Shown here piece after piece: positions 1 through 64,000 of a stretch of DNA of 64,000 bases. A model generated the notes under the pieces. The model ran no database searches. It had not been told where the DNA came from and saw only the letters and a program-made list of their open reading frames with translations. Each line of letters opens with the position of its first letter. Position 1 is the first letter of the stretch. Source of the DNA: Gammaproteobacteria bacterium (GTDB taxonomy: Bacteria; Pseudomonadota; Gammaproteobacteria; Burkholderiales; Burkholderiaceae_C); assembly GCA_025359085.1 (NCBI GenBank), contig JANYHL010000107.1, positions 1 through 64,000 on the forward strand, given 5' to 3'. Made by a program: the position numbers and the translations under genes.

Positions 1-992
1 GCCTCAAAGCCGGGCACCAGACGCTTGTAGCTGTTGGTGCCGGGGTTGGTGATGGCGTTGAGGGCGCGGGCGTGCTTGATGATGCCGCCGATGTAGTACA
101 GGGCAAAGTCGCTCAAACCCGCGTAGCCGTCGCCGGCAAACAGGTTTTTGCCGTCTTTCCAGACCGACTGGTGGACGTGCATGCCCGAGCCGTTGTCGCC
201 GACGATCGGCTTGGGCATGAAGGTGGCGGTTTTGCCATAGGCATTGGCCACGTTTTGCACCACGTACTTCAGAACCTGGGTCCAGTCGGCGCGCTGCACC
301 AGGGTGCTGAATTTGGTACCGAGTTCGCATTGACCCGGGGCCGCCACCTCATGGTGGAACACCTCGACCGGAATGCCCAGCGATTCAAGGATCAGCGACA
401 TTTCAGCTCGCATGTCTTGCGTGCTGTCCACCGGCGGCACCGGAAAGTAGCCACCCTTGGTGGTGGGGCGGTGGCCGCGGTTGCCGCCTTCCATTTTTTT
501 GCCGGAATTCCAGGGCGCTTCGTAGTCGTCGATCTTGAAGAAACAGCCCGACATGTCGGTGTTCCAGCGCACATCATCAAACAAGAAAAACTCCGGCTCC
601 GGGCCAAAGTAGGCCGTGTCACCCATGCCCGAGGCCTTCAGGTAGGCTTCGGCCCGATGGGCGACGGAACGCGGGTCGCGGTCATAGGCTTTGCCGTCAC
701 TGGGCTCAACCACGTCGCAGCTCATGAACATCGTGGTTTCTTCAAAGAACGGATCGATGTTGGCGGTGTTGGGGTCGGGCATGAGCTGCATGTCAGAGGC
801 TTCGATGCCTTTCCAGCCCGCGACCGACGAGCCGTCAAAGGCGTGGCCTTCGCTGAACTTGTTTTCATCAAAATGCGAAACCGGCACGGTGACGTGCTGT
901 TCCTTGCCCCGGGTATCGGTGAAGCGGAAGTCAACAAACTTGACTTCGCTGTCTTTCACCATCTTCATGACGTCTGCGACGGTCTTGGCCAT
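1..992 (-). CDS. glnA: Glutamine synthetase type I, C-terminal part outside the window
   Basis: Makes glutamine from glutamate, ammonia and ATP; the entry point of ammonia assimilation in the cytoplasm. About 330 N-terminal residues are visible, starting [14 protein letters not shown]. They carry the beta-grasp domain with DGSSVAGW, the metal and glutamate residues in [11 protein letters not shown] and the [11 protein letters not shown] segment, and [10 protein letters not shown] of the catalytic domain. The chosen ATG has AGGAG about seven bases upstream. The adenylylation tyrosine lies beyond the window edge, so its presence cannot be checked. A sigma-54 type promoter and an NtrC-type site upstream indicate nitrogen control. 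The gene is intact as far as seen. Confidence 0.97.
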
Positions 993-1042
993 CAAATACT
1001 CCTGGTTGAATCGTTGTTGAAAAGTGTATGGTTCGGTGTCAC

Positions 1043-1057
1043 GCAGGTTTTGTGCCA
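1043..1057 (-). promoter_or_regulatory. Sigma-54 (-24/-12) promoter of glnA
   Basis: On the minus strand the sequence is TGGCACAAAACCTGC, matching the sigma-54 consensus TGGCAC-N5-TTGC with the GG and GC dinucleotides at the required spacing. It lies about 50 bases upstream of the glnA ATG, which predicts a transcription start near 1031 and a leader of about 38 bases. The match is seen directly; use of the promoter is inferred from position and gene function. Confidence 0.8.
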
Positions 1058-1160
1058 GTTGCGGCGCGTTGACTCAAATAACCAACGCAACATTTTGCCC
1101 TGACTTTGAGCTGCTGCTGGCCCCGATTGCAGAAACATCGCATGACAGTCATGAATTTAA

Positions 1161-1175
1161 GCACCAAATAAGTGC
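1161..1175 (-). promoter_or_regulatory. Candidate NtrC binding site upstream of glnA
   Basis: GCACCAAATAAGTGC on the plus strand; on the minus strand GCACT-N5-GGTGC. This fits the dyad GCACC-N5-GGTGC of enterobacterial NtrC sites. It sits about 105 bp upstream of the -24 element, the usual distance for an enhancer-like NtrC site. Only one good site is visible. Confidence 0.6.
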
Positions 1176-1203
1176 GAATTCAGGGTATCAAAAATTATGA
1201 AAA

Positions 1204-2130
1204 TTATTTTTGCACCAATTCAGGGCCAAGCTTGACGCTGAAACGGTGCAGGCCCGCCAGCAGATCGGCATAAGCCGGGGCGACCCGTGCTGGCTCGCCC
1301 TTGACCCCCAGTTCAATGTGGCGACCATACTCCGGGTGATCCACGCTGGGCAGGCTGAAGACCTTGACGCCGACGTGAAGCCGCTCGATGTCCTGCATCA
1401 GCGGGGTCAACGTCGCTTCCATGGCCCCAAACACGATGACCGATTGCTCGATCCAGGCGGCCGTTTGATGCAACTGCGGGTAATGGGTGTCGAGCACCCA
1501 TTCGATCATGGGCCAGGCCATCACCGGAAAACCGGGCACGAAATAAACACCCCCACGCTCCCCCACTTCGTGTGGGTCGCTGCCCCCCGAGGGGGCTAAT
1601 TTCCCTTGGGGCGGCCCGGCGGGAAATTGTCCTTTCGCCTTGCAGAAAAAACCGGCAATGCGGTTGTACGGGTTGGGAATGAGCTGCGCACCGACCGGAA
1701 ACACGGCCATGTTGAGCCGGTGCAGGTTGTCAGGGTGATCAGGCTGGTAGACCTTGCCTTGTTCTTGGGCAAGGTCTTGCATGCGCTGGCGGATCAGCGT
1801 GGCAGCCTCGGGGTGCAGCGCCAATTCAAGCCCCAGGGCGTGGGCCGCGCATTGGCGGGTATGGTCGTCCGGGGTGGCACCAATGCCGCCGGTTGAAAAC
1901 ACCACGTCGCCCGAGGCAAAGGCACGTTTCAGGGTGGCCGTGATGCGCGCGGGCGAGTCGCCCACGTAGTCGGCATAGTCCAGTGCCAGGCCGCGCGCCT
2001 TCAGCAACTCGATGATTTTGGGCAGGTGTTTGTCAGCGCGCTTGCCTGACAAGATTTCATCGCCAATGATGATCAGGCCGAAACGGGGCGCTGCGCTAGA
2101 GGGAGGTGTTGGCGTTGGCAGTTGGTTCAT
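1204..2130 (-). CDS. Molybdopterin-binding (CinA N-terminal/MoaB-like) domain protein
   Basis: A 308-residue protein of the MoCF_biosynth family as found in the N-terminal half of CinA. It shows IIIGDEILSGKRADKH near residues 21-36 and FSTGGIGATPDDHTR near 83-97, the usual ligand-loop motifs of the fold. No deamidase (CinA C-terminal) domain is present. The exact substrate of stand-alone members is not established. About 30 residues between FFCK and VYFVPGFP are encoded by a GC-rich repeat that reads through in frame, so the protein is longer than its family expects at that point. The start overlaps the end of the upstream EI24 gene by about 35 bp, suggesting co-transcription. Confidence 0.82.
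   Translation of the reverse strand: MNQLPTPTPPSSAAPRFGLIIIGDEILSGKRADKHLPKIIELLKARGLALDYADYVGDSPARITATLKRAFASGDVVFSTGGIGATPDDHTRQCAAHALGLELALHPEAATLIRQRMQDLAQEQGKVYQPDHPDNLHRLNMAVFPVGAQLIPNPYNRIAGFFCKAKGQFPAGPPQGKLAPSGGSDPHEVGERGGVYFVPGFPVMAWPMIEWVLDTHYPQLHQTAAWIEQSVIVFGAMEATLTPLMQDIERLHVGVKVFSLPSVDHPEYGRHIELGVKGEPARVAPAYADLLAGLHRFSVKLGPELVQK
1549..1640. repeat. GC-rich dispersed repeat with two hairpins, inside a gene
   Basis: The stretch contains CCCCCAC-ttcgt-GTGGG, CCCCCCGAGGGGG and the inverted arms AATTTCCC / GGGAAATT separated by about 19 bases. I recognise this pattern as a repeat common in Comamonadaceae intergenic DNA (established only from my memory of such genomes). Here it lies within the molybdopterin-domain gene and is translated in frame on the minus strand as a Gly/Pro-rich insert. 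Confidence 0.65.
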
Positions 2131-2992
2131 CCGGCAATGTTAGCGCTTGCACGTCGATGGTTGTGGCGTCAGGCGCGGGCGCGGCGGTGACCGGGGCCGT
2201 CTCGGCGCGCAAGGCTTGCAGGGCCGCCAGACAGTAATGGGCAAACCAGAGTGAAGACAGGGCAAAGATCAGCGTGTAAAGCCAGATCGCCAGAGGCAGC
2301 AAAATCACAAACGCGGCGGCAAACAACACACCTGAGGCCCACAACACGCTGGGTGCGGCGCCCAGGTAGCCGCAAAAAACACCGATCCCCAACAACCAGC
2401 CACGATGACGGCGAAAAATCTCGCGTCGTTCCTCGACGCTGGCGTGCTCGGCCAACGCATCAAAGGCCATCACCCGGTAAGTCAGCCAACCCCAGATCAA
2501 GGGCGGCAGCACCAGAAGCAAGGGTGGAACCAGCCACAGCGGCAGCGACACCAGCAAGGCAATCAGGGCCAGCCCGGTCGAGCCCAAAGACCACAACAGA
2601 CTGAGCACCCACGAGCCACCGTGCTGGCGCTCAAGTTGGGGGAAACGCCGCGCCGCCACCAGCCGGGTCAGCGCCGGTGTCATCAGCAGCGCCACGGTGA
2701 GCAAGGACAGCACCACCAGAATGGGCGTCACGGCAAAAATCACGATCAAGGGCGCCAGCGCCAGCTTGAGGCTACCAAAGCCCACGCTCTGCAGCCAGTT
2801 CGAGACCGTGTTGACGAGGGTGGAGGCCGCCAGCGCCGCGCGCACCCATTCCACCGTGTTGTTCCAAAAGTAGTAACCCAGCCCCAAAGCGAGCGCCACC
2901 ATCAGCACCAGCGGCAACAATGACAGCACGATCACCCGCGGGCGCAGGCAATAGGCTAGCGCGCGCCAGAAGGCATCGAGAAACAGGTTCAT
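2096..2992 (-). CDS. EI24 (CysZ-like) domain integral membrane protein
   Basis: About 298 residues starting MNLFLDAFWRALAYCLRP, with several long hydrophobic segments (for example around VIVLSLLPLVLMVALALGL, ALIALLVSLPLWLVPPLLLVL and LPLAIWLYTLIFALSSLW). The pattern fits the EI24/CysZ family of inner-membrane proteins; sulfate transport is known for CysZ itself but cannot be claimed here. An in-frame ATG four codons upstream (3004) is an alternative start. It sits between a pseudouridine synthase and the CinA-like gene on the same strand with small gaps, so it is probably part of one transcript. No disruption seen. Confidence 0.8.
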   Translation of the reverse strand: MNLFLDAFWRALAYCLRPRVIVLSLLPLVLMVALALGLGYYFWNNTVEWVRAALAASTLVNTVSNWLQSVGFGSLKLALAPLIVIFAVTPILVVLSLLTVALLMTPALTRLVAARRFPQLERQHGGSWVLSLLWSLGSTGLALIALLVSLPLWLVPPLLLVLPPLIWGWLTYRVMAFDALAEHASVEERREIFRRHRGWLLGIGVFCGYLGAAPSVLWASGVLFAAAFVILLPLAIWLYTLIFALSSLWFAHYCLAALQALRAETAPVTAAPAPDATTIDVQALTLPDEPTANANTSL

Positions 2993-3020
2993 GGGGCCAA
3001 GCATACTCGCGCTCGCAGTA

Positions 3021-3764
3021 TCACCCTTTGAGGCTGGCCAGATCGGCCGCGCTCAGCCAGCGCCACTGGCCTGGGCTCAGGTCGTCGGGCAAACGCAAGC
3101 CGCCGATTTGCGAGCGGTGCAAGGCTTCTACCCGGTTGCTGACCGCCGCCACCATGCGTTTGACCTGGTGGTACTTGCCCTCGGTCAGCGTCAGGCGCAG
3201 GTGGTGGCTTGCTACCGCCTCGGCGGCGGCGGCGCGCACCGGTTTGGGGTCATCGTCGAGCACCACACCGGCCAGCAGCCGGGCCACCTGGGTGTCGTCG
3301 AGTGGATGTTTGACCGTGACCTCGTAGACCTTGGGCACATGGTGGCGTGGTGAATTCATGCGGTGGATGAACTGGCCGTCGTCGGTCAGCAGCAACAGCC
3401 CGGTGGTGTCCTGGTCCAGCCGGCCCACCGCCTGCACGCCTTGCACCGCGCCCTTTTGCGGGCGTAAGCGCAGGGCCGAGGGCAGCAGGGTGTAGATGCT
3501 GGGGTAGGTGGAGGGCTTTTGCGAGCACTCGGTGGCGGTTGGCTTGTGCAGCATGACATAGGCCTTGGCATGGAACGGCCAGTCCACCCCCTGAACCCGC
3601 AAGCGCAAACCATCTGCTTCAAATTCAGTAGCTGCTTGCGTATAGGGGACGGGGGCTAGCGCCTGATTTGGCTCATAAACTTGGACGAGACCCTGCTGGA
3701 TCAGACCGGCACAGACGCGCCGGGTGCCAAAGCCCTGGGAGTAGAGAATGTCTTGTAACTGCAT
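3021..3764 (-). CDS. RsuA-family 16S rRNA pseudouridine synthase
   Basis: A 247-residue protein with an N-terminal S4 RNA-binding-like segment (LQDILYSQGFGTRRVCAGLI) followed by the RsuA/RluB catalytic domain. The catalytic Asp lies in VGRLDQDTTGLLLLTDDG, and the family motif GKYHQVKRM is near the C-terminus. It probably isomerises a uridine of 16S rRNA (U516 in E. coli). A dispersed repeat runs through codons roughly 28-49, so the linker YTQAATEFEAD between S4 and catalytic domain is repeat-encoded while the frame stays open. The final residues overlap no neighbour; EI24 follows after about 28 bp. Confidence 0.88.
   Translation of the reverse strand: MQLQDILYSQGFGTRRVCAGLIQQGLVQVYEPNQALAPVPYTQAATEFEADGLRLRVQGVDWPFHAKAYVMLHKPTATECSQKPSTYPSIYTLLPSALRLRPQKGAVQGVQAVGRLDQDTTGLLLLTDDGQFIHRMNSPRHHVPKVYEVTVKHPLDDTQVARLLAGVVLDDDPKPVRAAAAEAVASHHLRLTLTEGKYHQVKRMVAAVSNRVEALHRSQIGGLRLPDDLSPGQWRWLSAADLASLKG
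3618..3679 (+). repeat. 60-bp dispersed repeat (core ATAGCTGCTTGC family), inside pseudouridine synthase gene
   Basis: Shows TAGCTGCTTGCG, GGGGGCTAGCGCCTGATTTGG and CTCATAAA in the order of the family described in the findings. It is antisense to the host gene and is translated within it without breaking the frame. Confidence 0.75.
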
Positions 3765-3825
3765 GCCCCGAGTATCGCAAAGCGGGATTGGAATACCCGT
3801 CGCCGCGCGATGGCGGATGGAACGC

Positions 3826-5001
3826 TCAAATCAGGCGCGCGGCTTCACGCGCCGCCACCAGGCCTTCGTCGGTTGGCACCACCCACACCTGTACCCGGCT
3901 CTCGGGCGCATGGATCGCCAGCACCTCGTTGCCGATGGCCTGCTGGTTCAACAGCGGGTCAATCACGACTCCCAGCCAGGCCAGGCGCTGGCCCATCTGC
4001 GCGCGCAACTCGGTGTCGTGCTCACCGATGCCGCCGCTGAAGGCCAGCAGATCGAGCCCGTCCAGACAAGCGACCATCGCACCGGTTTCCCGCACCAAGC
4101 GGTAGGTAAACAGATCAATCGCCGCCTGGGCCGGCGCGCTGCCATTGGCGCGCAGGGTTCGCATGTCGGCGCTGATACCGGAGACGCCGAGCAAACCGCT
4201 TTGCTTGTAGAGCAGGTCTTCCAGCTGGTCGTGGTCCCAGCCTTGCTCCATCAGGTACAGCAGCACGCCGGGGTCGATGGAGCCGGTGCGGGTGCCCATC
4301 ATCAAGCCGTCCAGCGCGGAAAACCCCATGCTGGTGGAGCAACTGAGCCCGCCCCGGGCCGCGCACAGGCTGGCGCCGTTGCCCAGATGCGCCATCAGCA
4401 CCCGACCTTGAGCCCGCTCGCTGCGCTCCAGCAGCACGCTCATGACGTACTGGTACGACAGGCCGTGAAAGCCGTAACGGCGCACGCCCCGGTCGGTGAG
4501 CGACTGCGGCAGGGCAAAGGTGTAGTCGACCGCGGGCAGGGTGGCGTGAAAGGCGGTATCAAAGCAGGCGATCTGCGGCAGGCTTGGAAACGCTTTTTGA
4601 AACGCCCGAATGCCTTGCAGGTTTTGCGGCTGGTGCAGCGGTGCCAGTGACGTCAGCCGGATCAACTCGGTCATGATGATTTCGGTGATCTTGACGCTGG
4701 CAGACAGGCTGCGCCCACCATGCACCACGCGGTGGGCAATGGCTTCGATCGCGGGAATGGCGGGGTCGCCCCGCAGCAGTTCGCCCAGGCTCTGCAGGGC
4801 TTGATCAAACGGATCAGCGGCGCGCTCCAGTTGGCGATGTTGGGCGTGGCCCTGAAAAGTCCAGTCCAGCACCGGCGCCCCGCCGGGTTCCAGACCCTGG
4901 ATGCTGCCGGTCAGCACGCTGGGTTGCACTTGCGCATTTTGCAGCGGATGCAGTGAAAATTTGAGCGTGGACGAGCCCGCGTTGACTGCAAGTATGGCCA
5001 T
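3826..5001 (-). CDS. ackA: Acetate kinase
   Basis: Converts acetyl phosphate plus ADP to acetate plus ATP. At 391 residues it is close to the usual 400. Visible motifs are the N-terminal NAGSSTLKF, RVVHGG, the catalytic Asp region CFDTAFH, GFHGLSYQY, the phosphate loop HLGNGAS, MGTRTGSIDPG with the catalytic Arg, and FSGGIGEHD near the C-terminus. No pta gene lies next to it; the upstream genes on the same strand are a hypothetical gene and a phaC-like remnant, consistent with an eroded phaC-pta-ackA arrangement. All key residues that I can recognise are present. Confidence 0.96.
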   Translation of the reverse strand: MAILAVNAGSSTLKFSLHPLQNAQVQPSVLTGSIQGLEPGGAPVLDWTFQGHAQHRQLERAADPFDQALQSLGELLRGDPAIPAIEAIAHRVVHGGRSLSASVKITEIIMTELIRLTSLAPLHQPQNLQGIRAFQKAFPSLPQIACFDTAFHATLPAVDYTFALPQSLTDRGVRRYGFHGLSYQYVMSVLLERSERAQGRVLMAHLGNGASLCAARGGLSCSTSMGFSALDGLMMGTRTGSIDPGVLLYLMEQGWDHDQLEDLLYKQSGLLGVSGISADMRTLRANGSAPAQAAIDLFTYRLVRETGAMVACLDGLDLLAFSGGIGEHDTELRAQMGQRLAWLGVVIDPLLNQQAIGNEVLAIHAPESRVQVWVVPTDEGLVAAREAARLI

Positions 5002-5144
5002 GGGGTGGGTTCCTAAATTAAGTGATTTGGTTTGAGGGGTTGCGCCGCGAGCTGCTGGCGTGACGTTTTCAATCGTGAATGGGGCATCAGGAACAGGCAG
5101 GGTAACTCACGCAACGGCGGGGCCGCTGGCAGAGCCGACAGGTC

Positions 5145-5579
5145 TCAGGTGTTAAACAGGCGATCCAGGTTAATGCCGTCAACGCCGGGCTTGAAACCTT
5201 TGCGTTCCAGCTGCTGCTCGGCCTCGATCATGATCTGGTGCGTGACGGGGATGCCGGCATCGTCGACATAGCGCTTTTCAACCTCGTAGCGCATGACCAG
5301 CAGGCCTCGCAACTCCTGGCGCTGGTGCGCCACCCGGCCCTCCGGGCCAATGTGGGCGTGCACTGCGTCAAGTGGATCGGCGCTGACACGGCGTTCATCC
5401 GGCATGCTTGTGTCATGTTCTTCGCCCATCAGGCTGGCGAGCTCGCCCTCATTGTCAAGCGACACGCCCAAGGCAATCGCCAGGCGGGCGATGCGCATGT
5501 TCAGGGTCTCCATGGCCGCTTCCATCTGGTGCACGCGGTCCAGGTGCAGCTCGTCCGGGGGCTGGGGATCAGTCGGCAT
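5145..5579 (-). CDS. Conserved-looking hypothetical protein
   Basis: A 144-residue soluble protein I do not recognise. It is acidic and mostly helical in appearance (MEAAMETLNMRIARLAIALGVSL), with a C-terminal IMIEAEQQLERKGFKPGVDGINLDRLF. No signal peptide or membrane segment is seen. Its ATG overlaps the stop of a 47-codon phaC-like reading frame on the same strand, so it may be translationally coupled to it and served by the same promoter. ackA follows after about 140 bp. Codon usage resembles that of its neighbours, which supports a real gene, but no function can be offered. Confidence 0.6.
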   Translation of the reverse strand: MPTDPQPPDELHLDRVHQMEAAMETLNMRIARLAIALGVSLDNEGELASLMGEEHDTSMPDERRVSADPLDAVHAHIGPEGRVAHQRQELRGLLVMRYEVEKRYVDDAGIPVTHQIMIEAEQQLERKGFKPGVDGINLDRLFNT

Positions 5580-5712
5580 AAGCCAAGGCCAGAGAAATAG
5601 GCGATAAACCCAAGCTGACCTGGGTCAGATGCGAGTGAAACGCGTCGCCAAGCGGCCGCGCCGCAGTTGGCTGCCCCTTTGACAGTGGCGCGAATGAGAT
5701 CGATTTTTTCAT
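5569..5712 (-). pseudogene. Probable remnant of the 5' end of a PHA synthase gene (phaC-like)
   Basis: A 47-codon frame, starting MKKSISFAPLSKGQPTAARP and ending LGLSPISLALAYAD before a TGA. The segment GLSP..LALAYADW is typical of the N-terminal region of class I poly-hydroxyalkanoate synthases, and the TGA stands where a conserved Trp codon (TGG) would be expected. Nothing resembling the catalytic part follows in any frame. This suggests a deletion that left the promoter and first codons. It could instead be a short leader peptide; the resemblance is from memory and not from a search. Confidence 0.42.
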
Positions 5713-5934
5713 GACAACATCTGAATCCAGTGGAACCTTGTTTCAGATTATGCAGGGTAAACCCTGATTTTCACAGGCGCGCAGGCTCGACAATTTAGAG
5801 ACCCAGCGCTAATAAATCTGTTCTGGCCCGGAGCGCCGGGATGGTGGTGGCCACTGGCTATCGATGCGTTTGCAACATCACTCCTGAATAAATAGCTGCT
5901 TAGGCTTATTTCACGCGGGCTAGCGCCTGATTTG
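5580..5934. other. Gap between hypothetical gene and GGDEF-EAL gene
   Basis: Holds the phaC-like remnant, the AGGGTAAACCCT dyad and, next to the end of the GGDEF-EAL gene, one copy of the 60-bp dispersed repeat. The stretch around 5766-5880 shows nothing I can name. Confidence 0.5.
5754..5765. promoter_or_regulatory. AGGGTAAACCCT dyad upstream of the phaC-like remnant
   Basis: A near-palindromic motif about 40 bp upstream of the phaC-like start. The same GGGTAAACCCT is found at 9210-9220 upstream of the phasin gene. A shared element at two PHA-related loci suggests a common regulator or promoter class; this is inference. Confidence 0.35.
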
Positions 5935-5944
5935 TTATAAATTT
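5885..5944 (+). repeat. 60-bp dispersed repeat, downstream of GGDEF-EAL gene
   Basis: Contains AATAAATAGCTGCT, GCGGGCTAGCGCCTGATTTG and TTATAAAT, all hallmarks of the family. It overlaps the last codons and stop of the GGDEF-EAL gene on the opposite strand. Confidence 0.75.
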
Positions 5945-8265
5945 TCGGGCCTGGCGGGTTCCTGGTCTCGGGCAAAAATTTCAAACTCTTCCAGTGGCAG
6001 CGGTCGGCTAACCAGAAAGCCCTGGTAGGCATGGCAGCCCTGGCTGGCCAAGAAGTTGCGCTGCCCCTGCGTTTCCACGCCTTCGGCGATCACCGCCAGC
6101 CCCATGGCCTCAGCCAGCACCACCACCATTTTGGCAATGGCCGCATCGTTGGCGTCGCTCAGAATGTCGCGTACAAATCCCTGGTCGATCTTGAGTTGAT
6201 CGAGTGGCAAGCGCTTCAGGTACGACAGCGAGGAATAGCCGGTGCCAAAGTCGTCCAGCGAAAACCCAATGCCAATCTCCCGGAGGGCGTGCATCTTGCC
6301 GATCACGTCTTCAATATGCGTTACCAGCAGGCTCTCGGTCAGTTCCAGTTTGAGCCGTTGCGGGTTGGCGCCGGTGCGTTCGAGTGCCGCCAACACTTGC
6401 GGCACATAGTCACTTTGATGAAACTGGCGTGTGCTGACATTCACCGCTATCGTCAGATGGGCCATGGCGGGCTGCGCCGCCCACAGTACCAATTGGGCGC
6501 AAGCCGCCTCCAGCACCCACTTGCCCAAGGGCAGAATCAAGCCTGACTCTTCGGCCAGCGGGATGAACTCAGCCGGTGGTACCAGGCCCCGTTGCGGATG
6601 TTGCCAGCGCACCAGCGCCTCCACGCCAGTGACTTGGCCATCGCTGGTGGCCTGCGCCTGGTAGTGCAGCAGAAACTGGTTTTTCAGTACCGCCTCGCGC
6701 AAGTCGGCTTCCAGGGCGGCACGCGCCGTCACATCCGACTGCATCTTGGGATCAAAGAAGCGCACCGTGTTGCGGCTCGCCGTCTTGGCCTGGTACATCG
6801 CCAGCTCGGCGCGTTTGAGTAACTCGTCAATGCGCTGGTCATGCCCGGTGAACAGGGTGACACCGATGCTGGGCGTGCTGCGATGGGTTTCCATGGCCAG
6901 CTGGTAGGGCTGCGCCAATGCCGCGAGAATTTTTTCAGCGGCCTCCTTGGCTTGGGTGGCCGCCAGCAGCTCGCTCTCACTCAGGTCTTCAAGCAGCACC
7001 ACAAATTCGTCGCCGCCCAGGCGCGCTACCGTGTCCTCGTCGCCCACACAGGCCAGCAGCCGTTGCGCCACCTGCCGCAGCAACAAATCGCCCTGCGCAT
7101 GGCCGAGCGTGTCGTTCAGGGTCTTGAAGTCGTCCAGATCTATGAACAACAAGGCACAAAAATGGGTGCTGCGCGTACTTGATGCCATGCTCTGCGACAG
7201 GCGGTCCAGCAGCCTGCGGCGGTTGGGCAGCTGAGTCAGCGGATCAAAAAACGCCAGATTGTTGATCTCGTCGGCGCTCGCGCGCAGCGCGGCCTGTTCC
7301 CGGGCAATGTCGGCCGTGTGGGCCGTCACTTCCCGGCGCAGCATCCAATTCCACAGCGCCAACATCGTTGCCACCACCAGAAGGCCAAGCAAGGCGTAAC
7401 TGGCGTATCCCGCATAGCGCATCACGCCAGAACTTTCAACCGCGCTGCCGTACCACTTGCGTTCAATTTGCTCGCGCTCAAGTGCGCTGATGCGGGCGAA
7501 GCCGTCTTCAATTACTTTGAGCAGCGCGTGCTCACCCTTGCGCACCGCGCGATGAAACTCCCCCGTGTACAAGGGGACCGAATGGCGAAAATCTTTCTCG
7601 ATGCCCAACTGGTTCAGCAGGTAGGCGCCCGGCGGCTGATCGACGCAAAAGACGCGCACATCGCCGTTGGCCGCAGCCGCAATGACGGCTGAGTAAGCTG
7701 GGTATTTCTTGACGCTGTCGATGCCGTGCGCGTGCAGTACGTTGATGCAGGCATCCCCCTCCTTGACGCCGACCGTGAAGCCCTTCAATGAATCAGCGTT
7801 GGTGATGCCGCTGATGCTTTTATGAAAAAAGATCGGCACATCGATCTGGGCATAGGGCGCGGTGAACTCGTAGAGTGGCTGGCGCGCCGGGGTCTCAAAA
7901 ATGGTATCGATCACATCGGCCTGGCCGGCTTGCATCGTCTGCTGGGCTCGGGTCCAGTCCATCGCCTGCAAGTTGACGGCAATGCCGGTGCGGGCCTGCC
8001 ACAGCGCCCAGCTGTCCTTCAGGATGCCCTGGAGTTGGCCGGACGCGTCCCGAAAGACAAAGGGCGGGTAGTTGTCGTCGAGCACGACGGTGATGGATTT
8101 TGGCGTTGCGTCCGCGGCGAAGGCCTGGGCGCACAGGGTGCTGCTGCCCATCAGCAACAGCAAAACCCAAAGCAAGGCCGACACAATTCGTTTTAGTCTT
8201 GACCCGCCGCGCAACGCGACCCCAGTCCTTGGTTTGGCTGGAAAGAAGAGAATTTGGTCATCCAT
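5935..8265 (-). CDS. Periplasmic solute-binding sensor, GGDEF-EAL protein
   Basis: A 776-residue membrane protein for cyclic di-GMP turnover. Order of parts: signal peptide (residues about 24-50, ending CAQAFA), SBP_bac_3-type ligand domain (about 55-280, DDNYPPFVF and QAMDWTRAQQTMQAGQADV), membrane segment (about 285-309), GGDEF (GGDEF at 417-421) and EAL (E549 of EAL). EAL catalytic residues are present in VNVSTRQ, LELTES, LDDFGTGYSSL, LKIDQGF and EGVET, so phosphodiesterase activity is likely. The RxxD inhibitory site five residues before GGDEF is replaced by GDED, so product inhibition is probably absent. The likely signal is an extracytoplasmic amino acid or similar small molecule. Confidence 0.9.
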   Translation of the reverse strand: MDDQILFFPAKPRTGVALRGGSRLKRIVSALLWVLLLLMGSSTLCAQAFAADATPKSITVVLDDNYPPFVFRDASGQLQGILKDSWALWQARTGIAVNLQAMDWTRAQQTMQAGQADVIDTIFETPARQPLYEFTAPYAQIDVPIFFHKSISGITNADSLKGFTVGVKEGDACINVLHAHGIDSVKKYPAYSAVIAAAANGDVRVFCVDQPPGAYLLNQLGIEKDFRHSVPLYTGEFHRAVRKGEHALLKVIEDGFARISALEREQIERKWYGSAVESSGVMRYAGYASYALLGLLVVATMLALWNWMLRREVTAHTADIAREQAALRASADEINNLAFFDPLTQLPNRRRLLDRLSQSMASSTRSTHFCALLFIDLDDFKTLNDTLGHAQGDLLLRQVAQRLLACVGDEDTVARLGGDEFVVLLEDLSESELLAATQAKEAAEKILAALAQPYQLAMETHRSTPSIGVTLFTGHDQRIDELLKRAELAMYQAKTASRNTVRFFDPKMQSDVTARAALEADLREAVLKNQFLLHYQAQATSDGQVTGVEALVRWQHPQRGLVPPAEFIPLAEESGLILPLGKWVLEAACAQLVLWAAQPAMAHLTIAVNVSTRQFHQSDYVPQVLAALERTGANPQRLKLELTESLLVTHIEDVIGKMHALREIGIGFSLDDFGTGYSSLSYLKRLPLDQLKIDQGFVRDILSDANDAAIAKMVVVLAEAMGLAVIAEGVETQGQRNFLASQGCHAYQGFLVSRPLPLEEFEIFARDQEPARPENL

Positions 8266-8544
8266 CGAGGCTTTGGGAATTCTTGTGGTCAGCGAGCTTA
8301 CTGGAATAAGTCGGTCGTACTTCCTGGCCAGAGTCGCGCAGATAACACTATGTTGCGGACCCGTTTTTGAGGCAGTGTACCTTGAATATCTGGCCTGATC
8401 GGGGGCGCTTGGCTAGCAGTTGACCTGACAGTCACGACCGGTGTCGCCCACTCGGCCCGGGTTCTTGTCAGGCAGGATTTGATGGCATCCACCACCTCCC
8501 CGACCCGCTCGTCGGCTTCCTTCGCGGGGTCCCGCTGACGCAAG

Positions 8545-9123
8545 TCAAGGTTCAGAATGCTTACTGGCTACCGACAAGCGCTCCCGTGAAACATCCATGT
8601 TGAACGCTTTGCCCGCCGCGTCAAAAGCTTGCGTGGCCACGCTGGTAAAACTGGACTCGGCCTGTTGCAAGACCTGGCTGGCGCAATGCTGGGCGGATTC
8701 GATGGCGCCTTGACTGGTCGTCAACGCATTTTTCAAAAAGGCCGAAGCGACTTCAGTACCAGTCGGGGCCGTGCTTGACACGCTGTCCACCAGGATAGAC
8801 AGGTTGTTTTTTGCCTCAGTCAGCTTGGACTGGAAGATTTTGTTGAACTTGGCGCTGGAGTCCTCAGCCAGCAACTGGTAATGCTGGCTTTCGGCGGAGT
8901 ACCGGTTCGGCAAGGGGGCGAAAAGCTCGCTTTGCAGTTCGCGCAGGCTTTGTGCTTCTTTGGCGTCCATCACCACCTGAAACTGACCAAAAAAAGCCTG
9001 AGTGGCTGCGATGTTCAGCTGCAGCAGCTTCTCATAGCCCTGTGTGGCGTTTTTTGTCAACTCTTGCAGTGCGGTGACGCCGGCCGGCTTGGGCGCCGCG
9101 TGGGGGATGGTGCTGTGTGTCAT
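8545..9123 (-). CDS. Phasin family protein
   Basis: A PHA-granule surface protein of about 192 residues. It is helical, Ala/Gln-rich, with LTKNATQGYEKLLQLNIAAT and FFGQFQVVMDAKEAQSL, typical of the betaproteobacterial phasin family. An upstream in-frame ATG at 9177 exists, but the start at 9123 has AAGGAAAT just upstream and starts MTHSTIPHAAP, so it is preferred. An inverted repeat and a GGGTAAACCCT motif lie 55-100 bp upstream. It indicates that the cell makes PHA even though the phaC-like fragment near ackA is broken, so a working synthase should be elsewhere. Confidence 0.88.
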   Translation of the reverse strand: MTHSTIPHAAPKPAGVTALQELTKNATQGYEKLLQLNIAATQAFFGQFQVVMDAKEAQSLRELQSELFAPLPNRYSAESQHYQLLAEDSSAKFNKIFQSKLTEAKNNLSILVDSVSSTAPTGTEVASAFLKNALTTSQGAIESAQHCASQVLQQAESSFTSVATQAFDAAGKAFNMDVSRERLSVASKHSEP

Positions 9124-9485
9124 GTCGATTTCCTTGAAGAATGAAGTACCCGTTAGGCCAAAATTGACATAGGTCACTTATGTTGCAATGCAGCATAAGG
9201 CATTTATTGGGGTAAACCCTAGTGTCTCTGAGTTTATTTAGGCTTTCGTGCGCATTTAGAGAGGGCGCTCAAAACGCCACGTTCTCGGGCTTGCCAAGGC
9301 TTTTTACAGAGTCTTTGGACGGGGAGCCAGGGCGCCTGAGAAATTCATGGTTTCGGGCGGCGGTGCCCCATATCGCTATGATCCACCCGGATGCGACAGA
9401 TGATTCGCATGTTCCGGCTTCCTGGCAGGAACTCTAAAAATAGTCATTCGGCCCGAGCCGTCAATCCCTTTAAGGAATATTTGGT
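9124..9485. other. Divergent intergenic region, phasin / DUF2059
   Basis: The first 100 bp carry the phasin leader, the TGTTGC..GCAGCA dyad and GGGTAAACCCT. The remainder toward the DUF2059 gene shows no gene or repeat that I can support; an AAGGA ribosome site precedes the DUF2059 ATG. Confidence 0.5.
9178..9198. promoter_or_regulatory. Inverted repeat upstream of phasin gene, candidate PhaR-type operator
   Basis: The plus strand reads TTATGTTGC-AAT-GCAGCATAA, a nearly perfect dyad with one mismatched pair. TGC-rich dyads of this type are known as targets of PhaR-family repressors at phasin genes. GGGTAAACCCT follows at 9210-9220. The dyad is seen; the assignment to PhaR is inference. Confidence 0.5.
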
Positions 9486-10082
9486 ATGAAAAAATTAGTA
9501 GTGATCGCCTTGTTGGCACTGGCCAGCGGCGCGCAGGCCGAGTCCACGGCGGCCAAGAAAGAACTGGTCAACAAGGTCTTGCTGTTGCAGCAACCGGCCA
9601 TCGAACAGGAAGCGCAAGCCTTGGTGGCACGCCCGGTCATGATGATGCTGCAGCGGGCCGAAATGATTTTGCAATCCAAAGTGGCGGCTGACAAGCGCGA
9701 GGCCGTGGCCAAGCAGATTCAGGTCGACGTGAAGCAATTTGAGGATGAGGTGGTGCCCATGGTGCGCGCGCGCTCCGTCAGCCTGGCCCCATCCACCGTG
9801 GGCGCGCTGCTGGACGAGAAATTCACCGAGGATGAGCTCAAGCAGCTGATTGCCATCATCGAGTCACCGGTCAATCGCAAGTATTTGCAGATGGGTGGCG
9901 AGATACAAAAGGTGTTATTAGAGAAGCTATTCGAGCAGACGAAACCAACCATCGAACCCAGGATGATGGCACTGGAGCAGTCCATCAGCAAGCATCTGGG
10001 TCTGCCAGCGCCATCTGCTGGCGCTGCCAACGCCAAGCCAGCGCCCCGCAAGCCAGCGTCCGCCAAGGCCACCAGCAAGTAA
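9486..10082 (+). CDS. DUF2059 domain exported protein
   Basis: A 198-residue protein with a clear Sec signal peptide (MKKLVVIALLALASGAQAE, cleavage after AQA). The body contains EDELKQLIAIIESPVNRKYLQM, the conserved core of DUF2059, a family of helical periplasmic proteins of unknown role. The C-terminal tail is low complexity, rich in Ala, Pro and Lys. Start supported by AAGGA about eleven bases upstream. It is monocistronic and convergent with the following GGDEF-EAL gene. Confidence 0.85.
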   Translation: MKKLVVIALLALASGAQAESTAAKKELVNKVLLLQQPAIEQEAQALVARPVMMMLQRAEMILQSKVAADKREAVAKQIQVDVKQFEDEVVPMVRARSVSLAPSTVGALLDEKFTEDELKQLIAIIESPVNRKYLQMGGEIQKVLLEKLFEQTKPTIEPRMMALEQSISKHLGLPAPSAGAANAKPAPRKPASAKATSK

Positions 10083-10100
10083 GTCTGCCAGAGCACCGAT

Positions 10101-12332
10101 TCAGGCTTGGCGCACGAAGTCCTCAAAGGCCGGCGCCGGCAAGGGTTGACTGAAATAATGACCTTGCGCCTCATGACAGCCCAGGGCGCGCAAAAATTCA
10201 AGCTGCTCCTCGGTTTCCACCCCTTCGGCAATGGTTCGCAAGCCCAGGCTGCTGGCCATGCTGATGATCGCGCCGACAATGGTTTTGTCGTCGGTGTCTT
10301 CGGTGATGTCGCGCACGAACGACTGGTCGATTTTGAGTTTGTAAACCTGGAATTTTTTCAGGTAGCTCAGTGACGAATAGCCGGTGCCAAAATCATCGAT
10401 CGCCATCCGCACCCCCCGTTGGTGCATTTCGTTCATCACGGCGACAGCTTCCAGCGGGTGGGCCATCGCCACGCTTTCAGTCAGCTCAATCTCCAGCAAC
10501 TGGGGTGGCAGAGCGGCATCCGCCAGGATGCGGCTGACTAGCCGGGGCAGATTGGGAAGGCGGAACTGAACCGCTGACAAATTGACCGCCATGGTGATAG
10601 GTGCCATGCCGCGCGCCATCCAGGTGGACAGTTGCTGGGTGGCGGTGCGCATGACCCATTCCCCGATCGGCAGGATCAGGCCATTGTTTTCGGCAATCGG
10701 AATGAATTCGACCGGTGAGATGGCACCGAGTTCCGGGTGAGTCCAGCGCAGCAAGGCCTCGGCACCAATGACTTGACCGCTGATTAGCGAGATTTGCGGC
10801 TGGTAATGCAAGGCAAGCTGATCACGCTCCAACGCCCGGCGCAGGGCGTTGTCGAGCAGCAGGACGCGGTCGGAATGGGCTTGGATCTGGGCCGTGTAAA
10901 AGCGGTAATTGTTGCGCCCATCGGCCTTTGCCCGGTACATGGCGGCATCGGCCGATTTGGACAGGGTGTCGAGGTCCGTGCCGTCTTTGGGGTACAGCGC
11001 AATGCCGATCGAGGGTGTAACGGTTAACTCATGCTGTTCAATCAGGATCGGTTGCAGCGCGGCTTGCAGCAACTTTTCGGCCAAATGAGCGGCGCCCGGC
11101 GCGTCGGTGTCGGGCAGCAGCAAGATAAATTCGTCGCCTCCCAAGCGCGACACCGTGTCTTGTTTGCGCACTGCAGCTTTCAGGCGGGTCGCCAATTCAA
11201 CCAGCACTTCATCGCCGACCCGGTGGCCTAACGAATCATTGACGTTCTTGAAGTGATCGAGGTCCAGAAACATCAGGGCCACGCTTTGATGCCCGCGTTG
11301 GGCCACATTCAGGGCCTGTTGGCAGCGCTCGTTGAGCAACAAACGATTAGGCAGGCCCGTGAGCGCATCAAAATGGGCCAAGCGCTGGATGTGGGCCTCG
11401 GCGATTTTTTGTTCAGCCGCCTTGTTCTTGAGCGCCTGTACGGTGCGGCTGAGTTCCAGAGTGCGGACTTCAACCAGCTTTTCAAGGTCGGCGCGGGCTT
11501 GCAGCAGCTCGTTCTCTGCCTTCTTGCGCGCCGTGATGTCCATGCCGATCCAGATCGAGCCCAGGCTCAGATCGTTGGAGTCAATGGCTTTGGCGCTGAT
11601 GGCGCAATGAATGGGAGAGCCATCTTTCTTGCGCAGCACCATTTCTTCTTCAAAGGTCTTGCCGGCTGCGAGCGGGTCGTAGCAGCGGTGGGTGGCGTCG
11701 ATCCAGTCTTGCTCGGTCAGGTACCACGTTCGTGACGAGACCCCGTGCAGTTCGCCGGGCGCATAGCCCAAAAGGGTCTCGAAGCGCTGGTTGCCGCGGG
11801 TCACCTTGCGGTCACGCAGGAATGCGATGCCGATCATGGCATTGTCCAGAATCAGATTTTGCTCGGTCAACACCGACTGCAGCTGTGCTTGGGCGGCTTT
11901 TTGATCATCAATGTCATCAATGATCCAGATTGAGCCCTCGCCAGGGTCTGCCGGGTTGATAAGTTTGCCGGTCAGATGGGCCCAGAACGTGGTCTGATCG
12001 CGACGCCTCATCACCACCTCTGACCTGAAGGCCAGGCCCTGCGCCATGTCCGGGTAAGCGGTTTCTGCCAGTGTGTGCGCAGAAGCCTTATCCGGGTACA
12101 GGGACTGGCTGGTACTGCCCACAATAGTGGCGGCATCGGCATGACCAAAAATTTGGCCAAAGCGCTGATTGCAGCGCACTATCAGGCGATTTTTGATGAA
12201 AACAATACCCACCCCCGCGGTGTCGAGAATCACTTGTTGCTCGCGCAGCGCAAGCTGCAATTCTTCCACGGCGTCACGCCGTGGTGCGGTGGGGGGAATA
12301 CTTTCGGGCATGAGGTCAGGGTCTAGCGGCAA
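10101..12332 (-). CDS. PAS-PAS-GGDEF-EAL cyclic di-GMP signalling protein
   Basis: A cytoplasmic 743-residue protein. Two PAS domains (about 27-145 and 155-272) are followed by a short coiled linker (LLQARADLEKLVEVRTLELS), GGDEF (398-402) and EAL (E525). An RKQD inhibitory site stands at 389-392, five residues before GGDEF. EAL residues needed for catalysis are visible in VNLSAVQF, IELTES, IDDFGTGYSSL, LKIDQSF and EGVET. It could make and degrade cyclic di-GMP under PAS control of redox, gas or ligand signals. No membrane segment is seen. It runs convergent to the DUF2059 gene. Confidence 0.92.
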   Translation of the reverse strand: MPLDPDLMPESIPPTAPRRDAVEELQLALREQQVILDTAGVGIVFIKNRLIVRCNQRFGQIFGHADAATIVGSTSQSLYPDKASAHTLAETAYPDMAQGLAFRSEVVMRRRDQTTFWAHLTGKLINPADPGEGSIWIIDDIDDQKAAQAQLQSVLTEQNLILDNAMIGIAFLRDRKVTRGNQRFETLLGYAPGELHGVSSRTWYLTEQDWIDATHRCYDPLAAGKTFEEEMVLRKKDGSPIHCAISAKAIDSNDLSLGSIWIGMDITARKKAENELLQARADLEKLVEVRTLELSRTVQALKNKAAEQKIAEAHIQRLAHFDALTGLPNRLLLNERCQQALNVAQRGHQSVALMFLDLDHFKNVNDSLGHRVGDEVLVELATRLKAAVRKQDTVSRLGGDEFILLLPDTDAPGAAHLAEKLLQAALQPILIEQHELTVTPSIGIALYPKDGTDLDTLSKSADAAMYRAKADGRNNYRFYTAQIQAHSDRVLLLDNALRRALERDQLALHYQPQISLISGQVIGAEALLRWTHPELGAISPVEFIPIAENNGLILPIGEWVMRTATQQLSTWMARGMAPITMAVNLSAVQFRLPNLPRLVSRILADAALPPQLLEIELTESVAMAHPLEAVAVMNEMHQRGVRMAIDDFGTGYSSLSYLKKFQVYKLKIDQSFVRDITEDTDDKTIVGAIISMASSLGLRTIAEGVETEEQLEFLRALGCHEAQGHYFSQPLPAPAFEDFVRQA

Positions 12333-12366
12333 GCTGGCGCTTGGCTACTCAAAGGTTGCCGGTTGC

Positions 12367-12400
12367 AAAAAAAGGCAGGTCCATTGGTCATGGATCTGCC
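12367..12400 (-). terminator. Rho-independent terminator after cytochrome c4
   Basis: On the minus strand GGCAGATCCAT-gacca-ATGGACCTGCC followed by TTTTTTT. An 11-bp stem with one mismatch, placed between the cytochrome c4 stop and the next gene on that strand. Confidence 0.8.
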
Positions 12401-12477
12401 CGCCTTGATGAGTGCCTGTCACGACCTGATGCGACCCGTACTCAAATAGGGATCAGTCAATAAAAAATAAGCAGCGT

Positions 12478-13137
12478 TCAGCGCAAACCGGCGATGTAGT
12501 CGGCCACGGCCTTGATTTCACGATCGTTCATCTTGGCGGCTATCTGCGTCATCTGCAGGCTGTTTTTGCGCACGCCATCACGAAAGCCAGTCAGTTGCGC
12601 CACGGCGTACTCCGCATGCTGGCCGCTCAAACGCGGGTACTGGGCCGGAATACCCGCACCGCTAGGGCCGTGGCAACCGGCACAAGCGGGTACTTGACGG
12701 TCGGCAATACCACCGCGATAAATACGTTCACCCAGCAGAACCAGCTCTTTCTCTTTTGCAAATCCCGGTTTGGCCGGTTTGGCCGAAACCCAGTAGGCGA
12801 TGTTTTGCATATCCGCATCGCTCAGCATGGCTGAAAACCCCGCCATGATGGCGTTGACGCGCTTGCCCGATTTGAACTCCTGCAACTGCTTGACCAGGTA
12901 CTCGGGGTGTTGTTGTGCCAGTTTGGGCTGGGTCGGAATAACCGAATTGCCGTCCGCTGCATGGCAGGCGGCACACACGGCGGTAAAGCTGGCTTCGCCT
13001 TTGGCCAGATCGGGCTTGACGGTTTTGCCTGACTCCAATGTGGCCTGCGGCGAGGCAGGCTTGGCTTCTTGCGCCAAGGTGGAGAAAGCAGGAGCTGCCA
13101 GGGCGGCAGCAAACAACAGGGAGGCAAGCAGCTTCAT
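12478..13137 (-). CDS. Cytochrome c4-type dihaem protein
   Basis: A periplasmic electron carrier of 219 residues. A signal peptide (MKLLASLLFAAALAAPAFSTLAQ) is followed by two class I cytochrome c domains with haem motifs CAACH and CAGCH. Downstream methionine ligands are plausible in IMAGFSAML and SLQMTQIAAKM. Length, duplication and motifs match cytochrome c4, which usually feeds terminal oxidases; the caa3-type oxidase of this window is a possible partner (inference). The gene is divergent from engB and ends at a clear terminator. Confidence 0.92.
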   Translation of the reverse strand: MKLLASLLFAAALAAPAFSTLAQEAKPASPQATLESGKTVKPDLAKGEASFTAVCAACHAADGNSVIPTQPKLAQQHPEYLVKQLQEFKSGKRVNAIMAGFSAMLSDADMQNIAYWVSAKPAKPGFAKEKELVLLGERIYRGGIADRQVPACAGCHGPSGAGIPAQYPRLSGQHAEYAVAQLTGFRDGVRKNSLQMTQIAAKMNDREIKAVADYIAGLR

Positions 13138-13212
13138 AAGGGTATCGAGTCAGGTGAGAGGCAGGAACGGCTTGATTCTACAATGTGGCTCCGGGTTTTC
13201 TCCCGTCTACCA

Positions 13213-13932
13213 ATGACTACCAATTCAAACCCACCGGCTTCGGCCACCCCAAAACCTGCGCCAGACCCTGCGACCCCAGCCGCGGCGGTCGTGGCATTGG
13301 GTTGGCTGCATACCGCCAAGTTCCTCACCACCGCACCCCAGTTGCATTTTCTGCCCGCCTTGGAGGTGCCCGAAATTGCTTTTGTGGGTCGTTCCAACGC
13401 GGGTAAATCGACCTGCATCAACACCCTGACGCAACAAAAACAGCTGGCCTTTGCCTCCAAGAAGCCGGGTCGCACCCAGCACATCAACCTGTTCTCCCTG
13501 GGCAAGCAAGGCGTCACCGACGCGGTGTTGGCTGACTTGCCGGGCTATGGCTACGCGGCGGTGCCCAAACAGGACAAGATTCGCTGGCAGCAAGTGATGG
13601 CCAATTACCTGGTGACGCGTGAGAACCTGAAGGCGATTGTGCTGATGTGCGATCCTCGTCACGGGCTGACCGAGCTCGATGAAATTCTGCTCGACATCGT
13701 GCGGCCCCGGGTGCTAGAGGGGCTGAAATTTCTGGTGGTACTCACCAAAGCCGACAAGTTGACGCGCAGCGAGCAAACCAAAGCGCTGTCGATCATGAAG
13801 CTGCAAGCCGGTGGCGGTGAAGTGCGGCTTTTTTCGGCCACCAAGCGCCAGGGCATCGATGAAGTGGCCACGCTGCTGTGGCAATGGGCGCACCCCCACG
13901 CCGCCGCTGCTGATCTGGGGACGGGGCGGTAG
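13213..13932 (+). CDS. engB: Ribosome biogenesis GTP-binding protein EngB/YsxC
   Basis: Essential GTPase of large-subunit ribosome assembly. GTPase motifs are complete: G1 GRSNAGKS, the switch region PGRTQHI, G3 DLPGYGYA, G4 TKADK and G5 SATKRQG. Length about 239 with a short, Pro/Ala-rich N-terminal tail (MTTNSNPPASATPKPAPDPA). The reading frame extends further upstream, and 13183 is another ATG, but the chosen start gives the usual family length. It is divergent from cytochrome c4; a dispersed repeat lies downstream before the convergent acyltransferase gene. Confidence 0.93.
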   Translation: MTTNSNPPASATPKPAPDPATPAAAVVALGWLHTAKFLTTAPQLHFLPALEVPEIAFVGRSNAGKSTCINTLTQQKQLAFASKKPGRTQHINLFSLGKQGVTDAVLADLPGYGYAAVPKQDKIRWQQVMANYLVTRENLKAIVLMCDPRHGLTELDEILLDIVRPRVLEGLKFLVVLTKADKLTRSEQTKALSIMKLQAGGGEVRLFSATKRQGIDEVATLLWQWAHPHAAAADLGTGR

Positions 13933-14023
13933 GGCGCTGTTGCCCCTCTGGCTCGAAGGGCTGGACGACTGGGTCGAACCGCTGACGGTGAAAACGGGGG
14001 CCGACGCCACGCACTGGATCAGA

Positions 14024-14084
14024 TCAAAAACAATAGCTACTTATGCATATTGGACGAGGGCTAGCGGCTGAAATGGTATAAATT
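14024..14084 (+). repeat. 60-bp dispersed repeat between engB and acyltransferase gene
   Basis: Shows CAATAGCTACTTATGC, TTGGACGAGGGCTAGCGGCTG and GGTATAAAT, a near-complete copy between convergent genes. Confidence 0.78.
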
Positions 14085-14951
14085 TTAGTAAACTGAGGGG
14101 GTGCCAATCGGGCGATCCTTGAAACGCTTGTGTACCCAAAAATACTGGTCGGGCATGCTGTCAATATAAGATTCCAGCTGCTGATTCATGAACGCCGTAT
14201 CTGCGAGCGCATCGTCGGATGGAAAGTCCGGCCAGGCCGACATCACTTCGACTTCGTAGCCCTGGCGCGTCATGCGGGTCACCACCGGCACCACCTTGGC
14301 GCGGCCCAGCTTGGCAAAGCGCGAAAGGGAGGGCAGTGTGGCGGCTGAAACGCCATAGAACGGGACAAAAACAGAGTTTTCCTGGCCAAAGCTCATGTCG
14401 GGTAATAAATACAGCGGATCCCCTGAGCGCAATGCCGCCACGATGGTTTTCACGCCATCGATCCGTCCAAACAGGCGCACAGACCCAAAGCGTTGGCGCC
14501 CCGTCAGAATCCAGGCGTCCAGAATTTTGTTTGCCTGATTGGTATAAATGGTGGTGAACTGGCGGGGCAGCTGCTGGGTCAGAGCGGTCCAACCGGCATC
14601 CAGGCCCACAAAATGAGGGGCAAAAATGACGATCGGTTCATGGCCCTGCAGTTCACTCACCGCCCCGGTCAGCGTCAAGCGCTGGCGCGTCACCCCGGGC
14701 GGGCCGTGCCAAAGCCAGCCGCGGTCCAGCCAGGCCTGGGCAAAATGAACAAAAGTACGGCGCGCCAGTGTCTGGATTTGTGCTGCTGACCGGTCTGGAA
14801 AACACAAACGCAAGTTGGTCTGGGCCACCCGCCGCCGGGGTACCACCAGCAGGTACAGTACCCAACCCAGGCCAGAGCCCAGCGCACGAACCCAGGCCAG
14901 CGGCAAACGCCCCAGCAGATGCATGAGCAGAATGCCTAAGCGACTCAACAT
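14085..14951 (-). CDS. LpxL/HtrB-family lysophospholipid or lipid A acyltransferase
   Basis: An inner-membrane acyltransferase of about 288 residues, beginning MLSRLGILLMHLLGRLPLAWV, a membrane anchor. The catalytic HX4D motif is HFVGLD, followed by IYTNQANKILD and PDMSFGQENSVFVPFYG, as in HtrB. It probably adds a secondary acyl chain to lipid A. The frame extends to a TTG at 15047, but the ATG at 14951 begins right at the anchor and is preferred. A second acyltransferase gene is divergent, so the pair may serve lipid or lipid A assembly together. Confidence 0.87.
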   Translation of the reverse strand: MLSRLGILLMHLLGRLPLAWVRALGSGLGWVLYLLVVPRRRVAQTNLRLCFPDRSAAQIQTLARRTFVHFAQAWLDRGWLWHGPPGVTRQRLTLTGAVSELQGHEPIVIFAPHFVGLDAGWTALTQQLPRQFTTIYTNQANKILDAWILTGRQRFGSVRLFGRIDGVKTIVAALRSGDPLYLLPDMSFGQENSVFVPFYGVSAATLPSLSRFAKLGRAKVVPVVTRMTRQGYEVEVMSAWPDFPSDDALADTAFMNQQLESYIDSMPDQYFWVHKRFKDRPIGTPSVY

Positions 14952-15229
14952 GAGGGCGTCTCTTTGAAAATAGGGGTTGAAGGAAAGATCATCAGGGGTC
15001 GGCGCTTGATCCAGCGAGCTGGAAAAAACGGCCGCGTGAATAGCCAAAGGGCCTATCTTAGGTTGCCTGTGCCGCCCGATTTGCTTCGCGCAGCAACAAA
15101 GCCTGAAAAAATTGATATTGATGCCAGCCGGGAAAGCGTGTTGTTTCCAAGATAATTACGGGTTTTCCTGTTGGCGACAGTCTGGTGTCAATAAGTAGAT
15201 TTCTTCACGCCCAACGGACTTCCTGACGC

Positions 15230-15820
15230 ATGCACCGCACTGTTTTTTCCACCCCCCTCATCAACACCTTGCTGCGTACCTTCTCAGTCATTTTTTTACG
15301 CCTGAGTGGCTGGAAGGTGCAAGGTAATTTGCCAGCCGAGGCCTGCAAGAGTGTGCTGATTGCGGCCCCGCACACCAGCAATTGGGATCTGCCTTACACG
15401 CTGATGGTGGCTTTCGCTTTGAGGCTCAATGTCTACTGGATGGGCAAGGAGCAGCTGTTCAGGCCGCCGTTTCGCCGCTTGATGATGTGGCTGGGTGGCA
15501 TTCCGATTGCGCGGGAGAAGGCCAGCAACGTGGTGGCGGCTTCGGTGCTGGCCATTGCGCAAGTCGATGGGCCGGTGCAACTGATCGTGCCGCCTGAGGG
15601 CACGCGCGACAAGACCCGATACTGGAAAACCGGCTTTTATTACATTGCTTTGGGCGCCCAGGTGCCGATTGTGATGGCCTACATGGACTACCAAAAGAAA
15701 GTCAGTGGACTGGGCCCGGTGTTCGCGCCCTCGGGCGATCTGGCGGCGGACATGGCATCAATCAAAGCTTTTTATGCCTCGTTCAAGGGTAAAAATGCCG
15801 ATCAATTTCACGCCGAATGA
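15230..15820 (+). CDS. PlsC-like glycerol acyltransferase
   Basis: A 196-residue 1-acyl-glycerol-phosphate-acyltransferase-like protein. The HX4D motif is HTSNWD, GIPIAREK matches block II, and PPEGTRDK matches block III. It is shorter than classical PlsC and resembles small single-domain members with an uncertain acceptor. An N-terminal hydrophobic stretch (LRTFSVIFLRLSGW) may bind membrane. It is monocistronic, followed by the terminator of the opposite-strand tRNA gene. Confidence 0.85.
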   Translation: MHRTVFSTPLINTLLRTFSVIFLRLSGWKVQGNLPAEACKSVLIAAPHTSNWDLPYTLMVAFALRLNVYWMGKEQLFRPPFRRLMMWLGGIPIAREKASNVVAASVLAIAQVDGPVQLIVPPEGTRDKTRYWKTGFYYIALGAQVPIVMAYMDYQKKVSGLGPVFAPSGDLAADMASIKAFYASFKGKNADQFHAE

Positions 15821-15870
15821 ATCCGCGGGGCAGCGTGCAAAGGACGCATTATTTTGCGGGGACTGATACC

Positions 15871-15902
15871 AAAAAGCCGCAGCGTGTCGCCACACTGCGG
15901 CT
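15871..15902 (-). terminator. Rho-independent terminator of the intron-containing tRNA gene
   Basis: On the minus strand AGCCGCAG-N12-CTGCGGCT followed by TTTTT. It begins about ten bases after the encoded CCA end of the tRNA. Confidence 0.8.
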
Positions 15903-15910
15903 CGGGTGTC

Positions 15911-16243
15911 TGGTGGGCCTCCCGTGAGTCGAACACGGCACCAACGGATTATGCTTACCAACTACGACTTTCGTCGCCCCTTTCGGGTTTGTGGTCTGGA
16001 CTGTCTCTTGTCTTTACGACCTGCCCGTACAGTCTCTACACGTTCACTTCCAAAGAAGAGCTTCGCTCGGGATTGCCACGGTCATGAATGACCAGAGGTT
16101 TCCCCGACTTTGAGCAGTTCTACCAAGGCGCAGAGTCAACTTGCGCCAAGGCAACCCAATCTGTTTTTTCCATTCCCAGCCCCTGGGTCTCAGGAAAAAA
16201 CCACTTTAAGTCCGCTGCTCTAACCAACATGAGCTAGAGGCCC
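15911..16243 (-). tRNA. tRNA with CAU anticodon, probably tRNA-Ile2, split by a group I intron
   Basis: Exons 16243-16209 and 15953-15911 join to a 78-nt tRNA including encoded CCA. Acceptor GGGCCTC/GAGGCCC, D stem GCTC/GAGC, anticodon stem GCGGA/TCCGT, T stem CCGTG/CACGG and T loop TTCGACT all pair or match. The joined anticodon loop is CTCATAA, so the anticodon is CAU. The sequence resembles tRNA-Ile2 (read as AUA after lysidine modification) more than initiator or elongator Met, but Met cannot be excluded. A terminator follows, so it is a single-gene transcript. Confidence 0.88.
15954..16208 (-). ncRNA. Self-splicing group I intron (255 nt) in the tRNA anticodon loop
   Basis: The intron lies between U33 and C34. 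It starts after an exon U and ends with G (GGUAAG), as group I introns require. P7 is visible as GACUGU (16034-16029) pairing with ACAGUC (16004-15999), in the R element GUGUAGAGACUG and S element AGACAGUCC. The Q element AAUCCCGAGCGAAGC is at 16075-16060 and a GGGGAAACCU P-like element lies upstream. A guide GGUUU (16202-16198) can pair with exon GGACU through a terminal U-G. GAAA-capped hairpins occur near the 3' end. No ORF is encoded. Confidence 0.9.
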
Positions 16244-16263
16244 GAAGCGCAGATTGTAAGGGT

Positions 16264-17268
16264 CTACTTGTGGTAGCTCAGGGCGTTGCTGACCAATTTC
16301 GAAGTAATGTCCACAATCTGGATCATCCGGTCGTAGGCCATGCGCGTCGGGCCGATGACGCCCAGGGTGCCCACCACCTGGCCATCCACCTCGTACGGCG
16401 CACTGACGATGGACAGGTCCTCAAATGGCACCACCTGGCTTTCACCACCGATAAAAATACGCACGCCTTCGGCCTGGCCGGCAATATCAAGCAGGCGCAT
16501 GAGCTGTGTTTTTTGCTCAAACAGATCAAAAGCCCGGCGCAGGTGCCCCATGTCATGGGAAAAATCGGTGACGGCCAACAGGTTGCGCTCGCCTGAAATA
16601 ATTACTTCGTCCTTGGTTTCTGACATGGCCTCCGAACTGACTGTCACCGCCGCCTGCATCAGGCTGGCGATTTCCGAGCGCAGGGATTCGACTTCGTTTT
16701 TCAATCGCTCACGAACCTGCTCAATGGCCAGGCCGACGTAATGGCTGTTCAGGTAGTTGGCGGTCTCGACCAATTGCGCCTGTGAATAATCCGTTTCGGT
16801 AAAAATTACCCGGTTTTGCACGTCGCCCTCGGGCGAGACGATGATGACCAGCAAGCGCCGATCAGACAAGCGTAAAAATTCGATGTGGCGGAACACGGAG
16901 GAACGGCGCGGCGCGATCACTACACCGACAAACTGGGACAGACTCGACAGCAGGTTGGCCGCGTTGGAAATGACTTTTTGCGGCTGATCGGGCGCCAGAC
17001 TGTGGGTGGCGAACTGCTCCTGGCGCACCGTCAGCATGGTGTCGACAAACAGGCGGTAGCCGCGCGCCGTCGGGATGCGTCCGGCCGAGGTATGCGGACT
17101 GACAATCAAGCCCAGATCTTCCAGGTCCGACATGACATTGCGGATGGTGGCGGGCGACAAGTCCAGCCCCGAGGCTTTCGAGAGTGTGCGTGAACCCACC
17201 GGTTGCCCATCGGCGATATAGCGCTCAACCAGCGCTTTCAATAACAACTTGGCACGGTCATCGAGCAT
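16264..17268 (-). CDS. hrcA: Heat-inducible transcription repressor HrcA
   Basis: A 334-residue repressor that binds CIRCE operators. The N-terminal winged helix is [44 protein letters not shown], followed by [16 protein letters not shown], which is highly conserved in HrcA. The C-terminal part has the GAF-like dimerisation region with [16 protein letters not shown] and [11 protein letters not shown]. It is divergent from nadK with only 28 bp between start codons, so the promoters must overlap the other gene. No CIRCE is seen at hrcA itself, but a perfect one precedes rpoH in this window. Confidence 0.96.
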
Positions 17269-17296
17269 GGGGGCATTTTAGTGATGTAATTTGCCA

Positions 17297-18193
17297 ATGA
17301 AATCAAAATTTCGGCATGTGGCGCTGATCGGCAAATACCAGACGGTGGCATCGGGCTCATCGAGCGCGTCTTCGTGCCCTGTGCTGGAAGATATTGCCCA
17401 CTTTTTGCATGCACAGGGTTGCGAGGTGGTTCTTGAGCAAGACACCGCGCACAACATGGGCGTTTCTGGTTACCCGGTCATGGATGTCGCCACCATTGGC
17501 GCGCAATGTGATCTGGGGTTGGTGGTGGGCGGTGACGGCACCATGCTGGGCATTGGGCGCCAACTTGCCCGGTTCGGTGTGCCCTTGATTGGCGTCAATC
17601 AGGGGCGACTGGGCTTCATCACCGACCTCCCGCTGGAGGGTTACGCCGCCACGCTGGCGCCGATGCTGCGCGGTGAGTTTGAAGAAGATCATCGCAGCCT
17701 GATGCATGCCAGGGTGATGCGTGACGGGCACTGTGTCTATGACGCACTGGCCATGAACGATGTGGTGGTGAATCGGGGGGCGACCTCGGGCATGGTGGAA
17801 CTGCGGGTTGAGGTCGATGGGCATTTTGTGGCGAACCAGCGGGCCGACGGCCTGATCATTGCCACGCCGACCGGTTCCACCGCGTATTCGCTGTCCGCCG
17901 GCGGACCGCTGCTGCACCCCTCCATTCCGGGCTGGGTGCTGGTGCCCATTGCGCCCCATACCTTGTCAAATCGGCCCATCGTCCTTGCCAATATTACCGA
18001 GATTGCTATTGAAATAATAGCTGGGCGGGATGCCAGTGCCAGTTTTGACACGCAATCACTGGCGGCCTTGCTGTATGGCGATCGCATCGTGGTCACACGC
18101 TCCGAACATCATGTGCGCTTTTTGCACCCCAGAGGCTGGTCCTACTTTGATACCCTGCGCCAAAAACTGCACTGGAATGAAGGAGTGGCCTGA
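17297..18193 (+). CDS. nadK: NAD kinase
   Basis: Phosphorylates NAD to NADP. About 298 residues starting [15 protein letters not shown]. The motif [12 protein letters not shown], the NAD-binding [23 protein letters not shown] and [16 protein letters not shown] are all present. A TTG two codons upstream is an alternative, but the ATG gives the usual start. The stop is two bases from the GTG of recN, so the two are an operon. A partial dispersed repeat may encode the segment around [14 protein letters not shown] near the C-terminal end. Confidence 0.96.
18004..18040 (+). repeat. Partial dispersed-repeat left arm within nadK (tentative)
   Basis: TTGCTATTGAAATAATAGCTGGGCG matches only the left half of the family (TTGCTATTATTTTTATAGCTG). 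It may be a decayed copy or chance similarity. Confidence 0.35.
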
Positions 18194-18195
18194 CT

Positions 18196-19863
18196 GTGAG
18201 TCTGAAACGTATTGTCTTGCGTGATTTTGTGATTGTGCGTGAGGTCGATCTCGATCTGACCGACGGCTTCACCGTGCTCACCGGGGAAACAGGGGCCGGC
18301 AAGTCGATCCTGATTGATGCGCTGCAACTGGTCACCGGCGGCCGGGCCGATGTCGGGGTGATCCGTGAAGGCACGAATCGCACCGATGTCAGCGCCGAGT
18401 TTGACGCGAGCGCCGATTTGGCGCTTTGGCTTGAAGTCGCGGGCTTTGAGATCGGTGACAGCCTCTTGTTGCGACGCACGGTAGACACCCAGGGCAAAAG
18501 CCGTGCCTGGATCAATGGCAGCCCCGCCACCTCCACGCAATTGCGCGCAGTGGGCGAGCAACTGCTCGATATTCATGGGCAGCACGCCTGGCAAAGTTTG
18601 ACCCGCCCGGAGGCCGTGCGGGGCTTGCTTGATGCCTATGCCCAGGTCTCATCGGCCGTCTTGGCCACGTTGTGGCAACGGTGGCGGCAAGCGCAGACCG
18701 ATCTGGCGCAAGCCCAGGGTGCGCAAGAGTCGCTGCAGCGCGAGCGCGAACGGCTGGCGTGGCAAATTGCTGAAGTCGAAAAACTGGCGCCGCAGCGCGA
18801 AGAGTGGCTGGACCTCAACACAGAGCACGGCCGACTATCGCATGCGCAAGCCCTGCTGGATGCCGCTCAAGGCGCCTTGCAGACGCTGGGTGCTGACGAT
18901 GACGACGGCGCGCTGGTGGCACTCCACGGTGCCTGTCAATTGCTACAACAACAGGAGCACCTTGAGCCCTATTTCAAAGGGCTGACGGAGGTTTTAACCT
19001 CAAATCTGGTGCAACTCGAAGACACGGTTCATTCCCTGCGGGGCTACCTGCGCAAGACCGAGTTGGACCCCCAGCGCCTGGGCGAACTCGATGAGCGCAT
19101 GGCCTTGTGGCTGTCCTTGGCCAGACGCTACCGCAGAGCCCCGGCGGAATTGCCTGATTTGCTGGCGTCCTGGCAACAGGAACTGGAAAAGCTGGAGGCT
19201 GGCGCCGATCTGGCGGGGCTGGAAACCGCCCGCGCGCTGGCGCTCGAAGCCTATATGCAGGAGGCCCGGCAGCTCTCGAAGGCGCGCGCGCAAGCCGCAC
19301 CCCGACTGGCCGCGGCCATCACCCAGGCCATGCAGGGTCTGGGTATGCAAGGGGGTCGGTTCGAAGTGATGCTGCAAACGTCGGCGCAACCGACGCAAAG
19401 TGGCCTGGAAGATGTCTGCTTTCTGGTGGCAGGGCATGCGGGGAGTACGCCTAGAGCGGTGAATAAGGTGGCGTCCGGCGGGGAGCTGTCCCGCATGGCG
19501 CTGGCGATCGCGGTCACGACCAGCCAACTGGGCACCGCCCAGACGCTGATTTTTGACGAGGTGGATGCTGGCGTGGGTGGCGCGGTGGCCGAGACCGTCG
19601 GGCGCCTCATGCAGCAACTGGGGGTTGACCGGCAGGTGCTGGCGGTGACCCATCTGCCCCAAGTCGCTGCCTGTGCGGATCACCATCTGGTGGTGACCAA
19701 ACAGTTGCAGGGCAAGTCGACGATGAGCGCAGTGCTGGCGGTGCAAGGCGAACAACGGGTGGCAGAAGTGGCGCGTATGTTGGGGGGCGAGCGCCTCTCG
19801 GGCACAACGTTGGCGCATGCCAGGGAGATGCTGCAAACCGGGGAATCATTTGATGAAATCTGA
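18196..19863 (+). CDS. recN: DNA repair protein RecN
   Basis: SMC-like ATPase acting at double-strand breaks. It has 555 residues: Walker A GETGAGKS near 32-39, coiled-coil arms through the middle, ABC signature [14 protein letters not shown] and Walker [14 protein letters not shown]. The GTG start is preceded by AAGGAG and follows the nadK stop by two bases. The 3' end overlaps rapZ by 11 bp. The nadK-recN order is common in betaproteobacteria. Confidence 0.95.
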
Positions 19864-20758
19864 AGCCGATAATTTGCAGATCGTCCTGATCACCGGCATG
19901 TCGGGCTCCGGCAAGTCGGTTGCATTGCATGCCCTGGAAGACGCTGGTTTTTTCTGTGTCGATAATTTGCCGCCCGAATTATTTTTGCCATTTGTCGCGC
20001 TGCAAAAAATGCATCAAACCAAACGGGTCGCCATTGCGATGGATGTGCGCACGGCGTCATCACTGCCCTTGGTGCCCGAGCAACTCGCCACCCTGCGCGA
20101 GCAGGGTGTCGCGGTCAAGTCCCTGTTTCTGGATGCCACGACGGGCACCTTGGTGCGCCGCTATTCAGAAACCCGGCGCAAGCACCCGCTGTCCCAGTTC
20201 GCCTCCGATCCCGCGCCGCAGGACCAGCGGCGGGCGCTGGTGGATGCCATTGAACTCGAGCGGGAACTGCTGGCTGATCTGCGGGAAAACGCCCATGTCA
20301 TCGACACCAGCATCATCCGGCCCTCGCAGTTGCAGGGCTACGTCAAGTCACTGATCTCTGCATCGGGTGAGCAGCTGACCTTGGTGTTCGAGTCCTTTGC
20401 CTTCAAGCGGGGTGTACCTGGAGATGCCGACTATGTGTTCGATGTGCGCATGTTGCCCAATCCGCACTACGAGCCCGAATTGCGCCATTTGACGGGGCGG
20501 GACCGGCCTGTGGCTGATTTTCTGGAACAGCAGGCAGACGTCGCGCTCATGTTGGCGCACATTCAACAGTTTTTGAACCATTGGCTTGACGCATTGGCAC
20601 GCGACCATCGTAGCTACGTCACAGTCGCCATTGGCTGCACCGGTGGCCAGCACCGTTCGGTCTACCTTGTGGAAAAATTGGCGGGTCTGTTTGGCGACAA
20701 GTGGATGACCTTGGTGCGGCACCGGGAACTCGAAGCCCACCCCTTAGCCCTGGAGTAG
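19853..20758 (+). CDS. rapZ: RNase adapter / nucleotide-binding protein RapZ
   Basis: About 301 residues. The P-loop is [18 protein letters not shown], and the C-terminal half has the conserved [19 protein letters not shown] and HREL motifs. In E. coli RapZ binds the sRNA GlmZ and guides RNase E to control glucosamine-6-phosphate synthase; whether a GlmZ-like RNA exists here is unknown. The ATG lies inside the last codons of recN with GGGGAA upstream, indicating translational coupling. The 3' end overlaps the convergent mutY by 15 bp. Confidence 0.94.
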
Positions 20759-21799
20759 CAATTTTCTAACGGGGGCCGGCAAGCCCATGCGCGGCCACTC
20801 CTGTGCACTGATCCAGCGCCCCTGTGATGTCGCCACCGCAGAGCATGGCATTTGCACTTGAACCGGATGCAGGTACAGGTCTTTGTGCGTCAGCACGTGG
20901 GTAAAGCACGGCGTGTCCTGCAATGCGGCGCGGTAGCGCTCAGGTACCGCCGCCGCCAGGGCTTCGCGTTCGTCGAACCATGGCAAGCAGTAAAGTCCCG
21001 CCCAGACCCCGGGCGTGGGGCGCTGGCCTAGCCACACGCTGTCGTCTTCTCCTTGCGCCCATAGCAGCCAGATCGACTGTGAGCTGCGCTTGAGTTTGCG
21101 CGTTTTCACCGGGTAGACCTGCTGCTCACCTAACCGCTGTGCCACACAGGAGCGGACAAGTGGACAGACTGCACAGTCTGGTTTTTTGGCGGTGCACAAG
21201 GTGGCGCCCAGGTCCATTAAACCCTGCGTGTAGCGCGGCATCGTCTGCCTCAGATCAGTCAGCGGCAACAAGCGTGTGGCCTCGTCCCACAGTCGTCGCT
21301 CATTGGCCACTGACGCCAAGTCGCCGTTGAAGCCCAGCACACGCGTGAGCACGCGCTTGACGTTGCCATCCAGAATGGCCACCCGTTCACCAAAGCACAG
21401 GGAGGCAATCGCGGCGGCCGTCGAGCGACCAATACCCGGCAATGTTTCAAGCAGCAGGGCGGTCTGCGGGAATCGGCCGCCGTGCAGGCGCATCACCGCC
21501 TGCGCGCACAAATGGAGGTTGCGGGCGCGGCTGTAATAGCCCAAGCCGCTCCATAGACCCAAGACCTCATCAAGCGCTGCGCTTGCCAGTGATTCGACGC
21601 TGGGCAAGCGCGCAAGAAAACGGGGAAAGTAATCCAGTACGGTCGCTACCTGGGTCTGCTGCAGCATGATTTCAGACAACCAGACCCGGTACGGATCGCG
21701 GGTGTTTTGCCATGGCAAATCATGGCGACCATGTGTTTCTTGCCAGCACACCACTTGCGTGGCGAAATCCATCACCACGCGTTCATTCAAGTTTTTCAA
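20744..21799 (-). CDS. mutY: A/G-specific adenine glycosylase
   Basis: Removes adenine mispaired with 8-oxoguanine. It has 351 residues with the catalytic Glu in [11 protein letters not shown], helix-hairpin-helix [15 protein letters not shown], the Asp motif [15 protein letters not shown] and a [4Fe-4S] cluster loop C-x6-C-x2-C-x5-C in [18 protein letters not shown]. The C-terminal NUDT1-like domain ends in LHPVQVQMP and [21 protein letters not shown]. The start overlaps the stop of the dynamin-like gene by four bases. mutM lies just beyond, so both parts of the oxidised-guanine (GO) repair system are together. Confidence 0.96.
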
Positions 21800-23775
21800 A
21801 CCAGTTCAATGATTTCGGTTGTGTCGGCAAGATCAATCATGGCGCCCCGACCGGGATCCGTTGCCGTCACCAGATAGTCGGTTAACTCTGACAGCTTGCT
21901 GTTGAGTTGATTCAAGTTATTTTTTTGCGCCTGAATCTCATCAATGCGTTCATGCAGTCCGCCTGAGGCCTGTTGTATTCGATCAATGGCTTCAAGCCGC
22001 CGACTGAAGTTGCGCCGCCGCTCACGTAACTGAACATCCAGCTGGGCAGCGGCTGCTTTGCTCCACAGCTCAATCTCACCCAACGCCGTTTCATGGATGG
22101 TTCGCAGACGGGTGGACAGGGCACGCACCAGTCGATCTGCAAACTCGGGCTGCGCCAGCCTGAGTGTGTTCCCAATGCTCAGGTACTGGAGATGGCTGCG
22201 TTCTACTAGATCAAGATCGTGCAAATAATCGACCAAACTAGGTTCTGGGGGTGGCAGCAAGGAAAACCCATGCTCGGCATTCAATTGTCGAAACGTCGCT
22301 GCCAGCATGACCTGGATTTCAGCACCGATGGATTGCACCTGCTGCAGGTTTTTGCGCAGATGCTCAAAGGTGTCACCATAGGCGCGTTTGACACCCACCT
22401 TGATGCCTTTTTGTTGCAGCACATGGGTCAGTTGCGTCATTTCTTTCTTGAGCGCCGTTGGCCCCAGGAGGCTGAACACTTCACGCAGCAGTTTCAGGTG
22501 AACCGAACGCACGGCATGAATTTTTGCACCGCCCAGATCAAATTCGATTTGTTCCTGCGAAATGCGGGATCGCATGTTTTTGATGACTGCTGAATTTTTG
22601 CCCTGAAGGCCTTCCAGCTCCATCAGTTGTTCTGTCAGGTCACGTCTGCGAGTATGAATGACGCGGCCCGTTTCGGCCTGCAAATCTGAAATGCCGCTGA
22701 AAATGGCTGCGCTCAGCATTTTTTGTCGCTGGCCCATGATGCCCCGGCTAAGTGCATCTTCAAGCGCGGACAAGCAACTGAGTTCCAGCAAAGAGGGGTC
22801 GTTTGTCACCTTGGCCACCAGGCCCTTTTGCGCGGATATCGGGATCACCTGCTGCCTGGGGATACCCAATATTTCGGCGGTTGACGCCTGCTGGCGCTCT
22901 ATCTGCGCTTGCACCTGCGCGGGTGAACTCAGCGCGTCCCACAAAGTGTCAATCTTGTTCAGGACCACCAGCCTTGAGCTCATGTCGTTGGATTCATTCA
23001 CCAGGTGCTCACGCCAGATGGCCAGGTCCGACTTGGTGACGCCTGTATCGGCACCGAGAATGAAAACGACGGCATTCGCTTGCGGAATCAGGCTGACCGT
23101 CAGCTCGGGTTCGGCGCCGATGGCATTGAGGCCCGGCGTATCCAGAATCACCAAGCCCTGTTTCAATAAAGGATGCGCAATATTGATCAAGGCATGCCGC
23201 CACTTGGGGACTTGCACCAGCCCTTGCGCGTTCACCGTCGGATTGTCTTCTGGCGTTTCGGTCTGCCAGAACCCAAGCGCGTTGGCTTCGGCCTGCGTGA
23301 CATGGCGTGTTTCAGCCACCTTCTCAAGAGCCTCCGAGAGTTGTTTGGGATCGTGCACATTCAGGTCAATGCGTGTCCACTTCTCGGGCACCATGCGCCA
23401 TTCCATCAAGGCTTGCGGTTGCAGCCGCGTTTCAATCGGCAGGAGCCGCAGACACGGTGGAACTTCTGCGTCATAGCTCATTTCGGTCGGGCACATGGTG
23501 GTTCGCCCGGCGCTGGCGGGCATGATGCGTCGCCCGTAGCCGGCAAAAAAAATGGCGTTGATCAACTCGGATTTGCCGCGCGAGAACTCGCCCACAAACG
23601 CAACCATGACTTTGTCGGCGCGCACTCGGGCTTCCAGGCGCCGCAAGCGCTCTTCTACCGCAGCGTCCAGCAGTTCATGGTCTTTCAGCCATTCTGCCAA
23701 CAACTTCAGCCGCAGGGCAAACTCACGTCGCCACGTGCCGTGTTGGTCAAATTGTTCGTTGAATGAAGTAGCCAA
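21796..23775 (-). CDS. Dynamin-family GTPase
   Basis: A large GTPase of about 659 residues. G1 is GEFSRGKS, G2 lies in AGRTTMCPTEM, G3 is DTPGLN and G4 is LNKID. The C-terminal half is helical with a coiled-coil stretch near the end (HERIDEIQAQKNNLNQLNSKLSEL). The open frame continues upstream into mutM, so the start must be internal. A TTG (23775) with GGAGG four bases upstream gives MATSFNEQFDQ, a plausible N-terminus; no ATG fits well. Bacterial dynamin-like proteins remodel membranes; this one's role is unknown. Four-base overlap with mutY suggests an operon. Confidence 0.85.
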   Translation of the reverse strand: MATSFNEQFDQHGTWRREFALRLKLLAEWLKDHELLDAAVEERLRRLEARVRADKVMVAFVGEFSRGKSELINAIFFAGYGRRIMPASAGRTTMCPTEMSYDAEVPPCLRLLPIETRLQPQALMEWRMVPEKWTRIDLNVHDPKQLSEALEKVAETRHVTQAEANALGFWQTETPEDNPTVNAQGLVQVPKWRHALINIAHPLLKQGLVILDTPGLNAIGAEPELTVSLIPQANAVVFILGADTGVTKSDLAIWREHLVNESNDMSSRLVVLNKIDTLWDALSSPAQVQAQIERQQASTAEILGIPRQQVIPISAQKGLVAKVTNDPSLLELSCLSALEDALSRGIMGQRQKMLSAAIFSGISDLQAETGRVIHTRRRDLTEQLMELEGLQGKNSAVIKNMRSRISQEQIEFDLGGAKIHAVRSVHLKLLREVFSLLGPTALKKEMTQLTHVLQQKGIKVGVKRAYGDTFEHLRKNLQQVQSIGAEIQVMLAATFRQLNAEHGFSLLPPPEPSLVDYLHDLDLVERSHLQYLSIGNTLRLAQPEFADRLVRALSTRLRTIHETALGEIELWSKAAAAQLDVQLRERRRNFSRRLEAIDRIQQASGGLHERIDEIQAQKNNLNQLNSKLSELTDYLVTATDPGRGAMIDLADTTEIIELV

Positions 23776-23824
23776 ATTGCCTCCGCACAATGTTTCAATA
23801 TAGCACTGTGCCGCGCTGCAGCGG

Positions 23825-24640
23825 CTAAGCTTTTTGGCAAAGAGGGCAGTAAAAGGTAGAGCGCTGACCTTGTCGCAAGGCTTTGATGGGTGTCCCGCAG
23901 ACCCGGCAGGGCTGCCCTTGCCGGGCATAAACCATGGTTTCGAGTTGAAAATGACCGCTGTCGCCGTTGGCATTGGAAAAATTTCGCAGCGTGCTGCCGC
24001 CCTTTGCCACCGCGCGCGCCAGCACATCCCGGATCGCCGCGTGCAGTTTGACGCTGCGCGGCCAACTCAGTCGGGTCGCGCTCAGGGTGGGCCGGACGCC
24101 CGCCCAAAACAAAACCTCTGACGCGTAAATATTGCCTACGCCCACCACCACATCACCTGCCAGCAACACCTGTTTGATGGCCGCCTTGCGACGCTTCAAT
24201 TGGACGTGGAAGCGATCAATATCAAAATCATCCGACAAAGGCTCCATGCCAAGCTTGTCCAAAAGTTTGCAGGCCTGGGGCGCATCCTCGCTGTCGGCAT
24301 AAACCACGGCCCCAAACCGACGCGGGTCGGTGAGTCGCAGTGTGCCCTGGGTGGTTAGCATCTCAAAATGGTCATGGGCGCCGGCGGGGGGCAATTGACT
24401 GGCAAAACCCAAGCTGCCAGACATTCCCAAATGTACCAACAGCAGGCCCTGATCAAGATCAATCAATAAGTACTTGCCGCGTCGGCGCACTGCCTGCACG
24501 GAACGCCCGGCCAGTGCCGTGGGCAAGCACCCTAAAGGCCAGCGCAACGGTTTGCCCATGCACACAGAAATGACTTTTGCCCCGGCTATTTCAAGGGCAA
24601 AACTCAGTCGGGTAACTTCAACTTCGGGCAATTCGGGCAT
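23825..24640 (-). CDS. mutM: Formamidopyrimidine-DNA glycosylase
   Basis: Excises 8-oxoguanine and formamidopyrimidines. 271 residues beginning with the catalytic Pro in [10 protein letters not shown]. Visible are the catalytic Lys region around GKPLRWP and [12 protein letters not shown], the intercalation loop region with DPRRFGAV, the helix-two-turn-helix [11 protein letters not shown] and the zinc finger C-x2-C-x16-C-x2-C in PCRVCGTP...YCPLCQK. It is the first gene of the minus-strand mutM / dynamin-like / mutY group and divergent from the TPR gene with only 11-20 bp between starts. Confidence 0.96.
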
Positions 24641-24651
24641 GGCAAAGCAAT

Positions 24652-26415
24652 TTGGGTGGCATGGATTATTATTACCTCATGTTGCTTTTTCATCGTTTGC
24701 CTCTGCTTGTCGCCTTCGTTTGTGCACTGACCGTGAATGCACAGACGCCGCCTGTCAGCGCCGCCGAGCCCAAGAGTTCAGCGCTCGACAGCGAGCTCTT
24801 TTATCAATTGTTGTTGGGGGAACTCAATGCCCGCGGCGGTGAGCCCGGCGCCGCCTACTCGCTGATCCTGGATGCGGCGCGCAAGACGAATGATCCCAAG
24901 CTCTACCAACGTGCTGTTGACATCGCCCTGCAGGCACGCTCGGGCGACTCGGCGTTGCTGGCCTCGCGTGCCTGGAAACAAGCGCTGCCCGCATCACGCG
25001 AGGCCAATCGCTACGTTTTGCAAATATTGATCGGTCTGAACCGTATTGGAGAGACCCTGGAGCCGCTCAAGCGCGAGATCGCGACAAGTGATGCGAAAGA
25101 CCGGGCTGCCACCATCTTGGGCCTTGCACGCTACTTTGCCCGCGTGACCGATAAAAAACTGGCTGCCAGCACGGTGGAACAGGCCTTGGTCACCTATAAG
25201 AATGCGCCCGGGCTCGGCGTTGCCGCCTGGACCGTGATTGGACGCCTGCGTCTGGAAGCGGCTGACGTCAGTGGCGCCTTGAATGCGGTACGCATCGCTC
25301 AGGCGCTCGATGCAGGATCAGAGTATCCCGTCTTGTTGGCTTTGTCCATGATGGACCCGGAAGTACCGCAGGCCGAGGTTTTGGTACAGAAATATCTCGA
25401 AGGCAAGCCCAAGCCCGAGGTGCGAATGGAATATGCCCGCACCTTGTTGGCGGGACAACGCTACACGCAAGCGCTCACGCAGCTGCAACACCTTATCTCT
25501 GAAAAACCTGACTATACCGAGGCCTGGCTGATACAAGGTGTGCTCGAATTGCAGGAGGGCCATTCCGTGGCCGCCGAACGCTCGCTGCAGAAGTATGTGG
25601 AACTGGCGTTGCTCAAGCGCGATAGCACGGCGCGCCCGGAGCTCAGCCGTGGGTTGACCCAGGCTTATCTTTCTCTGGCCCAAATTGCCGAGCAAAGTAA
25701 AGATTTTGTGCAGGCCGACGCGTGGCTGCAGCGCATTGACAGCCAGGATGGCCTGCTTAACGCCCAACTGCGCCGGGCCGCTCTCTTGGCGCGGCAAGGC
25801 AAGCTGGAAGACGCACGCCAACTGATTCGCAGCCAACCCGAGCTCTCTCCTGCAGATAGTCGCTTGAAGACAAGTGCCGAAGTACAACTGTTGCGGGACA
25901 GCAAGCAGTACCTGGCCGCCCATGAAATTCTGGCCCAGGCGATTGCAGACAACCCTGAGGATTTTGATTTCACTTATGACCTGGCCATGGTGGCCGAAAA
26001 ACTGGGCCAGCTCGACGAGATGGAGCAGTTACTGCGCAGCGTTATCGCTGGCAAACCCGAGTATCCGCATGCCTACAACGCATTAGGTTATTCGCTGGCA
26101 GAACGCGGCGTTCGTTTGGCGGAGTCGAAACAACTGATATTGAAGGCGTTGAGCTATGCACCAGATGATTCATTCATCAGCGACAGTCTAGGCTGGGTTG
26201 AATTCCGCAGTGGCAATCTGGCCGAGGCACAACGCATTCTTGAGTCCGCGTTCAAAGCGCGCCCGGATGCAGAAATTGCCGCCCACTTGGGTGAAGTCTT
26301 GTGGACTTTGGGTCAGCGCGATCAGGCGGTGAGCATCTGGAAGCAAGGCTTGGGAATCAACGCTGAAAGTGAAACCTTGCTTGAAACACTGAAACGCCTG
26401 CGTGTGACCCTGTGA
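24652..26415 (+). CDS. TPR-repeat exported protein
   Basis: A 587-residue protein made of helical tetratricopeptide repeats (for example [36 protein letters not shown] and [30 protein letters not shown]). The N-terminal [22 protein letters not shown] looks like a signal peptide; 24661 is an alternative start. Its position just before lolB, with the stop overlapping the lolB start, is conserved in betaproteobacteria. It likely works in the periplasm or at the outer membrane, but its partner is unknown. Confidence 0.85.
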
Positions 26416-26924
26416 TGCGAGGCGGAATAACTGGTTTCGCGGCTCTTTTTTTTGCTATTATATTTATAGCTGGTTGCGCAGCTCCGGCGGGGGTTAGCAG
26501 CATAAATCAGTCTGAACCTTCAGTTTGGCGCGGACGGCTGGCGGTTCGCATCGAGTCCAACCCCGTGCAGTTTCAGCCCCAGACCTTTGCGGCCGGCTTT
26601 GAGCTGACCGGTAACGCGCAGACCGGTGAGTTGACGCTGTACACGCCCCTGGGCACGACCGCCGCCGTGCTCTCCTGGTCGGCTCAGACCGCGCTGATGC
26701 GCAGCAACGGCGACATTCGTTCTTTTGCATCGCTGGACGCCTTGATCCAGCAGGCGCTTGGCACCGAGTTACCCGTGGCGGCGCTCTTTGCCTGGCTGGC
26801 AGGAGACAACATGAGTGCGGCGGGCTGGAACGCCGACCTGTCGCAACGGGCTCATGGTCGGGTGACAGCCCGCCGCACGGAACCCGCACCCGTGACGGAA
26901 CTGCGACTGGTGCTTGAAAAATGA
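26412..26924 (+). CDS. lolB: Outer-membrane lipoprotein insertion factor LolB
   Basis: Receives lipoproteins from LolA and inserts them in the outer membrane. 170 residues with lipobox IAGC after a hydrophobic stretch (AALFFAIIFIAGC). WRGRLAVRIESNP and GELTLYTPLGTTAAVLSW match the LolB fold, and FAWLAG is typical near the C-terminus. The whole signal peptide and lipobox are encoded by a copy of the 60-bp dispersed repeat. It overlaps the TPR gene by four bases and ispE by four bases, so the three are one operon. Confidence 0.9.
   Translation: MMRGGITGFAALFFAIIFIAGCAAPAGVSSINQSEPSVWRGRLAVRIESNPVQFQPQTFAAGFELTGNAQTGELTLYTPLGTTAAVLSWSAQTALMRSNGDIRSFASLDALIQQALGTELPVAALFAWLAGDNMSAAGWNADLSQRAHGRVTARRTEPAPVTELRLVLEK
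26451..26507 (+). repeat. 60-bp dispersed repeat encoding the LolB signal peptide and lipobox
   Basis: TTTGCTATTATATTTATAGC, TGGTTGCGC, GGGGGTTAGCAGC and ATAAAT occur in family order. The core ATAGCTGGTTGC is translated I-A-G-C, the lipobox. Confidence 0.75.
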
Positions 26925-27784
26925 AGTCGCTCTACGATATTTGTGCACCGGCCAAACTCAATCTGTTTTTGCACATCACGGGCAGGAGAAGCGATGGCTA
27001 TCACTTGCTGGAATCGGTCTTCATGCTGATTGATTGGTGCGACACATTGCATTTCGACCTGCGCGTCGATGGACAAATCAGCCGCGAAGACCTCGTGACA
27101 CCCTTGCCGCCTGATGACCTTGTCACCCGCGCGGCGCGGGCGCTGAAAATCGCCAGCAGCAGCCCGCTAGGCGTTCATATCGGAATTGAAAAACGAATTC
27201 CTGTGCAAGCCGGCATGGGTGGCGGATCGTCCGATGCGGCGTCCACCCTGTTGGCATTGAACAGTCTTTGGCAGCTCAATTATTCGCTTGAAAGGCTAAG
27301 TCAAATCGGACTTCAACTGGGTGCCGATGTGCCGTTTTTCCTGGGTGGACGCAATGCCTGGGTCGAAGGCGTGGGTGAAAAAATAAGCCCTGTTATTTTG
27401 CCTGTAGCTCGTTTTTTGGTGCTCAAGCCCCCGCAGGGGCTCGAAACGAGATTGATTTTCTCGGATCCAACCCTGAAAAGAGACAGTGAAACAGCTATAA
27501 TTTCAGGCTTCGCTGCAAATACATTCGGTTTTGGTCGTAATGACCTGCAGAGTGTTGCCCAAAGACTTTGTCCGGGCGTGACCCAAGCCCTTGAGTGGCT
27601 GGCATCGCATGGACTGAGTGGCCGGATGACAGGCTCTGGAAGCGCGGTGTTTGCACAGGTGTTGCAGGATATTGATCTGATGGGCGCTCCAGGCGAGTTT
27701 CAGGCCAGGTTGTGTAGCAGTCTGGATGTTCATCCCTTGTTGGGCTGGGCGGTCAGTGACAGTTTGTCGGTTAGCAGCATTTAG
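26921..27784 (+). CDS. ispE: 4-diphosphocytidyl-2-C-methyl-D-erythritol kinase
   Basis: GHMP kinase of the MEP isoprenoid pathway. 287 residues. APAKLNLFLHITGRRSDGYHLLESVF at the N-terminus carries the substrate motifs, IPVQAGMGGGSSDAASTLLALN is the ATP-binding glycine-rich loop, and MTGSGSAVFAQ is the third GHMP motif. The stop lies 15 bp before tRNA-Gln, so the tRNA may be processed from the same transcript. Confidence 0.96.
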   Translation: MKSLYDICAPAKLNLFLHITGRRSDGYHLLESVFMLIDWCDTLHFDLRVDGQISREDLVTPLPPDDLVTRAARALKIASSSPLGVHIGIEKRIPVQAGMGGGSSDAASTLLALNSLWQLNYSLERLSQIGLQLGADVPFFLGGRNAWVEGVGEKISPVILPVARFLVLKPPQGLETRLIFSDPTLKRDSETAIISGFAANTFGFGRNDLQSVAQRLCPGVTQALEWLASHGLSGRMTGSGSAVFAQVLQDIDLMGAPGEFQARLCSSLDVHPLLGWAVSDSLSVSSI

Positions 27785-27798
27785 CTGCCAACCCGTGT

Positions 27799-27875
27799 AG
27801 GGGAGTCGCCAAGTTGGTTAAGGCACTGGATTTTGATTCCAGCATGCGAAGGTTCGAATCCTTCTTCCCCTGCCA
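27799..27875 (+). tRNA. tRNA-Gln (UUG)
   Basis: 77 nt including encoded CCA. Acceptor AGGGGAG/TTCCCCT, anticodon stem CTGGA/TCCAG with loop TTTTGAT (anticodon TTG), T stem GAAGG/CCTTC with loop TTCGAAT. It lies between ispE and prs, a conserved betaproteobacterial position. Confidence 0.96.
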
Positions 27876-27943
27876 AAAATTTTGTTGTATGGACCGGCTG
27901 CCGGACGTACTGACGCAAACGCTACTCAATCGCCGAGATACTC

Positions 27944-28921
27944 ATGCTGGCTCCTCCCCTCCCTGATTTCATGGTTTTTACAGGCAATGCCAATCCGGCG
28001 ATGGCCGCGGACATTGCCAGTTACCTGGGCATCCGGCTCGGTGATGCGACAGTGGGCCGTTTTTCTGACGGTGAAGTCACGGTCGAAATCAATCAGAACG
28101 TGCGAGCGCGGGACGTCTTTGTGGTGCAGTCCACTTGCTCACCCACCAACGAAAACCTGATGGAATTGCTCATCATGGTGGATGCTCTCAAGCGCGCATC
28201 AGCAGAACGCATCAGTGCGGTGATTCCTTATTTCGGGTATGCCCGGCAAGATCGACGTCCGCGCTCCAGCCGAGTCCCCATTACCGCCAAGGTGGTGGCC
28301 AATATGCTGCAGACCGTCGGCGTGGCCCGTGTCTTGACCATGGATTTGCATGCGGATCAGATTCAGGGATTTTTTGACATCCCGGTGGACAATATTTTTG
28401 CCTCGCCCGTTTTGCTTGGCGATTTGCGGCAAAAAAATTACGAAGACCTGATTGTGGTGTCGCCCGATGTGGGGGGTGTTGTGCGCGCCCGCGCGCTGGC
28501 CAAGCAGCTCAATTGTGACCTCGCTATTATCGACAAGCGGCGCCCAAGAGCCAATGTGAGCGAGGTGATGCACGTCATTGGCGAGATCGACGGACGCAAT
28601 TGCGTCATCATGGATGACATGATTGATACCGCCGGTACGCTGGTCAAGGCCGCCGAAGTTTTGAAAGCACGCGGTGCGAAAAAAGTCTATGCCTATTGCA
28701 CGCACCCCATTTTTTCGGGTCCTGCCATTGAGCGCATCACCAATGGCGATGCACTTGATGAAGTCGTGGTTACCAACACCATTCCTTTGAGTCAGGCTGC
28801 CGTTGCCTGCAAGAAAATTCGACAATTGTCCGTGGCACCGCTGATCGCCGAGACGATCCAGCGCATTGCCAAGGGCGAGTCGGTGATGAGTTTGTTCTCG
28901 GATCAGGAAAACCTTTTCTGA
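27944..28921 (+). CDS. prs: Ribose-phosphate pyrophosphokinase
   Basis: Makes PRPP from ribose 5-phosphate and ATP for nucleotide, His and Trp synthesis. 325 residues; [52 protein letters not shown] and the PRPP loop [13 protein letters not shown] are all present. The ATG at 27944 gives [18 protein letters not shown], the usual N-terminus; 27971 is possible. A strong hairpin terminator follows, separating prs from rplY. Confidence 0.96.
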
Positions 28922-28936
28922 TTTGAGCAAAAGTGG

Positions 28937-28973
28937 GCTCAAACACGAGGCATCTCGTGCTTGAGCTTTTTTT
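28937..28973 (+). terminator. Terminator between prs and rplY
   Basis: GCTCAAACACGAG-gcat-CTCGTGCTTGAGC followed by TTTTTTT; a 13-bp stem with one mismatch. rplY must therefore rely on its own promoter or on read-through. Confidence 0.85.
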
Positions 28974-29022
28974 AAAGTCGGAGTCCCACTGGTCGCGGTG
29001 GACTCATCCTGGAGTAAAAATT

Positions 29023-29754
29023 ATGAAATTCGTCGCTTTTGAGCGCGCCATGCAGGGCACGGGTGCGAGCCGCCGTCTCCGCATCTCCGGTCGCACACCG
29101 GGTATTGTTTACGGTGGTGGCAATGAGCCCCTGCAGATCGAGATTGATCACAATGCGCTTTGGCACGCCTTGAAGAAAGAGGCTTTTCACGCCACCGTTC
29201 TGGAAATGGACCTGAACGGCAGCGAGAGCAAGGTTTTGCTGCGTGACGTGCAGATGCACCCGTTCAAGCAGCTCATTTTGCACGTTGACTTTCAACGTGT
29301 CGATGCCAGCACCAAGCTGCACATGAAAGTGCCATTGCACTACAGTGGCGATGAAAACTCGGCCGCTATCAAGACCGAAGGCTGCATTGCCAATCATGTG
29401 ATCACCGAAATCGAAGTGCTGTGCCTCCCGAGCGACCTGCCTGAATTTATCGCGGTGGATTTGAGTGGCCTGAAAAAAGGCGCCTCACTGCACTTGGCCG
29501 ATGTCGTCCTGCCCAAGGGTGTGACCGCTGTGAAACGCGGCAACAACAACCCGGTTCTGGTATCGGTGGTGGTTATTGCTGCAGCAGAAGCGCCAGCCGC
29601 CGACGCTGGCGCTGCTGCTGATGCTGGCGCAACTGCAGCGCCCGCCGCTGGCAAAGCGCCCGCAGCCAAGGCACCCGCAGCCAAGGCGCCTGCGGCTAAA
29701 GCACCTGCGGCTAAAGCACCCGCAGCGAAAGCACCTGCCGCCAAGAAGAAGTAA
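29023..29754 (+). CDS. rplY: 50S ribosomal protein L25, general stress protein (CTC) form
   Basis: Binds 5S rRNA. About 243 residues: the L25 domain ([31 protein letters not shown]) followed by the TL5/CTC C-terminal domain ([46 protein letters not shown]). The chosen ATG starts [14 protein letters not shown] and has GGAG upstream; the frame extends 30 codons further up without support. The C-terminal tail is Ala/Lys/Pro-rich, ending in six copies of a five-residue KAPAA unit, which is basic and likely RNA-binding or flexible. pth follows after a terminator. Confidence 0.95.
29653..29742 (+). repeat. Tandem 15-bp repeat encoding (KAPAA)6 in rplY
   Basis: Six units of AARGCNCCNGCNGCN, varying at third positions only. 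Copy number is likely variable between strains. Confidence 0.85.
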
Positions 29755-29843
29755 AGCTTGGAGTGTTGGACCAGCGCTGACCTGCAGGGCAGGTGGCGCT
29801 TATGCTGTTTCAACTGAAATGACTGGCTACCCCCAGTCCATGC

Positions 29844-29873
29844 ATGGCCCACTTGTGGGCCATTTTGTTTTTT
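29844..29873 (+). terminator. Terminator between rplY and pth
   Basis: ATGGCCCA-cttg-TGGGCCAT followed by TTTGTTTTTT; an uninterrupted 8-bp stem. Confidence 0.85.
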
Positions 29874-29897
29874 GACTCATGCCCTGATAATTTGCAC

Positions 29898-30512
29898 ATG
29901 ATCAAACTCTTTGTGGGTCTTGGCAACCCCGGCCCCGACTACGAATTCACCCGTCACAATGCGGGCTTTTGGTGGCTGGATGCAGTCGCACGCGAGCTCA
30001 AAGCTAGTCTGGTGATGGACAGAAGCTACCACGGTCTGGCAGCGCGAGTCACCGTCAACGGGCAAGCGGTCTGGCTGCTTAAACCACAAACTTTCATGAA
30101 TCTGAGCGGAAAATCAGTCGGTGCATTGGCCCGTTTTTTCAAAATTGAGCCTCAGGAAATACTGGTGGCACATGACGAACTGGATATTGTGCCGGGCGAG
30201 GCCAAGCTCAAGCTGGGTGGTAGCCATGCCGGACACAATGGTCTACGCGACATTCACGCCCAGCTTGGCACTGACGACTATTGGCGTTTGCGCCTGGGTG
30301 TCGGCCATCCAGGACTCAAGTCGGAGGTTATCAACTGGGTGCTGAAAAAACCCTCGCTGGATCACCGACTGGCGATGGATCAGTGCATCGCACGCGCCAT
30401 CACAGCCCTGCCGCACTTGTTGGCGGGCAATATGGACAAAGCCACTCTGCTGATCCATACCAGCAAGCCGCCCAGACCGAAGCCGCCCCGGCCTGAAAAT
30501 ACAATGCAGTAA
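29898..30512 (+). CDS. pth: Peptidyl-tRNA hydrolase
   Basis: Recycles tRNA from peptidyl-tRNA. About 204 residues starting [24 protein letters not shown] with the catalytic His in [52 protein letters not shown] and [11 protein letters not shown] are conserved. An upstream ATG (29844) lies inside the rplY terminator and is not used. The C-terminal tail is Pro/Lys-rich. Confidence 0.96.
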
Positions 30513-30551
30513 ACCCAAACTCGCTTTTGCCCCCTCCAACCGGAGCTCCAG

Positions 30552-31004
30552 ATGCCAAACCACACCTTGATTGCTACTATTGTTATAGCTGCTTGCGCTT
30601 TATCGACGGGGGCCCGGGCCCAAAACGTCTATAAATGTGGAACTTCTTACAGTCAGATGCCCTGTCCCGGCGGGAATGTCATCGACCCCACGGATGAACG
30701 CACCTCTGCCCAGAAAAAGCAAACTGATCTGGCCACGGGGCGGGACGCCCGCCTTGCGGCGGCGATGGAAAAGGCTCGGCTGGAACAAGAGAAAAAAGAC
30801 CTGGCCGCCAACACGCCTCTGAAAACAACGCTGGAAAAGCCAGCCCCTGTCAAGCTCGCAAAAAAGGTCGGCAACCCGCAGGCCAAAGTGAAGAAAAAGA
30901 AAGAAAAAGAGCCCGACTATTTTGTGGCGCAGCTACCGGGCGACAAAAAGAAAAAACCGGCTGCCAACAAGAGCAGACCAAAAAAGGACGCCAACCAGCG
31001 CTGA
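30552..31004 (+). CDS. DUF4124 domain exported protein
   Basis: 150 residues. A hydrophobic leader (LIATIVIAACALSTGARAQ) is followed by the DUF4124 core QNVYKCGTSYSQMPCPGG and a long, highly charged Lys-rich tail with low complexity (KVKKKKEKEPD, KKKKPAANKSRPKK). Function of DUF4124 proteins is unknown; they are thought to be envelope proteins. The entire leader is encoded by the dispersed repeat; IAAC could act as a lipobox or GARA-Q as a signal-peptidase I site. It follows pth by about 40 bp. Confidence 0.78.
   Translation: MPNHTLIATIVIAACALSTGARAQNVYKCGTSYSQMPCPGGNVIDPTDERTSAQKKQTDLATGRDARLAAAMEKARLEQEKKDLAANTPLKTTLEKPAPVKLAKKVGNPQAKVKKKKEKEPDYFVAQLPGDKKKKPAANKSRPKKDANQR
30571..30636 (+). 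repeat. 60-bp dispersed repeat encoding a DUF4124 protein signal peptide
   Basis: TTGCTACTATTGTTATAGCT, GCTTGCGCTTTATCGACGGGGGCCCGGG and CTATAAAT in family order; translated as ATIVIAACALSTGARAQNVYK. Confidence 0.75.
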
Positions 31005-31028
31005 TGCCGGTTGTGCTCGGGGACGGAC

Positions 31029-31319
<291 letters not shown>

Positions 31320-31390
31320 TCAAAAGTAATCGGTTTAACTACCATGGTTCGCATTATCGAGGCTGTCAGGCCTGGCGGACTCAAACCCGG

Positions 31391-31861
31391 TCATGGCGTC
31401 TCGTCAACGTCAGCCGCATCCACATCCGGCGTTTGCGCCGCCTTGACAATCATGACCGGCACATTCGCGGCATGCAGCACTTCATTCGATACCGAGCCCA
31501 GAAAAGCACTGCGCAAAGAACTCATGCCACTGGCACCCATCACCACCAGATCGCATCCAAAACGCTCCAGAATATCAATCAGGGTGTGGGCTGGGTCGCC
31601 CGAGGCTACCTCAGACTCGTAAGCAATGTTGGCCGCCTGCAACAGGGCCTCGGCGGCGAGCAAGGTATGAGCGCCGGCGGCTGCGCTGACTTCTTCAATC
31701 ACTTGGGGATCGTGCGCCACCATCAGCTCATACAAAGTGGCAGGCTCCTGCACATTGGCCAGCACCATGCTGCTCTCCAAGCCGCCTTGCGTCATGCGAA
31801 TGGCAAAGCGAACGGCGTCCAGGGAAACGGAGGAACCATCCACGGGCAATAATATTTTCAT
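31391..31861 (-). CDS. Universal stress protein (UspA family)
   Basis: 156 residues, Rossmann-like UspA fold: MKILLPVDGSSVSLDAVRFAI at the start and the ATP-binding motif G-x2-G-x9-G(S) in VMGASGMSSLRSAFLGSVSNEVL. The motif suggests an ATP-binding member. It sits between coaD and the ferredoxin gene on the same strand with moderate gaps, so it may have its own promoter. Confidence 0.92.
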   Translation of the reverse strand: MKILLPVDGSSVSLDAVRFAIRMTQGGLESSMVLANVQEPATLYELMVAHDPQVIEEVSAAAGAHTLLAAEALLQAANIAYESEVASGDPAHTLIDILERFGCDLVVMGASGMSSLRSAFLGSVSNEVLHAANVPVMIVKAAQTPDVDAADVDETP

Positions 31862-31983
31862 TTTTTTCCAGTTTGATTGGGGTTATTTCAGGATCGGACT
31901 TGAAGGATTGAAATGCGGAGTGCGGGTTTGAATCACGCTGTCAAAGGGTCAATATACGCCAGTCCTTGCCCGCTGCGGCGAGG

Positions 31984-32547
<564 letters not shown>

Positions 32548-32561
32548 TTATGCAGTGCCCC

Positions 32562-33224
32562 TCAAGCGGGCGGCCCAAGTCGCTTGAGCAGATGGGCGTG
32601 AACAGCGCCCGCTTTCAGGTGCCGGTGCACTTTCAGCCCGGCGTTCTCCAGTTGCGCGTCTGACCACCGGATCGGGGCCTCCAAATACACAAAACCCACT
32701 GCGGCCACGGCGCGGCCCGCTGCTTGCAGGGCCACTTCAAACAGTGCGGAGTCGAAGGGCAGATCCAGAAACACCACGTCCATGCTGGCCGGATCGAGAT
32801 GCTTGAGCGCGGCCACACCGTCGCCCCGCACAATTTGCGTTGCGCTGGCTTGCAGCTGGGTCTGAACGCGTTTGAGTTGCACCACCAGGGTGGTGTCCTG
32901 CTCCACCAGCAGCACTTCTTTGGCACCGCGGGAAGCAGCTTCAAAGCCAAGCGCACCGGTGCCGGCAAACGCGTCGATGCAGCGCCAGCCGGTCAGGTCC
33001 TGGCCCAGCCAGTTGAACAGGGTCTCGCGCACGCGGTCGGGTGTCGGGCGCAGTCCCGGATGATCAACGACAGCGAGTTTGGTCCGCTTCCACTGGCCGC
33101 CGATGAGGCGCACCTCATGGGTTTGCGGACTGCGCGGCCGGAGGGGGCGCACGGGTTTTTGAGGTGCTGCAGATTTGACTTGTTTCATCAGGGCGCTTGA
33201 GTAAGTAGAAAATTCTTGCGCCAT
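32562..33224 (-). CDS. rsmD: 16S rRNA (guanine966-N2)-methyltransferase RsmD
   Basis: SAM-dependent methyltransferase of 220 residues. RLIGGQWKRTKL and RPTPDRVRETLFNWL are the family hallmarks, motif I is CIDAFAGTGALGFEAASRGA. Motif IV, normally D-P-P-F/Y, reads FLDLPFD, a Pro to Leu change that one C-to-T substitution explains. The motif contacts the target base, so activity could be altered. A second possible start is at 33188 (MKQVKSAAP). coaD follows. Confidence 0.92.
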   Translation of the reverse strand: MAQEFSTYSSALMKQVKSAAPQKPVRPLRPRSPQTHEVRLIGGQWKRTKLAVVDHPGLRPTPDRVRETLFNWLGQDLTGWRCIDAFAGTGALGFEAASRGAKEVLLVEQDTTLVVQLKRVQTQLQASATQIVRGDGVAALKHLDPASMDVVFLDLPFDSALFEVALQAAGRAVAAVGFVYLEAPIRWSDAQLENAGLKVHRHLKAGAVHAHLLKRLGPPA

Positions 33225-33237
33225 GGTAGCGCGCCGA

Positions 33238-34209
33238 CTAGCCGTTTATCCCAGTTGAGTCTTGATTTGACGCCTGCAGGTCGTCACTTTCGGCGGCCGC
33301 TGCCGCAGTTGCCCCACCCGAACGACTTGGCACGATTGCGGCGGATTTGTGCGTGTCCTGGCTCGCTTGCGAGCCGTATTCGTGTGAGTAGACCCAAGTG
33401 AACTCAGCGCCGAGCAGGAAAATTTGCGCCGAAAAATAGACCCACACCAACAGCAGCACCAGAGAACCGGCGGCACCAAAACCGGACGCCACGCCCGTTT
33501 TCCCCAGATACAGACCGATCAGAAATTTGCCGATCTCGAACAACAGCGAAGTTACCGCTGCACCCACCCACACATCCCGCCACGCGATGCTGGCACGCGG
33601 CATCAGCTTGTAGATCATGGCAAACAAAAAAGTTGAAATTGCAAAGGAGATGCTGAATGTGAGTGCATGAAGCACGGTTTCCCATCCTTGAAACAGCCCA
33701 CTACCCCATTTGCCCAGGGCGGCAATCACGGCACTGACCACCAGTGACACCAGCAGCAGAAACACCAAACCCAGCACCAGGCCGAATGACAGCAGGCGTG
33801 TGCGCAGCAGGGTCCAAAGGCCGTTCTCTTTCAAGGGGGCGGGGACACGCCAGATGCGGTCCAGGTCGCTTTGCAACTCAGCAAAGACCGTGGTCGCTCC
33901 AATCAGCAGCGTCACGATGCTGACCACGGCTGCCAGAATATCCTGCGCCGGTTCCCTGGCGCTTTTCAGCAGCCCTTGCACCGCGATCGCGCCTTCCCAG
34001 CCCATGACACCCTGAATTTGCGCCACGATTTCACCGCGCGCCGCCTCCGCGCCAAAAACCAGGCCGGCCACGGCGATGACGATCAGCAGCAGCGGGGCCA
34101 TCGAGAACAGCGTGTAGTAGGCCAGGGCGGCCCCCATGCTGGGGGCGTAATCGTCGATCCACGCCGCGACCGATTTATTGATCAGGTTCCAGATTTGCTT
34201 GAGGTACAT
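33238..34209 (-). CDS. YihY/BrkB-family inner-membrane protein
   Basis: About 323 residues with six or so membrane helices, starting MYLKQIWNLINKSVAAWIDDYAPSMGAALAYYTLFSMAP, the signature of the YihY (formerly RNase BN) family. RDVWVGAAVTSLLFEIGKFLIGLYLG and GSLVLLLVWVYFSAQIFLLGAEFTWVYS are also conserved. The C-terminal tail is soluble and low in complexity. Function is not established; the name ribonuclease BN was a misassignment. The ATG at 34218 is an alternative start. Confidence 0.88.
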   Translation of the reverse strand: MYLKQIWNLINKSVAAWIDDYAPSMGAALAYYTLFSMAPLLLIVIAVAGLVFGAEAARGEIVAQIQGVMGWEGAIAVQGLLKSAREPAQDILAAVVSIVTLLIGATTVFAELQSDLDRIWRVPAPLKENGLWTLLRTRLLSFGLVLGLVFLLLVSLVVSAVIAALGKWGSGLFQGWETVLHALTFSISFAISTFLFAMIYKLMPRASIAWRDVWVGAAVTSLLFEIGKFLIGLYLGKTGVASGFGAAGSLVLLLVWVYFSAQIFLLGAEFTWVYSHEYGSQASQDTHKSAAIVPSRSGGATAAAAAESDDLQASNQDSTGING

Positions 34210-34291
34210 GGCGGGCATTGGATGTTGAGAAACCCCGGTTGAAAAAGCACAGGATAAACAGAGGCTGGAGTGTAGAGCGAGATCACACCCT

Positions 34292-35674
34292 TTATTGGTC
34301 GGCGTTCACCCCACCCAACACCACTGTCACCATCTTGTCGGGCTGCAGTTTGCGCCCAAATGCGGCCTGGATATCTTTCACTGTCACTTGCGCCAACTGC
34401 TGCGTCCAGGTCTCCAGATAGTCCAGCGCGAGCCCATTCCATGCCATGTTGGCAACATTGTCGAGCAGTTTGCGGTTGCTGTCGATGCGCAGGGCAAAGC
34501 CACCGATCAGGTTGTCTTTGGCGGCCTGGAGTTCGGCCTGGGTCGGGCCATCGGTGACAAAGTTGATCAGCACGTCGCGTGCCACTCGCACCGCCTGCTC
34601 GGCCTGGTCGGGCCGGGTTTGCAGGCCCAGCGTGAAGGCACCGGCATGCAAGCCGGGCGCAAAGTAGCTGTACACGCTGTAGCTCAACCCCCGTTTTTCA
34701 CGGACCTCGTTCGTCAAGCGCGATACAAAGCCGCCGCCACCCAAAATGTAGTTGCCCACTGTCAGCGCAAAGTAGTCGGGATCCTGGCGCTTGAAACCGG
34801 GTTGCCCGATGAGCACATGGGCCTGCGCTGAGGCGAATGAAATCTGTTTGACGACGGGCTGCTCCAGCGGCGCCACCTCGGCCACGGTGGGCAGCGCCGG
34901 GCAGGCGGCTGCCGCAGTGCGCAGGCGGGCCAGTAACTGCGTCACCAAGGCGTCGGCCTGGGCCCGGTTAACCGCTCCCACCAGTGTCACCTTGGCTCGG
35001 CAAGGGCTGAGCAGGCGGGCCTGCAGTGACTTCATGTCCGACACGCTGATGCGCGCCAAGCTGGCCTCTGTCATCTCAAAGCCATAGGGATGCTGGCCGT
35101 AAACCGCCGTGGCGAAAGCGCGACCCGCGAGCGTTGCCGGGCGGGTGTTGGCTTCCTTCAGGGCGGCATTCAGCGTTTCACGCTCGCGCTGCCAGATCGC
35201 CTCAGGGAAGGTCGGCTCACCGAGTTGGCGCGCCGCGAGTTGCACCGCTTGGGCCAGCAACGGGGGGTCGGTGAGTGAGCGCAGCGAAAAACTCATGCGG
35301 TCACTGCTGGCGCCGGCATGAAAGGAGGCACCCAGGTCGGCCCAGGCTTCACTCAAGGCATTTTCATCCAGCGCCGACTCAGGGGCACCCGCGTCAGCAG
35401 CTTTGCCGACCCTGGCCATGACCCCTTTGTCAGTCATGCTGGCGCTGACGCTGGCCAGCCCGGCCTGGCCTGCCGGGTCACGGCGACTGCCGGCGTCAAA
35501 GTCAATCTGCATATCCAGCATCGGGATGCCGTGGCTCTGCACCAGATAGACCTGCGCGCCCGAGGCTTGCGTCCAGTGCTCAATGGGAATGCCCGCTTGC
35601 ACAGGATTTGCAAGAAATAGGGCCGTAGCCCCCGTCCATATTACGTAAGCAGCTATATTTTTTATAGTAATCAT
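34292..35674 (-). CDS. M16 peptidase-like protein, non-catalytic partner
   Basis: About 460 residues in two M16 halves. The zinc motif HxxEH is absent, while the C-terminal half keeps REKRGLSYSVYSYF, the Arg/Tyr pair that partner subunits donate. It therefore likely forms a heterodimer with the neighbouring M16 protein. A signal peptide (KNIAAYVIWTGATALFLANPVQAG) indicates the periplasm, and is encoded by the dispersed repeat. The ATG at 35674 starts directly before the repeat; an upstream ATG at 35719 would overlap the previous gene by 14 bp. Confidence 0.88.
   Translation of the reverse strand: MITIKNIAAYVIWTGATALFLANPVQAGIPIEHWTQASGAQVYLVQSHGIPMLDMQIDFDAGSRRDPAGQAGLASVSASMTDKGVMARVGKAADAGAPESALDENALSEAWADLGASFHAGASSDRMSFSLRSLTDPPLLAQAVQLAARQLGEPTFPEAIWQRERETLNAALKEANTRPATLAGRAFATAVYGQHPYGFEMTEASLARISVSDMKSLQARLLSPCRAKVTLVGAVNRAQADALVTQLLARLRTAAAACPALPTVAEVAPLEQPVVKQISFASAQAHVLIGQPGFKRQDPDYFALTVGNYILGGGGFVSRLTNEVREKRGLSYSVYSYFAPGLHAGAFTLGLQTRPDQAEQAVRVARDVLINFVTDGPTQAELQAAKDNLIGGFALRIDSNRKLLDNVANMAWNGLALDYLETWTQQLAQVTVKDIQAAFGRKLQPDKMVTVVLGGVNADQ
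35606..35668 (-). repeat. 60-bp dispersed repeat encoding an M16 protein signal peptide
   Basis: On the minus strand CTATAAAAAATATAGCTGC, TTACGTAATATGGACGGGGGCTACGGCC. It begins at codon 3 of the M16 gene; the core ATAGCTGCTTAC is translated I-A-A-Y. Confidence 0.75.
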
Positions 35675-35705
35675 ACTTGTTCTTGAATTGGTGTGAGGGG
35701 TTTCA

Positions 35706-37235
35706 TCAATGCCGGGCACCGGCTGGGGGCGTGCGCCGTGTGCGGGTTTTGTCCAGCGGCTGGGGCAGCAACACGGCCACGGTCAGCTGGTCATCGCCAA
35801 AATAGCGTTGCGCCACCTCCTTCACCTGCGCCGCAGTGACCGCACGCAAGCGTTCAATCAAAAGTGCATCCGCGTCCAGCGGCTGGCCTTTGACCCAGTT
35901 GCTGCCCAGTTCCTGCGCCTGGTTGAAAACCGAATCGAGCTTGTAAACCTCGCTCGCCACCCATTGGGTTTTGACGCGCGCCAACTCGGCCTCCAGCACA
36001 CCGTCGCGGGCGATGCGCGCCACTTGCTCACGCAGCGCGAGCTCGACTTGCTCGGCTGTTTTGCCCTTGGCGGGGACGCCTTCGAGCAAGAACAACTGCG
36101 GACCGCGACCCCACAGGCCATTGTCGGCGCCGACGCTGTCCGCCACCCGGTCCTCGCCCTGGGTCAAGGCGCGCTCCAGCCGGGCACCGCTGTAGCCGTC
36201 CAGCACGGCAGCCAGCACCGTGAGCGCCAGCGCGTCAGAACTCTCTTTGTTGGCACTCAGAGCGGGCAAGGCGGGCACCTTGAAGGCCAAACTCACATAG
36301 GCCTGCTCAGCGGGCGCTTTGAATGCCAGGCGTTTGATGCCGACCTGCTCTGGCTCCTGTTGCGGTTTGCGCTCTGGCACGGCCTGCGTCGGCAAAACAC
36401 CATAATATTTTTCAGTCAGTCGGCGGACCTGCGCCACATCCACATCACCGGCCACAACCACCGCGGCGTTGGCTGGTAGGTACCAACGTTGGTAAAACGC
36501 CCGTGCATCTGCCGGCGTCAAGGCCTTCAGGTCGTTCATCCAGCCGACAATAGGCCGTCGGTAGGGCGATGCCATGAAAACCGCTGCGTTAAGTGCTTCA
36601 TGCAACAGAGCCCGCGGGTTGTCTTCAGTGCGCAGGCGGCGCTCTTCCTTGACCACTTCCAGTTCTTTTTTGAACTCCTCATCCGGCCACTGGTTATGGC
36701 CAAAGCGGTCGGCCTCCAATTGCATCACTTCCTCTAGCCGCGCGGCAGGTATCTGCTGGTAAAAGCCGGTGTAGTCCTGCCCGGTAAAAGCATTCTCGCG
36801 CCCGCCCAGGGCGGCCACCCGGCGCGAGAACTCACCGGCCGGCACCGTCGGTGTGCCTTTGAACATCATGTGCTCCAGCACATGCGCCACGCCTGAGCTG
36901 CCGTCCACCTCGTCCATGGCGCCTACCCGCAGCCACAGCATGTGAACGGCGGTGGGCGCGCGTCGATCGGGTTTGACGATGACGGTCAAGCCATTGGCCA
37001 AGGTGAACTGCTCCACCGGGCTTGGGTTTTGTGCGTGCGCCGTCAGACTGCCCCAAAGCAACAGGCCGTAACACGGCCAGCGCAGCCCCCCACCATGCGG
37101 TGCGGGGCTGAAGGGGCCGCGCCCACGGGGTCGAACTGACAATCTCGCCCAGGAAGCAGCACCTGTTCGGGTGAAAAAATGGAAGATAAATGGGTACATC
37201 AAGCGCAGAGGCATAGAAGGTGTGAGTCGTTTCAT
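35706..37235 (-). CDS. M16 zinc peptidase, catalytic subunit
   Basis: A pitrilysin-type peptidase of 509 residues. The inverted zinc motif is HVLEHMMFKG, with the downstream Glu in EVMQLEADRF and the KEERRLRTEDNP region. The mature part starts near QNPSPVEQFTLANGLTVIVK. The leader is unusually long (about 68 residues): hydrophobic GLLLWGSLTAHAQ is the likely signal peptide, preceded by a Pro/Gly/Arg-rich segment that looks repeat-encoded. The true start may therefore lie further in. The partner gene follows directly. It is divergent from ftsY by 29 bp. Confidence 0.9.
   Translation of the reverse strand: MKRLTPSMPLRLMYPFIFHFFTRTGAASWARLSVRPRGRGPFSPAPHGGGLRWPCYGLLLWGSLTAHAQNPSPVEQFTLANGLTVIVKPDRRAPTAVHMLWLRVGAMDEVDGSSGVAHVLEHMMFKGTPTVPAGEFSRRVAALGGRENAFTGQDYTGFYQQIPAARLEEVMQLEADRFGHNQWPDEEFKKELEVVKEERRLRTEDNPRALLHEALNAAVFMASPYRRPIVGWMNDLKALTPADARAFYQRWYLPANAAVVVAGDVDVAQVRRLTEKYYGVLPTQAVPERKPQQEPEQVGIKRLAFKAPAEQAYVSLAFKVPALPALSANKESSDALALTVLAAVLDGYSGARLERALTQGEDRVADSVGADNGLWGRGPQLFLLEGVPAKGKTAEQVELALREQVARIARDGVLEAELARVKTQWVASEVYKLDSVFNQAQELGSNWVKGQPLDADALLIERLRAVTAAQVKEVAQRYFGDDQLTVAVLLPQPLDKTRTRRTPPAGARH
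37083..37125. repeat. Candidate GC-rich repeat in the M16 peptidase leader
   Basis: AGCCCC and GGGGCT arms flank about 14 bases, next to GAAGGGGCCGCGCCC. It resembles GC-rich Comamonadaceae repeats and encodes the odd GPFSPAPHGGG segment. Only a tentative call. Confidence 0.35.
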
Positions 37236-37264
37236 AGAATGCTGGGATTCTAAGAAGTTGTCAA

Positions 37265-38359
37265 ATGTTCAGTTTTTTCAAAAAGAAACCTCCGCCCACC
37301 CCTGTAGTGCCCAAGGCGCCCGACCTGGCGCCCGGGCCAGCCACCCCGGCAACGGCCACCCGCAGTGGCTCGTTGATTGGCAGCGCCCTGGTCACGCCGA
37401 TCAACATTCCCCTGCCCGCCAGGGTGCCGCCCGAGCGGCAAAAGTGGCTCGACAAACTTAAAGCAGGTCTGGGCAAGACCGCCAACAGCATCTCCGGGGT
37501 TTTTAGCGGCACCCAGATCGACGAAGCACTTTATGAAGAGCTCGAAAGCGCCCTGCTGATGGCCGATACGGGTGTCGCGGCTACCGAGTACCTGCTCGAT
37601 GATTTGCGACGCAAGGTCAAGGACAGCGGCATCACCCACCCGGTGGCATTGAAAAACGTATTGGTGGCCAGCCTCACTGAATTGCTGCTGCCGCTGGAAA
37701 AGCCGCTGGTGATCGGGCAGCACAAGCCCACCGTCATCATGGTCACGGGTGTGAACGGTGCGGGTAAAACCACCTCGATTGGCAAACTTACCCAGCATCT
37801 GGCCCTGCACGGCGCCAGTGTATTGCTGGCCGCTGCGGACACTTTCCGGGCGGCCGCGCGGGAGCAACTGGGCGTTTGGGCGACGCGCGCGGGAGTCAGC
37901 ACGGAGTCGACCGGCCTCAGCGTGGAAATCATCAGCCAGCAGGGCGGCGACCCGGCGGCGGTCAGCTTTGATGCGGTCAGTGCGGGCAAGGCACGCGGCA
38001 AAGACGTGGTGCTGGTGGACACCGCCGGGCGTTTGCCAACCCAGTTGCACCTGATGGAAGAGTTGCGAAAAATAAAGCGTGTGGTACAAAAAGCCGACGC
38101 TACGGCTCCGCATGAGATCCTGTTGGTGCTGGACGGCAACACCGGACAGAACGCCTTGACGCAAGTGAAGGCGTTTGACGAGGCACTGGGCCTGACGGGC
38201 CTGATAATTACCAAGCTCGACGGCACCGCCAAAGGCGGCGTGCTGGCTGCCATTGCCCGGGAGCGGCCGGTTCCGGTGTATTTCATTGGCGTGGGCGAAC
38301 AGTTGGAAGACCTGGAGACTTTCAACGCCCGTGAGTTTGCGCAGGCCCTGTTGGCATAA
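37265..38359 (+). CDS. ftsY: Signal recognition particle receptor FtsY
   Basis: Docks SRP-ribosome complexes at the inner membrane. 364 residues. A short, positively charged start (MFSFFKKKPPPTP) and Pro-rich linker precede the N domain, then the G domain with GVNGAGKTTSIGKL, LAAADTFRAAAREQL, VDTAGRLPTQ and ITKLDGTAKGG. The acidic A domain of E. coli FtsY is missing, as in many betaproteobacteria. Divergent from the M16 pair. Confidence 0.96.
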   Translation: MFSFFKKKPPPTPVVPKAPDLAPGPATPATATRSGSLIGSALVTPINIPLPARVPPERQKWLDKLKAGLGKTANSISGVFSGTQIDEALYEELESALLMADTGVAATEYLLDDLRRKVKDSGITHPVALKNVLVASLTELLLPLEKPLVIGQHKPTVIMVTGVNGAGKTTSIGKLTQHLALHGASVLLAAADTFRAAAREQLGVWATRAGVSTESTGLSVEIISQQGGDPAAVSFDAVSAGKARGKDVVLVDTAGRLPTQLHLMEELRKIKRVVQKADATAPHEILLVLDGNTGQNALTQVKAFDEALGLTGLIITKLDGTAKGGVLAAIARERPVPVYFIGVGEQLEDLETFNAREFAQALLA

Positions 38360-38470
38360 AACTATAAAGGGGCTGCCATCTGCTCATCCGCAACAACCCT
38401 CTGCTGGGACCGACCCGCCTTATTTTGAAACCTTGCCGGGCGAACCAGCCCAGTCCCCAACGGATTAGAT

Positions 38471-39142
38471 ATGACAAATACCTTACTTCCCTGCATTGAA
38501 ATTGAATCCGCCCCGCAGCCCACCGCGGCCGTCATCTGGCTGCACGGCCTGGGCGCCGATGGCAACGACTTTGCCGGGCTGGTGCCCGAACTGGACTTGA
38601 GGGCCTGCCCACCGATCCGTTTTGTCTTTCCGCACGCGCCCAGCATGCCGGTGACCCTGAATGGCGGTTATGTCATGCCCGCCTGGTATGACATTCGCGG
38701 CACCAATCTGGTGAGCCAGCAGGACGTGGCGGGCATCCAGCAGTCTGCGCTGGCCATTGCCGCACTGATCGACCATGAGGCGGCCCGCGGCATCCCGTAC
38801 CAGAGCATTGTGCTGGCCGGCTTCTCGCAGGGCAGTGCCATGGCGCTGCATACCGGCCTGCGTTTCAAACAGCGGCTGGCAGGCATCATGGCGCTGTCGG
38901 GTTACCTGCCGCTGGCCGACACCTTTGCCGCCGAGCGCAGCGCGGCCAACGCCTGCACGCCCATCTTCATGGCGCACGGTAGCCAAGACCCGGTGGTGGC
39001 CCTCGCCCGCGGCGAAGCCTCGCGCGATCTGCTGCTCAGCCTGGGCTATCCGCTGCAATGGCACAGCTACCCGATGGCCCACAGTGTGCATCCACGCGAA
39101 GTGGCTGATATCTCGCTATTCCTGGCCGACGTGCTGGGTTAG
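38471..39142 (+). CDS. Alpha/beta-hydrolase carboxylesterase
   Basis: 223 residues of the phospholipase/carboxylesterase family (lysophospholipase II type). Oxyanion motif WLHGLGADGNDF, nucleophile GFSQGSAMAL, Asp in GSQDPVVAL and His in MAHSVHPREV complete the triad. The natural substrate is unknown; family members hydrolyse short acyl esters. It follows ftsY by about 110 bp without a clear terminator between. Confidence 0.92.
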   Translation: MTNTLLPCIEIESAPQPTAAVIWLHGLGADGNDFAGLVPELDLRACPPIRFVFPHAPSMPVTLNGGYVMPAWYDIRGTNLVSQQDVAGIQQSALAIAALIDHEAARGIPYQSIVLAGFSQGSAMALHTGLRFKQRLAGIMALSGYLPLADTFAAERSAANACTPIFMAHGSQDPVVALARGEASRDLLLSLGYPLQWHSYPMAHSVHPREVADISLFLADVLG

Positions 39143-39220
39143 GGGGCTCAGGCCGCGCTGACTTCAATCGCTACCGCGGGGTGCAGTGGCGGGCAGTGCT
39201 TGAAGCCCGTGAAATGTTTA

Positions 39221-39282
39221 TTTGCTATTTAATCGATAGCTTGCGACGCGCGTTGATAAAGGGCTGGAGCTCGTTTTATCAT
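39221..39282 (+). repeat. 60-bp dispersed repeat upstream of the ParA gene
   Basis: TTTGCTATTTAATCGATAGC, TTGCGACGCG, GATAAAGGGCTGGAGC and TTTTATCATGG follow the family order with some divergence. It is intergenic, about 80 bp before the ParA start. Confidence 0.6.
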
Positions 39283-39361
39283 GGTCGGGTCTGAAAGTGT
39301 CTGGTAGCGCTGTCACTTGCCGCTAACATAGCGCACAAAATTCAATTTCCAGGAGCGCTTC

Positions 39362-39979
39362 ATGCCAGTGGTTGTGGTTGCCAATCCAAAGGGCGGCGTG
39401 GGCAAGTCCACGCTGGCCACTCATGTTGCGGGTTATTTCGCGTCCTGCGGGCACAGCGTGATGTTGGGCGATGCAGATCGCCAGCAGTCCTCGCGCTTAT
39501 GGCTGGGGCTGCGCCCGGCTGCGGCACGTCCCATCGCCAGTTGGAGCGTGAGCGCCGATCAAATTGCCAAACCGCCCAAAGGCACGACCCATGTGGTGCT
39601 CGACACGCCCGCGGGCCTGCATGGCAGGCGTTTCAGTGACGTGATGAAGCTGGCGGACAAGGTGATCGTGCCCTTGCAGCCCAGTGTGTTTGATATTTTT
39701 GCCACACGGGCGTTTCTGGATCAACTGCTCCAGAACAAGCACTACGACAAATTGCAGATTGGTCTGGTGGGCATGCGGGTGGATGCGCGCACCATCGCCG
39801 CTGACAAACTGCGTGAATTTGTGGACTCGCTTGGCCTGCCGGTGTTGGGTTACCTGCGTGACACGCAAAACTATATTCACTTGGCAGCCCGTGGCCTGAC
39901 CCTGTTTGATGTGGCGCCGAGCCGGGTAGAAAAAGACCTGGCGCAGTGGCAGGCGATCGGAGAGTGGCTGGATGCTTGA
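39362..39979 (+). CDS. ParA/MinD-type ATPase (orphan)
   Basis: 205 residues with the deviant Walker A KGGVGKST near the start, the A' region MLGDADRQQSSRLW and Walker B VVLDTPAGL. It is short and lacks the helix-turn-helix domain of plasmid ParA. No ParB-like gene or centromere repeat is nearby, so it is not an obvious partition system; similar orphan proteins position cellular cargo such as chemoreceptors or carboxysomes. AGGAG lies eight bases before the ATG. Confidence 0.88.
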   Translation: MPVVVVANPKGGVGKSTLATHVAGYFASCGHSVMLGDADRQQSSRLWLGLRPAAARPIASWSVSADQIAKPPKGTTHVVLDTPAGLHGRRFSDVMKLADKVIVPLQPSVFDIFATRAFLDQLLQNKHYDKLQIGLVGMRVDARTIAADKLREFVDSLGLPVLGYLRDTQNYIHLAARGLTLFDVAPSRVEKDLAQWQAIGEWLDA

Positions 39980-40055
39980 TGGCATGAGGGTATGAGCGGC
40001 TCGCTTTGTCGCTCATCTGACAAGTGACCTGCGCGCGCGCCGCTACAGTGGCTGC

Positions 40056-40511
40056 ATGAAAACATTTCAAGCTCTCTCTGAACTCTCAAACCTGATCGGG
40101 CAGGACGTTGCCGTGAGCGACTGGATCACCATCACGCAAGAACAGGTGAACCAGTTCGCGCAAGCCACGGGCGACCATCAGTGGATTCATGTGGACGTTG
40201 AGAAAGCCAGGACAGGGCCGTTTGGCGGCACCATCGCGCACGGTTTTTTAACATTGGCGCTGATTCCCCGGTTTTTTGAGTCGTCTCTGACCATTGTGCA
40301 AACCCGACTCAGCGTGAATTATGGGTTGAACAAGGTTCGCTTTACGGCGCCGGTGCCGGTGGGCAGCCGTCTGCGCGCCCGCATGAAGCTGCTGCGCAGT
40401 GAGCCGATCGACCAGGGCGGCGTTCAACTGACCTGGCAGGTGGAGGTTGAGCGTGAAGGCGCACTCAAGCCGGTATGCGTGGCCGAGTCAGTGGCGCGGC
40501 ACTACCCATGA
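40056..40511 (+). CDS. MaoC-like dehydratase (enoyl-CoA hydratase 2 family)
   Basis: 151 residues of hot-dog fold. The hydratase-2 motif [14 protein letters not shown] carries the catalytic Asp and His, and [14 protein letters not shown] is the conserved GxxAHG loop. It likely hydrates trans-2-enoyl-CoA; such enzymes can channel beta-oxidation intermediates to PHA, which would fit a phasin-bearing organism (inference). The 3' end overlaps convergent trmL by 24 bp. Confidence 0.9.
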
Positions 40512-40973
40512 TGCGCCAAATGCATTTTGGCGCCAGGCTTCAAATACCGTGACCGCCACGGCGTTTGATAAATTAAGGCTGCGCTGACCTTCGATCATGG
40601 GCAGCTTCAGGCCTTGAGCGGGGGCAAATGAATGCCGCACGGCGTCACTCAGGCCTTTGGTTTCTGACCCGAACACCAGCCAGTCACCCGGTGCAAATTC
40701 CGCCTCATAAACACTGCGGCTGGCGCGGGTGGTGAGAGCAAACAGGCGCTCGGGTGCGGGCTGTTCGCTCGCCAGGAAACTCTGCCAGTTGGCGTGGCGT
40801 TTGAGCGTCGCGTACTCGTGGTAGTCCAGCCCGGCGCGGCGCATGTGCTTGTCGTCCATGGAAAAGCCAAGAGGCTCAATCAGGTGCAAGGTGCAGCCGG
40901 TATTGGCCGACAGGCGGATGATGTTGCCGGTGTTGGGCGGGATCTCGGGTTCGACCAGAACGATATGAAACAT
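40488..40973 (-). CDS. trmL: tRNA (cytidine/uridine-34 2'-O)-methyltransferase TrmL
   Basis: SPOUT-class enzyme, 161 residues. [14 protein letters not shown] at the start, [13 protein letters not shown] as motif 2 and [26 protein letters not shown] as motif 3 with the SAM knot. It modifies the wobble base of tRNA-Leu in E. coli. comF lies immediately upstream on the same strand. Confidence 0.95.
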
Positions 40974-40982
40974 GGGGTGATG

Positions 40983-41687
40983 TTATTCGGTGCGCGCAAT
41001 CACCAGGCCTGTGATGTGCGCAACGCCGGCTGCCCGCAGTGCCCGCGCCGCGCAAGAGAGCGAGGCGCCACTGGTCATCACGTCGTCCACCAGCACCACG
41101 CGCGCGCCCTTGAGTTGCGGGATCAGCAAAGGATCAACGGCAAACGCGTCCTTCAGGCTGTCCAGTCGCTCGGAGCGTTTGAGCGTGCTCTGCGCTGGCG
41201 TGTCCTTGATGCGCAGCAGCAGGCGAGTGTTGGTTTTGTCGGGCGCAAGGCGGTGTGCCAGCAGCAGGGCCTGGTTGAAGCCGCGCGTTTGCAGGCGCTG
41301 TCGGGAGAGCGGCATGGGCAATACGAGGTCGGCCGCGTCCAGCGCCGGTTCCACCCACGGTGTGCTGCGCAGCAACAGGGCGAAGACAGTCGCCAGGCCG
41401 GGGTTGTTGTGGAATTTGTAGTCCACGATCAAGTCCGACCAGGGAAAAGCGTAAGCCACCGCCGTCAGGCAGGCGTCCAGTGGCGGCGGGCTTTTGACGC
41501 AAGCGCCGCAGCGACGGACCTGCGACGGTACCGGCAAGGCACAGGTCTCGCAACGCGGCTGCGGTTGGGCGAAGCGGTTCACACAGGCTTCGCAGATCGG
41601 CTGCGCGGGCCAGGCATGGCAGACCCGGCATTGGCTGGGCAGCCGATTGAAAACCCGCGACGTCCTTTTGATCAGGCTGGAAAACAT
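40983..41687 (-). CDS. comF: ComF-family phosphoribosyltransferase-like protein
   Basis: 234 residues. An N-terminal zinc-ribbon with several Cys pairs (CRVCHAWPAQPICEAC, CETCALPV, CGACVK) precedes a phosphoribosyltransferase domain with PRPP loop VVLVDDVMTSGASL and RGFNQALLLA. Homologues are needed for DNA uptake during natural transformation in some bacteria. It is the first gene before trmL; a BioC-like gene is divergent. Confidence 0.92.
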   Translation of the reverse strand: MFSSLIKRTSRVFNRLPSQCRVCHAWPAQPICEACVNRFAQPQPRCETCALPVPSQVRRCGACVKSPPPLDACLTAVAYAFPWSDLIVDYKFHNNPGLATVFALLLRSTPWVEPALDAADLVLPMPLSRQRLQTRGFNQALLLAHRLAPDKTNTRLLLRIKDTPAQSTLKRSERLDSLKDAFAVDPLLIPQLKGARVVLVDDVMTSGASLSCAARALRAAGVAHITGLVIARTE

Positions 41688-41727
41688 GGAGTCAATATAC
41701 TCTGGCGACCCAATTACACCCTGTCTT

Positions 41728-42615
41728 ATGCCAACTCAACGTCCCCCCACCATTGATCCCCAAGCGGCGCAACGCTGGCAACAGATGCCGCCTGCTCTGT
41801 CGCCGTGGCTGCATGAGGAGGTGGCGCGGCGCATGGAAGAACGGCTCGCCTGGATCAAGCGCCAGCCCGAAAGCTGGGCGCACTGGGATCCGGTGCGGGG
41901 GGGGCTGCAAGCGCATGCGCTACTGGCGCAGCGCTATCCCCATGCCGAGTGTTTTGTGGCTGAAGCTCGCAAGGAGAATGCGCAGTACGCTGCAAAACAA
42001 ATAGCAAAACCGTGGTGGCAGCCGACCCGCTGGACTGACAAGGCAACGCACTTTGCGTTGCCAGGCGAGGGCTCGGTGCAAATGCTGTGGGCCAATATGA
42101 CGCTGCACATGGCGGCGGATCCGCAAGTCCTGATGGCGCAGTGGCATCGGGCGCTGGCCGTCGATGGGTTTTTGATGTTTTCCTGCCTGGGCCCTGATAC
42201 CTTGCAAGAGCTGCGTGGGCTTTATCAAGCGCTGGGCTGGCCCGCACCTTCGCACGACTTCACCGACATGCACGATTGGGGCGACATGCTGGGAGCCGCC
42301 GGTTTTGCCGAGCCGGTGATGGACATGGAGCGGATTACCCTGACCTTTGAGACGCCCCAGCGTCTGTTGCAGGAGTTGCGTGGCCTGGGGCGCAATTTGC
42401 AGCCGCAGCGCTTTTCAGGCCTGCGAGGCCGACAGTGGCGCGAGCAATTGCACCAGGAACTTGAGCGCTTGCCATTGCAACTGACTTTCGAGGTGATTTA
42501 TGGCCACGCTTTCAAACCCGCGCCGCGCTTGACGGTGCGGGCTGAAACCGTGCTTTCTTTGGCCCAAATGCGTGAAACCTTGAACCAGCGCAAAACTTTT
42601 TCCAGAAATCCTTGA
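41728..42615 (+). CDS. BioC-like methyltransferase with degenerate SAM motif I
   Basis: About 295 residues. The N-terminal RRMEERLAWIKRQPESWAHWDP resembles BioC-family proteins, and the core NMTLHMAADPQVLMAQWHRALAVDGFLMFSCLGPDTLQELR matches class I motifs post-I to IV. Motif I, normally D-x-G-x-G, reads HWDPVRGGLQAH, so SAM binding may be unusual. Biotin synthesis (malonyl-ACP methyl ester) is a possible role by resemblance only. The ATG at 41728 is chosen; 41686 lies inside the divergent comF start region. The cox cluster follows. Confidence 0.72.
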   Translation: MPTQRPPTIDPQAAQRWQQMPPALSPWLHEEVARRMEERLAWIKRQPESWAHWDPVRGGLQAHALLAQRYPHAECFVAEARKENAQYAAKQIAKPWWQPTRWTDKATHFALPGEGSVQMLWANMTLHMAADPQVLMAQWHRALAVDGFLMFSCLGPDTLQELRGLYQALGWPAPSHDFTDMHDWGDMLGAAGFAEPVMDMERITLTFETPQRLLQELRGLGRNLQPQRFSGLRGRQWREQLHQELERLPLQLTFEVIYGHAFKPAPRLTVRAETVLSLAQMRETLNQRKTFSRNP

Positions 42616-42753
42616 GAAAAGGGCTTGACAACTCAAAGAGTACAAAAAAGTGTGAACTACAATCTCGAACGGAGTGGGGTGGCGTCGACCGGGGACAAGC
42701 GGTCATTGTTGGCGGTATTGGTTTAGACCCGGCTAATTTGAGGCAATAAAAAA

Positions 42754-43968
42754 GTGAACATGATGAAGTGCATTTTGAGTAGATTGGCGGCCACGCTGTG
42801 GGTCGCAAGTGCCTGGGCGGGTACCGCTGCATTCACGGCGGCGCAGGCCGTCGGCGATTTGCCCGGTGGTCCGGCGGTGCGGCAACTCAATTTGCACCCG
42901 GCAGTCACCAAAATTGCTGAAGAACAAGCTTGGCTGCATTGGTTCATGCTGATACTTTGCACGGCAATTTTTGTCGCGGTGTTCGCGGTCATGTTTTATT
43001 CGATCTGGAAGCACCGCAAGTCGGTAGGCCACAAGTCAGCCAACTTTCATGAATCAGTGACGGTTGAAATCGTCTGGACGATCGTGCCATTTGTGATCGT
43101 GATTTTGATGGCGCTGCCGGCCACCAAAGTGGTGGTGGCCATGAAAGACACCACCAACGCCGACCTCACCATCAAGGTCACCGGCATGCAATGGAAGTGG
43201 GGCTACGATTACCTCAAGGGCGAAGGCGAGGGCATCGGCTTTCTCTCAGCGCTTGATAGCAAGCAGCGCGAAATGTCAAACAACGGTGGCCCTAAAGCGG
43301 GCGAGCAAGTTGAAGATTACCTGCTGAAGGTCGATCACCCGATGGTGGTTCCCGTCAACAAGAAAATCCGCATTATCACCACCGCCAACGACGTCATCCA
43401 CTCTTTCATGGTTCCTTCGTTTGGCATCAAGCAGGATGCCATTCCCGGCTTTGTGCGCGACACCTGGTTTCGCGCCGAAAAAATTGGCGACTACCACGGT
43501 CAGTGTGTCGAGTTGTGTGGCAAGGAACACGCCTACATGCCGATCCATGTGAAGGTGGTGTCAGCCCAGGATTACACCCTGTGGGTCAATGAAGAAATGA
43601 AGAAGCTGGCCGCCCTGGCCGACGATCCCACCAAAGTCTGGACGGCAGAAGAATTGTTTGCCCGCGGTGAAAAAGTCTACGCTGCCAACTGCGCCGCCTG
43701 CCATCAGCCCAACGGCAAGGGTGTGGGCACAATCAAGGCGTTGGATGGTTCTGCCGTCGTGCTGAATCCAGACAAAGGCCAGCAGCTTGCAGTGCTGCTC
43801 AATGGCCGCGCGGTGGTGCTGCCAGATGGTCAGAACAATGTGATGCCCTCCTGGAAGCAATTGAGCGACACCGAGATCGCTGCGGTCATCACCTACACCA
43901 AGAACAACTGGTCCAATAAGACCGGCCAGCTGGTGCAGCCGTCTGATGTGACGGCCGCACGCAAGTAA
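42754..43968 (+). CDS. coxB: Cytochrome c oxidase subunit II with fused cytochrome c domain
   Basis: 404 residues. Signal peptide, two membrane helices (around HWFMLILCTAIFVAVFAVMFYSIW and IVWTIVPFVIVILMALP), the CuA domain with CVELCGKEHAYMPIHV, then a C-terminal cytochrome c domain with CAACH and a Met ligand in NNVMPSWKQL. The fusion defines a caa3-type oxidase. The first codon is GTG with GAGG ten bases before it; ATGs at 42760 and 42763 are alternatives. First gene of a long plus-strand cluster. Confidence 0.96.
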   Translation: MNMMKCILSRLAATLWVASAWAGTAAFTAAQAVGDLPGGPAVRQLNLHPAVTKIAEEQAWLHWFMLILCTAIFVAVFAVMFYSIWKHRKSVGHKSANFHESVTVEIVWTIVPFVIVILMALPATKVVVAMKDTTNADLTIKVTGMQWKWGYDYLKGEGEGIGFLSALDSKQREMSNNGGPKAGEQVEDYLLKVDHPMVVPVNKKIRIITTANDVIHSFMVPSFGIKQDAIPGFVRDTWFRAEKIGDYHGQCVELCGKEHAYMPIHVKVVSAQDYTLWVNEEMKKLAALADDPTKVWTAEELFARGEKVYAANCAACHQPNGKGVGTIKALDGSAVVLNPDKGQQLAVLLNGRAVVLPDGQNNVMPSWKQLSDTEIAAVITYTKNNWSNKTGQLVQPSDVTAARK

Positions 43969-44008
43969 ACGGCGCCACTCAAGTAAAAGTACAGAGAAGG
44001 AAATCAGC

Positions 44009-45628
44009 ATGAGCGCCGTTCTAGACCGCCACGATCACGTCGAGCACGATCACCACAACCACGCACCCGCCGGTTGGCGTCGGTGGGTTTACGCGACCAA
44101 CCACAAAGACATTGGTACTTTGTACATGATGTTCAGCCTGACGATGCTGATGATCGGCGGCGTGCTGGCCTTGCTGATTCGAGCTGAGTTGTTTCAGCCC
44201 GGCCTGCAATTGGTAAATCCTGAGTTGTTCAATCAGCTCACCACCATGCACGGCATCATCATGGTGTTTGGCGCCATCATGCCGGGCTTTGTCGGTTTCG
44301 CCAACTGGATGATTCCGCTGCAAATTGGCGCCTCGGACATGGCTTTCGCCCGCATGAACAATTTCAGCTTCTGGTTGATGATTCCGGCGGCGCTGATGCT
44401 GGTGGGGTCGTTCTTTATGCCGGGCGGTGCGCCAGCCGCCGGCTGGACGCTGTATGCACCGTTGACATTGCAAATGGGTCCGAGCATGGACGCCGGTATC
44501 TTTGCCATGCATCTGTTGGGTGCGAGCTCCATCATGGGCTCCATCAACATCATCGTGACCATCCTGAACATGCGCGCACCCGGTATGACCTTGATGAAGA
44601 TGCCGATGTTTTCCTGGACCTGGTTGATTACCGCGTATTTGCTGATCGCGGTGATGCCGGTGCTGGCCGGGGCCATCACCATGACCTTGACGGACCGCCA
44701 TTTTGGTACCAGCTTTTTCAATCCGGCCGGTGGCGGTGACCCGGTGATGTACCAACACATTTTCTGGTTTTTCGGTCACCCGGAGGTCTACATCATGATC
44801 TTGCCGGCGTTTGGCATCATCAGTCAGATCGTGCCGGCGTTTGCACGCAAGAAGCTGTTTGGCTACGCGTCCATGGTGTATGCCACTTCATCCATCGCTA
44901 TCCTCTCGTTCATTGTGTGGGGACACCACATGTTCTCCACCGGCATGCCGGTGACCGGCCAGTTGTTTTTCATGTACGCGACCATGCTGGTCGCGGTGCC
45001 GACGGCGGTGAAGATTTTCAACTGGGTGGCCACGATGTGGCGGGGTTCCATGACCTTTGAGACCCCCATGCTGTTTGCGGTGGGCTTTATCTTCGTGTTC
45101 ACCATGGGTGGTTTTACCGGCCTGATTCTGGCCATGGCGCCGATTGATATTCAGGTGCAAGACACTTATTACGTGGTGGCCCATTTTCACTACGTGCTGG
45201 TGGCGGGTTCCTTGTTTGCCATGTTTGCTGGCTATTATTACTGGTCACCGAAGTGGACCGGTGTTATGTACAACGAAACACGCGGCAAGATTCACTTCTG
45301 GTGGTCGCTGATTGCCTTCAACGTCACTTTCTTTCCGATGCACTTCCTGGGCCTTGCGGGTATGCCGCGTCGCTACGCCGACTACCCGATGCAATTTGCC
45401 GATTTCAATGCCTTGGCCTCGGTGGGTGCGTTCTTTTTTGGCTTTGCCCAAGTCTTCTTCTTGCTCTTCATTGTGATTCCCACCATGATGGGCAAGGGCC
45501 AGAAAGCACCCCAGAGGCCTTGGGAAGGCGCGGAAGGTCTGGAGTGGGAAGTGCCTTCGCCGGCACCTTTCCACACTTTCGAGACGCCGTCGAAGCTGGA
45601 TGCCACGGCCACCCGGGTCATTGCTTAG
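44009..45628 (+). CDS. coxA: Cytochrome c oxidase subunit I
   Basis: The 539-residue catalytic haem-copper subunit with twelve membrane helices. Key motifs: TMHGIIMVFG (haem a His), WFFGHPEVYIMILP with the CuB His-Tyr region and proton-channel Glu, WGHHMFSTGMP (CuB His pair) and VVAHFHYVLVAGS (haem a and a3 ligands). The tail (ATATRVIA-like end) is soluble. AAGGAA precedes the ATG. Between coxB and the small assembly gene in the same transcript. Confidence 0.98.
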   Translation: MSAVLDRHDHVEHDHHNHAPAGWRRWVYATNHKDIGTLYMMFSLTMLMIGGVLALLIRAELFQPGLQLVNPELFNQLTTMHGIIMVFGAIMPGFVGFANWMIPLQIGASDMAFARMNNFSFWLMIPAALMLVGSFFMPGGAPAAGWTLYAPLTLQMGPSMDAGIFAMHLLGASSIMGSINIIVTILNMRAPGMTLMKMPMFSWTWLITAYLLIAVMPVLAGAITMTLTDRHFGTSFFNPAGGGDPVMYQHIFWFFGHPEVYIMILPAFGIISQIVPAFARKKLFGYASMVYATSSIAILSFIVWGHHMFSTGMPVTGQLFFMYATMLVAVPTAVKIFNWVATMWRGSMTFETPMLFAVGFIFVFTMGGFTGLILAMAPIDIQVQDTYYVVAHFHYVLVAGSLFAMFAGYYYWSPKWTGVMYNETRGKIHFWWSLIAFNVTFFPMHFLGLAGMPRRYADYPMQFADFNALASVGAFFFGFAQVFFLLFIVIPTMMGKGQKAPQRPWEGAEGLEWEVPSPAPFHTFETPSKLDATATRVIA

Positions 45629-45631
45629 TCT

Positions 45632-45760
45632 ATGAAAATTGGAAACACGATGACTCCCGAGCAAAAAAGAGCCAACTTGAAGACGGGCCTGATCCTGGCC
45701 TCGGTGGCGGTGGCGGTCTTTGTTGGTTTCATGGTCAAGATGATCTTGTTGGGCAAATAG
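45632..45760 (+). CDS. Cytochrome oxidase small assembly protein
   Basis: A 42-codon gene (or 36 from the ATG at 45650, MTPEQKRANLKTG, which has GGAAA upstream). A basic start is followed by one membrane helix (LILASVAVAVFVGFMVKMILL). Proteins of this type sit between coxA and ctaG throughout Burkholderiales and are annotated as small oxidase assembly proteins. It is three bases from ctaG and three from coxA, with codons like its neighbours. Confidence 0.8.
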   Translation: MKIGNTMTPEQKRANLKTGLILASVAVAVFVGFMVKMILLGK

Positions 45761-45763
45761 AGC

Positions 45764-46363
45764 ATGACTCTGCGGCGTGAAAATACCAAAATGGTCGGCA
45801 AACTGTTGGTTGTGGCAGTGGGCATGTTCGCATTCGGTTACGCGCTGGTGCCCATTTACAAGGCAGTTTGCGAGGCCACGGGCATCAATATCCTGGCACT
45901 CGGTGAGCGCGACATTCCGGGTGCCAAAGCGACATTGCCCGCCAACACCCAGGTTGACACCAGCCGAACCATCACGGTGGAGTTCGATGCCAATGCACGC
46001 GGCCCTTGGGAGTTCAAGCCGGCGCAGCGTTCGCTGCAGGTGCACCCGGGTGAAATGGCCACGGTGATGTATGAGTTTCAGAATGTGCAAAACAGGCGGA
46101 TGTCGGCGCAAGCCATTCCAAGCTACGCCCCGGTGCAGGCCAGCACCCATTTCAACAAACTGGAGTGTTTTTGCTTCAAGCAGCACACCTTGGAGCCGGG
46201 TGAAAAGAAAGTTTGGCCGGTGGTGTTTGTGATCGATCCCAAGTTGTCCAAAGACGTGAAGACCATTACGCTGTCCTATACCTTTTTTGAGGTGGGGGGT
46301 AAAACACCGGCGGCTCCTTTGGCTGATTCGACCGCTCATGTCGGCATCAGAGCCGGGTCGTGA
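45764..46363 (+). CDS. ctaG: Cytochrome c oxidase assembly protein CtaG/Cox11
   Basis: Copper chaperone for CuB. 199 residues: one N-terminal membrane helix (MVGKLLVVAVGMFAFGYALVPIYKAVCEATG) and a periplasmic domain with the copper motif LECFCFKQH. The conserved PVVFVIDPKL and ITLSYTFFEV close the domain. The stop overlaps the GTG of the DUF2970 gene. Confidence 0.96.
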   Translation: MTLRRENTKMVGKLLVVAVGMFAFGYALVPIYKAVCEATGINILALGERDIPGAKATLPANTQVDTSRTITVEFDANARGPWEFKPAQRSLQVHPGEMATVMYEFQNVQNRRMSAQAIPSYAPVQASTHFNKLECFCFKQHTLEPGEKKVWPVVFVIDPKLSKDVKTITLSYTFFEVGGKTPAAPLADSTAHVGIRAGS

Positions 46364-46581
46364 GCGGCATGGAACCTGGGGCAAAACAGTCCGCGCCCGG
46401 GTCGTTTTTTCGTACCATCAAAACGGTCGCCTGGTCGCTGCTGGGAATCAGAAAAAATAGCGAGTTGGAGAAAGACGCGGCGCAAGTCAATCCGATTCAC
46501 ATCATCGTGGTGGGCGTGGCGACGATCATCATTTTTGTCCTTGCTTTGATCGTGCTGGTGAACTGGGTGGTTGCCAAGTAG
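46360..46581 (+). CDS. DUF2970 membrane protein
   Basis: 73 residues with a conserved SFFRTIKTVAWSLLGIRKNSELEKD segment and a C-terminal helix (HIIVVGVATIIIFVLALIVLVNWVV), the DUF2970 pattern. It is found in cox clusters of betaproteobacteria; its role is unknown. GTG overlaps the ctaG stop; an ATG at 46369 is an alternative. Confidence 0.88.
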   Translation: MSGMEPGAKQSAPGSFFRTIKTVAWSLLGIRKNSELEKDAAQVNPIHIIVVGVATIIIFVLALIVLVNWVVAK

Positions 46582-46634
46582 GGCGCAAGCGGGCACCGCC
46601 AAAAATTAAATAAAACTGGAAGAATGGAGCTGAT

Positions 46635-47516
46635 ATGAGTTCAACAATCGAGGCGACAAGCCCGCACTATTTTGTGCCCGGCCCATCGCGGCACCCCTTT
46701 TTTGCGGCGGTCGGCCTGTTTTTTGTCCTGCTGGGCGCCAGTCAGTGGATCAACGGGGCTGAGTGGGGCAAATACTCGTTCTATTTCGGCTTGCTGTGGT
46801 TTGCCGGCGTGCTGTACCAGTGGTTCAGCGAGTCGGTGGGGGAGAGCGAAGGGGGCCAGTATGGGCACAAGATTGACCTGTCTTACCGCTGGGCCATGAG
46901 CTGGTTCATCTTCTCCGAAGTGATGTTTTTCGGGGCGTTTTTCACTGCCTTGTGGTGGGTGCGCGCCCATTCCCTACCCGCCTTGGGGGGGCTCGAGAAT
47001 AGTTTGCTGTGGCCGGATTTCAAAGCCCTGTGGCCGAGTTTGGCCGCGGGTGTGACCGGCTCGCCAGCGGGCATTGTGGAGCCGTTCCAGACCATGACAC
47101 CCTTTTGGTTGCCCACCATCAATACCGCGATCTTGCTGAGCTCGGGTGTGACGCTGACCATTGCCCACCATGCCTTGATCGCTGCCCACCGCAGCAAGGC
47201 GGTTGCCTTCATGTGGCTCACGGTTTTGCTGGGTATCGTGTTCCTGGTGGTGCAAGGTTATGAGTACTACCATGCGTACCACGAACTCAACCTGAAGCTG
47301 ACTTCAGGCGTGTACGGGTCCACGTTTTTCATGTTGACCGGTTTTCATGGTTTCCATGTGTTTGTGGGCATGTTGATGCTGCTGTTCATGACGCTGCGCC
47401 TGCAACGAGGTCACTTCACGGCAGAGCGGCATTTTGGTTTTGAAGGCGCGGCCTGGTACTGGCACTTTGTCGACGTGGTGTGGCTCGGTCTCTACACGCT
47501 GGTTTATTGGTTGTAA
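46635..47516 (+). CDS. coxC: Cytochrome c oxidase subunit III
   Basis: 293 residues with seven membrane helices. Conserved WAMSWFIFSEVMFFGAFFTALWW, LPTINTAILLSSGVTLTIAHHALI and FFMLTGFHGFHVFVGMLMLLFMTLRL with the final WYWHFVDVVWLGLYTLVYW. It begins MSSTIEATSPHYFVPGPSRHP, the usual form. A symmetric terminator follows. Confidence 0.97.
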   Translation: MSSTIEATSPHYFVPGPSRHPFFAAVGLFFVLLGASQWINGAEWGKYSFYFGLLWFAGVLYQWFSESVGESEGGQYGHKIDLSYRWAMSWFIFSEVMFFGAFFTALWWVRAHSLPALGGLENSLLWPDFKALWPSLAAGVTGSPAGIVEPFQTMTPFWLPTINTAILLSSGVTLTIAHHALIAAHRSKAVAFMWLTVLLGIVFLVVQGYEYYHAYHELNLKLTSGVYGSTFFMLTGFHGFHVFVGMLMLLFMTLRLQRGHFTAERHFGFEGAAWYWHFVDVVWLGLYTLVYWL

Positions 47517-47531
47517 GCTACCGTGCGGCTG

Positions 47532-47558
47532 AAAAAAGGCACCGTGCGGTGCCTTTTT
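47532..47558. terminator. Bidirectional terminator after coxC
   Basis: AAAAAAGGCACCG-tg-CGGTGCCTTTTT; a long stem with A-run and T-run on opposite sides, between convergent coxC and the twin membrane protein gene. Usable in both directions. Confidence 0.88.
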
Positions 47559-47581
47559 GATTGCGCTGGCGCTGGACCTGC

Positions 47582-47803
47582 TCACTGTCCGGCAGAAATG
47601 CCGCTCGGCTGGATCCAACCCAATTGCCAGGCCAGCAGGATGGCGATAAAAAGCGTAATCGACAACCCCACCCGCAAGGCCAGCGCCAGAGCCATTTTTT
47701 GGCTTCTGGATTTTCCTTCTGAATCGCCTTTCATCATGAAAAACAGGGCCGCTCCCAGGTTGAGGACGATGGCGACAAAAGCAAGAATGACGAAGTATTT
47801 CAT
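47582..47803 (-). CDS. Twin transmembrane protein (DUF2909 type)
   Basis: 73 residues, starting MKYFVILAFVAIVLNLGAALFFMM, with a second helix VGLSITLFIAILLAWQLGW joined by a charged loop (KGDSEGKSRSQK). This two-helix pattern is the DUF2909 family that lies within cox gene clusters on the opposite strand. The open frame continues upstream but lacks support. Function unknown; divergent from surf1. Confidence 0.85.
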   Translation of the reverse strand: MKYFVILAFVAIVLNLGAALFFMMKGDSEGKSRSQKMALALALRVGLSITLFIAILLAWQLGWIQPSGISAGQ

Positions 47804-47818
47804 GCACTGGATTATCCC

Positions 47819-48541
47819 GTGAACGCAGGCTGGAGGTTCTGGCTGATCACGGCACTGGCCTTGTTGTCTGTTGCTGGCACGCTGGCGCTTGGGCGGTGGC
47901 AATTGGCGCGGGCCGCGCAAAAAGTCGCCATGCAAGCCAGCATGGATACCCAGTCGGCCATGTCAATCCTGGACGGCCGATCGCTGGCGGCGCGTGCTGA
48001 TCCTGCGCTTGAGCTGCATCGTGGCGTCGCACTGCGCGGCCAGTGGGTAGCGGAGCGCACGGTGTTTCTGGACAACCGCCTCATGAATGGCCGATCAGGC
48101 TTGTATGTGGTGACGCCGATGCGCTTGCAGGACAGCGCTTGCGTGGTGCTGGTTCAGCGCGGTTGGGTGGCGCGCGACTTCATGGACCGCAGCCGTTTGC
48201 CCAAGATTGAAACCCCAACCGGTGTGCGCGAGATCATGGGCCGCATTGCCCCGCCCCCGGCCAAGTTATACGAGTTGAGCGGCACGGATACCGGGCTCAT
48301 CCGGCAAAATATCGACCTGGCGCATTTTGCTGCCGAGACCGGCTTGGCGCTGCTGCCGGTGTCGGTTCAGCAAACGGGCGCCGCCGACGACGGTTTGTTG
48401 CGTGACTGGCCCCAGCCTGCAGTCGGCGTGGAAAAACATTACGGTTATGCTTTCCAATGGTTTGCATTGAGCAGCCTGATTGCGATTCTTTATGTCTGGT
48501 TCCAAATTGTTAGACGATTCATTTTCTCGCGCCGTGCCTGA
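47819..48541 (+). CDS. SURF1 family oxidase assembly protein
   Basis: 240 residues, two terminal helices (RFWLITALALLSVAGTLALGRWQLARAAQK and HYGYAFQWFALSSLIAILYVWFQIV) around a periplasmic domain with RGQWVAERTVFLDNR, VLVQRGWVARD and NIDLAHFAAETGLALLPV. SURF1 proteins help insert haem a into subunit I. GTG start. Followed with overlap by a membrane protein gene. Confidence 0.94.
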   Translation: MNAGWRFWLITALALLSVAGTLALGRWQLARAAQKVAMQASMDTQSAMSILDGRSLAARADPALELHRGVALRGQWVAERTVFLDNRLMNGRSGLYVVTPMRLQDSACVVLVQRGWVARDFMDRSRLPKIETPTGVREIMGRIAPPPAKLYELSGTDTGLIRQNIDLAHFAAETGLALLPVSVQQTGAADDGLLRDWPQPAVGVEKHYGYAFQWFALSSLIAILYVWFQIVRRFIFSRRA

Positions 48542-49274
48542 AGCCGCTCAGCGATGGGCCACGGGTCCCGGTGATCAACCACTGGGTTTGACGGTTCACA
48601 CCCTGCCGTCACCGGCGCGTGCGATGGATGCCGAAGTCCGGCGCACTGGCGCCGGGCGCTGGAAGATGTTGGCCGTATTGCTGGTTTGTGCCACACCGGT
48701 GCTGGCCTCGTATTTCGCTTTCTACGTTGTCAGGCCGGAAGGACGGCGTAATTTCGGTGAGTTGATTGACCCGCAGCGTCCCTTGCCGGAACAGACCGCG
48801 GTCAGCCTGAGCGGGCAAACAAGCAGTCTCACGGCGCTGAAAGGGCAATGGTTGTTGCTGAGCGTGGCCAATGGTGCTTGCGATGACGTTTGTAGCCGCC
48901 ATTTGTACCTGCAACGCCAGTTGCGCGAGGGCCTGGGCAAAGACAAAGACCGGGTCGACTGGGTCTGGTTGATCCCCGACGCTGCCCCCGTGCCCGCCCA
49001 ACTGCTGCCCGCTTTGAAGGAGGCCACGGTGCTGCGCGTCGATGGGCAAGCACTCTCCAACTGGCTGGCACCGGCCAGCGGCCATCAGCTGGCGGCGCAT
49101 TTGTACTTGGTTGACCCGATGGGCAACTGGATGATGCGGTTTCCCGCCAATCTGGACCTGGCCAACGTGGGCAAGGTCAAGCGGGACCTGGAACGGCTGT
49201 TGCGCGCTTCCAGCTCATGGGATCAGGCGGGGCGCGTGGCGGTGACTGAGCTGGGGGTAAAAAATGGCAGGTAG
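48534..49274 (+). CDS. Oxidase-cluster membrane protein with thioredoxin-like domain
   Basis: About 246 residues. One membrane helix (WKMLAVLLVCATPVLASYFAFYVV) and a periplasmic part with LTALKGQWLLLSVANGACDDVCSRHLYLQRQLREGLG, which resembles SCO-like thioredoxin folds with C-x3-C in CDDVC. Family known from cox clusters between surf1 and ctaA but not assigned. Start uncertain: GTG 48534 overlaps the surf1 stop; 48492 and 48624 are other options. It overlaps ctaA by 11 bp. Confidence 0.78.
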   Translation: MPEAAQRWATGPGDQPLGLTVHTLPSPARAMDAEVRRTGAGRWKMLAVLLVCATPVLASYFAFYVVRPEGRRNFGELIDPQRPLPEQTAVSLSGQTSSLTALKGQWLLLSVANGACDDVCSRHLYLQRQLREGLGKDKDRVDWVWLIPDAAPVPAQLLPALKEATVLRVDGQALSNWLAPASGHQLAAHLYLVDPMGNWMMRFPANLDLANVGKVKRDLERLLRASSSWDQAGRVAVTELGVKNGR

Positions 49275-50460
49275 CACGACCCTGACGGTGCAGGCCCTTT
49301 ACGACCTGTCGCCACTGATGCGCATGATGTTCTTCGGCGCCGTGCTGGCGTTGGCCCCGATAACCTGGGTGTGGTTTCGGCATCGACGCGCTTCTCCCGT
49401 GGGTCGGATTCATGCCTTGACGCTACTGACCTTATTCCTCACTTTTGATCTGGTCATGTTTGGCGCCTTTACCCGCTTGACCGACTCCGGCCTGGGCTGC
49501 CCGGACTGGCCCGGGTGCTACGGCAACGCCAGCCCGGTGGGAGCCCATGCTGCGATTGCGGCCGCCCAAAGCGCCATGCCCACGGGCCCGGTGACCGCTG
49601 GCAAAGCCTGGGTAGAAATGATTCACCGTTATCTGGCCACCAGTGTCGGTGTGTTGATCGTGGTACTGACCGCCGTGGCCTGGCTGGGCCGCAGCGCGGG
49701 CGGGCGCAACATGCAGGTGCAGCCTATCAATCCGTGGTGGCCCACTTTGACCCTGCTCTGGGTCTGCATTCAGGGTGCTTTTGGCGCGCTGACTGTGACG
49801 ATGAAGCTCTTTCCGGCCATCGTGACCTTACATTTGTTCGGTGGCTTGGTTCTGTTGGCCCTGTTGTGCGTGCAGGTGGTGCAGTTTGCGCAGTTGGAAG
49901 GAAAAGTTGAGCTGGTGACCCTGGCCCCGGGTTTGCGCTGGCTGCTGGGGCTGTCTTTTGCAATGCTGGTGCTGCAAATTGCGCTGGGGGGGTGGGTCAG
50001 TGCCAATTACGCCGTGCTGGCCTGCACCGATTTCCCCAAATGCCAGAGCAACTGGTGGCCGCTGATGGACTTCCCGGCGGGCTTTGAACTCTGGCGCCCG
50101 CTCGGTTTCACAGCGGCTGGTGACTACATCAGCTTTGCGGCATTGACCGCCATTCACTATGTTCACCGCTTGTTGGCGTTTCTGGTGTTGGCGCTGCTCG
50201 GTGTATTGGCATGGCGGCTGAACCGCGTGCTCGCGCTGCGCAACCCGTCGCGCTGGATCGCTGCATTGAGCGGGCTGCAATTGGCGACCGGCCTGAGTAA
50301 TGTGGTGCTGGACTGGCCCTTGTTGGCCGCTGTTTTGCATACCGGCGGTGCGGGGGCGTTGGTGCTCGTCCTGACCTGGACCGCGGCGGCGAGCCGCACG
50401 GGCAGCAGCGCCAAGGCGCCGGTCGTTGCCAATTTCCAGACATTGAGACAGACCGCATGA
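49264..50460 (+). CDS. ctaA: Haem A synthase (COX15/CtaA)
   Basis: Oxidises haem O to haem A. 398 residues, eight helices; [21 protein letters not shown] and [15 protein letters not shown] carry the first haem-binding His region, [13 protein letters not shown] the second, [24 protein letters not shown] the internal repeat, and [16 protein letters not shown] the third. The stop overlaps ctaB in an ATGA arrangement, indicating tight coupling of the two haem-modifying enzymes. Confidence 0.96.
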
Positions 50461-51353
50461 GCGTTCATGTGGGGAGTGTTGAGGTCTCGGTTATCAGGCA
50501 GTTTTATGTCCTGACCAAGCCGCGCGTAATCCAGTTGATTGTATTTTGTGCCCTGATCGGCATGGTGCTGGCGGTGCCGGGCCTGCCGACCTGGGCTGAG
50601 CTTCAGCGGGCAGTGGTCGCTTGCCTGGGGATCTGGCTGGTGGCGGGCGCGGCGGCGGCATTCAACTGCATTGTTGAAAAAAGCATAGACGCCAAGATGA
50701 AACGCACCGCCTGGCGGCCGACCGCCCGGGGCGAGCTGGCCGATTGGCAGACCTTGCTGTTTTCGGCCGTGCTGTGCGGCGCGGGCTCTGCGCTGCTGTA
50801 TTTTGGGGTCAACCCGCTGACCATGTGGCTGACCTTTGCCACTTTTATCGGCTACGCGGTGGTGTACACGGTGATCTTGAAGCCGCTGACGCCGCAAAAC
50901 ATCGTGATTGGCGGCGCCTCGGGCGCCATGCCGCCGGTGCTGGGCTGGGTCGCCATGGCGGGCGACGTCGGGCCCGAAGCCTTGATTTTGTTTCTGATTA
51001 TTTTTCTGTGGACACCGCCGCATTTCTGGGCACTCGCCTTGTACCGGGTGGAAGACTACCGCAAGTCAGGCCTGCCGATGCTGCCGGTGACGCACGGCAA
51101 TGAGTTCACCCGTTTGATGGTGCTGCTCTACACGTTCATCTTGTTTGCCGCTTGTTTGATGCCGTATATCTACGGCATGAGTTCCTGGCTGTACCTGATT
51201 GCCGCTGTCGTCTTGAATTTTGGTTTTTGTCTGTATGCCTTCTATCTCTGGCGCGATTACTCGGACTTGCTGGCGCGCAAGACCTTTCGCTTTTCGTTGA
51301 TCCACCTGAGCCTGCTGTTTGCCGCCTTGCTGCTGGATCATTATCTGCTTTGA
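50457..51353 (+). CDS. ctaB: Protohaem IX farnesyltransferase (haem O synthase)
   Basis: UbiA-type prenyltransferase, 298 residues, nine or so helices. The Asp-rich substrate motif is [27 protein letters not shown] opens the domain and [29 protein letters not shown] is the second conserved block. Coupled to ctaA; sco follows by five bases. Confidence 0.97.
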
Positions 51354-51358
51354 CATCC

Positions 51359-51961
51359 ATGAATAAACGAAATACTCTTAAATTAATAGCTGCTTACGCC
51401 CTGTTGACGGGGGCCGCAGCCATTTTTTCTGCTTGCTCCGAGAAGTCGCCGAGTTTTTCGGCGATTGACCTCACCGGCGCTGATTACGCCAAAGACTTTG
51501 CCCTGACCGACTACAACGGCCAGCCCAGGACTCTGAAAGACTTTGCGGGCAAGGTGGTGGTGCTGTTCTTTGGCTATGTGCAGTGCCCGGATGTCTGCCC
51601 CACCTCGATGGCTGAACTGGCCGAGGCAAAAAGGCTGCTCGGCAAGGATGGCGAACGCGTGCAGGGTTTGTTCGTCACGGTCGATCCGGCGCGTGACACC
51701 CCCGAAGTACTCAAAGGCTATATGGAAGCTTTTGATCCGACCTTTCTGGCGCTCTACACCACCCCGGAAAAGCTGTCGGTGCTGGCCAAGGACTACAAGC
51801 TGTACTACAAAAAGGTCGATGGCCCCACGCCCACCAGCTACTCCATGGATCATTCGGCGGGCAGCTACGTCTACGACACACAGGGCAAATTGCGCCTGTT
51901 TACCCGTTACGGCAACGGTGCCGCGCTGCTGGCGGCGGACATCAAACTCCTGTTGCAGTGA
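51359..51961 (+). CDS. SCO1/SenC copper chaperone
   Basis: Supplies copper to the CuA site of oxidase. 200 residues. Copper motif CPDVC in FGYVQCPDVCPTSM with a downstream His in YSMDHSAGSYV, plus VTVDPARDTPEVLKGY. The N-terminal leader LIAAYALLTGAAAIFSACSEK carries a likely lipobox FSAC and is encoded largely by the dispersed repeat. Last gene of the cox cluster; the accessory region begins after it. Confidence 0.94.
   Translation: MNKRNTLKLIAAYALLTGAAAIFSACSEKSPSFSAIDLTGADYAKDFALTDYNGQPRTLKDFAGKVVVLFFGYVQCPDVCPTSMAELAEAKRLLGKDGERVQGLFVTVDPARDTPEVLKGYMEAFDPTFLALYTTPEKLSVLAKDYKLYYKKVDGPTPTSYSMDHSAGSYVYDTQGKLRLFTRYGNGAALLAADIKLLLQ
51370..51428 (+). repeat. 60-bp dispersed repeat encoding the SCO protein leader
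   Basis: CTTAAATTAATAGCTGCTTA, CGCCCTGTTGACGGGGGCCGC and CATTTTTT in family order. The core ATAGCTGCTTAC is translated I-A-A-Y in the same frame as in the other three exported proteins. Confidence 0.7.
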
Positions 51962-52670
51962 AGCCCGGTAGGGTGGACTCTTGAAGGGCCGTACGGCGCT
52001 GTTGGTCCAGAAGTTGGATCGCAGTTCAATGGGTTCCTGGTGCTGCTTGTGGTCGCAGAGCTTGGGACATGGACCCCCGCCTCATACTGTCAAATGCCCA
52101 GAAATCGGCGGGGACCCACGCCCCAAACTCTGCGCCGCGACGTCATTGGTTAGCGCAGCAAGATTTGGTGCTGGCGAAGGGCGGGTGGGCAGCGTAACCG
52201 GACGGTCGGGGCGAAGCGTGGAGTTGAGCCGATTTCCCCTAACCGGTCATTGCCGTCGCGGGTCCAATTTCGCCATTTCCCAGGTCCCAAAACTCGGAAC
52301 CGGTAATTCGAGGGTGACGATCAGTTTTCGGCTGTGTCGGTCGGCAGCGGAGCGGGAGCAAACATTCGGGGACGTGGTCCGCTGGGCTATAGTCGGGTGA
52401 CATGAAACGTCGAGAAAACGAACCCGACGTTGACCAAATTTCGCCAGGATAGGCGACAGGGTTTGAGGGATTGAAAATGACGGAAATTTCTTTGAAAAAC
52501 TTGATTCAAAGGAGAAGAGTTTTGGCCCATCCGCGAGCAGTTCTGGATTGAGAAGATTCAGGATGAACCCATCGAGAGATGCGTATTCATTCTCGGTGCT
52601 AGCCACGGTGACAGTTTTTTTGCTCAGCCTGGACGGCTGAATAAGTGAATGCCACGCAAGGGAGGTTTCT
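51962..52670. other. 709-bp gap, accessory region left part
   Basis: No gene I can support. It holds a long imperfect hairpin (52054-52134), further CGG-rich patches (GGTTAGCGC / GCGTAACC near 52146-52200) and, from about 52400, visibly AT-richer DNA. Open frames on both strands here have compositions unlike the neighbours and look accidental. Confidence 0.5.
52054..52134. repeat. Inverted repeat with 28-nt arms, strong hairpin
   Basis: Arms 52054-52081 and 52107-52134 enclose 25 nt. 23 of 28 positions are Watson-Crick; the five others are all C-A on the plus strand, so on a minus-strand RNA all become G-U or U-G pairs and the helix is continuous. No T-run follows, so it is not a standard terminator. 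Origin unknown: structured RNA, mobile-element end or recombination site. Confidence 0.7.
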
Positions 52671-53339
52671 GTGATTCGAATATTCCAATTGGCTGTACTC
52701 GCCACCGTTGCAGTTGTGCTGGGTGGGTGTAATCTTTTTAGTCCAACGAATTACGAGGATTGCGCCGCCCAAGCCGCCAAGGATTCCCACGGCAACGACG
52801 GTTTGCGGATTCTCGTCAATCAGTGCTCCATCGACTTCCCAGCCCGTCGACAGCCGGACGGAACATTCGTCTATTACGACCTGCAAAGCCAGACAAATTA
52901 TGAAGTGAAGGGTCCGAAGCCGAGTTCAGACGAATGGAAATGGATTGAAGGTGAGCGGCAAAAGCAAATCACCCAAAAAGAGGCGGCAAAGCAAGCACAG
53001 TCTCAGTCCTATGCTGATTCAATTGAGAAGGGGAACAAGGCGCTTCAGTTGGTAAAAGTGATATCTGCCGTTGTGACGTGCCAATCACCTAACTACTGCG
53101 GAAGGAAGCAAGTGACGGCAACTATTCAGAATGGCTCGGACTCAACCATTACCCAAATTGGAGTCGGGTGGGTAATTTCAGCTACGAAGATCGAATGCGC
53201 GCCCTCCATGCAACTGTCGGATCGCTCCACCGTAAACATTCAACCCGGCGGTAAGGCCGTGCTGAGCTGGGAAACACTCGATGGTCCTGAGCGTATCGGC
53301 TCCTTGTGTTTCCAGGTGCTCAGCGCTCGGGCCCAATAG
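52671..53339 (+). CDS. Putative lipoprotein, unknown function
   Basis: 222 residues. Lipobox VLGGC follows LAVLATVAVVLGG, so a membrane lipoprotein is likely. The body is polar with DSHGNDGLRILVNQCSIDFPARR, four or more Cys residues, and a C-terminal beta-like segment with ATIQNGSDSTITQIGVGWVIS. The GTG start has GGGAGG about seven bases upstream. Codon use is less GC-biased than neighbours, suggesting acquisition. I do not recognise the family. Confidence 0.65.
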   Translation: MIRIFQLAVLATVAVVLGGCNLFSPTNYEDCAAQAAKDSHGNDGLRILVNQCSIDFPARRQPDGTFVYYDLQSQTNYEVKGPKPSSDEWKWIEGERQKQITQKEAAKQAQSQSYADSIEKGNKALQLVKVISAVVTCQSPNYCGRKQVTATIQNGSDSTITQIGVGWVISATKIECAPSMQLSDRSTVNIQPGGKAVLSWETLDGPERIGSLCFQVLSARAQ

Positions 53340-53399
53340 CGACTGTCGTCAACCACGAGATACACACGGCACACTCATTCATGAAAGAAAGAAGTAGGC

Positions 53400-53696
53400 A
53401 TGACGCAATACCGGAAAGTCGCAATTCAGACGTATCACAGCAGTGGCGAGTCGTCTTCCAAGACAGTCCGAGCACGACCGCTGGCGGGACAGGGCATCTC
53501 AACATCCATGCACGTTGAGTGTTCTTCTAAAATGCGTTCGCAGCACCCAGTTGGAACAGTGTTCATTGTGAAAGCCCAAATCACAAGTCGGGAGGGTGGT
53601 CCTGATTTCGTCTACACATCATGGCAGTGGGCCTTTTCCATTGTGACTCTTGCGGAGGCACAGGATCAAATTGCATCAGGTAGTTTGAAAGAATGA
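53400..53696 (+). CDS. Small hypothetical protein
   Basis: 98 residues, MTQYRKVAIQTYHSSGESSSK..., soluble, ending FVYTSWQWAFSIVTLAEAQDQIASGSLKE. The C-terminal half looks like a real protein segment (hydrophobic alternation, Trp residues). An AAGAAG-type purine run lies before the ATG. No family recognised. Composition resembles the adjacent lipoprotein gene, so both may have arrived together. Confidence 0.5.
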   Translation: MTQYRKVAIQTYHSSGESSSKTVRARPLAGQGISTSMHVECSSKMRSQHPVGTVFIVKAQITSREGGPDFVYTSWQWAFSIVTLAEAQDQIASGSLKE

Positions 53697-54004
53697 CCGA
53701 TCACAAAGACTTGATCCACAAAGCATCGGGTCAGGAATGAGTGTCTCAATCGCTAGTCTATCGTTCAGCAATGTCTGCAAACAGACTAAGCCGGTATTGG
53801 CCTGGAAGACTGTTCTGGACAGCCGCCACCGTCAAGAACTGGCCCAGAGCGGTCATCGGATGATTTCGACAGCATGGACTTATCGACAGTCAGTTAATGG
53901 CGACTACCAGCCAACCCCGCGCCTTCAAGCAATTGCAGAAAGTGGATTTTAGATAGAGCGACGTACTTGTTGGAATCCACAGTGGTAGCCAAACCGAAAC
54001 TGAC
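53697..54004. other. 308-bp gap without supported gene
   Basis: AT-richer than the flanks. A 71-codon frame at 53737-53952 lacks a ribosome site and convincing composition. Nothing else identified. Confidence 0.4.
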
Positions 54005-54301
54005 TCAGTCCTTGGTCCGTTGTTCACGACAAATTTCGCAGCCGTCATTCGCGTAATCGCCGTTTTCGGACTCAGCAAGGATGAGGTCGGTCATCTCGCG
54101 TCGATCCGTAAAAATACCGCTGTGGTCCGCCCATTTCGTGTTTGCCAACTTGTACGCATCCTCGATGTCGCCCGCACCGCTTTGGAATACTATTTCCTCG
54201 TGTCTTTCGCAATTTTCGAGTATCCCGACTTCAAGAAGCAGTCCAACGGCCACTTGGCGTTTGGATTCTTCCTCTTCTATATGTCTTTTAACGCTGCTCA
54301 T
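54005..54301 (-). CDS. Small conserved-looking hypothetical protein
   Basis: 98 residues from the ATG at 54301 (MSSVKRHIEEEESKRQVAVGLLLEVGILENCERHEE...), or 114 from 54349. The features VAVGLLLEVGILENCERHEEI, IEDAYKLANTKW and DRREMTDLILAE recall small proteins of unknown function common in proteobacterial islands, ending with a Cys pair (CEICRE). Acidic and cytoplasmic. It is the only minus-strand gene in the accessory stretch. Confidence 0.55.
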   Translation of the reverse strand: MSSVKRHIEEEESKRQVAVGLLLEVGILENCERHEEIVFQSGAGDIEDAYKLANTKWADHSGIFTDRREMTDLILAESENGDYANDGCEICREQRTKD

Positions 54302-54905
54302 GTAAACCCTAGGTAGTGGTGGCTTGTCAGTTTGCCAAATGTACCGCATTTGTATGTTGATGGGCAATGTCCATTGGCTGAAACTTGCTGATCGCTGGAA
54401 ATCACAGAATACCCGCTTTCGATGCTCAAGAGTCGGCCACTGGCAGTGCCTGATTTCTCGGGCTGAACGACCGCAATGGAGACTTCGGTTCGGCGAATGG
54501 CCGTTATGGATCAGCAACCCCGAATACCCGCTGTTGGTCGTTGGCGGGTGCAGCGATCCTCGAAATCGACGCCACATTGCTGACGGTCAGGCTACTGGGG
54601 TGAATGTCGGGTACGGAGCGAACATTTTGGCCAACCCTATGTCGGCTCACGCTGCGCTGCTGACGGCCAACCGGAAAAATTGATCATCGTCCTTGTCTGA
54701 CTGCTTCCGCGTTTCTGGCACCGGTGCCGAACGGCCGGTTCCGGCGAAATCCAAGGTCAGCTTTCGACTTCCCACCGGGTTTCATGCGGTTCCAGTGGAA
54801 GTCAGCTATGTGTCTTCAACCGTCATTCATCAAACCCTGAAAACACCCGCCAGCATTCGGTTTCAGGAACCCGTCGAGCCAGCGGCGTGACACCGCTCTA
54901 AATGC
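54302..54905. other. About 600-bp gap before rpoH terminator
   Basis: No gene supported. Segments such as GGCTGAACGACCGCAATGG and GGCCAACCCTATGTCGGC / GACGGCCAACCGG look like fragments of dispersed non-coding repeats, but I cannot define units. Plus-strand frames at 54324-54683 and 54693-54890 lack ribosome sites and family features. Confidence 0.4.
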
Positions 54906-54940
54906 AAAAGCCCCTGCGGGCGAGACCGACAGGGGCTTTG
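54906..54940. terminator. Terminator downstream of rpoH
   Basis: AAAGCCCCTG-N13-CAGGGGCTTT. The A and T runs on both sides make it usable in either direction; it ends rpoH transcription on the minus strand. Confidence 0.75.
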
Positions 54941-54958
54941 TTCGGCGCTGAGCTGGGA

Positions 54959-55900
54959 TCAGGCGTATTCGGCCAAGGTCTTTTTCATTTTCTTCATCGC
55001 CGCCACCTCAATTTGCCGAATGCGCTCGGCACTGACGCCATAGACCGCCGCGAGTTCGTGCAGCGTCATGCCGCCTGAGTTGTCGTCGTTGACCTTGAGC
55101 CAGCGCTCTTCGACGATGCGCCGACTGCGCTCGTCCAGCGCTTCCAGCGCGGTCGCAATGCCGTCGCTGGCCAGCAGGTCACGCTGGTGCGCCTCGATCA
55201 TTTCAGTGGGTTCGTGCCGGGTATCTGTCAGGTAGGCAATCGGGCCAAACGCGTCCTCACCGTCGTCCGAGGGGCTGGGGTCGAGCAGCACATCACCGCC
55301 CGAGAGCCGGGTTTCCATCTCGATCACCTCTTCGCGCTTGACCCTGAGCGCCAGCGCCATGGCGTCGATTTGATCTTCATTCAGGCTGTCGCGGTGGGTG
55401 CCGAGATCGGCGGCTGCGTCCTCTGACTTGTAACGCTGCTTCATGGAGCGCAGGTTAAAAAATAGCTTGCGCTGCGCTTTGGTGGTGGCCATCTTGACCA
55501 TGCGCCAGTTTTTCAGGATGTACTCGTGAATCTCGGCCTTGATCCAGTGCAGCGCGTAGCTCACCAGCCGCACGCCGTGGTCGGGGTCGAAGCGTTTGAC
55601 CGCCTTCATCAAGCCCACATTGCCTTCCTGAATCAGGTCGCCATGCGGCAGGCCATAACCCAGGTACTGGCGTGCCACCGACACCACCAGCCGCAAGTGC
55701 GACAACACCATTTTGCCGGCCGCATCCAGATCATTGTCTTGTCTGAACTTGCGCGAAAACTCCTGCTCTTCTTCCAGGGTGAGCATGGGCAGGCGATTGG
55801 CCGCAGAAATATAAGCGTCAAGATTACCCAGTGCGGGCACCATCGACCACGGGTTGACCACGGTCAGTGCAGCACCTGAAACATTAGATTGATAAGACAT
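54959..55900 (-). CDS. rpoH: RNA polymerase sigma-32 factor (heat shock)
   Basis: 313 residues. Region 2 is conserved (AGKMVLSHLRLVVSVARQYLGYGLPHGDLIQEGNVGLMKAVKRFDPDHGVRLVSYALHWIKAEIHEYILKNWRMVK), including the RpoH box after it (TTKAQRKLFFNLRSMK). Region 4 ends in LHELAAVYGVSAERIRQIEVAAMKKM. The ATG at 55900 has AAGGAG seven bases upstream; the ATG at 55927 lies too close to the operator. A perfect CIRCE lies just upstream, so HrcA control of sigma-32 is expected, linking the two heat-shock circuits. Confidence 0.97.
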   Translation of the reverse strand: MSYQSNVSGAALTVVNPWSMVPALGNLDAYISAANRLPMLTLEEEQEFSRKFRQDNDLDAAGKMVLSHLRLVVSVARQYLGYGLPHGDLIQEGNVGLMKAVKRFDPDHGVRLVSYALHWIKAEIHEYILKNWRMVKMATTKAQRKLFFNLRSMKQRYKSEDAAADLGTHRDSLNEDQIDAMALALRVKREEVIEMETRLSGGDVLLDPSPSDDGEDAFGPIAYLTDTRHEPTEMIEAHQRDLLASDGIATALEALDERSRRIVEERWLKVNDDNSGGMTLHELAAVYGVSAERIRQIEVAAMKKMKKTLAEYA

Positions 55901-55931
55901 GCCATCACTCCTTTTTGTCGTATCCATAATG

Positions 55932-55958
55932 TTAGCACTCTCTTCGGTAGAGTGCTAA
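55932..55958. promoter_or_regulatory. CIRCE operator (HrcA binding site) at rpoH
   Basis: TTAGCACTC-N9-GAGTGCTAA, a full match to the CIRCE consensus, 31 bp upstream of the rpoH ATG. hrcA is encoded in this same window. Confidence 0.95.
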
Positions 55959-56110
55959 ACCAGGCGTCCAATCAGGTTAAATGCCTCCAGAGGCAGGCTC
56001 GGATAGCCCATGGCGGCTTTGAAGTTGGCGCGGGATTTTTTGGCTTGCACTGCCCGGATATTAAGGATAATTGCCAGATTCGTGATTGACCGTTATTTAT
56101 TGACCGCCCT

Positions 56111-58160
<2,050 letters not shown>

Positions 58161-58460
58161 CGGCATTGATTCAGGCCATCGCTTAGCCTGCCACCCGCGC
58201 GGGGTGCGCTATGGTTGCGCTGAGAGGGTCCAACAAATCCACGAACTTGATCTGTTTCATCCCCGCGTATATAAAGACGGACCTATTTTGCATTGCCTAT
58301 CGCCCGACCCCGCCGCCACGATCGACGCGCGCCAGGGCCGCGCTTTGTCGCGGAATGTTCGTAAGTGCAACGGTTTGTCGAATGGCAGGCCGGGCCCTGC
58401 AGGGTCCCTAGAATGAAACGGTGGCGGATTTTCGCTTCACATCAAAAAGAAAGTGCTTAT

Positions 58461-59171
58461 ATGTTGATCAAACAATGGGTTATCGCGTTTATTGCGACCA
58501 GTGCCATCAGCCTGTTCGGTCCGTCCGCCTTTTCCCAGACCTTGCAGGCGGGCTCGACCGGCCTCAGCGCGACCGCCAGCTCAGGTACCGCAGCGGGCAA
58601 GCTGAGCGCGCAATACGGCGTGTTGGCGGGGTCACCCGCAAACGCTGAGTCCCTGGTAAGCGGTCTGCGCAGTGGCACTTCCATCACACTGGCAGCCCGT
58701 CCTGACAGCAGCCAGCCGGTGCCGCCTTCAGCGACGTTCACCCCCGCCACCGGCAAGCTTGGTTATGGCAACATCAATATTGCCTTGTCCCTGGCCAAAG
58801 CCGATCTGGCGAAGCAAGGTATTCCCCAGCCAACACCCGCCCAGCTGGCAGCAACCTTGAACGGTGGAATGATCACCACCGCGAGCGGCTCCGTGACGAT
58901 GGCGGGTGTGCTGGCGCAACGTCAGGCCGGGCTGGGTTGGGGGCAAATTGCGCACAGCATGGGCCTCAAGCTGGGTGCCGTCATGAGCGCTTCCAAATCG
59001 GATAAAACGCATGATGCGGAAATGAATGCCAAGCACGTCGCAAAAGCAGACAAGTCCGGCGAGGCACAGGCCAAAGGAGCTAAAAGCGAGCATGGTGCAA
59101 GCGCCAGCAACGGTGGCGGTAACGGTGGCGGTAACGGTGGCGGCAACGGCGGCGGTGGTAGCCACAAGTGA
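58461..59171 (+). CDS. Secreted protein with glycine-asparagine tail, unknown function
   Basis: 236 residues. Signal peptide MLIKQWVIAFIATSAISLFGPSAFSQ, then a Ser/Thr/Ala-rich region, a possible folded part (KLGYGNINIALSLAKADLAKQG...GGMITTASGSVTMAGVLAQRQAGLGWGQIAHSMGLKLG), a Lys/Ala-rich charged stretch and a tail of (NGGG)4 plus GGSHK. Not recognised; resembles small surface or matrix-type proteins. A start at 58413 is possible. The roughly 300 bp before it, after glnB, show no gene. Confidence 0.7.
   Translation: MLIKQWVIAFIATSAISLFGPSAFSQTLQAGSTGLSATASSGTAAGKLSAQYGVLAGSPANAESLVSGLRSGTSITLAARPDSSQPVPPSATFTPATGKLGYGNINIALSLAKADLAKQGIPQPTPAQLAATLNGGMITTASGSVTMAGVLAQRQAGLGWGQIAHSMGLKLGAVMSASKSDKTHDAEMNAKHVAKADKSGEAQAKGAKSEHGASASNGGGNGGGNGGGNGGGGSHK
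59109..59156 (+). repeat. Tandem 12-bp repeat encoding (NGGG)4
   Basis: Four copies of AACGGTGGCGGT with third-position variation, at the 3' end of the secreted-protein gene. Confidence 0.85.
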
Positions 59172-59214
59172 TTGAGTTGGACTCCGACCCTTGTTTCCTA
59201 CCTCTGTGCTTGGA

Positions 59215-59760
59215 TCAGGGCGGTGTACAAAGCGCCTGCAACGCAAGAACGGTGCGCCAGTTTCTTGTGGTGGCGGGGACTTTGAGGGCTCGTTCAAAAT
59301 AGCTATTGTTCAATTTTGTCTTGCCGTAGCCGTGCGGGCAGTGCAGCAGAACTGCGCTGCCCAACAGAACGGCGCGCTCGCCCGCGGCGGCGGGAAGCGG
59401 GAGCGCCTGGAAGGCGTCCTGAGTAACAGGCTGGAAGAGGAAGGTGCAGTGAAACAGCGTGTCTTCACCGCCCGTCTTCGGCCCCAAAGGATTCGAGTTG
59501 ACAATGCGCGTCAGCTCATGGGTTGACAGCACCAGAACGGGAACCTCATGCCCGAAATCCTGCGTGATCCTGCTCCTGATCTTTGCGCCGAGCCTGCCCT
59601 TATCGGATGAGTCGGTCCGGAAAATGATATTGCCGCTTTGCAGATAGGTTTGCACGTCGCGCAAGCCCAAGCGTGCAAGGCTGTCGCGCAGCTCAGCCAT
59701 GCGCAGGGCGTTCTGGCCTGACACATTGATGCCACGCAACAGGGCAACGTAGCTTGTCAT
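59215..59760 (-). CDS. DUF1697 family protein
   Basis: 181 residues, starting MTSYVALLRGINVSGQNALRMAELRDSLARLGL, with QTYLQSGNIIF and the C-terminal NNSYFERALKVPATTRNWRTVLAL, all typical of DUF1697. Function unknown. It lies five bases after argH on the same strand. A short AAAATAGCTATTGTTCAATTTT near the C-terminus resembles the left arm of the dispersed repeat. Confidence 0.92.
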   Translation of the reverse strand: MTSYVALLRGINVSGQNALRMAELRDSLARLGLRDVQTYLQSGNIIFRTDSSDKGRLGAKIRSRITQDFGHEVPVLVLSTHELTRIVNSNPLGPKTGGEDTLFHCTFLFQPVTQDAFQALPLPAAAGERAVLLGSAVLLHCPHGYGKTKLNNSYFERALKVPATTRNWRTVLALQALCTPP

Positions 59761-59765
59761 GGCCC

Positions 59766-61217
59766 TCAGCCGAGCCGCTGACGATGCCGCCCAATCTGCG
59801 CCCGCACCTGATTCGGCGCCGTGCCGCCCAGAATGTCGCGCGCATTGAGCGAGCCGCGCAGATTCAGCACCTCGTACACATCCTTCTCAATACTCGGGCT
59901 GAACTGCTGCAGCACTGCGAGCGGCAACTCCGATAAATCCACCTGGTGCGAGATAGCGGCTTTCACCGCGTGCGCGACGGTCTCATGCGCATCGCGAAAC
60001 GCCAGCCCCTTTTTAACCAGATAGTCGGCCAAATCGGTGGCGGTGGCATAGCCGCGCAGGGCGGCGCGCTCCATCGCCTCCGGGTTGACGCTGATGCCGC
60101 CTTCTTTGACGCCGGTGGCTGGGTTGAGCTGGCCACCCACCATCTCGGCAAAGATGCGCAGCGTGTCCTTCAAGGTGTCCACGGTGTCAAACAAGGGTTC
60201 TTTGTCTTCCTGGTTGTCCTTGTTGTAGGCCAGCGGCTGGCCCTTCATCAGGGTGATCAGGCCCATCAGGTGGCCGACCACGCGCCCGGTCTTGCCGCGC
60301 GCGAGTTCCGGCACGTCCGGATTTTTCTTCTGCGGCATGATGGAACTGCCGGTGGTGAAGCGGTCGGCAATTTTGATAAAGCCAAAGTTCTGGCTCATCC
60401 ACAGAATCAGCTCTTCACTCATGCGGCTGATGTGCACCATGCAAAGCGCGGCGGCGGCGGTGAATTCGATGGCGAAGTCGCGGTCGCTCACGGCGTCCAG
60501 CGAGTTCTGGCAGACACAGGGCTGTCCCTTGTCGTCGACCATGCCCAGGGTCTTGGCGACGCGTTCGCGGTCCAGCGGGTAGCTGGTGCCGGCCAGGGCG
60601 GCGGCGCCCAGCGGCAGCCGGTTGGTGCGGCGGCGCACGTCGCTCATGCGTTCGGCATCGCGGCTGAACATTTCCACGTAAGCCAGCATGTGGTGGCCGA
60701 AGCTGATCGGCTGCGCCACCTGCAGGTGGGTGAAGCCGGGCAGGATCACGTCGACATTTTTCTCGGCCACGTCCAGCAGCGCCTTTTGCAGGTCGGTCAG
60801 CAGCGCGCCAATCAGGTCAATCTCGCCGCGCAACCACAGCCGCACGTCGGTCGCGACCTGGTCGTTGCGCGAGCGGCCGGTGTGCAGGCGCTTGCCGGCA
60901 ATGCCCACCAGCTGCGTCAGGCGCGCTTCTATGTTGAGGTGCACGTCTTCGAGGTCAAGTTTCCAGTCAAAGGCGCCGGATTCGATCTCGGCGGTGATGC
61001 TGGCCAGGCCGCTTTGAATCGACTGGTGGTCTTCGGCGCTGATGATTTTTTGCGCGGCCAGCATGTCGGCGTGGGCCAGACTGCCCGCAATGTCGGCCTG
61101 CCACAGGCGCTTGTCAAAAAATACACTGGCGGTGTAACGCTTGACCAGGTCGCTCATCGGCTCGGAGAATAGCGCAGACCAGGCTTGCGATTTTTTATCA
61201 AATTGGTTGTGTGACAT
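59766..61217 (-). CDS. argH: Argininosuccinate lyase
   Basis: Last step of arginine synthesis. 483 residues. [40 protein letters not shown] and the fumarase-superfamily signature [17 protein letters not shown] are present. Length slightly above the usual 460. It is divergent from the two-component genes by about 90 bp. Confidence 0.97.
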
Positions 61218-61304
61218 GCGATAGGCTCATGCGAGTAAGGCTTGCGCCAGAGAATCATCAATAATCAGCCCCAAGCTTGAGTGAGCTTGAAACCTCATTG
61301 ATCA

Positions 61305-62348
61305 ATGAAAGATTCTCAAATTTTATCGACCTTCCAGGAACTTGCCCCAGAGTTGCCTGCGCGTGCGCCCCAGCCTGCGGCCGTGCTGGTGTTTGATGCC
61401 TGCCATGTGGGTGTCATGCTGCGTGCCGTGCTGTTTGTGGAAGTGGTGGTGGCGGTGGGGGCCATGTTTGGGGCTGCCACGCTCATGGACTGGCTGACGC
61501 GCCTGTCTCTGCTGACCGGTGGCGCCTTGCCCGCTACGCTGGTCTGGCTGATTGCCGCCTGCAGCCTGAAGAAATTACTTGCCCACTTGCGCAGCAGTGC
61601 CCAGCAGCTGGCCGGTGTTGCCTTGGGCGCCGTGGCCGGTTTGTACGGCTGTGGCGTGTTGGCGCTGGTGGGACTGCTGGAGTCGGCGCCCTGGCTGGCC
61701 AGTGCGGCCAGCGGAGCCCTGTTGTCGGCGGCGCTGGTGGCGGCGCTGGTGTTGCGCGCCAAGGGCCAGACGCCAGCGGCCACGGCGGCGCGCCTGAGCG
61801 AGTTGCAGGCGCGCATTCGTCCGCATTTTTTGTTCAACACGCTCAACACGGCGATTGCGCTGGTGCGCGCCGAACCGGCCAAGGCCGAGACCTTGCTGGA
61901 AGATCTGAGCGACCTGTTTCGCCATGCGCTGATGGACCAGGGCAAAGCGGTCACGCTGGCTGACGAGATCATGCTGGCGCAGCGCTATCTGGCGATTGAA
62001 AAGCTGCGCTTTGGCGAGCGCATCCAGGTGGAGTGGGCGCTGGACCCGGATGCGGCGGCGGCCAAGTTGCCACCCTTGCTGCTGCAACCGCTGGTTGAAA
62101 ATGCGGTCAAACACGGGGTCGAGCCCAGCGCGCAGGGGGCAGAAATCAAGATTTCGACGCAACGCCGGGGCTCCACCGTTGTCATCAAGGTGACCAACAC
62201 CGTGCCCGTGGGCAATAGCGCGCCGGGTAGCGGGCTGGCGCTGAAAAACGTGCGTGACCGGCTCAGCTTGCTGCACGATGTGCAGGGCCAGTTTCAGTAC
62301 GGACTCAAAAACGGTGTGTTTCAAGTTCGGATCGAGGTCCCGCTATGA
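61305..62348 (+). CDS. LytS/AlgZ-type membrane sensor histidine kinase
   Basis: 347 residues. Four membrane helices within residues 30-155, then a His-kinase domain with H-box LQARIRPHFLFNTLNTAIALVRAEP, N-box PLLLQPLVENAVKHGVEP and G-box GSGLALKNVRDRLSLLHD. In betaproteobacteria this gene and the next lie beside argH. It likely phosphorylates the following LytTR regulator. Signal unknown. Confidence 0.93.
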   Translation: MKDSQILSTFQELAPELPARAPQPAAVLVFDACHVGVMLRAVLFVEVVVAVGAMFGAATLMDWLTRLSLLTGGALPATLVWLIAACSLKKLLAHLRSSAQQLAGVALGAVAGLYGCGVLALVGLLESAPWLASAASGALLSAALVAALVLRAKGQTPAATAARLSELQARIRPHFLFNTLNTAIALVRAEPAKAETLLEDLSDLFRHALMDQGKAVTLADEIMLAQRYLAIEKLRFGERIQVEWALDPDAAAAKLPPLLLQPLVENAVKHGVEPSAQGAEIKISTQRRGSTVVIKVTNTVPVGNSAPGSGLALKNVRDRLSLLHDVQGQFQYGLKNGVFQVRIEVPL

Positions 62349-62372
62349 AGCCAGGCGAGGGTAGGTAACGCG

Positions 62373-63113
62373 ATGACTCTGAAAGTGTTGATCGTGGACG
62401 ATGAAGCGCTGGCGCGCGCCCGCCTGCGAACGTTGCTGGGAGATTGCACGGCGCCTGCGGCCCGGGTGGAGGCCGAGGCCGCCAACGCCGCGCAGGCCCT
62501 GGCTTGGCTGCAGCACCACCCGGTCGATCTGGTCTTGATCGATATTCACATGCCGGGGGCTGACGGTCTGGCGCTGGCACAGACGCTGCGCACGCGGGCC
62601 CAGCCACCGGCTGTGGTGTTCGTCACCGCCTACGCCGAACACGCGGTGCAAGCGTTCGAGCTCGAAGCGGTGGACTACCTGACCAAGCCGGTGCGCTTGG
62701 AGCGGCTCCAGGTTACGCTACAAAAAATAGAGCGCATTACGAAGCAGACTCGGGGGCTGGAGCCTGATTTGCCTGAAGAGTTTTTGGTGATTCAAGACCG
62801 GGGTCGAACCGAGCGTGTGTCGTTGGCCGCGGTGCTGTATCTCAAGGCAGAGCTGAAATACATCACGGTGCGCACGGTGGCCCGGAGCTACCTGCTGGAA
62901 GGCGCCTTGAGTGAGCTCGAAGACAAATACAAGACGTACTTTGTGCGTATCCACCGCAACGCCCTGATTGCCCGGCGCGCCGTGCGCTCGCTGGAAAAGT
63001 ACCACGACCCGCAAGAAGGCGACGGCTGGGCGGTGCGGCTCAACAACATTGACGAATTACTGTGGGTGTCGCGCCGGCAATTGGCGGCGGTGCGCGAACT
63101 GGTGGTGGGCTAA
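62373..63113 (+). CDS. LytTR-family response regulator (AlgR-like)
   Basis: 246 residues. Receiver domain with phospho-acceptor Asp in LVLIDIHMPGADGLAL, acidic DDEA near the start and Lys in LTKPVRL; C-terminal LytTR DNA-binding domain with VLYLKAELKYITVRTVARSYLLEGALSELEDKY and FVRIHRNALIARRAVRSLEKYHD. The linker (KIERITKQTRGLEPDLPEEF) may be repeat-derived. It is 24 bp after the kinase gene. Targets unknown; AlgR homologues act on pili and exopolysaccharide. Confidence 0.94.
   Translation: MTLKVLIVDDEALARARLRTLLGDCTAPAARVEAEAANAAQALAWLQHHPVDLVLIDIHMPGADGLALAQTLRTRAQPPAVVFVTAYAEHAVQAFELEAVDYLTKPVRLERLQVTLQKIERITKQTRGLEPDLPEEFLVIQDRGRTERVSLAAVLYLKAELKYITVRTVARSYLLEGALSELEDKYKTYFVRIHRNALIARRAVRSLEKYHDPQEGDGWAVRLNNIDELLWVSRRQLAAVRELVVG
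62718..62772 (+). repeat. Diverged dispersed repeat in the LytTR regulator linker (tentative)
   Basis: CAAAAAATAGAGCGCATTACG and CGGGGGCTGGAGCCTGATTTG align with the 60-bp family with several changes. It falls exactly between receiver and DNA-binding domain. Confidence 0.45.
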
Positions 63114-63121
63114 ATTAAGTT

Positions 63122-63184
63122 GATATTTATTTGATAGCTGCTAACGCTTATTGGACGGTGGCTACAGCCTGATTGTTTATAAAT
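63122..63184 (+). repeat. 60-bp dispersed repeat after the LytTR regulator gene
   Basis: TATTTATTTGATAGCTGCTA, ACGCTTATTGGACGGTGGCTAC, GCCTGATTG and TTTATAAATG; a near-complete intergenic copy. Confidence 0.8.
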
Positions 63185-63265
63185 GAGTCGGGGCGTGGCT
63201 AGCTTATTTTTTTCACCATAACTCGTCTGCAAGAGAGCAGGGCGGTGCGGGGCGCAAGCGAGGGT

Positions 63266-64000
63266 TTAACCAGTGTTCCTGAGTCCTGCTGCAATGCCGT
63301 TGATTGAAATGTGAATGCCGCGTTGCACGCGTTCATCGGTCTGCCCGGCGCGGTAGCGGCGTATCAGTTCGACTTGAAGGTGATGCAAGGGATCAATATA
63401 GGGAAAGCGGTGGCGTATGGAACGCTGCAAGGCCGCGTTGTGGGCCAGGCGATACGGTTCGCCAGTGATCAGGCTCAGCGCGTTGGCGGTGCGGTGCCAC
63501 TCGGCTTCAATCACGCCAAAGATTTTTTTGCGCAGTCGGCTGTCGGTTACCAGCTCCGCGTAACGCGAGGCCAGCGCCAGGTCGCTTTTGGCCATCACCA
63601 TGTCCATATTGGAGAGCAAGGTGGTGAAAAACGGCCATTGCCTGTGCATTTTTTGCAGCAGCGCCAGCTGGTCTTGTTGCACGCCCTGGGCCAGAAACAG
63701 TTCAACCGCCCCGCCAAAGCCATACCAGCCCGGCAAGGTCAGGCGGCATTGGCCCCAGCTGAAGCCCCACGGAATGGCGCGCAGGTCTTCAATTTTTTGC
63801 GATGGTTTGCGTGATGCGGGGCGTGAGCCGATGTTGAGTTCGGCAATTTCACGAATCGGCGTGGCGTTGAAAAAGTAGTCGGTAAAGCCCGGGGTTTCAT
63901 AGACCAGCTGGCGGTAGGCGGCCATGCTGCTGAGCGACAGTTCGGCCGCCGCCTTCAGGAAAGGTGGGGTGGCCGATTTGGTGGGCTTGAGCAGCGTCGC
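63266..64000 (-). CDS. ppc: Phosphoenolpyruvate carboxylase, C-terminal part
   Basis: Makes oxaloacetate from PEP and bicarbonate. The visible 244 C-terminal residues include [22 protein letters not shown] with the conserved Arg residues, [19 protein letters not shown] and the C-terminal tetrapeptide RNTG used for allosteric aspartate control. The gene continues beyond the window on its 5' side. It is convergent with the LytTR regulator gene. Confidence 0.95.

Follow-up and report, generated by a model that had tools for sequence, protein, structure and literature searches.

A ~44-bp chromosomal motif of Rhodoferax-type bacteria is read both as export leaders and as segments of enzymes

Repeat copies in the window and their host genes

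The 64-kb window, i.e., the whole stretch of DNA analysed here, comes from a genome of 3.16 Mb in 149 contigs (hereafter the source genome). It contains a lolB gene (26412..26924, + strand) recognised by PF03550 (E 1.3e-13) and, under the cut-off of the model, by TIGR00548 (E 7e-6). At E<1e-3, a profile built from the window copies and then iterated detects a ~44-bp repeat nine times in the window; four copies encode leaders, two lie inside genes without a leader role and three are intergenic. The lolB copy (26462..26507, + strand, frame +0, E 2.8e-5), second weakest of the nine, encodes the end of the hydrophobic core and the lipobox, I-A-G-C being read from ATA GCT GGT TGC at 26466-26477, as stated in the original prediction. 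Leaders of three further proteins are likewise read in frame +0 from copies: a 150-aa protein encoded at 30552 (30583..30625, + strand, E 1e-7; IAACALSTGARAQN), for which a Pfam search gave no match, an M16-family peptidase (35612..35659, - strand, E 2.8e-11; PF05193) and a SCO1/SenC lipoprotein (51381..51428, + strand, E 5.9e-9; PF02630), whose lipobox Cys is encoded immediately 3' of the copy. The repeat peptide is I-A-A-[Y/C]-[A/V] in these three and I-A-G-C-A in LolB. A scan of viral contigs with LolB found no relative. Elsewhere in the window, a 15-bp coding repeat (AAKAPA-type) is arranged in tandem at 29638-29757, at the end of an ORF spanning 28933-29754.

The four leader copies recognised in the original prediction are real, and the window holds five others besides. 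One of these (3623..3675, + strand, E 1.2e-11) lies in a pseudouridine synthase gene (PF00849; ORF 3021-3764, - strand), which reads antisense to the repeat in frame -2 (NQALAPVPYTQAAT); an orthologous copy is found at a congener locus (L308). A weak copy (62729..62773, + strand, E 2.3e-4) is read in frame +1 within a LytTR response-regulator gene (62373-63113, + strand; PF00072 and PF04397), its TAG being changed to GAG. The same change of the near-invariant TAG to GAG (x-E-L-L) is often seen in other copies read through in frame +1 (stretches C30, C37, C71, C109 and C130 of the source genome, and several in the congener G069), i.e., the core T of TAG gives way there. The intergenic copies (5887..5939, E 7.2e-13; 14030..14080, E 6.2e-12; 63129..63178, E 4.1e-11; all + strand) lie outside long ORFs.

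Abundance and genomic placement

The source-genome consensus of the motif is ATAGCTGCTTRCGCATATTCGACGGGGGCTAGAGCCYGATTT, and copies occur at a density of about one per 7-8 kb. In 727 kb of fetched source-genome sequence, mostly chosen around hits and searched with a model seeded with eight copies (four of them from leaders), 198 copies were detected at E<1e-3 against zero in the same sequence reversed, which shows the repeat to exceed chance. In this hit-based sample scoring was confined to the best 150 of 861 candidates, and its leader rate was therefore not used. A fair sample, made of stretches taken by place (177 kb), holds 22 copies, i.e., ~390 per genome.

The congener G069, sampled for comparison as three 400-kb blocks taken by place (1.2 Mb), contains 171 copies, with zero at E<1e-3 in the reversed control. 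Both strands are about equally used (25/23, 31/35 and 32/25, +/-, in the three blocks) and no strand bias was seen along the blocks. Although coding sequence makes up 87-90% of each block according to a home-made gene caller, 107 of the 171 copies are intergenic, 14 lie at gene edges and 50 lie in genes. Intergenic copies favour gaps between convergent genes (39 observed vs 18.4 expected by length) and avoid divergent gaps (9 observed vs 32.3 expected).

Exact matches to the repeat core were found in 73 stretches of named genomes, which belong to Rhodoferax, Polaromonas and Curvibacter and to MAGs labelled only beta proteobacterium, Burkholderiales, Pseudomonadota or bacterium. The window probably derives from a Rhodoferax relative. 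Across the genus, copy number ranges from 0 to at least 148 at E<=1e-5, these per-genome counts resting on a model of source-genome copies by which other variants are undercounted. The consensus had no match in plasmid and phage collections, a weak test with a degenerate 49-mer as query.

A spaced motif, ATAGCT(N)22CAAAAG, has been described from Polaromonas naphthalenivorans, with no function given in the part of the source available (PMC5217627). Its 125 copies comprise 101 intergenic ones, 18 in genes and 6 overlapping, 34 lie between convergent genes, and the most motif pairs were counted in Rhodoferax ferrireducens T118 (PMC5217627). It shares ATAGCT with our motif, and its CAAAAG block stands at the position of CTAGAG in the source-genome consensus. 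We take the two motifs to belong to one family.

Reading frames inside genes and in leaders

In-gene copies occur in sense and antisense alike. Among 47 internal in-frame copies of the source-genome sample, 26 are read in frame -2 (NQALAPVEYAQAAI), 15 in +0 (IAAYAxSTGARxQF) and 6 elsewhere, while the 50 in-gene copies of G069 comprise 23 in the equivalent of -2, 12 in that of +0 and 15 elsewhere. Across the 198 source-genome copies, frames +0, -1, -2, +2, -0 and +1 are open in 128, 126, 88, 41, 24 and 12 cases, respectively. Frame -1 is often open but not hydrophobic; only +0 and -2 are both. In-frame copies lie inside many non-exported enzymes in both genomes, and enzyme or gene hosts include TruB, DprA, a lipoyl/FAD enzyme and two that we take, partly from known motifs, to be PurL (two sites) and MutL. 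PurL (stretch C129) and a ComEC-like protein (stretch C93) carry two in-frame copies each in both species (block C of G069), at matching places as far as compared. Pseudouridine synthase hosts are TruB (C7:14828) and the window gene at 3021-3764; genes for tRNA pseudouridine synthases also host unrelated REPs and RPEs (PMC3733652).

Leaders were sought with a frame-blind test combining an upstream start, an open path, downstream coding sequence and a crude signal-peptide pattern. It accepted 8 leaders among the 198 source-genome copies, 7 in frame +0 and a doubtful one in -1 (C95) that looks spurious, and 3 among the 171 G069 copies, all in +0. Leader copies thus use frame +0 in 10 of 11 cases, a pair of which is orthologous (binomial at 1/6, p 1.5e-7), and random G069 positions passing the test (98/6000) are spread evenly (10-22 per frame). 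The leader frame bias is therefore real beyond the window. The automated test missed leaders accepted by eye, namely those of the M16 peptidase, SCO1, the 150-aa protein and the C7_809 paralogue and both leaders in -2. Curation by eye, which covers the source-genome copies (the G069 leaders being those of the automated test), gives 13 leaders, 11 in +0 (two belonging to adjacent paralogues) and the other two in -2. The single leader frame of the original prediction consequently holds throughout the window and for 11/13 leaders of the source genome, but 2/13 use another frame on the opposite strand.

Repeat-encoded peptides are more hydrophobic in leaders than in internal +0 copies (mean 1.31 vs 0.34, p 0.0018, n=11 and 15). 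We attribute the frame bias to the motif itself, in which no frames other than +0 and -2 combine frequent openness with hydrophobicity. Leaders in the stretches taken by place are as frequent as expected by chance, with 3/171 in G069 vs 1.6% of random positions and 0/22 in the source genome, and the share of leaders in the window (4/9) is atypical. The proposed recruitment of the repeat as a module for export signals is not supported, given this lack of enrichment, the openness and hydrophobicity that the sequence itself confers on +0 and -2, and the copies in non-exported enzymes.

Orthologues of the leaders and of PurL

The lipobox Cys of LolB is kept in all 23 genus sequences compared (source genome included), its place being unchanged or nearly so, and a repeat copy is detectable (E<=0.01) in 5 of the 23, i.e., in the source genome and, at the same position, in 4 of 22 congeners. 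The M16 leader, read by eye, has a constant length of 27 residues, counted from the aligned Met, across the 14 genus sequences, 8 of which have a detected copy (source genome included in both counts). For SCO1, the leader copy is present in 8/21 genus sequences (source genome included) and in 7/29 from other genera, in a family comparison covering 30 of 42 family matches; within the genus, most leaders without the copy line up with an equal or almost equal length. The original prediction held that orthologues having the same leader by descent but not the repeat would speak against it, and LolB and the M16 peptidase partly behave in this way. Since lipobox and leader length are kept where no copy is detectable, and since copies are shared between species, the copies are old and the leaders do not depend on them.

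At site 1 of PurL, near-consensus copies occur in the source genome, in a Rhodoferax locus (L145) and at two further loci (L132 and L177), and a match at E<=0.1 is found in 7/29 family genomes. The PurL loop measures 31 residues in 13 of these 29 genomes (source genome included) and 26 in another six, the remaining ones having loops of 12-38 residues.

Constraint, parallel change and loss at the DNA level

The 198 source-genome copies retain A3, G4 and C5 at frequencies of 0.99-1.00 and GGGCT at 0.95-0.98. Twelve columns out of 44 lie at 0.35-0.55, and identity to the consensus is at most 0.89 in every copy. Information per copy amounts to 43-45 bits, far above the ~14 bits that we estimate to suffice for marking several hundred sites; this points to copying by descent as well. 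In ten orthologous comparisons at six source-genome sites, the pairs being picked because both carry a detectable copy, codons for the same residue are identical in 92/108 cases within the repeat vs 583/940 in the flanks (p 7e-7); overall nucleotide identity is hardly higher in the repeat (359/438) than outside (2811/3504).

Out of 70 in-gene queries from the source genome, 20 align across the repeat to a G069 orthologue, which has a copy of at least 12 bits in 16 cases, a weak one (7.7 bits) in one and none in three; with the count restricted to blocks taken by place, 13 of 16 have such a copy. These 16 shared sites (13 in blocks taken by place, 2 in protein-fetched loci and 1 in a hit-fetched locus) reveal parallel change between the species. 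Position 24 is G at 16/16 sites in the source genome and A at 9 in G069, and position 27 is G at 15/16 in the former and C at 9 in the latter, while each scored base of TAGC and GCTA is kept at 13 to 16 of the 16 sites in both species. The source-species model still fits better at 5/16 of the G069 sites, so the species-wise shift is partial. Because the parallel change spans several reading frames, selection on the proteins explains it poorly.

Loss of the motif was followed with a leader core score (12 core bases, best of five registers) in 24 congeners, the source genome being left out. Without correction for phylogeny, the mean score at the three leaders correlates with copy number (rho 0.76), as do the scores at SCO1 (0.90), M16 (0.65) and lolB (0.59) taken separately. 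Eight zero-copy genomes average 5.3/12 and eleven genomes with at least 4 copies 10.8/12, random positions scoring 4.9/12; exceptions at lolB are the rich carriers G073 and G082, with 7 and 6 of 12. In a tree of SCO1 and LolB, zero-copy genomes fall in three places and carriers surround the pair G062/G080, which has a support of 0.999 (0.891 together with G072).

Relation to known repeats and candidate factors

In-gene REPs, RPEs and a signal peptide formed by a repeat are known from other bacteria (PMC3733652, PMC2229807, PMC2759123). Like REPs (PMC2817692, PMC3733652), the present motif is short, has more than 100 copies, is mostly extragenic with some intragenic copies, and has copies adjoining a RAYT gene; it differs in having no GTAG or CGTC end, in RAYT-side copies that are not inverted, in few dimers, in the ~30% of G069 copies located in genes and in the absence of a covarying hairpin. 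Rickettsia palindromic elements resemble it in lying in-frame within conserved protein genes but are stem-loops of 105-146 bp (PMC2229807), whereas our motif is ~44 bp long and has site-specific base constraint. The enterobacterial RU-1 and RU-2 are larger MITE-like elements with few coding cases (PMC2759123), and frame statistics or orthologue decay were not found in the available part of that account. Likewise, no reading-frame, leader, orthologue or conservation analysis was found in what is available of the account of the Polaromonas motif (PMC5217627). Searches of mostly openly accessible papers yielded nothing on the reading frames of the motif, its presence in leaders or its parallel change by species; searching by the letters of the repeat, or for uptake sequences together with Comamonadaceae, retrieved no paper.

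DNA uptake sequences, which favour the uptake of DNA bearing them, combine high copy number, an even distribution over strands, shared sites, species variants, a minority of copies in genes and tolerated reading frames. The present motif resembles them in its many copies on both strands, shared sites, species variants and minority of copies in genes in tolerated frames; it is longer and more degenerate than known uptake sequences.

Two candidate genes were rejected as the cause of presence or absence of the motif: Y1-transposase matches are found in 25/25 genus genomes and ComEC in 24/25, zero-copy genomes included in both cases, the single genome without ComEC (G082) being a rich carrier.

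Weighing the alternatives

The repeat could be a REP-type element spread by a resident RAYT, its intragenic copies being of the kind published for REPs (PMC3733652). Its abundance (171 copies in 1.2 Mb of G069, 107 of them intergenic) and preference for convergent gaps are REP-like, and the only RAYT of the source genome (open frame C107:4397-5122; NF047646, 84.7 bits, cut-off 80) has a copy on either side of its matched coding region, at 67 bp upstream and at 24 bp downstream; the latter recurs in the carriers G069, G082, G099 and G079. At this locus (L093, C107:4306-5160), the downstream copy overlaps the stop codon, with the upstream copy close by. The two flanking copies are however in one orientation rather than inverted, the downstream copy is present in only 5/18 loci examined, and no copy lies close to the RAYT of the rich carrier G073. 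Since a 3'-end copy accompanies 10% of G069 genes, and copies on both sides 0.6%, such adjacency is weak evidence. The source-genome and G069 consensus, both of which begin with ATAG, have GTAG or CGTC at neither end; in the former, CGTC is confined to an internal position on the reverse strand, and it is absent from the latter. Dimers are few (9 pairs closer than 200 bp among the 171 G069 copies vs 4.8 expected, 5 of the 9 in opposite orientation), and close RAYT orthologues (76-84% identical) occur in six zero-copy genomes. The link to REP and RAYT is only suggestive, and we regard this origin as rather unlikely.

An ancient insertion family of the RPE or MITE kind, now decaying neutrally and tolerated in linkers, loops and leaders, would account for in-frame copies in many enzymes, and the different PurL loop lengths (31, 26 or 12-38 residues) make an ancient gain of length possible there. 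Neutral decay is hard to reconcile with near-invariant core columns, synonymous constraint and species-specific parallel change at shared sites, nor does the M16 leader differ in length with and without the motif; we hold it to be improbable. The prevalence of a single frame among automatically found leaders (10/11) and their greater hydrophobicity would suit a repeat recruited to supply leaders and the LolB lipobox, but a leader rate equal to that of random positions, and orthologues that keep lipobox and leader length where no copy is detectable, make such recruitment very improbable. A transcribed RNA element acting as terminator, attenuator or mRNA stabiliser would fit the enrichment between convergent genes and the folding of the G069 consensus (-17 kcal/mol; -10.7 kcal/mol for the source-genome consensus). 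No covarying pairs were found among the copies of either species, so conservation does not stem from RNA structure; moreover, Rfam matches only a tRNA in the window and in-gene copies lie in sense and antisense alike, which leaves this explanation barely credible. The G069 consensus (blocks L362-L421) contains an 8-bp palindrome, GCGCTTGT...ACAAGCGC, that is absent from the source-genome consensus, the G069 copies themselves having no covariation.

Proposed explanation and significance

The explanation that we favour, with a probability of roughly 0.6, is that an old ~44-bp motif is maintained at hundreds of sites on the chromosomes of Rhodoferax-type bacteria by a force acting on DNA rather than on protein or RNA. 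We place this force at the DNA level because of the abundance of the motif, its near-invariant core, the synonymous constraint (in a small selected set), the parallel change and the motif-less leaders of non-carriers. Many of the sites are common to more than one species, and a putative trans-acting, DNA-recognising factor would keep them matching its preference; candidates may be a nucleoid protein, a protein of the uptake type or a REP-type transposase that has been domesticated. In G069, about two thirds of the copies are intergenic and ~30% sit within genes that would tolerate the encoded peptide. Signal peptides would be one such tolerated place because in frame +0 the motif encodes a hydrophobic segment whose ends are AxA and lipobox-like. 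The leader itself would be independent of the motif, the protein tuning the free positions of the motif towards greater hydrophobicity while the core bases stay.

We further suggest, as a tentative idea with the odds somewhat against it, that this putative factor, having changed its preference between species, rewrote segments of some two hundred genes in each genome (a figure extrapolated from 50 in a quarter of G069), export leaders included, so that the proteins evolve in step with a DNA rule and relax once the factor is lost. If this is right, these bacteria would provide a natural experiment on how far a demand at the DNA level shapes proteins, with many shared sites at which a given leader or enzyme loop can be set side by side in lineages with and without the motif. 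The comparison of carriers with the non-carriers nested among them would offer a route to the factor, and the unusual AT-rich codons and unusual loops that proteins of Rhodoferax-type bacteria contain would be accounted for.
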